35,030 nt of DNA from a virus: IMG/VR virus record IMGVR_UViG_3300011115_000232, positions 1 through 35,030 of that record. The stretch is one strand, 5' to 3'. Under the pieces are notes generated by a model, which saw only the letters and a program-made list of their open reading frames with translations, had not been told where the DNA came from and did not search any database. The position numbers were made by a program, and so were the translations under genes. Shown here piece by piece: positions 1 to 35,030 of this stretch (position 1 is its first letter; every line of letters starts with the position of its first letter).

Positions 1-96
1 CTGAACCATCGTGAAATAAAGGAACTGTAAACGGGCCATTTATTCCTGTGTCTGAATAAACCTCACCAAATAGAGGATATGAACTTGTTGAGTAAT
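1..96. repeat. 96-bp terminal redundancy, left copy
   Basis: Bases 1-96 are identical to 34935-35030. The tail-fibre frame is continuous only if the two copies are merged, so this is best read as the overlap left by assembling a circular (or circularly permuted) genome, not as a gene duplication. A true short direct terminal repeat of packaged DNA is less likely because it would fall inside a coding region, but cannot be excluded. Confidence 0.9.
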
Positions 97-1174
97 GATT
101 GTCCACAAAACTTCTTGCGCCAGCACCCAAAACAACGTTAAGTATATTAGAAGTAACTGTTTGAACAATTGAGCCATGCGCTTCAATTGCACAATAATTT
201 GATGAATCATTACCCAATTGAATAACAGTTGAACCGCCTCCATTTCCTGTACCAATCTTAATGGTCTTGGTTTTAGTTGCTGCAACAGCCCCAGTTCCAA
301 TGCTAATGGTTTGAGTATCTGTGCTTCTACCAAGTGTAATTGCGCCTGTTCCACTTGTGCCCCCAATATTAATAGCTCCTGTTGTTTGCGTTGGACTAAT
401 GTCAATTGCTTTAGTTGGAGCAATTAAACCAGTTGAGCCATTAATTGTGTTTGAGCCTGAACTACTATTAACTGAGCCAATAGTAATGTTTACTATGCCT
501 GTTCCAGATGTGCCAATACTTATTGATTTACTACCTGAACTTGCGCCACTAGCAATGTTTACCGTCTTTGACCCTGCCGTACCCTGTGCAATTGAAATAA
601 TTTGACTTGCTTGGTTAGAACCAATATTAATAGAGCCTGATGATGTAGCCCCCGTACCACCAATGGTTAGTGAGCCTGTGGTTTGGGATGTAGCAATTGA
701 TTGATTGCTTGTTGTTGAACCTGTTAAACTTAAAATTGCAGGAACTTGTAGAGTGGAGCTAATGGTTGCACCACCATTAAGGCTAGCATTACCACTTATT
801 GTAGGACTATCACTTAATACAACACTACCTGTACCTGTAGAACTTATAGCACTTGTATCACCTAGCAATGCTTTTTCTGATGGGTATGTACAGAATACGT
901 TTTTAGTGCCAGCAGGGAAGTTAATTAAGGCAGTCGTGCCTAAACTATTAGACAAAACAGTATCCCGAGATAATGTCGTGCCAGACGCTGTATAAGTTCC
1001 TAGTCCGACTTCCCAATCATTTGTACCTTGTCCAGCTATAGTGTAATAAGTAGTATTAGCGTCGCCAATATCAGCAAATGAACGAAAGCCTGTAGGCGCA
1101 CCAGCAAGCGTGATTGTTCCAGTCCCTGTAGTGGTAGTGGTTTCTCTTACCCTATCTTTGATAATCAAAGCCAT
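1..1174 (-). CDS. Tail fibre / receptor-binding-type virion protein (wraps the circular junction)
   Basis: The reading frame starts at ATG 1174-1172, runs off the left edge and ends with TAA at 34920-34918 once the genome is circularised: 1174+17 = 1191 nt, 396 residues. The N-terminal ~115 residues contain WEVGLGTYTASGTTLSRDTV and a GTKNVFCTYPSEKA segment, the conserved start seen in many phage tail-fibre and short-tail structural proteins. Residues ~125-320 are a Gly/Ser/Thr/Ile-rich array of short imperfect repeats (for example TTGSLTIGG, SGSINIGS, SKTVNIAS, SKSISIGT, TGAINIGG) that suggests a beta-helix or similar fibrous fold. The C-terminus (FVDNHYSTSSYPLFGEVYSDTG) is non-repetitive and may be the tip. 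It lies just after the gp80-like 128-aa tail gene. The class is clear; receptor specificity cannot be read. Confidence 0.8.
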   Translation of the reverse strand, partial: MALIIKDRVRETTTTTGTGTITLAGAPTGFRSFADIGDANTTYYTIAGQGTNDWEVGLGTYTASGTTLSRDTVLSNSLGTTALINFPAGTKNVFCTYPSEKALLGDTSAISSTGTGSVVLSDSPTISGNASLNGGATISSTLQVPAILSLTGSTTSNQSIATSQTTGSLTIGGTGATSSGSINIGSNQASQIISIAQGTAGSKTVNIASGASSGSKSISIGTSGTGIVNITIGSVNSSSGSNTINGSTGLIAPTKAIDISPTQTTGAINIGGTSGTGAITLGRSTDTQTISIGTGAVAATKTKTIKIGTGNGGGSTVIQLGNDSSNYCAIEAHGSIVQTVTSNILNVVLGAGARSFVDNHYSTSSYPLFGEVYSDTGINGPFTVPLFHDGS

Positions 1175-1176
1175 AA

Positions 1177-1563
1177 TTAAGCCAATGTAACTGAAAGGTT
1201 GCCTGAAGCGATTTTGAAAATGTCGCCAGTTTCAATTGTTTTTGATGTGTCTAATGGCGTGTGATAAAGCAAGTTTCCGGCACTTGACGCATCCATAATA
1301 CCAATCCAGCCTACTGTTCCCCATGTCAATGTACATTGTGGGAACGTGCAATCAGCGTTAGATACCGATACTCCGTTACTAGGTGCAGCGAATGTGACTG
1401 CTGTTCGTGCGTATGAGCCACCAGATACTTCTGTCCCTGTGTTAGCGTCTGTAGGATCGCTTGTGTATAACGCCACGTAAACTGTGCTAGGTGCTGTGTA
1501 TGTTGTACCGCGAATAGTGCCATTGATTAGCGCATTTTCAAGGTAATTTGAAATTTCAGCCAT
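1177..1563 (-). CDS. Tail protein (gp80-like tail fibre family)
   Basis: 128 residues. It starts MAEISNYLENALINGTIRGT and continues with a STVYVALYTSDPTDANTGTEVSGGSYART block and a C-terminal TLTWGTVGWIGIMD segment. This pattern is common in a family usually annotated as phage tail-fibre or gp80-like protein. The start has an AAAGGA Shine-Dalgarno 7-8 bases upstream. It sits between the adaptor/HNH genes and the large tail-fibre gene, fitting a virion role. Exact position in the tail is unknown. Confidence 0.7.
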   Translation of the reverse strand: MAEISNYLENALINGTIRGTTYTAPSTVYVALYTSDPTDANTGTEVSGGSYARTAVTFAAPSNGVSVSNADCTFPQCTLTWGTVGWIGIMDASSAGNLLYHTPLDTSKTIETGDIFKIASGNLSVTLA

Positions 1564-1573
1564 GATTATTCCT

Positions 1574-2047
1574 TTAAAAATTATTACTTTTAGTTAAGTT
1601 TTCCATTGCTGGAATTACTTGTAAATTTGAACCAATATGCAATCCACTTACTGTTTTTCCTCTTAATGGAATAACATGGTCAACATGATAATTTAACCCA
1701 ATATTATTTAAAGACTTTGCATAAATATAGATACATTCAATTTCAAATAGATCTGCATCGCTTAACCATAATGGAGTTCTATTTAATTTTGTTGCTCTTT
1801 TTCTAGAGGATTGTTCTAAAACTTTATTTGGATGTTTTTTAAACCATTCTCTAGTTTTTTTTGCATTTTTTTCTTTAAATTCTTTATTGTCTTTATTTCT
1901 ATCATAATAATTCTTTGCAGCAATTAATAATTTATCTTTATTTTCACTATTCCATTTTTTAATTGCAGCAGCTACTTTATCTTTATTTTTTTCTGCATAT
2001 CTTTTTTGAGATGCACGTCTTAATTCTTTTTGATGATCTGTAAGCAT
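1574..2047 (-). CDS. HNH homing-type endonuclease, free-standing
   Basis: 157 residues. The N-terminal ~75 residues are very Lys/Asn-rich and helical. The C-terminal part carries the HNH core: YHVDHVIPLRGK (His121/Asp123/His124) followed by GSNLQVIPAMENLTKSN (Asn141, with a later Asn). This is a common phage HNH type. Its ATG overlaps the stop of the adaptor gene (TAATG), so it lies in the structural operon without disrupting a gene. It is more AT-rich than the flanking virion genes, consistent with a mobile insertion. It presumably cleaves phages lacking it at the cognate site. Confidence 0.85.
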   Translation of the reverse strand: MLTDHQKELRRASQKRYAEKNKDKVAAAIKKWNSENKDKLLIAAKNYYDRNKDNKEFKEKNAKKTREWFKKHPNKVLEQSSRKRATKLNRTPLWLSDADLFEIECIYIYAKSLNNIGLNYHVDHVIPLRGKTVSGLHIGSNLQVIPAMENLTKSNNF

Positions 2048-2667
2048 TATCTATATGAAGTTGTTATGGCAAGAGGTGATCCGCCAAACTCTCCAGAGTC
2101 ATCCGATACTGTAAGAGCAGCGACACCTCTGTCATATAAAGCTGCCCAAGTTTGTAGTCTTGGATCATTCATTAAGTAACTTTCTGCCTCACCTAGCGCA
2201 CCATAAAGCAATAGGTCAGGGCAATTAGCCAAGAATACGTTTGATGTGTTTGTAGCGCTTAAATATGGTGGCGCTGCGTAGTACATCATCTGTAATGTGT
2301 AGTTACTATCTGGCATTGGTGCAAACTGAAACTCTTGAGCCAGTACAGTATATTGTCTAGGCAGTCCGTTGATTGTTGCGTATGTGTTGCGATAGAAGTT
2401 ACTAGGCGATACATATTCAATCGTCTGAATAGGATTTGTGTTGACGTGCAAGTCACGCATCTGTAAGTAATCAGAAGGCAACTCTACTGTGCTGTCATTA
2501 GCTACGGTATTCGTAGTTGCAACCTTCAGCATTTGACGGATACGCAGTTCTCTACGTAAGCGTGTTTCAGCTAACTGAATGAAGTCTGGGATTTGAGCAG
2601 TTAAGTCAGTACGAGCTAAGTAACTAGCAATCGTTGCTTGCAGGTCTGAATAATTTGTTATGCTCAT
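2047..2667 (-). CDS. Head-tail adaptor protein (SU10 adaptor / P22 gp4 type)
   Basis: 206 residues. The start MSITNYSDLQATIASYLART, then IPDFIQLAETRLRRELR, is characteristic of the podovirus adaptor that sits beneath the portal ring (SU10-type adaptor, functional analogue of P22 gp4). The mid-part VELPSDYLQMRDL and late CPDLLLYGALGEAESYLMNDPR are also family hallmarks. The ATG overlaps the upstream stop as ATGA. Gene order capsid-(HNH)-108 aa-adaptor is that of a short-tailed phage. Confidence 0.82.
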   Translation of the reverse strand: MSITNYSDLQATIASYLARTDLTAQIPDFIQLAETRLRRELRIRQMLKVATTNTVANDSTVELPSDYLQMRDLHVNTNPIQTIEYVSPSNFYRNTYATINGLPRQYTVLAQEFQFAPMPDSNYTLQMMYYAAPPYLSATNTSNVFLANCPDLLLYGALGEAESYLMNDPRLQTWAALYDRGVAALTVSDDSGEFGGSPLAITTSYR

Positions 2668-2990
2668 ACTTTGCCCATTCGTGTTCTAAATACCTGATTA
2701 TCAGGATTGTTTAAGAATGCTTTGAAGCGATCCATATCTAATACTTGGAAGCCTCGTGTTATGCCTTGCTTTTCTAGCTCTGCAAATACCACTAACGGTA
2801 TTGATGCAACTTTATTCTTTGGTGAAATAGCATTGTTGCCATCCCAACCCTTGCGATCCATTGACTGGTTATAAAGAGCCTTATTATGCTCAATAATCGC
2901 ACTAATATCTTGTTTTTGCTCAATAATGAGCTGATCACCATTATCAATAAATGATGTTGTTGATGTACCGTTATTAATTGATTTTGTCAT
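2664..2990 (-). CDS. Small virion-module protein, unknown
   Basis: 108 residues from ATG 2990 (MTKSINNGTSTTSFIDNGD). A longer frame begins at 3005, but GGAG lies ~9 bases before the 2990 ATG and this start overlaps the HNH stop as ATGA. The sequence contains a region with NKALYNQSMDRKGWDG and a C-terminal ITRGFQVLDMDRFKAFLNNPDNQVFRTR. It sits between the capsid/HNH genes and the adaptor, so a minor structural or head-completion role is plausible. I do not recognise the family. Confidence 0.7.
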   Translation of the reverse strand: MTKSINNGTSTTSFIDNGDQLIIEQKQDISAIIEHNKALYNQSMDRKGWDGNNAISPKNKVASIPLVVFAELEKQGITRGFQVLDMDRFKAFLNNPDNQVFRTRMGKV

Positions 2991-3568
2991 ATAACATGAC
3001 TCCATGTTCTGCCAGATCTAACGCCACGAATTGTGCTAGTAGCAACTCCATAAAGCCTACCGAGTTCCGCATGATTCATATTACTTTGACGTATTTCTCT
3101 AACAATCTTTTCATTTAAAACAGATTTACCATTCTTTTCACCAACGTGAGCAATATATGTGTGTCTGCCTTTTTTCAACATATCGTGTGTATTTTCCATC
3201 GGAGTTCCAACACTTAAATGTGATGGGTTTACACATAATGGATTATCGCACGAATGCATTACTACCATGCCTTTAGGAATTTCTTTATTATTATGCATTG
3301 ACCATGAAAATCTATGTGCCAATACATTTCCTAAAGATCTAGCCCCTATAGAAAAAGATCCATAATTGCTAGCTTTATGTCCGGTCCAATTCCAACATTC
3401 AGAATCTAACTTTTTATCTACAAATCTCCAAAATCTTTCTTCTGGAGTTCCTCTTGGCTTAGTGCCACTTAATATAACTCCACTACGTCTTAACTGCTGA
3501 TAATGTTTAGCACAAAACCCAGTAGAAAATATATCATTATTGCAACCATCTTTTTTACAAGTATTCAT
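2987..3568 (-). CDS. HNH endonuclease with N-terminal Cys/His motif and C-terminal DNA-binding region
   Basis: 193 residues. The N-terminus has a Cys-rich knuckle (C4, C9, C19, H22). The HNH_3-type nuclease core is HSCDNPLCVNPSHL with His105, Asn114 and His117, preceded by ECWNWTGHK and AHRFSW motifs typical of this family. The C-terminal ~40 residues (LNEKIVREIRQ...AELGRLYGVATSTIRGVRSGR) form a helix-turn-helix of the kind used by homing enzymes. It lies directly after the major capsid gene, a frequent insertion place, behind a hairpin. Its start has a strong GGAGG site. Confidence 0.88.
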   Translation of the reverse strand: MNTCKKDGCNNDIFSTGFCAKHYQQLRRSGVILSGTKPRGTPEERFWRFVDKKLDSECWNWTGHKASNYGSFSIGARSLGNVLAHRFSWSMHNNKEIPKGMVVMHSCDNPLCVNPSHLSVGTPMENTHDMLKKGRHTYIAHVGEKNGKSVLNEKIVREIRQSNMNHAELGRLYGVATSTIRGVRSGRTWSHVI

Positions 3569-3580
3569 ATGACCTCCAAA

Positions 3581-3600
3581 AGTAGAACCTAAATTCTACT
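3581..3600 (-). terminator. Hairpin after the capsid gene, possible weak terminator
   Basis: A perfect 7-bp stem (AGTAGAA/TTCTACT) with a 6-base loop lies between the capsid stop and the HNH start. On the - strand it is followed by TTT, then the HNH Shine-Dalgarno. It could partly terminate or process the abundant capsid mRNA, or regulate the HNH gene. The stem is AT-rich and the U-run short, so termination would be leaky. Confidence 0.45.
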
Positions 3601-3629
3601 CTTGGATTTCATATTTGTCAAATCACTAA

Positions 3630-4577
3630 CTAGGTGAGGTCAGCTATAATTCCATGAGCTGCTTGGTTCTTAACTTCTAGTGTGTACTCTACTAAAAGCT
3701 CAGTATTTTCGCTGTCACCTGTTTTAGCCAATTCTAATGTTTGGAATGGGCGTAGGTAAGCAACTGAAGCCATCTCAGGATCAAGCAAGAACGCTACATC
3801 ATCGTTATCTGTGTTAGGGATGAAACGGTTAGGAACGATTTGGATGATACCGAAATCAGATACATAAACGTCAGCAGCATTAACGATTTGAGCTTGTTGT
3901 GATGCAGGAACGTCACGGAAGCGTGTAGCAATGCCTGTGAATGTTGATGCAACTACTTTTTGTGCTGGAGTTACCAACAACATAGTAGGTGAGCCACCGT
4001 TTGTGTATGCTGATTGGATTACTGTGTTCAAGATTGTTGATGTGAACGCACGATCTGTACCAGTTACACGAGCAGTTGTACCCAAGTTACCAGCAGTACC
4101 ACCAGTACCACCTGAATAGTTGCTGTTCAACCATGTTTGCAAGCCACCTAGTGTACGTGCAGTAGTTGAGCCATCACCAGCAGCAGCCACTTGGTTGCTC
4201 AAAAGGATTGATTCCATGTCGCGTTTCAATTCGCTTGATGCTTTAGCTAATTGATATGCTTTTTCTGAACGACGACCAGCTTTGTTTACTGTTTCCAAAG
4301 TACCAGAAATCTTAACAACTTTGTTAGAGATTTGTGTACGGTTGCCAACACGAACTGTAGGAGCAAGCGTAGATGAACCAGCATCTGCACCTTCAATTAC
4401 TGCGTTAGATGTGTTTACAGCAGCCAATGAGTCAGTTTGCCACTCGTGCAAGACAGCAGTAGCTGAAGTCTTACCAACTGAGTTCATGAATGGTGTGTCT
4501 GTTGGTGAAATGTTATAGATTACGTTAGATAAATCTTCACGTTGACCAACTGCGGTATAGGTTTGATATGTAGCCAT
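3630..4577 (-). CDS. Major capsid protein (DUF5309 / SU10-like, HK97 fold)
   Basis: 315 residues. It begins MATYQTYTAVGQREDLSNVI and continues with ISPTDTPFMNSVGK and HEWQTDSLAA, the N-terminal signature of the SU10-type major capsid family (DUF5309). The middle KAGRRSEKAYQLAKASSELKRDME and C-terminal FLLDPEMASVAYLRPF also fit. Role: forms the icosahedral shell. It follows the scaffold gene directly, with AAGGA six bases before the ATG. Length is normal for the family. Confidence 0.92.
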   Translation of the reverse strand: MATYQTYTAVGQREDLSNVIYNISPTDTPFMNSVGKTSATAVLHEWQTDSLAAVNTSNAVIEGADAGSSTLAPTVRVGNRTQISNKVVKISGTLETVNKAGRRSEKAYQLAKASSELKRDMESILLSNQVAAAGDGSTTARTLGGLQTWLNSNYSGGTGGTAGNLGTTARVTGTDRAFTSTILNTVIQSAYTNGGSPTMLLVTPAQKVVASTFTGIATRFRDVPASQQAQIVNAADVYVSDFGIIQIVPNRFIPNTDNDDVAFLLDPEMASVAYLRPFQTLELAKTGDSENTELLVEYTLEVKNQAAHGIIADLT

Positions 4578-4586
4578 GTTAATTCC

Positions 4587-5573
4587 TTAAAAAAATGATT
4601 CAAATAATTTAGCAGCATCACGGACTTTGCCGGACTGCTTCAATTGTTGGTGTTGACGTTTAACCTGTTCAGATGTGGTTGGTTTAACACCGTTGCCACT
4701 CTTAATAGTCTTAGACGCATCGCTAACCCTTTTGTTTACATCAGGCTTAGCTTTTTGTAATTTGTCGTATAGCATTGCTTTATGCAAAACTAATACTTGA
4801 CGAGAGTCACGAACCATCTTTAAATCGTCATCAGAAAAGCCAATGTTCTTAGCGAATGAACGCATGTCGGAACGTAGTGCTTCCCCCTTAACTGGGTCAG
4901 TATATTCAGGTAACACTTCAGCTAACTTAGCAGATTGTTGAGCTAGGTATTGTTGCAATGCTTGCTGTTGCTCCGCTTGTTGCTGTTCTGCAATGCGTTG
5001 ACGTTCAGCTTGAACTGCTTGTAACTGCTCTTTCTGTTGAGATAACTCAGCGACCTTGACTGCGTATCCAATCGGGTCAGACTCTTTTAAATATTCTAGG
5101 TTCTCACTTTGCTCTGGTGCAGACAGCAACTGCTCCATTGCTTGCAATCGTTCAGCGTAGGCATCTCTCAAGTACCTAGCTTCTTCGATAGCCTTAGACT
5201 CGGCTTCTAGAGCCTTGCGTTGTTCGGCTACTTGTTGCGTTTTCTTAGTGTAGTCAGCGCCCTGTTGTGCAAGTGATTTAAGTTCACTCAAGGTTAGTTC
5301 TTTTTCCTCGCCAGATACAGTTACTGAGAACGTTTGTTCTTGTTCCTGCTCCTCTGGTTCAGCTTCAGACTCCTCTTGTGGCTCATCATCTGCCCAATCG
5401 TCTGCACTACCTTCACTAACTTGGTCATCTTCTTGATTATCTGACTGCGCTTCAACTTGCCCTTCTTCGGGTGCTTCTGCTGCATCCATCAAACCTAAAA
5501 ATGCACCTGCTGCGTCTTGTACTGTTGTACCTTGTGACTGGCTTTCACTCCCTTGCGGGTTGGTGGTTTCCAT
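4587..5573 (-). CDS. Scaffolding protein
   Basis: 328 residues. The N-terminal third is extremely acidic and Gln/Glu-rich (EEPEEQEQEQ), the middle ~110-230 is a long Gln/Glu/Ala coiled coil (QLQAVQAERQRIAEQQQAEQ), and the C-terminus is basic (KQSGKVRDAAKLFESFF). Such an acidic, helical, low-complexity protein between portal and capsid genes is the usual form of a podovirus internal scaffold, with the basic C-terminus binding capsid. The assignment rests on composition and gene order. Confidence 0.8.
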   Translation of the reverse strand: METTNPQGSESQSQGTTVQDAAGAFLGLMDAAEAPEEGQVEAQSDNQEDDQVSEGSADDWADDEPQEESEAEPEEQEQEQTFSVTVSGEEKELTLSELKSLAQQGADYTKKTQQVAEQRKALEAESKAIEEARYLRDAYAERLQAMEQLLSAPEQSENLEYLKESDPIGYAVKVAELSQQKEQLQAVQAERQRIAEQQQAEQQQALQQYLAQQSAKLAEVLPEYTDPVKGEALRSDMRSFAKNIGFSDDDLKMVRDSRQVLVLHKAMLYDKLQKAKPDVNKRVSDASKTIKSGNGVKPTTSEQVKRQHQQLKQSGKVRDAAKLFESFF

Positions 5574-5664
5574 TTGATAATTTCCTTTATCTATTCCAAT
5601 ACAAAATTCAACTTGTATCAGAGCTGCCCTTCACAGGGTTAGCAAAATAACTGGTTGTTCAGCT

Positions 5665-5895
5665 TTAAAATATCTTCCAGCGCTTCTCGTTAATCTTACG
5701 CTGATCTGCCATCGATTCAATGTGTGACAATACGTCACGGATGGCATTTAATTTGGTATATGCTGCTTCACGTTCATTCACATCACGTTCTGCGGATGTC
5801 ATGATTCGGTTTACTTGTATCTGTTGTAACTCAGTAAACACTTCACGAAAATGCTCATCATTAATTAGGTTATTAGCCCAGTCTGATTTAGTCAT
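5665..5895 (-). CDS. Small helical protein between portal and scaffold, unknown
   Basis: 76 residues, predominantly charged and helical (FTELQQIQVNRIMTSAERD, then YTKLNAIRDVLSHIESMAD). It starts just after the portal stop and is followed by a 91-bp gap before the scaffold gene. Its place suggests a head-assembly accessory protein, but no domain is recognised. Confidence 0.68.
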   Translation of the reverse strand: MTKSDWANNLINDEHFREVFTELQQIQVNRIMTSAERDVNEREAAYTKLNAIRDVLSHIESMADQRKINEKRWKIF

Positions 5896-5900
5896 TTAGC

Positions 5901-7988
5901 TTAAGCCTTTATACCAGAATTTGTCATGTTATGCAATTGGTTAATAGCACTCATCACAGAATCAAGCTGACCTTGTTGCAATTGACTATCAGCGACACCT
6001 TGTTTAAGTGCTAGTTCCATACCTTGCAATGCAAGTTTAGCTTCAGCAATGCGATTATCTGCCTCATCTTTTGCAGCCTTCTGCGCAAGCTCTAGGCTCT
6101 GACGTTCAGCTTCAAGCGCTAACTTTTGACGATCTAAATCATTCTTAGCTGCGTCTGATTGCGCTTTGAGTTCTGCCTTAGCCTTCTCAACTTGTGCATA
6201 CATCTGTGCAGCTTCACTTGTAGGATCAACTGGTGGTTGTGATGCAGCTTGCATAATTTGCATTTCAACTTCAGGCGTAATCTCATTAATGAATGACGTT
6301 GTATCTTTGAAGCCAGCCATCTCAATCATGCGACCAAGTGTTTGGCGATACTGCGTTACTGTCACAAGCGGGTTATTCGCACCATACTTGCTGATAATCT
6401 CCTCTTGCTTCGCCATAATCATTTGTAGCATAGCGATTTGCTCTTGACGATTACCATTACCAAGACCCACGTTAATAGATACATCGTATTGGTCATCCCA
6501 TTCACGAGGATCAAAGCTAACCCACTTGCCACGCAAACGAATCGTACGCTCTTTTTCTTGATATTTGCATAGTAGGTGTAGGATGCCACGGAAAAGTGAC
6601 TTAACGCCCGTTTCTGCAAAGATACGAGCTATTAACTCTAGCTTTCCTTCGGATTGTCTTGTCATTGCTGCTACTGCTGTCGCTGATACGTTCTGCAAGA
6701 TGTTAGGATCAAGACCTTGTTGCATATCTGACACGCCAGTACGTTTTGCTAGTGCGCCATCCAAGTATTCAAACATTGGGAATGACTGACCAGCCGTAGA
6801 TGTCACGTTAAGCTGTGTAACTGCATTGTTATTCTTAACACGAATCACGCCACCTGCTGTAGATGTCAATAAGTCATCCATGTTTACCTGACCTTCAACT
6901 GCTGTAACACGAGCATTGTTGGTTAGGTATAGGTTGTTAAACATCTGGCGTAGGATTGTTGACTTCTCTAGCTGAATATCCATTGTGCGATCAGCTAATG
7001 ACTGACCAAAGAAAATATGTGGCACAGGAATAGGACAGATTGAATGGAATGGAACGTAATCACACTCCTCATTCAGTAAGATTTGTTGACCTGCCATGAT
7101 AACTTTACGCATCTCAGGCAAGCCGTCATCGTTTGTATCGACCTTGATGTAGCACTCGAATACTTCTACGTCATTCGTGATGGCATAGTCAGGCAACTCG
7201 TCACGCTCGTAACGTGCTAGACGTTCTGGGCTGTATTCAAGGCGATCACCAGCAGGAATAGACTCAACAATTGCTTTATCGAAGCCCATTGCAATCAAGT
7301 CACCACGATCAATCATCCTGCGATGTGCTACGAATGGTGAATCTTCAATAGTGCGAGCTACCTTGCTGATTAAGAATTCTTCTGGCGGGACGTTTTCAAT
7401 GACGATGCGACTGTTGTCGTTAGTACGTTGGATTGTAATGTTGTGGCTGTTATATACCATGCCATCAGCACCAACGATTTGGTCTGTCTGCTCCTTAACA
7501 ATCTCAAACTCGCCATCCATCAATAGCATAGTGAGTTCATCATCGCTTAGGTTTTTATACTTCTCTTTGCTAATGTCTTTCTTGCTATCCCAGTAAGCCT
7601 TAACAACGCCTACCTTTTGCAGCAACGCATCCTTGAACCAGTTATGTAGGATCAAGAAGCCATCGTTATCTTTGTAGAATACCCAATTAGCCATGTCAGA
7701 CGCTTGCTCCGCGAACTGTTCGTCACCATCCTTAACGGGCTCAAAGCGTACTGCATCTTCATTAGAAGTAAACACACGGATCAACTGTGGCAATGCGCCA
7801 TCAATCGCTTCAGCTACCTCACCTGTGACTACTTGGCTAGAACCTTCTACCTCGTTGCCATAAGGCTTGCGTAAGTAGTAGTCCATCGCCTCAGCACGAG
7901 CTTCAACGGTTTCTGTGTTTAGATAACCAATTGCGTTATCAATCTCTGTCTGACACTTGTTTAATAGATCTTCATCTGATAATGCCAT
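5901..7988 (-). CDS. Portal protein (P22 gp1-like family)
   Basis: 695 residues from ATG 7988; an upstream TTG at 8006 overlaps the terminase stop but lacks a Shine-Dalgarno, while GAGGAAG lies six bases before the chosen ATG. The N-terminus LNKCQTEIDNAIGYLNTET and EARAEAMDYYLRKPYGNE, then GEVAEAIDGALPQLIRVFTS, are typical of large P22-type portals. The C-terminal ~120 residues form a long Gln/Ala/Lys helix (barrel-like). The dodecameric portal is the DNA entry and exit ring and docks terminase and the adaptor. The gene directly follows the terminase. Confidence 0.92.
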   Translation of the reverse strand: MALSDEDLLNKCQTEIDNAIGYLNTETVEARAEAMDYYLRKPYGNEVEGSSQVVTGEVAEAIDGALPQLIRVFTSNEDAVRFEPVKDGDEQFAEQASDMANWVFYKDNDGFLILHNWFKDALLQKVGVVKAYWDSKKDISKEKYKNLSDDELTMLLMDGEFEIVKEQTDQIVGADGMVYNSHNITIQRTNDNSRIVIENVPPEEFLISKVARTIEDSPFVAHRRMIDRGDLIAMGFDKAIVESIPAGDRLEYSPERLARYERDELPDYAITNDVEVFECYIKVDTNDDGLPEMRKVIMAGQQILLNEECDYVPFHSICPIPVPHIFFGQSLADRTMDIQLEKSTILRQMFNNLYLTNNARVTAVEGQVNMDDLLTSTAGGVIRVKNNNAVTQLNVTSTAGQSFPMFEYLDGALAKRTGVSDMQQGLDPNILQNVSATAVAAMTRQSEGKLELIARIFAETGVKSLFRGILHLLCKYQEKERTIRLRGKWVSFDPREWDDQYDVSINVGLGNGNRQEQIAMLQMIMAKQEEIISKYGANNPLVTVTQYRQTLGRMIEMAGFKDTTSFINEITPEVEMQIMQAASQPPVDPTSEAAQMYAQVEKAKAELKAQSDAAKNDLDRQKLALEAERQSLELAQKAAKDEADNRIAEAKLALQGMELALKQGVADSQLQQGQLDSVMSAINQLHNMTNSGIKA

Positions 7989-7998
7989 ATTTTCTTCC

Positions 7999-9261
7999 TC
8001 AAACAACCCATGAGTTGTTAATATTTAAAGGTTTGCCCCAAGTTGTGTCTGCTTCTACCAGTCCGATAGCCATATAACGAAAAGCGTCAGCATAATGCGA
8101 AGCCCAGTCGTGTAGCGGAGTATCAAAGAATACGTTTCTCTTTTCATCGAATACCCTACGGTAGTTACGAAGTGCTGATAATCCTTCTTTCGTTCCTTCA
8201 GCATCGAACCAACATCTAGGCAACATGCGCCTTACTGCTTGGATGCCATCTGCTACTGACAGGCTTGGTGCAATCGTTACATCTAAGCCAGCTTCCATCA
8301 ATACCTCTTGACGGCTCTTGCCAGTTCCTAGCTCTCGTACTCTTACGTCATGTGGCAGTATGTGTTGACCATGATCGTATCCACGTTCACGAATCCATGA
8401 CACATAGTAATCTAATCCAACGCCATGATTCTCTACAGCGTCAATGATCTGTATCTCTTTGCCTACGACCTGTGCTACCCATATACAAGTGCTGTCGCTG
8501 ATACCCAAGTCCCAAGCGCATACAATGCGAGCAAGATTATCACGAGGGATTGTAGTAACTCTGTTTTGCTCGTCTGCTTCATTTAGCAATGCCCCATAAT
8601 AAGCACCCTCTACAGGCGCATCAAAAGAACACTCAAACTCTTGCCTGTACTTATCCTCACCCATCTCAGCTTTAGCATCAGCCAACTCTTTAGGATCAAG
8701 GATACCTGTTTCACTTGCCTTGAACTCTAGGAACTTCCAGCCATCACCTTTGATCGCCCTGTCCTTAAAGTCTGCAAAATGGTTATTGCCTTTAGGTGTA
8801 CCAATGAATAAACACCAGCCCTTTCGGTCAGCTAGTGCAGGTCGTATAATCTCGTTCCAGATTTTGGGGTTCTGATCACCAATCTCATCTAGTACAACGC
8901 CATCGAAATACTGTCCACGAAGGCTGTCACCATTATCAGAGCCATACAAGCTAATACGCTTACCTAAGAAGTCAACACGTAACTCAGCGATGTTTACTTT
9001 AGCACCTAATGGTCTTGTGTACTCAACCAAGTAATCGAACGCTACACGCTTTGCCTGTGCATACGTTGGTGCAATGTAAGCGTAACGTGGGTCTTTCTGT
9101 TCGTTGTTTAATGCTGCATCTATCAAGTGAATGATAGCTGATACAGTCTTACCCATCCGTCTATGTGCTACCACTACAGTAAAACGATTTGCGTTTACTG
9201 CGTTATGAATGTCTAGTTGTGGCGGTCTAGGTCTGTAGCCTAGATCAATCTCATCAGACAT
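7999..9261 (-). CDS. terL: Terminase large subunit
   Basis: 420 residues. ATPase domain: Walker A-like VVVAHRRMGKT at ~29-39, Walker B VVLDE with Asp125/Glu126, and motif III-like FIGTPKG at 152-158. Nuclease domain: AWDLGISD with Asp251, PHD at 303-305 and HYADAFRYM with Asp392, the expected acidic triad. It packages DNA into the prohead through the portal and cuts the concatemer. It overlaps the small-subunit gene by 8 bases and is followed by portal. Length is slightly short but complete. Confidence 0.95.
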   Translation of the reverse strand: MSDEIDLGYRPRPPQLDIHNAVNANRFTVVVAHRRMGKTVSAIIHLIDAALNNEQKDPRYAYIAPTYAQAKRVAFDYLVEYTRPLGAKVNIAELRVDFLGKRISLYGSDNGDSLRGQYFDGVVLDEIGDQNPKIWNEIIRPALADRKGWCLFIGTPKGNNHFADFKDRAIKGDGWKFLEFKASETGILDPKELADAKAEMGEDKYRQEFECSFDAPVEGAYYGALLNEADEQNRVTTIPRDNLARIVCAWDLGISDSTCIWVAQVVGKEIQIIDAVENHGVGLDYYVSWIRERGYDHGQHILPHDVRVRELGTGKSRQEVLMEAGLDVTIAPSLSVADGIQAVRRMLPRCWFDAEGTKEGLSALRNYRRVFDEKRNVFFDTPLHDWASHYADAFRYMAIGLVEADTTWGKPLNINNSWVV

Positions 9262-9520
9262 CTTTTTTGTGTTCCAGCAACTGGTTAGGAACGCCTGTAA
9301 TTACTTTAAGCAATACTGGCGCTTCATCATTACCTGTCATCTCAATAGAACTTAGGTCAGGCACGGACTTCTTGAGTAGTATCTCAATAGCCTTCATGCG
9401 ACCCGATGTAATCTCATCAATACGCCCTAAAGCATAGTCTTGTAATAAGTTGATTAGTTCTGTTGCTTGTATCTTTGCTCGAACCATCTCGCTGTGACGA
9501 GGATTTAATCTTGCTGCCAT
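9254..9520 (-). CDS. terS: Terminase small subunit (probable)
   Basis: 88 residues, mostly helical, starting MAARLNPRHSEMVRAKIQATELINLLQDYALGR and containing EITSGRMKAIEILLKKSVPDL. This N-terminal pattern is seen in many small podovirus TerS-like proteins that recognise packaging DNA. It sits directly upstream of, and overlaps, the large subunit. GGGAG lies nine bases before the ATG. Assignment from position and general similarity. Confidence 0.75.
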   Translation of the reverse strand: MAARLNPRHSEMVRAKIQATELINLLQDYALGRIDEITSGRMKAIEILLKKSVPDLSSIEMTGNDEAPVLLKVITGVPNQLLEHKKDV

Positions 9521-9556
9521 AATTTTAGACTCCCGAAGGTTGGTCTTTCCTTTTTG

Positions 9557-9637
9557 TTACCAATGATGTACTGCGTTTAGAATTAAAGTTATATTAGCTA
9601 TTACAGCTAACAGAATTACAAACCAATGATCGTTCAT
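9557..9637 (-). CDS. 26-residue membrane peptide
   Basis: A 27-codon frame whose ATG overlaps the preceding stop as TAATG. The peptide is almost entirely one hydrophobic helix (HWFVILLAVIANITLILNAV) ending HHW. The Shine-Dalgarno is weak and the size is at the limit of detection, but the stop-start coupling and hydrophobic pattern argue for a real gene. Function unknown. Confidence 0.5.
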   Translation of the reverse strand: MNDHWFVILLAVIANITLILNAVHHW

Positions 9638-9897
9638 TACCACTTCACTTTGTTAGCCCACCACCCCGCAGATAATTTACCCTTAGCAATATTCTCAGAG
9701 TGACGAGCCTTAAATGCTTCGTTACGTTTGCTACCATCAGGACTACCTTTTACACCTTGCTGACCAAAGCGAATGGTCTTAATCTCATCACCAACCTTAG
9801 CCACAACAACGTGTGACTTTGTAGGATGATTAGGCGTGAGTTTAGGCTTGTTATAGCCAGATACACCAACTTTAGTTAAGCGTGAGTCCTTAATCAT
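9637..9897 (-). CDS. Conserved small phage protein (DUF6321-like)
   Basis: 86 residues, basic, with the string KVGVSGYNKPKLTPNHPTKS, then KTIRFGQQG and the C-terminal FKARHSENIAKGK and AGWWANKVKW. I recognise this as a small protein widely conserved in aquatic phages near the terminase genes (I recall DUF6321, unverified). No enzymatic motif is visible. It is coupled by ATGA to the 49-aa gene upstream and by TAATG to the membrane peptide downstream. Confidence 0.75.
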   Translation of the reverse strand: MIKDSRLTKVGVSGYNKPKLTPNHPTKSHVVVAKVGDEIKTIRFGQQGVKGSPDGSKRNEAFKARHSENIAKGKLSAGWWANKVKW

Positions 9898-10043
9898 TTT
9901 TTCTTTGCCGTCTTAGCTGCATCTTTGAAGTCTTGAGCGCTTGGTGCTTTCTTGCTACCAACTTTATTCATCTTCTCGCCAGAGCCAGCTTTAATACGAG
10001 CCTTCTTAGCTGCAATGTTTGCGTACAATCCTTTACCAGCCAT
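9894..10043 (-). CDS. 49-residue basic protein, conserved in aquatic phages
   Basis: 49 residues: MAGKGLYANIAAKKARIKAG, then SGEKMNKVGSKKAP and QDFKDAAKTAKKK. The pattern GLYANI-AK-RI-AGSGEKM-GSK-AP is a recurring small phage protein normally found next to the FGQQG protein, as here. It is highly basic and might bind DNA. Stop and next start overlap as ATGA. Confidence 0.75.
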   Translation of the reverse strand: MAGKGLYANIAAKKARIKAGSGEKMNKVGSKKAPSAQDFKDAAKTAKKK

Positions 10044-10045
10044 GA

Positions 10046-10192
10046 TTATTTACCCTTCTTTTGGAATTCAGCCATTGCTTTATCAATAGCCTGATCTGTC
10101 GTTGGTGTTTGCTTCGTAGGTTTTACTGTGTGGAACTTACCACCAGCCCATAGCTTGTCAATCTTCTCTGCTACCTTAGTTAAGTCACGCAT
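10046..10192 (-). CDS. 48-residue small protein, unknown
   Basis: 48 residues (MRDLTKVAEKIDKLWAGGK... ending MAEFQKKGK). The N-terminal (R)D(L/M)xKVAEKI resembles the start of the neighbouring 54-aa gene (MRSMDKVAEKIGKVMGEYKD), so the two may be diverged duplicates. The ATG overlaps the upstream stop as TAATG. Confidence 0.65.
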   Translation of the reverse strand: MRDLTKVAEKIDKLWAGGKFHTVKPTKQTPTTDQAIDKAMAEFQKKGK

Positions 10193-10356
10193 TATTTTTT
10201 GCCTTTCTTAGCCATTCCTGCCTCGCTCATAGCAATTGCAATCGCTTGCTTACGAGATTTAACGACCTTACCACCCTTCCCTGAGTGTAGCCCTTTGTCT
10301 TTATATTCGCCCATCACTTTGCCGATCTTCTCAGCCACTTTATCCATTGAACGCAT
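10192..10356 (-). CDS. 54-residue basic protein (DUF6496-like)
   Basis: 54 residues with GEYKDKGLHSGKGGKVVKSR and KQAIAIAMSEAG near the C-terminus. The block LHSG-KG-KV-SRKQAIAIA-SEA matches a small protein common in phages and bacteria that I recall as DUF6496. It is followed by the similar 48-aa gene and preceded by the HNH-AP2 gene, which may have inserted just in front of it. Confidence 0.75.
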   Translation of the reverse strand: MRSMDKVAEKIGKVMGEYKDKGLHSGKGGKVVKSRKQAIAIAMSEAGMAKKGKK

Positions 10357-10358
10357 AA

Positions 10359-10850
10359 TTAAATCCTACAGTCTTTATAATAAAATTCACCATGTAATTC
10401 TTTTGCTTTTTGTTCGTATGCAAAAGAAGCTAATTCTGGAGTTTCATAAAATCCAAGATTATATTTTTTATTTTTATAATTTATTTGAGCACGCCATTTA
10501 TTTCTTGATTTAGTAACACCTTTAAATCCAGAGGAGTTATTTTTCATAATTCCTCTATTAGCTGCATTTTCAAACTTATCAGCCAATCTTAAATTGCATA
10601 TTCTATTGTCGGAATTATTACCATTTACATGGTCTATTGAACTATCTGGAAATTCCCCATAGTTGTATAACCATGCCAATTGGTGAGCTTTATATTGATT
10701 ATAATCTATCAATATTTTTATATACTTCTTACATAAAGTTCCAGCTACATCACCAACAAACATTCTTTTATTATGTTTTACTTTCCAAGTAAATATACCT
10801 GTGTCTGGATTATAGTCTAGTAGTTCTTTTAACTCTTCTTGCGTTATCAT
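10359..10850 (-). CDS. HNH-AP2 homing endonuclase, free-standing
   Basis: 163 residues. It begins with the usual LLDYNPDTGIFTWK segment, then AHQLAWLYNYGEFP and the HNH core SIDHVNGNNSDNRICNLR (Asp73/His74, Asn residues following), and ends with an AP2/ERF-type DNA-binding domain (SSGFKGVTKSRNKWRAQI, LGFYETPELASFAYEQKAKE). It is AT-rich and Lys/Asn-rich compared with neighbours. It lies between the Cys-cluster gene and the small basic genes; its start is preceded by a hairpin that holds the Shine-Dalgarno in its loop. Confidence 0.9.
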   Translation of the reverse strand: MITQEELKELLDYNPDTGIFTWKVKHNKRMFVGDVAGTLCKKYIKILIDYNQYKAHQLAWLYNYGEFPDSSIDHVNGNNSDNRICNLRLADKFENAANRGIMKNNSSGFKGVTKSRNKWRAQINYKNKKYNLGFYETPELASFAYEQKAKELHGEFYYKDCRI

Positions 10851-10871
10851 AATTAACTCCTTAGGTTAATT
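10851..10871 (-). promoter_or_regulatory. RBS hairpin of the HNH-AP2 gene
   Basis: Directly upstream of the ATG (10850-10848) is a perfect 7-bp stem, AATTAAC/GTTAATT, whose 7-base loop CTAAGGA contains most of the Shine-Dalgarno (AAGGAG). Ribosome access would depend on this structure. Translational control of homing endonuclease genes by hairpins at the RBS is known in T4-type phages; that it applies here is inference. Confidence 0.6.
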
Positions 10872-10942
10872 CCTTATTTAAAAGATTATGGCAGGATAGT
10901 AAGGTTCTATCTTTTCGGTCGCTAAACCTAGCCTAATCTAAA

Positions 10943-11347
10943 TTAATCTTCCATATTGCCTTCTGAGTCGTCTTCAGATATAAATTCTTTCTTTTCCCAA
11001 ACTGAACATAATCTGCTGGTATGACAGATAAATTCTAAACGCTCACAAAACCCTCTTTGAGCTTGTCCATCATACAAATCATACTTATTTAAAGGGATTG
11101 ACTCCATTGCCTCAAATAGTTCTGGAGTATTGTTATAATAACTACAGTTACCACAACGCTGACGCTTAACTTCTTCTGGGGTGATACGGAAGGCTTTAGC
11201 CATCTTATTCCAATAGTCATTACTTGGAGCTGATGGGTCTTGTGGACCGAGTGAATAGTTCTTGATGGCATTAGCCGTGTTCTTGTCGTTCTCTTTAGCA
11301 GATACGATTGTGGTTTTAGTATCTAGCAAGCCTTTAATCATAATCAT
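10943..11347 (-). CDS. Cys-cluster protein, possible metal- or Fe-S-binding
   Basis: 134 residues. After a polar N-terminus, Cys residues occur as RCGNCSYYN (C65, C68), GFCERLEFICHTSRLCSVWEK (C101, C108, C114), with acidic tail. A CxxC plus C-x6-C-x5-C arrangement suggests bound metal or an iron-sulfur cluster; similar small phage proteins exist near packaging genes, but function is not known. Start: AAGGA seven bases before the ATG at 11347. Directly upstream lies the 238-bp structured non-coding segment. Confidence 0.75.
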   Translation of the reverse strand: MIMIKGLLDTKTTIVSAKENDKNTANAIKNYSLGPQDPSAPSNDYWNKMAKAFRITPEEVKRQRCGNCSYYNNTPELFEAMESIPLNKYDLYDGQAQRGFCERLEFICHTSRLCSVWEKKEFISEDDSEGNMED

Positions 11348-11377
11348 ATCTGCATCCTTAGTGTATAGGTGATTTTT

Positions 11378-11555
11378 TAGGGTCTGCTATCACGGAGCAG
11401 AGTCGTATCTAGTATTCGACATAGAAAAGGTGATCATCTCTATCTATCCCTAATTGCGCTTGAGGATCAGTCAAGTACGCAATATTCTAAAGTGTTAGGC
11501 TTCACTCGTGCCAAGTCACGTCCACCTAACGAAGTCTTGGATTCTCTCGGAGAAG
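11378..11555 (-). ncRNA. Candidate structured RNA A: nested hairpins plus four-way junction
   Basis: The 238-bp gap 11348-11585 has no credible gene but contains, read on the - strand: hairpin TTCTC/GAGAA (11554-11542); GTTAGG/CCTAAC (11530-11494) enclosing CGTG/CACG; ATTGCG/CGCAAT (11483-11453) enclosing CTTGA/TCAAG; then TAGGG/CCCTA (11452-11378) closing a junction with three arms: ATAGA/TCTAT, GTCG/CGAC and TCTGCT/AGCAGA. One arm extends with a G-U pair only on the - strand, the direction of the operon. A leader regulating the 134-aa gene, or an independent RNA, is possible. Not a known RNA family to me. Confidence 0.55.
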
Positions 11556-11585
11556 AGTAATACCAATTAAGGCATTGTAACTCTA

Positions 11586-11804
11586 TCACACTTTCTTACG
11601 TTTAGTCAATATATCAGGTTTTGGCAAATTCTTAGGCACAAAGTTCAATCCTTCTGGTCTGCATCTCTTGCGAGGATCACGCTCTGTTACGCATAAGTCA
11701 TTGCTATATAGCTGTCCATGCACCAGCTCAATCTCTGCATGAGCCATACAAATGTCCATAGTGTCACGAACTGTATGCCACTTGCAATCTTTACACAGTA
11801 TCAT
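11586..11804 (-). CDS. Small Cys-containing protein, possible zinc binder
   Basis: 72 residues starting MILCKDCKWHTVRDTMDIC. The CxxCxxH plus later Cys residues (C19, C38, C48) resemble a small zinc-binding fold; the C-terminus is basic and Pro-rich (KNLPKPDILTKRKKV). Its ATG overlaps the DUF3310 stop as ATGA. No function can be given. Confidence 0.68.
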   Translation of the reverse strand: MILCKDCKWHTVRDTMDICMAHAEIELVHGQLYSNDLCVTERDPRKRCRPEGLNFVPKNLPKPDILTKRKKV

Positions 11805-12058
11805 GATAACTCTTTCGGCTGGTTAGTCATTAGTTTCTCGATGTACCACATTGCTTTACGCAAATCTTCTACACCGTTCTTTTCTTTCCAGCGCCATAGA
11901 TACTTGATAGCGTTAGCTGTACATACAGCGTCAATACCTTTCAGATTAATCGTAGCTGCTTCAAGAGCATCAATACATTCGATCTTGCCTTGTCGGTAAT
12001 GGGATGGATTAACTTTATCACTTGTAAACTTTTCATATATTACTTCTTCTTTAAGCAT
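11801..12058 (-). CDS. DUF3310 family protein
   Basis: 85 residues. The block VNPSHYRQGKIECIDALEAA, then CTANAIKYLWRWKEKNGVED and LRKAMWYIEKL, is the DUF3310 signature, common in phages and sometimes labelled a nucleotide-kinase-like protein without firm biochemical support. It lies between the Ref-like nuclease and the small Cys protein in the middle gene cluster. The track start at 12058 (MLKEEVIYEKF) is kept. Confidence 0.85.
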   Translation of the reverse strand: MLKEEVIYEKFTSDKVNPSHYRQGKIECIDALEAATINLKGIDAVCTANAIKYLWRWKEKNGVEDLRKAMWYIEKLMTNQPKELS

Positions 12059-12090
12059 AGGTGCGTTCCATAAATTAATTGGATTAAGTA

Positions 12091-12384
12091 TTAAGTCGTG
12101 CCATTCAATAGTTCTAGGTTCTTTGCTAATAGTTCTACCTCACTCATGCCAATAGCAGACTCAAATGCTTTAATTCCTGCATGAATAGCCACCCCATAGC
12201 CACCCAACCGATGATGACTAGGGCAAAGACCAATAGCTTTAGACCAATGTGATTTTTTACCTTTGCCAACTCCAGTCCTAATATGGTGTATCTCGCATGG
12301 ACTATGACCATAGCCAGCCAACAAACAAACGACACACCCCAAATCAGCCAACCTACCATAATGTATGCGCTCATCTTTTGTCAT
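12091..12384 (-). CDS. Ref-like (RecA-dependent) HNH nuclease
   Basis: 97 residues from ATG 12384; a TTG at 12390 is an alternative start. CVVCLLAGYGHSPCEIHHIR is followed by GKGKKSHWSKAIGLCPSHH and YGVAIHAGIKAFE. The CxxC, the IHHIR histidines and the LCPSHH zinc/HNH element match the Ref superfamily found in P1 and many phages, which cleaves DNA at RecA-made D-loops. Context of NinB, ERF and SSB in the same genome fits a recombination role. The typical basic N-terminal arm of P1 Ref is absent. Confidence 0.8.
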   Translation of the reverse strand: MTKDERIHYGRLADLGCVVCLLAGYGHSPCEIHHIRTGVGKGKKSHWSKAIGLCPSHHRLGGYGVAIHAGIKAFESAIGMSEVELLAKNLELLNGTT

Positions 12385-12574
12385 CTCCAAGTAACTCCCT
12401 TATCTTACGTTGACTCTCTGCAACACTCTGCACCTTAACTCTTGATACCTTACCATTTTCTATAGTGCCACGATATGTATGCTCTCCGTTAGTTGCACGA
12501 AAGTTCCATATCTTATCAGTATCAGCCCAAGATTCAGCCATTTCTTTAATAACTTGATTGACTGACATTTCCAT
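12371..12574 (-). CDS. Small protein, unknown
   Basis: 67 residues (MEMSVNQVIKEMAESWADTD... C-terminal VQSVAESQRKIRELLGDDKR). The centre (IWNFRATNGEHTYRGTIENG) suggests a short beta segment between helices. GGAG lies eight bases before the ATG. It overlaps the membrane protein gene upstream by 29 bases and the Ref-like gene downstream. No family recognised. Confidence 0.6.
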   Translation of the reverse strand: MEMSVNQVIKEMAESWADTDKIWNFRATNGEHTYRGTIENGKVSRVKVQSVAESQRKIRELLGDDKR

Positions 12575-12704
12575 ATTTTCTTCTCCACATTGCTTTTTTA
12601 CTTGGTGTAGTGCGTAACGCTACAGCTAACAGTAGTCCTGCTGATACACCAAGTAAGAAAGCTGGTGAGTAGCATAGGACGTAATCTTTAAGTGTTGTTA
12701 CCAT
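12546..12704 (-). CDS. 52-residue single-pass membrane protein
   Basis: 52 residues with a hydrophobic segment SPAFLLGVSAGLLLAVALR at ~13-31 followed by a basic tail (KKAMWRRKYG). The GGAG site six bases before its ATG and the overlaps with genes on both sides support translation. Orientation by the positive-inside rule is N-out/C-in. Function unknown; one of several tiny envelope proteins in this cluster. Confidence 0.62.
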   Translation of the reverse strand: MVTTLKDYVLCYSPAFLLGVSAGLLLAVALRTTPSKKAMWRRKYGNVSQSSY

Positions 12705-12832
12705 CTTTTTCTCCGTTTCATCCATTTAGCAATAGCACGAACATTATGATCACTTCCACCTCTTACAATACGCATACGACCATCAAGATTTAACTTTCCT
12801 GTTGGTAACTTATATGGTCTGTATAAAATCAT
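12698..12832 (-). CDS. 44-residue very basic protein
   Basis: 44 residues: MILYRPYKLPTGKLNLDGRM, RIVRGGSDHNVRAIAKWMKR, RKRW. Start overlaps the previous stop as ATGA. Its charge suggests nucleic-acid binding or a translated linker gene. No homologue recognised. Confidence 0.5.
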   Translation of the reverse strand: MILYRPYKLPTGKLNLDGRMRIVRGGSDHNVRAIAKWMKRRKRW

Positions 12833-13248
12833 GCATTCTTTTCCTTTACGTCGTTAAAACCGTTCTTTCGTTTTAACTCTTGTTCAATGGCACGAGCAAA
12901 TGCCACAATGCTGTAACTAGGAATTAATCCTTTATCCCACATTTTCTTTAATTCTTCTTGTATCTCATCATCACTTAATCCTTGCCAAGACTTCGTTTTA
13001 GCAAACTCGTTTTGCTCTGGTGTAGGGTGGGTGTTTAATCTATCAAATCCCTCTTGATTAATAATATCGCTTTCTTTTGACCATCGCTGAAATGGCAATA
13101 TAGGTTCTTGTGCTGGCTGTTCTAATGCTTCTTTTGCACGATTAATTGCTAAATCAGGGTCGCATCTACCATCTACTTTCCAATCACCAATTTCAATGGC
13201 ATGTTCTACAATTTTAAGCAAATCTTTTAGTGCTTCGTCTTTAGTCAT
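12829..13248 (-). CDS. Phage protein of unknown function (139 aa)
   Basis: Start chosen at ATG 13248 because GGAG lies six bases upstream; a longer frame extends to 13278. The N-terminus (MTKDEALKDLLKIVEHAIE), then AINRAKEALEQPAQEP, and the C-terminus (QGLSDDEIQEELKKMW, YSIVAFARAIEQELKRKNG) match the architecture of variable early phage proteins that pair an N-terminal helical segment with a tail ending FARAIEAKLKEKN. Function unknown. Confidence 0.7.
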   Translation of the reverse strand: MTKDEALKDLLKIVEHAIEIGDWKVDGRCDPDLAINRAKEALEQPAQEPILPFQRWSKESDIINQEGFDRLNTHPTPEQNEFAKTKSWQGLSDDEIQEELKKMWDKGLIPSYSIVAFARAIEQELKRKNGFNDVKEKNA

Positions 13249-13369
13249 AATTACTCCAAATATTTTTTGCATTAACAAAAGATGCTATTAGTCCAAATAT
13301 CAGAATTAATGAAAGCAAAATAAATATAACTGAACATAAAAAAGCAACAATATATATTCTATAGTCCAT
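13241..13369 (-). CDS. 42-residue single-pass membrane protein
   Basis: 42 residues: MDYRIYIVAF followed by a long hydrophobic helix (LCSVIFILLSLILIFGLIAS) and a short polar tail. GGAG lies six bases before the ATG, which overlaps the NinB stop (TGATG). The stop overlaps the next gene by eight bases. Function unknown. Confidence 0.6.
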   Translation of the reverse strand: MDYRIYIVAFLCSVIFILLSLILIFGLIASFVNAKNIWSNYD

Positions 13370-13731
13370 CACCAGCTCCATCCCAAGTTACTAGCCCATG
13401 CTTCTATTTTCTCTTGATACGCTTGCATATCCTTCACGCTCAACTTAGTAGTAGATTGTATGCGTGTAATCTTCTCTCTGCCTACGTACTTCTCAATCAG
13501 TAAAAACTTGTAGCCCATCAGCTCGTGTACTTCCTCTGCCGTGTATCCCAAGTAATTGCCTACGCTAGTGTACAACTCCCATAGCCTTGCGTTCTGCTCT
13601 ATGCTGCGATCACTATTGCGTTCCTTAATCAATACCTGCCAGTTGCCATCACTCTCTACTAAATCATTTAGCTTTTGGAATAGGACTGGTAGATTGCTCT
13701 TGCTGATATTGAATGGCTTGTGCTTTTGCAT
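13369..13731 (-). CDS. ninB: NinB recombination protein
   Basis: 120 residues. VLIKERNSDRSIEQNARLWE followed by LYTSVGNYLGYTAEEVHELM and a C-terminal IEAWASNLG is characteristic of NinB (lambda Orf family), which binds ssDNA/SSB and helps load annealing proteins during recombination. It belongs with the ERF annealing protein and SSB of the + strand cluster. It overlaps the upstream 74-aa gene by 68 bases. Confidence 0.88.
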   Translation of the reverse strand: MQKHKPFNISKSNLPVLFQKLNDLVESDGNWQVLIKERNSDRSIEQNARLWELYTSVGNYLGYTAEEVHELMGYKFLLIEKYVGREKITRIQSTTKLSVKDMQAYQEKIEAWASNLGWSW

Positions 13732-13888
13732 CCTCTATATTCTCCGATTTATATAACCATTTACTACCTTCCCACAGCTCATATATAACCTTTTCATATA
13801 TTATTGATTTGCTTATATAAAATGTAGCTGTCGGGGTGTTGCATTTAATGTAGTAATTATCGCCTTTTTGCCACTTAAGTAACATCAT
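13664..13888 (-). CDS. Small conserved phage protein, unknown
   Basis: 74 residues beginning MMLLKWQKGDNYYIKCNTPT (ATG at 13888 or 13885), then SIIYEKVIYELWEGSKWLYK and a helical SENIEDAKAQAIQYQQEQS. The order 'WQKGD-YI ... Y-LW-G-W ... AK' resembles a small family often found beside ninB in phages. No function known. The 3' end overlaps ninB. Confidence 0.65.
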   Translation of the reverse strand: MMLLKWQKGDNYYIKCNTPTATFYISKSIIYEKVIYELWEGSKWLYKSENIEDAKAQAIQYQQEQSTSPIPKAK

Positions 13889-14054
13889 CGAACATCACAT
13901 TAAAGTACATCTCTTCGTCTAACATAGCGTTCAGCCACTTCGTTCCGCCTAGCTGTTTAAATACTACTAGACGATCTGGTCGCAATCGTAACGATGTTGT
14001 TATTGCCTTCATGTGTTCTGGCAATGGTTTACGCCCACGCTTTACTTCACTCAT
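13875..14054 (-). CDS. 59-residue putative DNA-binding protein
   Basis: MSEVKRGRKPLPEHMKAITTSLRLRPDRLV continues as VFKQLGGTKWLNAMLDEEM. The basic N-terminus, a beta-strand-like SLRLRPDRL and a following helix recall ribbon-helix-helix regulators (a strand ending in P-x-x-L, then 'GG-KWLNAML'). AGGA lies eight bases before the ATG; start overlaps the preceding stop as ATGA. Role as transcription regulator is inference. Confidence 0.65.
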   Translation of the reverse strand: MSEVKRGRKPLPEHMKAITTSLRLRPDRLVVFKQLGGTKWLNAMLDEEMYFNVMFDDVT

Positions 14055-14224
14055 TTCAAATTCCTATCAAAGTTTAACAATGCTTCTATCAAGCTATTAT
14101 TGGTTAATGGAATTTTAATCTTTTCTGTTACTGCTTTATTTAACCAAAAATTAAAACAAGAGTTTAATCTACACCTAGCTTTAAAATTGCTTGCTTTCTC
14201 AATGCTTTTATTTGGATGCTTCAT
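14051..14224 (-). CDS. 57-residue protein, unknown
   Basis: 57 residues: MKHPNKSIEKASNFKARCRL, NSCFNFWLNKAVTEKIKIPL, then NNSLIEALLNFDRNLK. GGAG eight bases upstream; ATGA coupling to both neighbours. No domain recognised. Confidence 0.6.
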   Translation of the reverse strand: MKHPNKSIEKASNFKARCRLNSCFNFWLNKAVTEKIKIPLTNNSLIEALLNFDRNLK

Positions 14225-14454
14225 TTATTCACTCCAAAATCAATAACAGGTCTTGGGGGTGGTGGTGCATACCAATCGTTACTAGGTGCTACATAAGTAG
14301 AAGGCAGTATTGGCGTTTGTGGTATGAACTGCTGTACTGGCACAACATAGATAACCTGTGGCTGTGGTGGAACTATCTTGCTAAAGTCCACTAGACGATC
14401 TGCGTATGCCTGAGTGCTACATGATGCCAATAGTAATGCTAATAGTTTATTCAT
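14221..14454 (-). CDS. Secreted Pro-rich protein, probable lipoprotein
   Basis: 77 residues from the ATG at 14454, six bases after GGAGG. The N-terminus MNKLLALLLASC is a lipoprotein signal peptide with lipobox L-A-S-C (Cys12); an alternative type I site lies after AYA. The mature part is Pro/Val/Tyr-rich (VPPQPQVIYVVPVQ, APPPPRPV). It should sit in the periplasm or on the outer membrane. Small early phage lipoproteins often act in superinfection exclusion (for example T5 Llp), but that is only a suggestion here. Confidence 0.72.
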   Translation of the reverse strand: MNKLLALLLASCSTQAYADRLVDFSKIVPPQPQVIYVVPVQQFIPQTPILPSTYVAPSNDWYAPPPPRPVIDFGVNK

Positions 14455-15187
14455 CATCAACCTCCAATTTAATTTTTCCTAAATATGATTCGTCTCTATA
14501 TGTTTTGCTATCCCAAAACTGAATCTTTAATCCTTCATTGGTCATCATCTTATACACATACAAATACTGTGGTTCTTTAGTTGGAATATCATGATAAAAC
14601 GCTTTAGCCTTTTGATATATATCATTTGCTTCATCAACATCATCAAAATAACCAAGATGTCTTTGTTTTCCATTTAATCCAATTTTAGCAACCCATTTAT
14701 TTTTAGATGAGTTCCAACTAACTCCAAGTTTTCCTGATTTACTATCTGAATGACCATTTTTTTGATTTTGACTATTTACTGAATAAGTAACATCACGCAA
14801 ATTATCAATTCTATTGTCAGTTCTAATTCCATTGATATGGTCTATGCAATTATCAGGCATTTTTCCATAAGTAAATAACCAAGCTAGTCTATGTGCATAT
14901 TGAAGTTCACCATTAAATGTTATGGCAACATATCCATTTTGCATAAATCCTGCTATTGAACCTTCTTTTACTTTTTTACTTGGTGATTTTTTCCATATAA
15001 AAATACCAGTATCAGCGTCGTAATCCAAATACTCTTGAATTGGCTGTGGTTTAATGCGGAATTGAGAACCATCTAACCATGTCGGGTCTTTTACATCTCC
15101 CCATCCATCATATTGTCTATACCACATTTCAATCTCTGCACCATCAGCCCATGCTTTTATTTCTTTATGCCATTTATGTGGTTTCAA
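14447..15187 (-). CDS. Phage protein with an HNH-AP2 endonuclease inserted in frame
   Basis: 246 residues. Residues 1-49 (HKWHKEIKAWADGAEIEM ... FRIKPQP) and 202-246 (TKEPQYLYVYKMM ... KIKLEVDDE) look like the two halves of a small phage protein of the 'HK-EIKAWADGAEIE--' family. Between them, 50-201 is a full HNH-AP2 enzyme: EYLDYDADTGIFIWKK, AHRLAWLFTYGKMP, HNH core CIDHINGIRTDNRIDNLR (Asp116/His117), AP2 domain ~154-195. No Hint/intein motif is present and the frame is unbroken. The upstream 65-aa gene shares the N-terminal motif, so this may be a tandem paralogue invaded by a homing gene. Confidence 0.88.
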   Translation of the reverse strand: MKPHKWHKEIKAWADGAEIEMWYRQYDGWGDVKDPTWLDGSQFRIKPQPIQEYLDYDADTGIFIWKKSPSKKVKEGSIAGFMQNGYVAITFNGELQYAHRLAWLFTYGKMPDNCIDHINGIRTDNRIDNLRDVTYSVNSQNQKNGHSDSKSGKLGVSWNSSKNKWVAKIGLNGKQRHLGYFDDVDEANDIYQKAKAFYHDIPTKEPQYLYVYKMMTNEGLKIQFWDSKTYRDESYLGKIKLEVDDE

Positions 15188-15371
15188 TTTTGTTCTCCTT
15201 AATAAACTTCATTAACTCTGTGATGTCCTCATACTCTTCAGGCTTTACACTCGCTACTTCTAATTGATTCCCTGTGTATGAGATGCGTATGAACCCATGC
15301 CCATAAAGCATCGCTTCCATCGTTGCATCAGTCCACGCTTTTATTTCTTTATTCCATTTATGTTTATTCAT
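15174..15371 (-). CDS. Small protein, paralogue of the invaded gene's N-terminus
   Basis: 65 residues: MNKHKWNKEIKAWTDATMEA, then SYTGNQLEVASVKPEEYEDI and TELMKFIKENKIE. The first 18 residues align with residues 1-20 of the downstream 246-aa protein (HKWHKEIKAWADGAEIEM). Function unknown; the HKW-KEIKAW-DGA motif recurs in phages. It overlaps the genes on both sides. Confidence 0.65.
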   Translation of the reverse strand: MNKHKWNKEIKAWTDATMEAMLYGHGFIRISYTGNQLEVASVKPEEYEDITELMKFIKENKIETT

Positions 15372-15522
15372 CTGCTACTCCTCTCAATACATGCTGAACT
15401 CCGCGCATATCAGTAATCGTAACTGTACATTGCTTATCACCAGCATAAGACTTACCAATAAACGCACATAATGATCCGAACGCAATCAAACAAAACATAA
15501 AAGGTAAAAACTGTTTGTTCAT
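15364..15522 (-). CDS. 52-residue secreted peptide
   Basis: MNKQFLPFMFCLIAFGSLCA is a Sec signal-like segment, continuing FIGKSYA with a likely cleavage before GDKQC. The mature part is about 25 residues (QCTVTITDMRGVQHVLRGVA). GGAG lies nine bases upstream and both ends overlap neighbours (ATGA; 8 bases). It would act in the periplasm. No family recognised. Confidence 0.62.
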   Translation of the reverse strand: MNKQFLPFMFCLIAFGSLCAFIGKSYAGDKQCTVTITDMRGVQHVLRGVADE

Positions 15523-15833
15523 GACACACAACTCCATACAACAAATCCAAATGTAATCAATCCAATAATAATAGTAACAATCATCATTGTATGAAAAAAT
15601 GTCATGCGATTAAATTCTTGGTTTGATTCTTGTTTAGCTTTTAATCTGGCATTTGTCATATAGTCATGATATTCATCTAGCTTTTGTTCAGCTATTTTTT
15701 TAGTAGCATATTCACCAAGCGATTTACATGGATTGAAATATCCTTCTGGTGATAAGTAACTTACATGGTAAGTACCATCCTTAGTCTTTTTAACCTTTCC
15801 GTAAACAAACCCATTTTTATCTGCATAATTCAT
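15519..15833 (-). CDS. Tail-anchored membrane protein, unknown
   Basis: 104 residues from ATG 15833, chosen because GGGAG lies nine bases upstream; an earlier ATG at 15863 has no Shine-Dalgarno. The N-terminal region is polar (YHVSYLSPEGYFNPCKSLGE, then a charged helix), and the last ~28 residues are a hydrophobic helix (MMIVTIIIGLITFGFVVW). This is a cytoplasmic domain anchored at the inner membrane. Function unknown. Confidence 0.65.
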   Translation of the reverse strand: MNYADKNGFVYGKVKKTKDGTYHVSYLSPEGYFNPCKSLGEYATKKIAEQKLDEYHDYMTNARLKAKQESNQEFNRMTFFHTMMIVTIIIGLITFGFVVWSCVS

Positions 15834-15872
15834 AAACTCATTCTCCCAGTTGATGCAATACATTTTAGCACA

Positions 15873-16217
15873 TTAATCTGCGTGTTGCATATTCTTTTTC
15901 ATCCCCAAATCTTGCATCATCTTCTGAAGCTTTAATCTATTAGCTTCTTTAATCTCAGGATCAATCTTCTTGCCAATCCCAGTAAGTATTACTCGTGACT
16001 CATATCCCTTGCATATCTCTATGATGTCGTGTGGTGTAGGCATGTGACTGCTATCGTCAGACCACTTATCAAAAGCCTTGCTTACAAGATTAAACTCAAA
16101 GCGTTCTAGCTTACTCCACCAGATAGATACAGCTTCTTTAGATAATGCTGGTCGTTTATATAACTCTGAGCATACGTTCATCATGTTCCAAAATGATTGC
16201 TTCTCTGTATTAACCAT
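15873..16217 (-). CDS. Helicase-loader-like replication protein (G39P-type N-terminus)
   Basis: 114 residues from ATG 16217 (AGGAT eight bases upstream; overlaps the replisome organizer by eight bases). The pattern FWNMMNVCSELYKRPALSKEAVSIWWSKL, shown here in pieces as FWNMM, LYKRPALS and VSIWWSKLERFEF, with MPTPHDIIEIC, resembles the N-terminal domain of G39P-like helicase loaders/inhibitors and lambda P-type replication partners. It likely delivers the host DnaB helicase to the origin together with the upstream protein. Confidence 0.72.
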   Translation of the reverse strand: MVNTEKQSFWNMMNVCSELYKRPALSKEAVSIWWSKLERFEFNLVSKAFDKWSDDSSHMPTPHDIIEICKGYESRVILTGIGKKIDPEIKEANRLKLQKMMQDLGMKKNMQHAD

Positions 16218-16926
16218 GAGTAATATCCTTTTCAATAGCTGGCTGATTACCTAAGAACCAGTTTAGATCACTTTCTCTTGAGTTTTTAGGTGGTTCGTCT
16301 TGCCATCTTCCTTGATTAATGTATGTAGAAGGATTAGGAATAAACTCTCCATCATTTTTTAACCATCCAGCAGATTGTTTTTGCCATTCAAGTGCATTCA
16401 ATACTTCTTGTAAGTTTGGCTTTTCTTTATTCCAAGATTTTTCTGCTGCTGTCCTTCCTACCTTTTTTGGATAAGATTTGTAAAACTCATCAAAGTCACT
16501 TTTACCTAAGCTATCCTCAACTAAGCTAACCTTACCTATACTAACCTGTGGTAACGGTTTGGATACAGGTTGTATACATGTTGTATCCATTGTGTAAACA
16601 TTGTTGTTTTTAATAGATAATTTACCCTTTTCTTCACCATAAACTGTTTCTTTATAGCGATCTTTCTGAATTAGGTTATGAATCTTCCAATGCTTAATTA
16701 CACATACGCCAGTTTCAAAAGGAATAACAAAGTTTTTAGCTAAAAGTATCTTAAAATCATCATCAGCACATCCTAATAATCTCTGTATCTTTTTAGCATT
16801 ATTGATAAATCCATCATCATCAGCTCGCATCGATAAATGAAAGTAAAGTGCTTGTGTTGATAAAGGCATGTCTAAAAACGCATCACTATCAATGATGGTC
16901 TTAGCAAACATTCTGCGTTCAGCCAT
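16210..16926 (-). CDS. Replisome organizer / replication initiator
   Basis: 238 residues. The N-terminus MAERRMFAKTIIDSDAFLDM, PLSTQALYFHLSMRADDDGF and NNAKKIQRLLGC is the phage replisome-organizer N-terminal domain, a winged helix that binds the origin. The C-terminal half has FDEFYKSYPKKVGRTAAEKSW and NPSTYINQGRWQDE, the conserved C-terminal block of DnaT/O-like initiators that contacts the helicase loader. GGAG lies ten bases before the ATG. Upstream is a structured RNA element ending in a T-run. No phage polymerase exists, so host replication enzymes are recruited. Confidence 0.85.
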   Translation of the reverse strand: MAERRMFAKTIIDSDAFLDMPLSTQALYFHLSMRADDDGFINNAKKIQRLLGCADDDFKILLAKNFVIPFETGVCVIKHWKIHNLIQKDRYKETVYGEEKGKLSIKNNNVYTMDTTCIQPVSKPLPQVSIGKVSLVEDSLGKSDFDEFYKSYPKKVGRTAAEKSWNKEKPNLQEVLNALEWQKQSAGWLKNDGEFIPNPSTYINQGRWQDEPPKNSRESDLNWFLGNQPAIEKDITHG

Positions 16927-16940
16927 TATAAAACTCCATA

Positions 16941-17050
16941 AAAAAAGCCCTAGACAACACTCTCATCACGTTTTAAGTGATGTTGGCGGACTGGTGGAGT
17001 ACCAGCAGAGTGTTGACTAAGGCTTACTCCAAAAAATCACCGCCAAGTGA
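16941..17050 (-). ncRNA. Candidate structured RNA B: three-way junction with two pseudoknots and a T-run, upstream of the initiator gene
   Basis: On the - strand, AAGCC-T-TAG-T-CAACACTCT (17025-17007) pairs with AGAGTGTTG-T-CTA-G-GGCTT (16963-16945), an 18-bp helix with one U-U mismatch, followed by seven T's (16946-16940). It encloses GCTGGT/ACCAGT (loop ACTCC) and CATCAC/GTGATG, separated by CCGCCAA (16989-16983). Upstream hairpin TCAC-TTGGCG-GTGA (17050-17037) has a loop complementary to CCGCCAA; GGAGT (17030-17026) is complementary to loop ACTCC. Two G-U pairs exist only in the - strand RNA. Terminator, attenuator or trans-acting RNA are possible. Confidence 0.65.
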
Positions 17051-17070
17051 CACTTGATATAAATATACCT

Positions 17071-17406
17071 CTACGTTTCTTTGATGTCAATACCATGTAT
17101 CAACTTCATTAGTCGATACTTCAATTTATAAACGTCTGTCTTAAAACCTTTTGAGTCCTCACATATTTCAACCTTATTAACTGTGTCGTAATAAACAAAG
17201 TCTGCCACATACTTAATCGCACGTTCAGTCTTGCCATTAATCACCAGCTTAGGGATCAGCTCATAGGGAACTTGCAAGCGTAGATCAGAGATTAATCCGC
17301 CTTTCTCGTATAGTTTTAGCTGTGAATAACGCACAGACTCCTTCCTGCTGTGAAAAACTATGCCATCTATCTCGGTTTTCTTAGCATTAAACTTGTTACG
17401 TTTCAT
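17071..17406 (-). CDS. DUF1064 nuclease-like protein (PD-(D/E)XK)
   Basis: 111 residues from ATG 17406; a TTG start at 17418 is possible but TGGATAAG lies before the ATG. FHSRKESVRYSQLKLYEKGG, the strand LQVPYELIPKLV, YVADFVYYD and EICEDSKGF match DUF1064, a phage family with the PD-(D/E)XK nuclease core (acidic E in RKESVRY, D in YVADF, E-x-(D) in EICEDSK). Related proteins are considered Holliday-junction resolvase-like. First gene of the leftward early set, divergent from the + strand early genes. Confidence 0.82.
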   Translation of the reverse strand: MKRNKFNAKKTEIDGIVFHSRKESVRYSQLKLYEKGGLISDLRLQVPYELIPKLVINGKTERAIKYVADFVYYDTVNKVEICEDSKGFKTDVYKLKYRLMKLIHGIDIKET

Positions 17407-17522
17407 AGACTTATCCAATTATTTATTATTTGATGCAATTTATTTGTGTTTATATATTGCAATACTTTTTAATCTCTATATAATCTTACCTAACGCAACA
17501 CAATATTAACACGGAGAAGATT
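17407..17522. other. Divergent intergenic control region
   Basis: A 116-bp AT-rich gap between the leftward DUF1064 gene and the rightward early genes. It holds the rightward promoter and a perfect 10-bp palindrome TATTGCAATA (17455-17464) that overlaps the promoter's -35 element, a reasonable operator candidate. No clear leftward promoter could be fixed. Confidence 0.5.
17457..17484 (+). promoter_or_regulatory. Sigma70-type early promoter
   Basis: TTGCAA (17457-17462), 16 bases, TATAAT (17479-17484). The first gene starts at 17523 with GGAG six bases before its ATG, giving a leader of about 30 bases. It should be read by host RNA polymerase early in infection. Confidence 0.75.
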
Positions 17523-17846
17523 ATGTTTGACTACGAAGCTACTTACAATACACCAGAAAAAATTGCACAACGCAAAGCTGATATGGATAGTTACTACGCA
17601 GCTCGCAAAGCAGAAGATCAACGTATTAAAGATGAACTAGATGCACATGCTAAAGCATTGCGTGACATGACAGCAGAACTTAAAGCTGACAATGATGCAG
17701 CAGAGTTAAAAGCGTATAACAGATTATTTGCAGCAGATAAGGCTAGATACCTAGCAGCTTACGGTGACGAAACATTAGCACACAGTCTAGCGTGTTCAGA
17801 TGCGTTATATCGTGAAAATCAAAAACGTGGTTATAGCAACGAATAG
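17523..17846 (+). CDS. Early charged helical protein, unknown
   Basis: 107 residues, Ala/Lys/Asp/Glu-rich and helical (PEKIAQRKADMDSYYAARKA, then AELKADNDAAELKAYNRLFA). First gene behind the early promoter, with a good GGAG site, so it is expressed immediately after entry. Such proteins often redirect host functions, but no family is recognised. Confidence 0.7.
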   Translation: MFDYEATYNTPEKIAQRKADMDSYYAARKAEDQRIKDELDAHAKALRDMTAELKADNDAAELKAYNRLFAADKARYLAAYGDETLAHSLACSDALYRENQKRGYSNE

Positions 17847-17855
17847 GAGAATGTG

Positions 17856-17954
17856 ATGTTAGATAACTTAATTATTGTATCACTAGGTGGCATGGTAGTT
17901 TGTGCCATATTCGTAGTAGCTGAGTTAATAGCTAAATGGAAGGGATTAGAATGA
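17856..17954 (+). CDS. 32-residue membrane peptide
   Basis: MLDNLIIVSLGGMVVCAIFV then VAELIAKWKGLE: a single transmembrane helix with a short basic tail. AGGAG lies seven bases before the ATG and the stop overlaps the next ATG (ATGA). An early membrane peptide of unknown role. Confidence 0.6.
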   Translation: MLDNLIIVSLGGMVVCAIFVVAELIAKWKGLE

Positions 17955-18172
17955 GCGAACAACAATACCAAGCAGAGTTTGATCTAGAGAAGTTTATTGA
18001 CTCTATCGACTGGGATGCAATGGAAGATAAGTATAGCGACAAGTTCTGGGATTACATGCTAGACAATGAACCTAAAGCACATAACGAGGAATGGATGCTA
18101 GAAAACTTTGGTGATAATTTTGTGGAATGGGTAGTAGAAACTTTTGACAACAAAGATGTTATTTTTAACTAG
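17951..18172 (+). CDS. Acidic early protein, unknown
   Basis: 73 residues from ATG 17951 (AAGGG seven bases before; an in-frame ATG at 17936 lies within the preceding gene). Strongly acidic and aromatic: SIDWDAMEDKYSDKFWDYML, then EWMLENFGDNFVEWVVETFD. The charge and shape would fit a DNA-mimic-type inhibitor, but this is speculation from composition only. Confidence 0.65.
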   Translation: MSEQQYQAEFDLEKFIDSIDWDAMEDKYSDKFWDYMLDNEPKAHNEEWMLENFGDNFVEWVVETFDNKDVIFN

Positions 18173-18181
18173 GAGAACAGA

Positions 18182-18811
18182 GTGAGTAACGTATATACAA
18201 AACTAATGTCAGCACGATTGATGCTGCAAAATACAAAGCTAGAAAAGTCAGGTCATAACAAGTTTGCTGGATACAAATACTTTGAGCTTGGTGACTTCTT
18301 GCCTACAGTACAAAACATTTTTATTGAGCTTGGATTATGTGGTGTAGTTTCATACACTCAAGAACTAGCAACGCTGACAATTACAGATGGCACAGATAGC
18401 ATTGTGATCACCAGCCCTATGGGTAGCGCAGCATTAAAAGGTTGTCATGAAGTGCAAAACATTGGTGCAGTAGAAACCTACCAGCGTAGATACTTATGGG
18501 TGACAGCGATGGAGATTGTAGAGCATGACGTGCTAGATGCGACTACAGGAACTGACACAGGTAACGCTGTAAAAAAGCCTGAAAAGGTAACACCAACAGC
18601 AGGAGCAATGGAGGTACTAGATGAGGAATCACAGCAATTTATTAAAGACCTTGCAATTGACATTATTGGTGATGTTGCTGGCGGACACATTGATGACGCT
18701 TATGGGAAAACGACAACGCTACTTAGTGAGGAGAAGGTCGCTATATGGACTTTACTGGACAGCAAGACACGTAGCACACTTAAAAAACATGCTGAATCAT
18801 TGAAAGGTTAA
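18182..18811 (+). CDS. erf: ERF-family single-strand annealing protein
   Basis: 209 residues, GTG start with AGGAG six bases upstream. N-terminal ERF domain: VYTKLMSARLMLQNTKLEKS, NKFAGYKYFELGDFLPTVQN and the conserved QNIGAVETYQRRYLWVTAME. The C-terminal half is a variable linker and a helical tail. ERF proteins form rings on ssDNA and anneal complementary strands, supporting circularisation and recombination of phage DNA. It is in one operon with SSB; NinB, Ref-like nuclease and DUF1064 complete the set. Confidence 0.9.
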   Translation: MSNVYTKLMSARLMLQNTKLEKSGHNKFAGYKYFELGDFLPTVQNIFIELGLCGVVSYTQELATLTITDGTDSIVITSPMGSAALKGCHEVQNIGAVETYQRRYLWVTAMEIVEHDVLDATTGTDTGNAVKKPEKVTPTAGAMEVLDEESQQFIKDLAIDIIGDVAGGHIDDAYGKTTTLLSEEKVAIWTLLDSKTRSTLKKHAESLKG

Positions 18812-18813
18812 TC

Positions 18814-19077
18814 ATGTCAGTACGAGATACTAGTAAAGATGCATATCAAAGCATTGCAGTCAGCGGTCTAATTGGTCAGCAAGCACAGTCAATACTAGAT
18901 GCTATGGATCGTGACACAGACTACTCACTACAAGAGATTAGCGCAAAGACAGGTATTGGTATCAATGCAGTATCTGGTCGCTGTAATGAGCTTAAAAAGT
19001 GTAACTACATTGAGGAAGCAGACAAACGTAGATGCAGTATCACTAAACGCACAATCAACCCACTCAGGAGAAAGTAA
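18814..19077 (+). CDS. Winged-helix DNA-binding protein
   Basis: 87 residues. The core SLQEISAKTGIGINAVSGRC followed by NELKKCNYIEEADKRRCSIT is a winged helix: helix, turn, recognition helix, then a wing. The same fold is found in small phage regulators that lie between annealing protein and SSB genes. Target site unknown. Confidence 0.75.
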   Translation: MSVRDTSKDAYQSIAVSGLIGQQAQSILDAMDRDTDYSLQEISAKTGIGINAVSGRCNELKKCNYIEEADKRRCSITKRTINPLRRK

Positions 19078-19214
19078 TGTTAATCAACTCACTTTACGGA
19101 ATGTCAGTTCCTAAGCAGTCAAAGGATCACGCAAAGAAATTACAAGCAGCCATTGATTATCTTGGTGTAAAATATCGGTTAGCAACATCAATTAAAAAGG
19201 TAGAAAAGCAATGA
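19077..19214 (+). CDS. 45-residue protein, unknown
   Basis: MLINSLYGMSVPKQSKDHAK, KLQAAIDYLGVKYRLATSIK, KVEKQ. Start overlaps the preceding stop (TAATG) and its stop overlaps the SSB start (ATGA); AGGAG lies about 7 bases before the ATG. A short helix-strand protein with no recognised family. Confidence 0.65.
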   Translation: MLINSLYGMSVPKQSKDHAKKLQAAIDYLGVKYRLATSIKKVEKQ

Positions 19215-19603
19215 ATTTACTCTCAGCAGTAGGAAATGTCGGATCAGATGCAGAAGTGCGCTTCACTAAAGACGGCACAGCAATTGCAAACTTTAGTTTT
19301 GCATTGTCATCTGGTTATGGCGATAAAAAGAAAACAACTTGGTTACGTTGCAGCATCATTGGGAAACGTGGCGAAACATTAGCACCAATGCTTACAAAAG
19401 GTACGCAGGTTGCGCTGAATGGCGAGATTTCACTAAATGAATATGTTGCTAAGGATGGCGCAAATAAATCGTCTGTAGAGTGCTTAGTAAGCAATGTAAC
19501 GTTACTAGGTAAGAAAGATGCTTCAGCACCTAAAGAAGCCAGCAAAGCAAACGGCTATCAAAACCAACCACTAGACGAAATTGACTCAGATATTCCATTT
19601 TAG
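19211..19603 (+). CDS. ssb: Single-stranded DNA-binding protein
   Basis: 130 residues with an OB fold: MNLLSAVGNVGSDAEVRFTK, TAIANFSFALSSGYGDKKKT, WLRCSIIGKRGETLAPMLTK and GTQVALNGEISLNEY. The C-terminus ends LDEIDSDIPF, the acidic tip through which SSB proteins recruit replication and repair enzymes. It covers ssDNA during replication and works with ERF and NinB. Confidence 0.95.
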   Translation: MNLLSAVGNVGSDAEVRFTKDGTAIANFSFALSSGYGDKKKTTWLRCSIIGKRGETLAPMLTKGTQVALNGEISLNEYVAKDGANKSSVECLVSNVTLLGKKDASAPKEASKANGYQNQPLDEIDSDIPF

Positions 19604-19612
19604 GAGATTATT

Positions 19613-19897
19613 ATGAATAAAGTAACATCAGTACCAATGGAAGCAAACCCAAAACATATTGAAATTAATATTAATAATTTATGTGGGTTATCAGAAACTA
19701 TTTTTAATAAATTAAATATGTTACAAGAATCATTAAGCCTTATTTTATCTAGCAAAGTAATGTCTGATGAAAAATTAGATTTATTAGAGTTAGATGATAG
19801 CAAATCTAATATATCAAATAGACTTTCTGCTATTTGCAATTTATTAGTTGAATGTGATGTGGTTATAGTAAATATTTCAAAACGTTTAGAAATTTAA
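19613..19897 (+). CDS. Helical protein, unknown
   Basis: 94 residues, Asn/Leu/Ile/Ser-rich, predicted mainly helical with heptad-like spacing (LSETIFNKLNMLQESLSLIL; then ISNRLSAICNLLVECDVVIV). TAGGAG precedes the ATG. It is markedly more AT-rich than SSB, and is followed by the structured non-coding segment. Confidence 0.65.
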   Translation: MNKVTSVPMEANPKHIEININNLCGLSETIFNKLNMLQESLSLILSSKVMSDEKLDLLELDDSKSNISNRLSAICNLLVECDVVIVNISKRLEI

Positions 19898-19900
19898 TGA

Positions 19901-20090
19901 ATATCGACCCAAGCTATTAGTGGGATATAACAGTAGCAAAGCAGCATAGTTTTTCATACAAATTCGCTATGTGATGCTTCGTAGAAAAGTACGATAACTT
20001 TAGTCCTATGTTGCAGCATAGGCGATAATTTAACGAATTGACGAAAGCGTACGGGGGTGCGTGAGTAGTCAACCCTTATGGGCGAAAGTG
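19901..20090 (+). ncRNA. Candidate structured RNA C in the early operon
   Basis: The 274-bp gap 19898-20171 lacks a credible gene. On the + strand: ATAT-CGA-CCCA/TGGG-ATAT (19901-19928); CATAG/CTATG (19945-19971); CCTATG-TTGCAG-CATAGG (20005-20022); and TTGAC (20038-20042)/GTCAA (20068-20072) enclosing CGTAC/GTGCG with a GGGG tetraloop, whose U-G pair forms only in the + strand RNA. The words GCAGCATAG and CTATGT each occur twice in opposite order, so the second and third hairpins can exchange arms. Family unknown. Confidence 0.5.
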
Positions 20091-20100
20091 CATCTGTAAT

Positions 20101-20129
20101 TTGTTTAAATATGTTGTGATGAATATATT
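20101..20129 (+). promoter_or_regulatory. Possible sigma70 promoter for the second early gene group
   Basis: TTGTTT (20101-20106), 17 bases, TATATT (20124-20129), 43 bases before the ATG at 20172. Moderate match in an AT-rich stretch just after RNA element C. Confidence 0.45.
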
Positions 20130-20171
20130 TTTATTAACCGCATGAGTAGCCCACCATTCACGGAGAAAGTA

Positions 20172-20603
20172 ATGAGAACTAAAGCAGAGATTGTTGCAAA
20201 GGTAGAACAAGACAGACTTAACATTTTAAAAGCAATTGGTGATACTGAAATTTCTACTAAAATGATTAGATACTTAACTGGAATGTCTGACGGAGAGCTT
20301 GCAACGCAGTTAATCAGGCTTACAGAGATGGGCTACTTAAATAAAAATAAACAACAAAAAGAAGGCGATCAAAAGCTATTTAATTACTTCTCTAGGACAA
20401 GTAAAAAGTTTGTTAAAAAGACACAAAGTCAAATATATTTGTCATCCGAAAAATACGGAAGATCACAGCGACTAGAAGATCAAAAGAAAATGAAAGACAA
20501 TCCAAACTTAAAGATTTATAGATTGACCGATTCTATGATGCCAGAAAGAAAAAAGATTGGCACAGCATATAATGGTATAGCAAGCAGTTTTTATGTCGTA
20601 TAG
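20172..20603 (+). CDS. Winged-helix-type regulatory protein, unknown
   Basis: 143 residues from ATG 20172, six bases after GGAG; the frame extends upstream to 20142 without an RBS. The N-terminal ~60 residues (QDRLNILKAIGDTEISTKMI, RYLTGMSDGELATQLIRLTE, MGYLNK) form a winged helix like that of MarR-like or phage replication regulators; the C-terminus is basic (KKFVKKTQSQIYLS, QKKMKDNPNLK). Probably DNA-binding. Confidence 0.7.
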   Translation: MRTKAEIVAKVEQDRLNILKAIGDTEISTKMIRYLTGMSDGELATQLIRLTEMGYLNKNKQQKEGDQKLFNYFSRTSKKFVKKTQSQIYLSSEKYGRSQRLEDQKKMKDNPNLKIYRLTDSMMPERKKIGTAYNGIASSFYVV

Positions 20604-20612
20604 GAGATAAAC

Positions 20613-20888
20613 ATGGCAGCATACAATGACGTAACTGGTGATGCCTTAGTATCACGGACACTAAGCGAAAAAGGATCAGAAGCCTTTGATCGAATCTTTG
20701 GTGAGAAGAAAAAGACAAATGGCGGGTGGACTCCACCAGCTATCTCTCAAGATCCATTGTGCAAGATATGTGGAAAGGTTCTATCAACGACTAAAGAATG
20801 TGCATGGACTGGGTGCGAGCTGAACTGGAACGAATCTAGGATTGATGCTATTGGGTCAAACGGTAACGAAGGCTTGCACTATGATTGA
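20613..20888 (+). CDS. Small zinc-finger-like phage protein
   Basis: 91 residues. MAAYNDVTGDALVSRTLSEK, GSEAFDRIFGEKKK, then TNGGWTPPAISQDPLCKICG and a second Cys pair (ECAWTGCELNW). The N-terminal block recurs in aquatic phages; CxxC...CxxxxC suggests zinc binding. TAGGAG precedes the ATG. Function unknown. Confidence 0.72.
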   Translation: MAAYNDVTGDALVSRTLSEKGSEAFDRIFGEKKKTNGGWTPPAISQDPLCKICGKVLSTTKECAWTGCELNWNESRIDAIGSNGNEGLHYD

Positions 20889-21084
20889 AGTGCGTCTTGC
20901 TGAGTTGCCTGAAGGTCATCCATTGCGGAATACTTCATTAGTAGAGATTAATGCAGAATATCTACCGGTAGATAGCAAGGTGTGGGCAACTGTGAGAGAT
21001 AGTTATGGAATCGCCCAAAAGACATATAATCAGTTGGGCGATAGTTGGACTACTTGGGATGTATGGCGTGTTACTTATTCATAA
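20881..21084 (+). CDS. Last early gene, unknown, convergent with pqqA
   Basis: 67 residues from ATG 20881 (GAAGG eight bases upstream; overlaps the preceding stop). MIEVRLAELPEGHPLRNTSL, EINAEYLPVDSKVWATVRDS and WTTWDVWRVTYS suggest a small beta-rich protein. Its last 14 bases overlap the 3' end of pqqA on the opposite strand. Confidence 0.62.
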   Translation: MIEVRLAELPEGHPLRNTSLVEINAEYLPVDSKVWATVRDSYGIAQKTYNQLGDSWTTWDVWRVTYS

Positions 21085-21142
21085 TATAACAAGTTACCTC
21101 AAAGCCCCAGCGCATTTCTACTGCATTTGGTTTTGTCCACAT
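21071..21142 (-). CDS. pqqA: PqqA, precursor peptide of pyrroloquinoline quinone (PQQ)
   Basis: 23 codons plus TAA. The peptide begins MWTKP (1-5) and ends RWGFEVTCYIMNK (11-23). PqqA peptides of the Klebsiella type are 23 residues with MW-K-KP, R11, G13, E15-V16-T17-x-Y19 and N22; all are present here in register. In the pathway PqqE with PqqD cross-links this Glu and Tyr, proteases release the unit, and PqqB/PqqC finish PQQ. AAGGA lies eight bases before the ATG. It is the last gene of the leftward late set, after the metallophosphoesterase. No other pqq gene is present, so the host must supply the enzymes. Confidence 0.9.
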   Translation of the reverse strand: MWTKPNAVEMRWGFEVTCYIMNK

Positions 21143-21179
21143 GTTTAAATTCCTTATAAATTTATACACGACATTGTGT

Positions 21180-21212
21180 ATATGTACACATAATGCACTT
21201 TTGTGTACATAT
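21180..21212. promoter_or_regulatory. 11-bp inverted repeat upstream of pqqA
   Basis: ATATGTACACA (21180-21190) and TGTGTACATAT (21202-21212) are perfect inverted copies with an 11-base spacer. An overlapping smaller palindrome TGTGTA-TATG-TACACA covers 21175-21190. It lies in the 97-bp gap between the metallophosphoesterase stop and pqqA. It has no T-run on either side, so an operator or an mRNA hairpin is more likely than a terminator. Confidence 0.55.
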
Positions 21213-21239
21213 CAGCATCAGTAAAATCATTATATACCT

Positions 21240-22016
21240 CTAATAATTATATCGTTCTTTTAAATACTTAATGGACACCGCCATCTCATCGTATGCGCCA
21301 TCATGCACGTCATGCAAGACATAGAATCCACGCCAATGCTGATTTCCTTGTGCGCCTAAGTAGTCCTCATCATGCTCGTAAAAACTACCTGAGATAATAG
21401 CTGTCATCTCGTGACCATCAGCTCGTCTGCCGTATGAGATCATGCGTCCTTGTTGATGCCCTGCAAAACAACTCATGTGCTTTTTTGTAAGTAAGGCTGC
21501 AGCAGTTGTGATAGGACGCCCCATAACGCCAGAGGTAAAGTAATGACTATAAGCAATGCCGTCAATAGTAACAACATCGAGAAAATCATACACTTCCCAA
21601 TCTTGGTACGGTAGATCTTCCGTAGATATAAGCCCATCTAGTTTACGATCCTCGTTAATCGCTCTGTTAATTCTGTTCTCATGGTTTCCTAATGTTAGCA
21701 CCATGCGAGGCTTGTATTGCTTATGCTTACTACTTTTAGCCGACTTGTTATATTCATACAAAGGTGTAAGCAAAGCATCCATAGCTTCACGAGCTGCCCA
21801 AATATCTTTTTGGTAACTCCTACCCTCAAAGGATTTTAGTCCTCTGTCATAGGTGCTTAAACTTTCCATGTCGGCAAAGTCACCAATACATACAATCACG
21901 TCTGGTTGCTTCTTTACTATAAAGTTACCTAAACATTTAAGATAGGTAAAATCGTTTCCTTCTTTTGCTTGCACATCAGGCACAATTAAGTGCGTGATAG
22001 GTTTTTTGGTTTCCAT
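21240..22016 (-). CDS. Calcineurin-like metallophosphoesterase
   Basis: 258 residues. Metal-binding motifs in order: VPDVQ (Asp14, with Gln in place of the usual His16), CIGDFAD (Asp46), TLGNHE (Asn111-His112), YSHYF (His158) and GHQQG (His187). DMESLSTYDRGLKSFEGRSY is typical of a phage branch of this family. It hydrolyses phosphomonoesters, phosphodiesters or nucleotides; the substrate cannot be read. Located between lysis genes and pqqA. GAGAGA precedes the ATG. Confidence 0.85.
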   Translation of the reverse strand: METKKPITHLIVPDVQAKEGNDFTYLKCLGNFIVKKQPDVIVCIGDFADMESLSTYDRGLKSFEGRSYQKDIWAAREAMDALLTPLYEYNKSAKSSKHKQYKPRMVLTLGNHENRINRAINEDRKLDGLISTEDLPYQDWEVYDFLDVVTIDGIAYSHYFTSGVMGRPITTAAALLTKKHMSCFAGHQQGRMISYGRRADGHEMTAIISGSFYEHDEDYLGAQGNQHWRGFYVLHDVHDGAYDEMAVSIKYLKERYNY

Positions 22017-22025
22017 GATCTCTCA

Positions 22026-22475
22026 TTATTGAACAAGTAATTGATTGTTAATCCATTCCTGCAAGTACAACAACTGTAACACGTCTGAAGCGCAATCTAA
22101 GGTATCAACTCTTGCGGTATTAACTTGATCGCTTTCGGTTTTTCCATTAGGTGTGATGGCGGTGTCGGGAACTTTGGACAAGGCTTTACTAACACTTGGT
22201 TGCAAGCGGACAACATTATGCAACTTATAATAATCATCGAGCTTCTTAATAGCATCTTTATATCCTTTTGATATATTTTCGTTGATATATTGCTGTTTCT
22301 TAGCTGATTCAATATGCTTGCGCTCCTGTTCAGCAGATACTGCCTCTATTTGCGCCTTGTAAGTGTCGTAGGCTCTCTTTTGATTGCTGTAGCCCTTATG
22401 GTATCCAAACGCAAAAATAATCGCCATAAACGCTACTATTGCGATCTGTTTCCAGTACATCGTTAAGAAAGGCAT
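22026..22475 (-). CDS. Rz: Rz-like inner-membrane spanin
   Basis: 149 residues. N-terminal anchor YWKQIAIVAFMAIIFAFGYH at ~7-26 followed by a charged coiled coil (AYDTYKAQIEAVSAEQERKH, then SKGYKDAIKKLDDYYK), the layout of an i-spanin with a periplasmic helix. It overlaps the lysozyme by 13 bases and contains the whole Rz1 gene in another frame. Together they fuse inner and outer membranes at the end of lysis. Confidence 0.82.
   Translation of the reverse strand: MPFLTMYWKQIAIVAFMAIIFAFGYHKGYSNQKRAYDTYKAQIEAVSAEQERKHIESAKKQQYINENISKGYKDAIKKLDDYYKLHNVVRLQPSVSKALSKVPDTAITPNGKTESDQVNTARVDTLDCASDVLQLLYLQEWINNQLLVQ
22097..22255 (-). CDS. Rz1: Rz1-like outer-membrane lipoprotein spanin, nested in Rz
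   Basis: 52 residues in a different frame within Rz. ATG 22255 has AAGGA about eight bases upstream. MLLRSSMIIISCIMLSAC is a lipoprotein signal with lipobox LSAC (Cys18); the mature part is short and Pro-rich (VKPCPKFPTPPSHLMEKP, AIKLIPQELIP), as in lambda Rz1. Complete embedding in Rz is a recognised spanin arrangement. Confidence 0.82.
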   Translation of the reverse strand: MLLRSSMIIISCIMLSACNQVLVKPCPKFPTPPSHLMEKPKAIKLIPQELIP

Positions 22476-22921
22476 AGTTGTTTCTCTTCTTCTCGTCTTT
22501 TAGCAATCCCACTACAGTTACTGCTCTTAATACGACAATCTTTGCCAGCAACGTACATCCATTTATCAAACTCTGCACATGAACCTAATCTGTCACCTTC
22601 ATTAGCTTTCTTTAGCATAGTAGAGTTACAGAACTTAGTAGTGCCAACGTTATATGCAAAGCTGACGTAAGAATCGTATTGACCTTGTGTGACAGTTGCG
22701 TTTAGACATTGTGAAACTTTTTTTCCAGTCCTGCTTGTATTTAGCTTCAAGTCATCCAATGCTTTTAATACTGTGACTGACTTATTAGGTTCAATCGTAG
22801 CATTACCAAATCCGTTTGTAACAACGCCAGCAGTATCTTTATAAGGCGTAGGACTGAATCCCTCGTGCATCGCTATCACTAATAGTGCTGACGCTGATAG
22901 TGCTAATACCTTCTTAGTCAT
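22463..22921 (-). CDS. Endolysin: T4/P21-type lysozyme, probably SAR
   Basis: 152 residues, glycoside hydrolase family 24. Catalytic triad spacing fits T4 lysozyme: Glu20 in MHEGF, Asp29 in YKDTAG, Thr35 in VTNGFGN. The first ~18 residues (VLALSASALLVIAM) form a weakly hydrophobic helix, as in signal-arrest-release endolysins that reach the periplasm by Sec and are released when the membrane is depolarised. It cuts peptidoglycan glycan strands. Followed by Rz/Rz1. Confidence 0.9.
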   Translation of the reverse strand: MTKKVLALSASALLVIAMHEGFSPTPYKDTAGVVTNGFGNATIEPNKSVTVLKALDDLKLNTSRTGKKVSQCLNATVTQGQYDSYVSFAYNVGTTKFCNSTMLKKANEGDRLGSCAEFDKWMYVAGKDCRIKSSNCSGIAKRREEEKQLCLS

Positions 22922-23102
22922 CTAATTCTTGGCGTTCGTTAATCTGGATTGATAGGCTGCCATCAGACCATATACATACCTCCGACTGGTCATCTAACAA
23001 GATAATAAGCTCATCATCAAACGTGCCTACAGCTTCAATCGTCTTGCCTGTCATGTGTTCAAAGTAACCTTGCAAAGTTCCTCTAATCTTGTGGACTGAC
23101 AT
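22914..23102 (-). CDS. Small protein, unknown
   Basis: 62 residues: MSVHKIRGTLQGYFEHMTGK, TIEAVGTFDDELIILLDDQS, EVCIWSDGSLSIQINERQEL. Likely a compact beta protein. GGAGAG precedes the ATG; it overlaps the genes on both sides. Position in the lysis cassette does not by itself give a role. Confidence 0.65.
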   Translation of the reverse strand: MSVHKIRGTLQGYFEHMTGKTIEAVGTFDDELIILLDDQSEVCIWSDGSLSIQINERQELDD

Positions 23103-23262
23103 TTATCTCTCCAATAAGTACGCCCTGATCAATTAGTTCATGTGTTAATTCGCTGTCAGATAAACATAGGTCGCAAGTATTATTGTCACCTTCAACATTT
23201 ATAATAAAAGCAGACCTACATTTATCGCATAAAGTGATTCTGTTAATGAACGTTTGCTTCAT
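23083..23262 (-). CDS. 59-residue zinc-ribbon-like protein
   Basis: MKQTFINRITLCDKCRSAFI, INVEGDNNTCDLCLSDSELT and HELIDQGVLIGE. Two CxxC pairs (C12/C15 and C30/C33) 14 residues apart make a small zinc ribbon. Start overlaps the upstream stop as ATGA and the 3' end overlaps the next gene by 20 bases. Unknown function. Confidence 0.7.
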   Translation of the reverse strand: MKQTFINRITLCDKCRSAFIINVEGDNNTCDLCLSDSELTHELIDQGVLIGEINVSPQD

Positions 23263-23489
23263 TTGTCAACTTTGTGATCCAGTTTTTCAAAGATACGGTC
23301 TAGCATTGACTCAAGTTTATCGAACCTTTGCTCTAGTTCATCCTTGCGAACGTAGTGTGTTGGTAGAGATACTTCGATGTCTTTCATGTCAGCTTTAAGT
23401 GTCTGTACCGCATCCCATAACTGGCGAGCAAACCAACCAAGAACAGAAAGAACAGTACCAATGATTAAGTTGATGATGTCTTGATCCAT
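23259..23489 (-). CDS. Holin candidate: one TM helix plus coiled coil
   Basis: 76 residues. DIINLIIGTVLSVLGWFARQ forms one membrane helix near the N-terminus, followed by a charged coiled coil (ELEQRFDKLESMLDRIFEKL) ending basic. This layout (XhlA/class-III-like) is common for small phage proteins beside the endolysin and is usually called holin. Immediately upstream of the lysis genes, downstream of the ejection proteins. Confidence 0.65.
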   Translation of the reverse strand: MDQDIINLIIGTVLSVLGWFARQLWDAVQTLKADMKDIEVSLPTHYVRKDELEQRFDKLESMLDRIFEKLDHKVDK

Positions 23490-23490
23490 G

Positions 23491-25071
23491 TTATTGTTCC
23501 TGACTATTTAATAATCCCATGTACGGCACGAATGGGGCTGTTGGTGATTGATACTGTGGCTGTACAAATTGTTGTTGAACTGGTTTTGATAACATACCAT
23601 AGCGACCAGCAACCCTAGCTGCTGGCAATAAAGCCAATAAAGGATTTGCTGCACCAACACCCAAGCTCGTGCCAGCTACATCATAAATGCTAAATGGGTT
23701 AGGCTGTTCAGATACTGGCTTGGTCACCTTTGGAAAGGCTTGTGCAAACTTACCAATTAATTGCAATTGACCAGTAATAGGTGCTTTTTTAGCAACTTGA
23801 CGTGCAATAGCTTTAGCGTCAACTGTACCAGTAACCGAGTTTGTTGCTTTTTCTACAGTATGAACTTTAGCAATGTTTCGTCTTGCTTCATTTAAAGAAT
23901 TAACAAGCTCTGGTTGATTGTTAATTTGAGCTAACTTGTCTAGTTGATTTTCTAAAGTATCTACAAGTTTATCAGCAGCCTGTGCAGCCTTTCTTACTTC
24001 TGTAGGATTGCTTGCCATGCCAGAATTAAATGATTTCCATGCTGCACGAGAATCATCTCTAGCCATTTTAATTTCTTCAACTAATTGCTGACCATTTTTA
24101 AATATTGGCATTGTTGTTTTACCGCCAGTAGCTAAAGATTTAGAACTTGTAGTACCAATTTGACCTGCTGGTAACTCACTCGCTAAACGATAAGGCTCTG
24201 CAAAACTACTTCTTAAATCATCAAATACTTCAGTCGTTAATGGAGTATCGTCAGCAACGCCTAAATACTTACGAGTAAGATTGTTAGTTACTTGTTGATT
24301 TTTAGCACTTGCAAGCTCTTCAGCTTTGTATTTTCCTGAAACAGTTTCCATTGCTCGTACAGTTTTACCAGCGCCTACTTGACTTGGCAATGCAACATAA
24401 CCAACACTTTGACCTGCCTTTAGAATTTCATCTCTAGGTGCATTTTGTAATTTTTGAAGAGATACGCCAGTAGGTGCAGGCTTTGCTACTTTAGCACCAG
24501 CAATACCACCAGCTACCCCAGCAGCCATTTGTGCGAGTTCACCACCACCAGATTCACGAGTTAATCCTGCACCGCCACCACCGCCAATAGATGCTGCTAA
24601 CTGTGTTGGAGCATTTGCTGTTAATGCAGTTTTAATTCCTTGACCAGTCATTGACGTTGGAGCAGTTAGTCCACCTAATCCCATAGTTGCGCCAGTTCCA
24701 ACCATAGTACGACTAATGTCACCAACAACACGCTCTGTGGCATTTTGTGGTTGTGGCAATCCTAATACATCAGCTAACGAGCCTCCAGCAGATACTGGTT
24801 GCAATTGTCTGTTTGCTGGCAATGCTAAATTCATAGCACCACGAACAGGAGCTTGTAATAAATCAATTAAAGAACCAGCACCTTCAAGTCCATAGCGTGC
24901 AGTTAATCCTGCTTGCCGACCAAGACGTTTTGTTAATGGCGCTTGTGGTGCTTGTTGTACAGGTTGAGCTGACAATCCTTTTATTTCATTAGCAATTACA
25001 CTTGCAGCCTCTGTATCGCCAGCATTGTGAGCTGCTACTAAAGCATTTTCTAACTGTTCTTTATTAGCCAT
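23491..25071 (-). CDS. Ejection / internal virion protein, 526 aa
   Basis: N-terminal LENALVAAHNAGDTEAASVI is a short motif seen at the start of many phage internal virion proteins. Hydrophobic Gly/Ala stretches follow (GGGELAQMAAGVAGGIAGAK), then a helical middle (QAADKLVDTLENQLDKLAQI) and a C-terminal AANPLLALLPAARVAGRYGM. Together with the two genes upstream it probably forms the trio ejected before DNA to build a channel across the envelope, as P22 gp7, gp16 and gp20 do. Confidence 0.7.
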   Translation of the reverse strand: MANKEQLENALVAAHNAGDTEAASVIANEIKGLSAQPVQQAPQAPLTKRLGRQAGLTARYGLEGAGSLIDLLQAPVRGAMNLALPANRQLQPVSAGGSLADVLGLPQPQNATERVVGDISRTMVGTGATMGLGGLTAPTSMTGQGIKTALTANAPTQLAASIGGGGGAGLTRESGGGELAQMAAGVAGGIAGAKVAKPAPTGVSLQKLQNAPRDEILKAGQSVGYVALPSQVGAGKTVRAMETVSGKYKAEELASAKNQQVTNNLTRKYLGVADDTPLTTEVFDDLRSSFAEPYRLASELPAGQIGTTSSKSLATGGKTTMPIFKNGQQLVEEIKMARDDSRAAWKSFNSGMASNPTEVRKAAQAADKLVDTLENQLDKLAQINNQPELVNSLNEARRNIAKVHTVEKATNSVTGTVDAKAIARQVAKKAPITGQLQLIGKFAQAFPKVTKPVSEQPNPFSIYDVAGTSLGVGAANPLLALLPAARVAGRYGMLSKPVQQQFVQPQYQSPTAPFVPYMGLLNSQEQ

Positions 25072-25073
25072 AA

Positions 25074-26249
25074 TTAAAGTCCATATTGTTTTAATATGTC
25101 AGCTTTACTTCTTGTTTGAGCTGGCTGTGATTGAGTAGCTGGTTGAGCAGGAGCATTACCATAATTAACATTGATACGTTTAATTGTATCTAAAGCAGCT
25201 TGTTTCGTACCAGCAGGAACAGTAGGATCGCCAATTTGAGCAGCAGCTTCACGGTAGAGTTGTTGATCTAGATTAGACTGTGGACCTTCTAGTCGTGGCA
25301 TACTTAATACTAAATTAGCTTCAAGTGCTTTTAATGATGCAATGTTTTTAGCGCCTTCAGTTGATAAACCAACAGTTCTAGCTGCAATATCAGCCCCAGC
25401 CCCTAAGTAACTGCCTGTAGCACCTTGAATTAATTTTTCAGCCTCATTAATTAATACTGGTAATTTTTTAGCTTGAGCTTGTTTTTCTTGCACTTTTGCT
25501 TCAGCAGCAGTAGGCGCAGGTTTGTATGTTGTCGGTCTGCCCATCATATCTAAAGCTGGCATATTTGGTTTATTAGGTACATAGACAGCATTGCCATTTG
25601 CATCAGTCATTACTGTGTAACCTACTTCTTTAGGTTGTTGAGGTGCTTGAGGAGCCAATCCTTTTGGTATTTCTCTTACTGTTTCACCAGTAACAATATC
25701 AACTAATAAGATTTTATTTCCAGCATCAACTTCTCTTGTTGCTCGTGCTTTTGCTTCTGTAGGAGCCTCATAAACAACATCACCAGTATCAACATCAACA
25801 ACTCTATTACCAACAGTTGTTGTTTTTCTTTCTTTTTGTTTTGGCATCGCTGCTTCAACTAATTTTGGTACTGCTGCTTCACCATAAGCACGATACAAAG
25901 CTTGTTGTTCTGCTGGCAATTTAGCAATAGCAGCTTCTCGTGCTGCTTGTTGTTCTTTAGCACGTTGCATCTCTGCAATCTTTTGAGCTTGCATATAGTC
26001 TTGCGTAGCCGTGTCATATACACCTTGTGCGCCTTGCATACCAGCTTGTGCAGCACCAGCTAAGATACGACCTAGACCTAAGTTTTGATTCTTAGGCATT
26101 GCAAGGTAGCCTACTAACGCATTAGCTAATCCTGTACCAATAGAACGCTTCTGCAAGTCCTGTGTAGCCTGTGAACCTAGCAAGCCTTCCATGTATGATG
26201 GTGGAGTAGTACCTAAGCCACCGAGTAAATCTAATAATCCGTTTGCCAT
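25074..26249 (-). CDS. Ejection / internal virion protein, 391 aa
   Basis: N-terminal MANGLLDLLGGLGTTPPSYM with small-residue helices (GRILAGAAQAGMQGAQGVYD), a coiled coil (MQRAKEQQAAREAAIAKLPA), then repeated VDVDTGDVVYEAPTEAKARA / LVDIVTGETVREIPKG segments and a helical C-terminus ending SKADILKQYGL. Alanine- and glutamine-rich; second of the three presumed ejection proteins. Confidence 0.68.
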   Translation of the reverse strand: MANGLLDLLGGLGTTPPSYMEGLLGSQATQDLQKRSIGTGLANALVGYLAMPKNQNLGLGRILAGAAQAGMQGAQGVYDTATQDYMQAQKIAEMQRAKEQQAAREAAIAKLPAEQQALYRAYGEAAVPKLVEAAMPKQKERKTTTVGNRVVDVDTGDVVYEAPTEAKARATREVDAGNKILLVDIVTGETVREIPKGLAPQAPQQPKEVGYTVMTDANGNAVYVPNKPNMPALDMMGRPTTYKPAPTAAEAKVQEKQAQAKKLPVLINEAEKLIQGATGSYLGAGADIAARTVGLSTEGAKNIASLKALEANLVLSMPRLEGPQSNLDQQLYREAAAQIGDPTVPAGTKQAALDTIKRINVNYGNAPAQPATQSQPAQTRSKADILKQYGL

Positions 26250-26253
26250 AATA

Positions 26254-26850
26254 TTATCCTACCAATAGTGATACAGGTTGACGTTGATATTGTCGTTGTT
26301 TCTCAAGTTCTGCAAGTAAGCCTTCTACACCGCCTTGACCAAGACCACCTTGTGGCGCACGACCTTGTGTAACGCTACCTGATGGTGCAGATCTTACAGG
26401 TGTTGGTTGGTATTGATTAGCAATCTTAGCAGCACCAGAAAGGTTATCAATTGTTGCATATTGTTTTAACTGATCCAATATACTTGGATTTGTAGCCATA
26501 TTTGCAATTGTATCAGCACCAAAACCAGCTCCAATACTTGATGCAGTTGGTATTGCAGCAGCTTCAGCAGCGCCTAAAAATGGTGAAACTCCACTTGCTG
26601 TATATCCAAAAAATGGAGATGATGCAGCTAAAGCACCTTCCGTTGTTGCCAAAGTGGGAGCGATTGCCGTAGGAGCAAGACTTGCAGCAGTACCAGCAGT
26701 TGTAGCAGCGCTACCTGCACCTAAAGCACCAGCGCCTGTACCGAGTGCAGCACCCATTAAAGCAGTCTTAAATGGGTTATTGCCTGTAACAGCACCACCT
26801 AAAGCACCGACACCTGCACCGATTAAAATTGGAGCTAATGGCAATCCCAT
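26254..26850 (-). CDS. Glycine-zipper hydrophobic ejection protein
   Basis: 198 residues. The N-terminal ~60 residues are almost all Gly/Ala/Leu/Val (IGAGVGALGGAVTGNNPF, ALMGAALGTGAGALGAGSAA), a glycine-zipper membrane-inserting pattern. The C-terminus is polar and Gln/Arg-rich (EKQRQYQRQPVSLL). Probable component of the trans-envelope DNA channel. AAAGGA precedes the ATG, immediately after the previous stop. Confidence 0.7.
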   Translation of the reverse strand: MGLPLAPILIGAGVGALGGAVTGNNPFKTALMGAALGTGAGALGAGSAATTAGTAASLAPTAIAPTLATTEGALAASSPFFGYTASGVSPFLGAAEAAAIPTASSIGAGFGADTIANMATNPSILDQLKQYATIDNLSGAAKIANQYQPTPVRSAPSGSVTQGRAPQGGLGQGGVEGLLAELEKQRQYQRQPVSLLVG

Positions 26851-26851
26851 A

Positions 26852-27973
26852 TTAGTATCCTTTCATTCTGCCAACAACGTAGCATAATGGCTCTAGGACT
26901 GCACGATAGATACGACCTAATGTGTCACGCTTGCCGTTACGCATTTCTTTGTAAACGTCTGCTGTGCGATGTTTAGCAATATGCTCAAGCGTACGTTTAA
27001 CAATACGATTGAGGAAGCCTTCTTTCTTAGCAAAAGCAACTAATGGTAAGAATAGTGTGTGATAGCCTTTTTCCACAGTCTTAGCGTTAGGCATACGAGC
27101 TGATTGTGCAATCCATACACGGTTACGGAATGAACCGATACCATAGGACTCGTTCATCATAGTACAAACGATCTTGCCACCACTTGTAGTTGATTGCGTT
27201 ACAGAGCCTTGTGGTGCGCCATACACAGAACCCAAGTAAGTAGATAGCTTGCTGTAAGGTAGATTTTGCTCAAAGTTGAACTTGTTGATGTCAGCGTTAA
27301 GCGCTTGTTGTTGGTAGCCCTCTTGTGCTTGACCGACCTTCATCAATTGATTGATGTCTGTGTAATCAGCATTAGCTAATTGTGGAGCGCCCATCGCAGC
27401 AGCTTCTTGTCTTGCACGTTCGTTCGCATAGTTTGTATATGACAATTCACCAGCCTTGTTAGCTAGTGTATTAGCAAGTGTTGTCGCTGCACGATTCTGT
27501 AAGTCAGCAGATACGCCTGAGCCATAACGACCAGCCATTGATGCGCCACCTTGTGCTTGCTTGATAGCATCATTGTATGTCTGAGTAGCACCTTGAGCTG
27601 CGCCAGCCATCGCTTGATTAAAGAATGGATTGTTAGCTAAGTAACGACCGCTAATCACGTCTTGCTGTTGTTGTTGTGCTGCAGGCAACAAAGGACTGCC
27701 AGCCATTGCACGATTCTGTGCAGCTTGTAGTGATGACTGAGTAGCCTGTGAAGGACTAATGTAAGTCTGTCCTTGATAGTATTGTGGTGTCTGTGATTGA
27801 TATAGATTTTGTGCTTCATTCAGACCATAACTAATATATGGCTTGAGCATAGGGTCGATCCCAGTTTGGGACGTTTGTGTTTGACCGCCACCACCACCGC
27901 CCTCAAGCGTCATGCGTTTACCTACTGGTGAAAATGCCTTTGATGGCAACATATCTAGATGATTGTATCTCAT
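26852..27973 (-). CDS. Virion-associated protein, 373 aa
   Basis: N-terminal region with a poly-Gly run (GGGGGGQTQTSQTG), then Gln/Tyr/Ala-rich helices (YISYGLNEAQNLYQSQTPQY, GAAQGATQTYNDAIKQAQGG, YGSGVSADLQNRAATTLANT). The C-terminal ~100 residues differ: GIGSFRNRVWIAQSAR, GYHTLFLPLVAFAKKEG and RIVKRTLEHIAKHRTADVYK, a block shared by several podovirus virion proteins. Likely ejected or tail-internal. CAGGAG six bases before the ATG. Confidence 0.68.
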   Translation of the reverse strand: MRYNHLDMLPSKAFSPVGKRMTLEGGGGGGQTQTSQTGIDPMLKPYISYGLNEAQNLYQSQTPQYYQGQTYISPSQATQSSLQAAQNRAMAGSPLLPAAQQQQQDVISGRYLANNPFFNQAMAGAAQGATQTYNDAIKQAQGGASMAGRYGSGVSADLQNRAATTLANTLANKAGELSYTNYANERARQEAAAMGAPQLANADYTDINQLMKVGQAQEGYQQQALNADINKFNFEQNLPYSKLSTYLGSVYGAPQGSVTQSTTSGGKIVCTMMNESYGIGSFRNRVWIAQSARMPNAKTVEKGYHTLFLPLVAFAKKEGFLNRIVKRTLEHIAKHRTADVYKEMRNGKRDTLGRIYRAVLEPLCYVVGRMKGY

Positions 27974-28001
27974 AAAAACTCCTGCGCTTCACAGCGTTTT
28001 G

Positions 28002-28376
28002 TTAAACTGTCAGTTCCCAAACCTTTGGCTTGAATCCTAATACTCTTGCTGATTTTTCCCATCCACGTCTAACAGATGAGAATGTTAATTTATTACAGCC
28101 ACCTCTTTTAGCAATTTCTTTGGCATGCTCAAGTCCGTCTAGTACGTCTTGGTGGTTGCTTGAATACGCTGCCCATATATGCATCTCTTTACCGCTTGGC
28201 TGTAACACCATAAAACCTTTACCTACTAACCAAAGCATTGCACGCTGTTCAAAGCAATCGCAATATATGTCCTCTGGTAGCCATTCAGGATGACCTTTAG
28301 CCCTTACAGCCTCTAGTCCAATCCTTACTTCATTCCATACACTTCTTAATTCGTTGGGTGGTATGTACTTCAGCAT
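28002..28376 (-). CDS. GNAT-like protein in the virion module
   Basis: 124 residues from ATG 28376, which overlaps the preceding stop (TGATG); a TTG lies at 28379. RSVWNEVRIGLEAVRAKGHP then DIYCDCFEQRAMLWLVGKGF, HIWAAYSSNHQDVLDGLEHA and GCNKLTFSSVRRGWEKSARV resemble a short GNAT acetyltransferase fold (strand-helix order, C-terminal 'W-AR-LGFKP'). Similar proteins occur among internal virion genes, for example T7 gp13-like proteins, where catalysis is not established. The acetyl-CoA P-loop is not obvious. Confidence 0.6.
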   Translation of the reverse strand: MLKYIPPNELRSVWNEVRIGLEAVRAKGHPEWLPEDIYCDCFEQRAMLWLVGKGFMVLQPSGKEMHIWAAYSSNHQDVLDGLEHAKEIAKRGGCNKLTFSSVRRGWEKSARVLGFKPKVWELTV

Positions 28377-29176
28377 CAACCGACCACGATGTAATCAAAA
28401 ATCTTATTAGGAACATCATTAGCAAAATGCTTAATAACTGCACTTCCTTTACTCTTAGATAAAACATACATCCCACTATATCCAATACCAATGCCATCGC
28501 TAGAAATATAACTTATAGTTGCGACAACTGATGCAGTAGAAGGTTTAGTTGGCGAGCTAGAAACAGGATATTCTTCAATCTTTACGTTGGTGTTTGATGC
28601 ACTCCAAACAAGCTCAATGTAATCGCCAGCATTTAATAATAAAAAGAAGTTCCAACCAAAAATACTATGAAATGGATCTGCAGGATTTTTTCTTGCAGGA
28701 AGTCCTAATACTCCTGTAGATCCTGTTATATCAACGCCATTTTTTCTTAACCAAACATACGCATCTTGCGGTGCAACATCAATGTTACTAAATTGACCAG
28801 ACCATTGAAAGTTATACATCCCAGAATTTCTTACATAAATCCGAGATGATGGTGATCCTAAATAACAGCCATATTCTTCATCTGTTGTATTAAATGTTAT
28901 AGGGTATGCTGTTGTTGTACTTGCTACTGTTTGTGTTGTTGTATCTTGAAAAGCGCCATAAGCTGAAGAACCTTGAGTTGCAGCATCAACATTTTGTGGT
29001 TGCCATAAGATTACACTGTCATAACCAATACGCTCATCATAGATTGTAGTTGTTGTAGCATTACCAGTTGCTAATGTGAATGAACCAGTATTGTTAGTCT
29101 TACCATTCATAATGTTGTTGACTACCTCTGATATTTCACGAGGAGTAGCACCAGAATAATTAAGATTACGAAACAT
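28376..29176 (-). CDS. Virion protein, probable jelly-roll/C1q-like fold
   Basis: 266 residues. N-terminal MFRNLNYSGATPREISEVVN, NIMNGKTNNTGSFTLATGN and ERIGYDSVILWQPQNVDA recur in podovirus structural proteins near the tail hub. The middle is beta-rich (RIYVRNSGMYNFQWSGQFSN, DAYVWLRKNGVDITGS, LLLNAGDYIELVWSASNTNV), the order of strands found in C1q/TNF-like head domains. Start overlaps the gp10-like stop as TAATG. Specific role uncertain. Confidence 0.65.
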   Translation of the reverse strand: MFRNLNYSGATPREISEVVNNIMNGKTNNTGSFTLATGNATTTTIYDERIGYDSVILWQPQNVDAATQGSSAYGAFQDTTTQTVASTTTAYPITFNTTDEEYGCYLGSPSSRIYVRNSGMYNFQWSGQFSNIDVAPQDAYVWLRKNGVDITGSTGVLGLPARKNPADPFHSIFGWNFFLLLNAGDYIELVWSASNTNVKIEEYPVSSSPTKPSTASVVATISYISSDGIGIGYSGMYVLSKSKGSAVIKHFANDVPNKIFDYIVVG

Positions 29177-30600
29177 TAACGATTTCCTTGTGGAGCAAAA
29201 TCTACGTCAATACTAATAGCACTTGTCCAGTCACCTGTAGGGGTTACTTTGATACGATGATAACGACCATAAGAACGTAACGATGCACGACCTTCAGATG
29301 TAGTTACGACTGGAGTAGAATAAGTAATCGTATCATTTAATTCTCTACGAGAAGCTATTGATACATTAGCACTTCCATTATCTATTTGTGGTCTTGCTAA
29401 TGTTACCACAGAATTGTAACCTTGTTCAATATCAGAAGTAATTAAACTTGCCGTTGAATTTGCGCCAGTAAATGTAACAATCTTGCCACCTCTAGTTCCA
29501 GCAAATAAGAAGTTACCACCAGCCCATAGTCCACTATCAAGAGATGTTGTTAATGAGTCTAGCGTACCAAACGCATCAAGAGCTTCAAGTGTATAGCCAG
29601 ACGATGCAGCACTTACAATATGATCTGCATCTGTGTATGCTTGTGACCAGCGTTGTAATTGATAGTTATAAATTAATAATGAACGACCCTGTGAGATATT
29701 AGGATAGTTCCATACAACAAGTTTACGCACAGGATCAATTGCTGATGTAATAGTTTCAGCTTTATTTAAGTCAATGTTATCGTAAAAGTAACGATCTACT
29801 TTCTCATTACCAATTGCAGTAATTGTTTGACCATCACATGAATAGAATCCATCATCTGATAGGAAGTATGACATTTGACCATACTGTGTTACAGAGTTAC
29901 CATATTTACAACCTAAGTTGCGAGAGATAGTATCAAACTGGAAGAAGAACGGACTGCCAATGTATGACATACGAACGATAGAACGCTCTAGGAATACAAT
30001 GCCAAACTCACCACCCGTAATTCCTGTAATGTTACCGCCATCAGGAATTAACTGATAATCAGATTGTGATGCTGCGCCACTTGTCCAGTTAGTTTCATCT
30101 GCAATATTAGACCATTGAACTTTATTAGGATTTACTTCTGCATCAAGATTGGCAGCTACAACAAAATCACGAATAACTGTTAAATATTTAGCAATAGGAG
30201 CAGCTGCAGCTAAATCAGCAAAAACTGTAGATGTACCAACATTCCATACTTGAATTTTATCAGCATTGTTAGCTGCTAAGAATGAATCACCAAACTGTAC
30301 AAAATCCCATGAATTTGTATTATATCCACCAACTTTAGATACATCATTAAGATTTAACGTAGCTGAGTCAAATTTATATAGCTTAGTTGTACTGCCAGCA
30401 AATAATTGTGTATCTGTACTAAACTTACCTGTACCTACATTAAGCAATGTTTCAGATGCAGCATTGGAATAATCTACAGAAAGAGGAAATGGAGCGTAAC
30501 CCATAGCAATAGGTACTACATTAGTAGCATCCGTCATAGATTGCGCTACAGAAGGTTGATCAGGTAGCCATTCGTTAAATGTAACTCTTACAGTTGCCAT
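29176..30600 (-). CDS. Tail hub / packaged-DNA stabilisation protein (P22 gp10-like)
   Basis: 474 residues. Repeated blade-like units (STDTQLFAGSTTKLYKFDSA, TNSWDFVQFGDSFLAANNAD, LTVIRDFVVAANLDAEVNPN, GGEFGIVFLERSIVRMSYIG, GQMSYFLSDDGFYSCDGQTI) form a beta-propeller typical of podovirus tail-nozzle proteins that close the head under the adaptor. The C-terminus (EGRASLRSYGRYHRIKVTPT) is conserved in the family. Confidence 0.8.
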   Translation of the reverse strand: MATVRVTFNEWLPDQPSVAQSMTDATNVVPIAMGYAPFPLSVDYSNAASETLLNVGTGKFSTDTQLFAGSTTKLYKFDSATLNLNDVSKVGGYNTNSWDFVQFGDSFLAANNADKIQVWNVGTSTVFADLAAAAPIAKYLTVIRDFVVAANLDAEVNPNKVQWSNIADETNWTSGAASQSDYQLIPDGGNITGITGGEFGIVFLERSIVRMSYIGSPFFFQFDTISRNLGCKYGNSVTQYGQMSYFLSDDGFYSCDGQTITAIGNEKVDRYFYDNIDLNKAETITSAIDPVRKLVVWNYPNISQGRSLLIYNYQLQRWSQAYTDADHIVSAASSGYTLEALDAFGTLDSLTTSLDSGLWAGGNFLFAGTRGGKIVTFTGANSTASLITSDIEQGYNSVVTLARPQIDNGSANVSIASRRELNDTITYSTPVVTTSEGRASLRSYGRYHRIKVTPTGDWTSAISIDVDFAPQGNR

Positions 30601-30603
30601 TAA

Positions 30604-31110
30604 TTAGTTTCCCATTAAGTTAGCAGGAGTAGGTGTATTAGGATCGTTAGCCCATGTAATGTTAGCCATAATAGTTGCTACTTCATTTACATTAGTACAC
30701 GCTTGGATAGCTGTATAAGTAGCAGATGCTGTTGCACGAATAGATGCTCGCCATGTAGCCCATTGGGGAAGCATAGCAATACCCGTTTCAAACGCTCTAG
30801 CCGCCATATAATCTGTTGGGAATAGTATGGTATAGGCAGTCTGATTTAATTGAGCTACAGCATCTTGCTGAACTTGTTTCAGCTCTTTTGGCGCACCTGT
30901 GTAAGTCAATGTAGCTTTGTCTAGTGTTTCACCTGTCCAGTAGTAAACAGGGTTATACGGCTGATTAGTCGCAATGACTTCCTCTAGCCCTAAAGCTGCT
31001 TTCTGTTCTGGTGTAGATTGATTGAGCCACACGTTTGGGTATGTGATGCCGTCAATAACAAACTGTTGACCTTCGTTGATATATTTACCATCTAGTGTTG
31101 AATAAAACAT
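30604..31110 (-). CDS. Virion protein, tail-fibre-assembly-like
   Basis: 168 residues. MFYSTLDGKYINEGQQFVID and GITYPNVWLNQSTPEQKAAL, GLEEVIATNQPYNPVYYWTG are typical of a small family that sits beside fibre genes, with a helical middle (ELKQVQQDAVAQLNQTAYTI, then DYMAARAFETGIAMLPQWAT WRASIR) like tail-fibre assembly/DUF4376-type proteins. Chaperone or minor structural part; uncertain. Confidence 0.65.
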   Translation of the reverse strand: MFYSTLDGKYINEGQQFVIDGITYPNVWLNQSTPEQKAALGLEEVIATNQPYNPVYYWTGETLDKATLTYTGAPKELKQVQQDAVAQLNQTAYTILFPTDYMAARAFETGIAMLPQWATWRASIRATASATYTAIQACTNVNEVATIMANITWANDPNTPTPANLMGN

Positions 31111-31119
31111 AATTTTTCC

Positions 31120-33477
31120 TTATCGAGCATTACTTGAAGCGAAAGGTGATTCAGCGAATGCCATGTAGACGATTGTATTTCCAGAACCATTGTGGTCTGC
31201 AAAAGTATTTCTTAATTTAAATCCATTTGACAAAGCATCAACAACTGCATTGCCACCAGCTTCTGCATTTGCTAAATTTGCATATAAAATATTTGGCATT
31301 ACATTATATGTATTTCTTGATGTATCATACATAATCCAATTATTTGCAACACTTGTATTCTTTAACATAATAAATTTAGGTCTAAATCCAAGATATACAA
31401 ACGGGCCATCTGCACTACCATTACCTGTGTAACTACCAAACTTGCTAAAGCCAGCAATTTCAGCGAAGCAGTAGGCAACGTAAGTTCCACCACTAATGTT
31501 TGTATCATTTGCTGAACCTACAGAGAATACAGAACTTGTTGGGGCTGTATTATTAAAAAATACAGAATTAGTATTTGGCGCATTTGTAAGATTTAAAGAA
31601 ATTGCTTTAGTTGCTCCAAGAGATGTATGATAAGTTGCCCAGTCTGAACCTGCAGTTACCGCTGTATTTCTCTTTTTAAAAATAATCATTGCTGGCGCAA
31701 TACCTAAACCATGACCTACGGTTGCATTAGCCCCTGTACCCGTATAAGTCACAATACTAAACCCTGCTGTAGCATTTACAGATACAGTAGAAGTGATAGA
31801 GCCGTTAGTGTTAGATGATGTTGTGCCTTGTCCTGCTTGCCATTGCCAGCCAACGTATGTTCTAGGACTTACGTTATAACTATCAGCAACGACAGAAGCA
31901 CCAAGTGTAAATCCATTTGAGTTAAAAGATAGCAAACCATCTGTGTAAGTTGTTTCAGCGTTTGTAGCATTAGAGAATAATGCTTTACCAGCACCACGAA
32001 CAGAATCATCAAGTGCATTGAAACTTGCCGCACTACGAGATTTTACCCATACCAAATCTGGTTTGAATCCTGCCGCATTAGTAATGACATTGGTAGATGA
32101 ATTCCCCGTATACAGCGTTGCATCCATATACTTATTACCCCGCTTAATAGTAGCTACAGGGAGATTAGCCGTACATAGTGCTTTGAAGCCTGATGGTGGA
32201 GTGTAGGTAAATGAACGTTGACCAAAGTTAATATGTGCGGCTTGGGTTGAGTTACCTGTAGTGATTGAGAAACGCCAGCCATTCGTCATCGCTGGCAAAG
32301 TAATCACACCCTGACTTACATTATTTTTATAATAAGTAATTGTGCCACCATCTATATCAAGCGCAACGCCAATTACATCATTATTGGTAAAGGTAGCACC
32401 ATAAGCGGTAGCGACACCATTTATATATTTTTGCCCACTATTTCCATAATAAGCTACACCAGTGGAAAATATAGAAAGTTGATAGCCATCCATTGGAACA
32501 ATACCAACACCTAAAGCATTTACAGTATTTGAAATGTAAGTAACTTCTGCATAGAATTTACCTGATGACATTGAAACCGTTGATGTTATTGGTGCGGCTA
32601 ATGTAGATGCATATAAATTGCCTGCCGTGAGTGTAGAAGTGCCTTTATCCAATGGATTTAATACAGCATAGTTACTACTTGGCTGTGTACCACTTGCACC
32701 ACCATTCCCACTAGGCACGTCATACATCCAGCAATCACTTACACCAGCACTACGAGTGAAGTTAGTCAATGTCCAGTTGTTACCATTACCACTTGAATCA
32801 GCACCTAGTGTTGTCGTAGAAGTGCCATTAGAGAATGGTAGATAGAAGCCATTAGTGCCGTATGTACCTGTGTATTTCTTGGCTACCCATTGACCTGATG
32901 TAGCGTCTGTAGTGCCGAATGAGGATGGGGTGAGTTGTTGTGCATCTATAAAATTTGTTTCTGCTAAATAACCATCAAAATAATATTGTGTCGCACCTAA
33001 ACTGCTAATCCAATGAGCCTGATTATTATTAAGGTATGTATTTGTATTTTGCGTATATGTTGTTGTTGAAAATGAAGTCACTTGAACCCCATTCACATAC
33101 ACTTTGACACCATTCGTGTAAGATGCTTGCGTTGTATCGATAGCAACTACAATGTGATACCAAGCAGATGGGTCACGAAATACTTGTGTGGTTGTTATGT
33201 TTAAAACAACTGTTGCAGCAATAACCGAATAAATTTGTAAAGTATCAGCAGGGGGAATGCTAATATTCGTTTGGTCGGTTCCTGTACCAGCCTGAAATAA
33301 TTGTTGTTGCGTGCCTAATTGTCCACGCTTTACCCAAGCACTCCAAGTCCAAGTTTTACGATTACCAGCGCTTGCAGGAGTCCTACTCAAATACTGACTG
33401 CTTGCACTTTGAAAGCGCAGGGAGTTAGCAATCTGATAGTTGCCACCACCAATAGCATTTTCGTTGGCTAGAATCAT
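31120..33477 (-). CDS. Large tail/appendage protein: LamG + SPRY + DUF7483-type repeats
   Basis: 785 residues. ~20-215 is a LamG/concanavalin-like domain (NSLRFQSASSQYLSRTPAS, WTWSAWVKRG, WYHIVVAIDT, GVKVYVNGVQV). ~290-430 is SPRY-like (SSGKFYAEVTYISNTVNALG, NNDVIGVALDIDGGTITYYK). ~450-780 contains three related units with P-x-L/I/F-V/I/M-x-x-K (KPDLVWVKSRS, APAMIIFKKRN, RPKFIMLKNTS), each followed by W or D-x-x-R elements: the DUF7483 pattern. Such proteins are probable carbohydrate-binding fibres. Start overlaps the upstream stop as ATGA. Confidence 0.78.
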   Translation of the reverse strand: MILANENAIGGGNYQIANSLRFQSASSQYLSRTPASAGNRKTWTWSAWVKRGQLGTQQQLFQAGTGTDQTNISIPPADTLQIYSVIAATVVLNITTTQVFRDPSAWYHIVVAIDTTQASYTNGVKVYVNGVQVTSFSTTTYTQNTNTYLNNNQAHWISSLGATQYYFDGYLAETNFIDAQQLTPSSFGTTDATSGQWVAKKYTGTYGTNGFYLPFSNGTSTTTLGADSSGNGNNWTLTNFTRSAGVSDCWMYDVPSGNGGASGTQPSSNYAVLNPLDKGTSTLTAGNLYASTLAAPITSTVSMSSGKFYAEVTYISNTVNALGVGIVPMDGYQLSIFSTGVAYYGNSGQKYINGVATAYGATFTNNDVIGVALDIDGGTITYYKNNVSQGVITLPAMTNGWRFSITTGNSTQAAHINFGQRSFTYTPPSGFKALCTANLPVATIKRGNKYMDATLYTGNSSTNVITNAAGFKPDLVWVKSRSAASFNALDDSVRGAGKALFSNATNAETTYTDGLLSFNSNGFTLGASVVADSYNVSPRTYVGWQWQAGQGTTSSNTNGSITSTVSVNATAGFSIVTYTGTGANATVGHGLGIAPAMIIFKKRNTAVTAGSDWATYHTSLGATKAISLNLTNAPNTNSVFFNNTAPTSSVFSVGSANDTNISGGTYVAYCFAEIAGFSKFGSYTGNGSADGPFVYLGFRPKFIMLKNTSVANNWIMYDTSRNTYNVMPNILYANLANAEAGGNAVVDALSNGFKLRNTFADHNGSGNTIVYMAFAESPFASSNAR

Positions 33478-34181
33478 GCCATTGCTCCACCAGTAGTTAC
33501 ATATACGTTAGTACCATCTGTGAAATAACTTACGAGATATGTACCTGCTGAGCTTACTGTAGCTAAGAATGAGCTATTAACTTTAGTCGTTGCTGCTGCT
33601 GTTACAGCAAATCCACTTGTATTGACTAATAGTATATAACCTGATTGACCTGCTGTAATGTTAGTGAATGTAAGCGTTGCTGTGCCTGCTAGTGTACATT
33701 TAAAGTTATTAGTGACAGCCATGTCAAATGAACCATCGTTATCGGTTGTAACTGTGCCACGTTGACTTGTCGTAAAAGTTTGTAAAGCATTAGTAAAGGC
33801 GGTAGTTGCACTATAGGCTTGTACATTTGTACCAATTGCTAAACCAAGATTAGTTCTGGCAGTTGCAGCATTAGCTAGATCAGATAGGTTATTAGCACGA
33901 TAAGCATAAGTTGTATCAGCACCAGTTCCACTTACGCCAAGATTAGTTCTTGCACCAGCAGCAGTAATTGACCCTGTACCTCCAGCACCTACAGCTACAG
34001 CATCTGCATCTGTTGTATAGTAAGTAGGATTAGCAGATTGTAAGTCTTTTAACTGAGCCATCATCTCACGCATGGCATTATTAACATCGGAAGGCAACAT
34101 TCCCTCTGCTAGGTTAATCCCATCAATATCCGTATTACTTGCAGGAGTTGAACTCCATTCACTTACTTTTACTTTTGCCAT
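33474..34181 (-). CDS. Tail fibre protein with conserved N-terminal attachment region
   Basis: 235 residues. VSEWSSTPASNTDIDGINLA, EGMLPSDVNNAMREMMAQLK is the widespread N-terminal attachment block of phage fibres. The middle holds two related ARTNLG units (AAGARTNLGVSGTGAD, NAATARTNLGLAIGTN), typical fibre repeats. The C-terminus (TLTFTNITAGQSGYILLVNT, GTYLVSYFTDGTNVYVTTGG) is a beta-rich domain common in fibres. Confidence 0.78.
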   Translation of the reverse strand: MAKVKVSEWSSTPASNTDIDGINLAEGMLPSDVNNAMREMMAQLKDLQSANPTYYTTDADAVAVGAGGTGSITAAGARTNLGVSGTGADTTYAYRANNLSDLANAATARTNLGLAIGTNVQAYSATTAFTNALQTFTTSQRGTVTTDNDGSFDMAVTNNFKCTLAGTATLTFTNITAGQSGYILLVNTSGFAVTAAATTKVNSSFLATVSSAGTYLVSYFTDGTNVYVTTGGAMA

Positions 34182-34184
34182 GAT

Positions 34185-34652
34185 TTAACCTTTTCTATAC
34201 CAAGTATTTGTGCCTGATGCAACTTCTGTCCATGTGTTTGTGTTTACTGCAACGTCACTCCAAGTGTTAGGATTGACTACAACATTTGCCCAAGTGTTAC
34301 CAAGACTTCCTACTATGACACTTGCGGTGCAAGTTATTGCGCCATTTGCAGAATAATTAGCATTTGCGTAACAATTTACTGTAGATAACGCACTTATTGA
34401 GCCAAATCCACTATAGATAGCGTTAGAACTTGCAGAAACGCTTGCTAACGCATTTATCTGTGCAGAGCTTAGTCTTTGCCTTACCGCACTTGCGTTTACG
34501 CTTGCTGTAGCAATTATGGAAGCTGAAGTTGTCCTGATCGCATTAGCGTTACATGAAACATCTGCATAGGCATTTATACTAGCAGTTGCAAGAAGTATCT
34601 TGGTCGCTAGTGAAGCAAATGGTGTTTCAGCAAATGAACTAAAGCCAAACAT
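34185..34652 (-). CDS. Repeat-rich virion protein (20-aa and 10-aa repeats)
   Basis: 155 residues. After MFGFSSFAETPFASL, residues ~25-105 consist of four 20-residue units (SINAYADVSCNANAIRTTSA; SIIATASVNASAVRQRLSSA; QINALASVSASSNAIYSGFG; SISALSTVNCYANANYSANG) and a partial fifth. The last ~37 residues are four units of ten: NTWANVVVNP, NTWSDVAVNT, NTWTEVASGT, NTWYRKG. Probably an extended beta structure in the tail. TAATG coupling to the upstream gene. Confidence 0.72.
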   Translation of the reverse strand: MFGFSSFAETPFASLATKILLATASINAYADVSCNANAIRTTSASIIATASVNASAVRQRLSSAQINALASVSASSNAIYSGFGSISALSTVNCYANANYSANGAITCTASVIVGSLGNTWANVVVNPNTWSDVAVNTNTWTEVASGTNTWYRKG

Positions 34653-34918
34653 TAAGCATCCACAGCGTCAGCGAACTCGGTTGTCTTTAGCTTCTCATAC
34701 ACTGCTTTACGAGTAGCATCTTGAATATAGTCTTCACCAGCAAATGTTAAGTTATTCCATGCTATAGGATTAAGGTTCTCATCTCGCACTTCTTTGCTTA
34801 CATAACCATTGATAACTACTTCAAGTGATTTGTTTTTGAAATCTTCGCTAATAGAATATATATTCCAATAGTTTGCATCAATGCCGAATACTGTGTTTAC
34901 TGCTTTTAATAGTGCCAT
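34652..34918 (-). CDS. Small protein between fibre genes, unknown
   Basis: 88 residues from ATG 34918 (GGAG ten bases upstream, TAATG overlap with the tail-fibre stop); a TTG at 34933 is less likely. MALLKAVNTVFGIDANYWNI, SISEDFKNKSLEVVINGYVS and WNNLTFAGEDYIQDATRKAV. The pattern resembles small proteins that accompany phage fibre genes. Function unknown. Confidence 0.68.
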   Translation of the reverse strand: MALLKAVNTVFGIDANYWNIYSISEDFKNKSLEVVINGYVSKEVRDENLNPIAWNNLTFAGEDYIQDATRKAVYEKLKTTEFADAVDA

Positions 34919-35030
34919 TATCCTACTCTCCAATCTGAACCATCGTGAAATAAAGGAACTGTAAACGGGCCATTTATTCCTGTGTCTGAATAAACCTCAC
35001 CAAATAGAGGATATGAACTTGTTGAGTAAT
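34918..35030 (-). CDS. C-terminal end of the junction-spanning tail-fibre gene
   Basis: This is the 3' end of the gene that begins at 1174. Bases 34935-35030 duplicate bases 1-96; only 34918-34934 are new, encoding the last residues (WRVG) and the TAA stop. The stop overlaps the ATG of the following 88-aa gene as TAATG, the same coupling seen elsewhere in this phage, which supports the junction being real. Confidence 0.85.
   Translation of the reverse strand, partial: YSTSSYPLFGEVYSDTGINGPFTVPLFHDGSDWRVG
34935..35030. repeat. 96-bp terminal redundancy, right copy
   Basis: Exact copy of bases 1-96. Removing one copy gives about 34,934 unique bases. Confidence 0.9.

Follow-up and report, generated by a model that had tools for sequence, protein, structure and literature searches.

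Results

The pqqA Locus and Its Carrier

The DNA analyzed is a virus record of IMG/VR, and its whole length of 35,030 nucleotides is referred to as the window. A gene of 23 codons plus TAA, pqqA, lies on the minus strand at 21142-21071 and encodes the peptide MWTKPNAVEMRWGFEVTCYIMNK; its ATG is at 21142-21140, the final sense codon runs to 21074, and the stop TAA is at 21073-21071. The gene and the features around it are as follows.

20884..21084, plus strand: small convergent gene of unknown function from the ORF table, without a Pfam match; its 3' end overlaps the 3' end of pqqA by 14 nt
21071..21142, minus strand: pqqA, above the curated cut-offs of TIGR02107 and PF08042, with orthologues in Methylophilales phages and IMG/VR contigs
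21151..21155, minus strand: Shine-Dalgarno AAGGA, read from the sequence, 8 nt before the ATG; relatives have AAGGA(G) in the same place
21163..21182, minus strand: 5'UTR hairpin TATACACAATGTCGTGTATA, a predicted fold with only moderate support
21190..21195, minus strand: -10-like hexamer CATTAT, exactly 20 nt after the box, which is the modal spacing
21216..21235, minus strand: pqqA box ATATAATGATTTTACTGATG, a dyad and putative activator site; best match to the position weight matrix (PWM) in the whole window, with a similar box found de novo upstream of host pqqA
21240..22016, minus strand: calcineurin-like metallophosphoesterase (PF00149, phrog_221), the same-strand neighbor of pqqA, whose homologues served as a synteny anchor

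The initial annotation had proposed a 23-codon PqqA frame at 21071-21142 behind a correctly spaced AAGGA. Both the frame and the AAGGA (21155-21151) were confirmed; the span does hold the gene, and the strand, which had been omitted, is the minus strand. The plus-strand reading of 21071-21142 is not PqqA. Comparison with a TIGR02107-type model, which had been suggested as a check, gave 27.4 bits (E=2.2e-6; curated cut-off 20), and PF08042 gave 27.9 bits (E=2.3e-6; curated cut-off 21.1). These curated models establish the encoded peptide as PqqA. With a PqqA HMM derived from relatives, the window ORF scored 54.7 bits vs at most 9.3 bits in 30 order-1 Markov shuffles of the window; the match, far above the shuffled controls, is not due to chance.

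The gene also satisfies the length criterion for PqqA (22-25 residues with its own start and Shine-Dalgarno sequence), and its peptide contains the Glu-x3-Tyr pair for PqqE cross-linking as Glu15 and Tyr19. An in-frame upstream GTG start, giving 32 amino acids, was disfavored, the ATG with its Shine-Dalgarno sequence being the conserved start in relatives. The peptide is divergent at Trp12, Cys18, and Asn6; our scan found no relatives sharing its Trp12/Cys18 core, and a PDB search with the peptide returned no meaningful match. The usual, though not defining, location in a pqq operon is not met, as the record has no PqqE or PqqD match. The earlier statement that the genome holds no other pqq gene thus stands for PqqE and PqqD only: a PQQ-alcohol-dehydrogenase was likewise not matched in the record, PqqB, PqqC, and PqqF were outside the search, and an ORF extends past the left end of the record, which may therefore be incomplete.

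The window belongs to a tailed phage: it encodes a terminase, a phage-lysozyme family endolysin, and ORFs of portal and capsid size. Its terminase shares 66% identity with the counterparts in Methylophilales phage Venkman and in ctXG6705; the host of the window phage itself is inferred from such related phages. Elsewhere in the window, the Rfam int-alpA RNA (RF02996) scored above its gathering threshold at 10871-10938 on the minus strand.

pqqA in Phage Isolates and Viral Contigs

A tblastn search of 50,697 phage records with the 23-mer matched only 10 records, namely nine phages of cultured Methylophilales/Methylophilaceae (Venkman, MEP301, MEP401, MEP402, P19250A, and four Melnitz phages) and ctXG6705. 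The isolates fall into several unrelated groups, with MEP401/402 in the Zobellviridae, Melnitz in the Kyanoviridae, and others besides. The pqqA phages of cultured Methylophilales carry terminase, portal, and capsid genes, indicating that these are genuine phage genomes, with hosts in the matching guild. The gene is annotated as pqqA in none of the ten records, and the annotations of Melnitz and ctXG6705 place a "hypothetical protein" across it on the opposite strand. These overlying proteins (at 4961-5056 of locus L006 in Melnitz-1 and 2067-2195 of locus L008 in ctXG6705) are likely annotation artefacts.

Terminase-related phages of other hosts (Pelagibacter, Vibrio ICP2, and Lentibacter) gave no PqqA match. 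One groundwater phage, MW202697.1, has a terminase 75% identical to that of MEP402 and no PqqA match, and could serve for a comparison of hosts that have PQQ with hosts that lack it. Isolates beyond the searched set are possible (the taxonomy lists MEP431-434 and Venkman EXVC038S), and we do not claim that every isolate carries pqqA. PqqA-like matches were also seen in two draft "Acinetobacter phage MD-2021a" records (CAKLQF020000010.1 and CAKLQH020000055.1), possibly in host DNA; because these two drafts may contain such DNA, they were excluded from the evidence for phage pqqA.

A back-translated scan of IMG/VR yielded at least 120 contigs with pqqA. The frame was intact in all those listed, with a clear Shine-Dalgarno sequence in nearly all. 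Other ORFs homologous to reference methylophages were present on 94 of the 120 listed contigs, 73 of which had at least three; the remaining 26 had no ORF homologous to reference phages, so that some of these 26 could be mis-sorted host DNA. The initial annotation had proposed looking for the peptide in related phages, and besides the Methylophilales phages it was found at loci anchored on the metallophosphoesterase: of 80 such loci, 48 carry pqqA 90-3901 nt downstream of the anchor and on the strand that encodes it. Where at least 3.5 kb of downstream sequence was available, 35 of 52 loci had pqqA and 17 had none in reach. These data indicate that pqqA is not a rarity of the window phage.

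Selection on the Peptide

PqqE joins a Glu and a Tyr of PqqA, Glu16 and Tyr20 in M. extorquens numbering (PMC10906245). Loss of this pair or of the frame in related phages had been named in advance as refuting the assignment, and no such loss was encountered: Glu15 and Tyr19 were kept in 120 of 120 IMG/VR contigs listed by a search whose pattern left residues 15 and 19 free, and in 49 of 49 distinct genes from a search in which no residue was pinned. In the latter set, W2, T3, P5, E9, R11, G13, E15, T17, and Y19 were invariant. Synonymous divergence (pS) was 0.55 and nonsynonymous divergence (pN) 0.14, giving a pN/pS of 0.25 across the 49 genes. The window copy was among the more divergent (mean pN of 0.23 to the others) and kept all invariant positions; other phage variants, such as MAWTKPSAVEHRIGFEITCYAMCR, had diverged while preserving these residues. 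Many phage copies were identical in protein to host copies. The analysis showed that phage pqqA is under purifying selection.

We considered whether the peptide could be a decoy that occupies host PqqD/PqqE and throttles PQQ synthesis rather than feeding it. A peptide that merely titrated these proteins would be indistinguishable except at the catalytic residues, and the residues expected to mediate PqqD/PqqE binding are indeed kept. However, Glu15 and Tyr19 would be dispensable for a decoy, yet they are invariant in every set that left both free, and we regard this explanation as improbable.

The Region Upstream of pqqA

Scanning the window with the box PWM gave 18.5 bits directly upstream of pqqA, the next best match being 9.7 bits. 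De novo motif discovery in phage pqqA upstream regions returned TTAATGATTTTCcttAtg in ∼87% of them, at a median of 92 nt before the ATG, and an independent run on host Methylophilaceae pqqA upstream regions returned cTCATGAaatTCaTtAG in ∼92%, at a median of 127 nt. The match between the phage and host motifs was better than all 500 column permutations. The top box match in the sequence scanned lay directly upstream of pqqA in the window, MEP301, P19250A, and the Melnitz stretch, all of which belonged to the motif training set of 157 sequences. In Venkman and ctXG6705 the best box match was not directly upstream of pqqA, and in MEP402 the upstream match was only the third best.

The spacing from the box to the -10-like hexamer peaked at 20 nt (33 of 130 usable phage pqqA upstream regions), and the shuffled control was flat. 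The 5'UTR fold had a mean z of -0.93 +/- 0.12 in viral sequences and -0.56 in host sequences; no Rfam family was found at the pqqA 5'UTR. In Venkman, MEP301, and ctXG6705, pqqA is antisense to the surrounding early genes and is followed by stable hairpins, as expected of a gene whose promoter and end are its own. Judged by these sequence features, the promoter-like region resembles that of host pqqA genes, and the window gene is apparently under a copy of the host pqqA switch.

The host box itself is near-palindromic, cTCATGAwwwTCATtAG, and precedes most Methylophilaceae pqqA genes; a second TTCATGA half-site often lies ∼21 nt beyond it. One contig of a metagenome-assembled genome, CAIYXB010000030.1, shares its upstream pqqA box exactly with phage P19250A, and the genome has no pqqE match; for these reasons the contig is probably of phage origin and was binned with bacterial sequence.

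A promoter box of host type, together with the protein identity of many phage copies to host copies, would also be seen if host pqqA and its promoter had recently been captured as passenger DNA without benefit to the phage. That explanation is already unlikely by the selection test, given that pN/pS is 0.25 and that the phage copies differ by many synonymous changes, and it has to contend with the presence of pqqA in several unrelated phage lineages and with residue-preserving diverged variants such as MAWTKPSAVEHRIGFEITCYAMCR; we consider it very unlikely. The shared box also suggests a common regulator, through which phage PqqA might act as a signal holding the host on a PQQ-dependent program, or the peptide might yield a product other than PQQ, but the window encodes no PqqE- or PqqD-family processing enzyme and there is no specific evidence for another product, leaving this idea hardly tenable.

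pqqA Copies in the Hosts

Host-side genomes (n=8) carried 1-12 pqqA copies vs 0-2 pqqE genes over the cut-off, and most host Methylophilaceae pqqA copies were located away from pqqE. In the literature, these hosts have 3-12 pqqA genes and a single pqqBCDEFG set (PMC4109929). Many pqqA genes with few pqqE genes fit a substrate that is consumed once per cofactor molecule. At five loci of OM43-type hosts we observed two tandem pqqA genes ∼200 nt apart with different leaders, the first copy being the variant MWTQP[QT]ATEMRFGFEVTMYVCN[RK].

The reading of the gene as an auxiliary supply of precursor, put forward in the initial annotation, gained support from this dosage logic and from the host link, since the isolates with the gene infect Methylophilales methylotrophs; a PQQ benefit during infection remains an inference. 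In Acetobacter, PQQ rose by only 29% with pqqAB vs eightfold with pqqABCDE (PMC7936290). Because dosage effects of pqqAB alone are modest there, the size of any benefit to the phage is open.

Discussion

We propose that the window carries a functional phage pqqA that acts as a substrate-dosage auxiliary metabolic gene for host PqqE/PqqD and thereby sustains methanol dehydrogenase, with a probability of roughly 0.8; expression and function are inferred. After infection, the gene would be transcribed by the host's own regulator and RNA polymerase. The 23-mer would then be bound by host PqqD and cross-linked between Glu15 and Tyr19 by host PqqE, and PQQ could be completed by host proteases, PqqB, and PqqC. 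The extra PQQ would keep PQQ-dependent methanol dehydrogenase (XoxF/MxaF) supplied during phage replication. The precursor alone would suffice because one PqqA is consumed per PQQ, whereas each enzyme molecule can be reused. It is unproven that infected cells are limited in PQQ by their supply of PqqA.

Beyond the window, there is a reasonable case that methylotroph phages have repeatedly acquired the complete host-type pqqA cassette (box, promoter, 5'UTR hairpin, and gene), so that infection raises the dose of a consumed precursor under the host regulator, and that this substrate-only gene is common in aquatic Methylophilaceae phages and has been missed since genes of 23 codons are discarded in gene calling or lose out to a call on the other strand.

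The window gene resembles bacterial PqqA of the Methylophilaceae multi-copy type in length and in the motif W-T-x-P-x3-E-x-R-x-G-x-E-x-T-x-Y, as well as in its orphan site away from pqqBCDE, its box, its 5'UTR hairpin, and its Shine-Dalgarno sequence. Unlike bacterial PqqA, it is phage-borne and has the unusual residues Trp12 and Cys18.

Phage pqqA itself has been reported before. A T4-like virus of Lake Baikal has a PqqA described alongside methanol dehydrogenase (PMC7678222), pqqA is among the viral genes listed from a reservoir (PMC13188868), and in the papers on cultured OM43 phages the phage genomes are described without mention of pqqA. What appears to be new is the spread over several lineages, together with the selection test and the box of host type. 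The Lake Baikal virus, VP_266, is a Methylophilaceae virus for which support of methanol oxidation was proposed, in line with our reading of the window. In VP_266, however, PqqA accompanies a phage methanol dehydrogenase (PMC7678222), whereas the window gave no PQQ-alcohol-dehydrogenase match, and the two lineages differ, the window terminase being nearest to those of Venkman and ctXG6705.

Like auxiliary genes of the psbA/mazG/phoH type, phage pqqA is a metabolic gene of host type that evolves under purifying selection in phages belonging to a single metabolic guild. It differs from them in supplying a consumed precursor peptide rather than an enzyme, and in its host-like promoter region. For auxiliary genes this suggests a rule, that the consumed substrate is carried and not the catalyst. 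Because cultured phage-host pairs with pqqA exist, whether PqqA supply limits cellular PQQ synthesis becomes testable. Among aquatic methylotrophs, OM43 and Methylopumilus are abundant. Routine supplementation of PQQ by their phages would mean that viruses affect the oxidation of methanol in lakes and coastal seas by way of a 69-nt gene overlooked in annotation.
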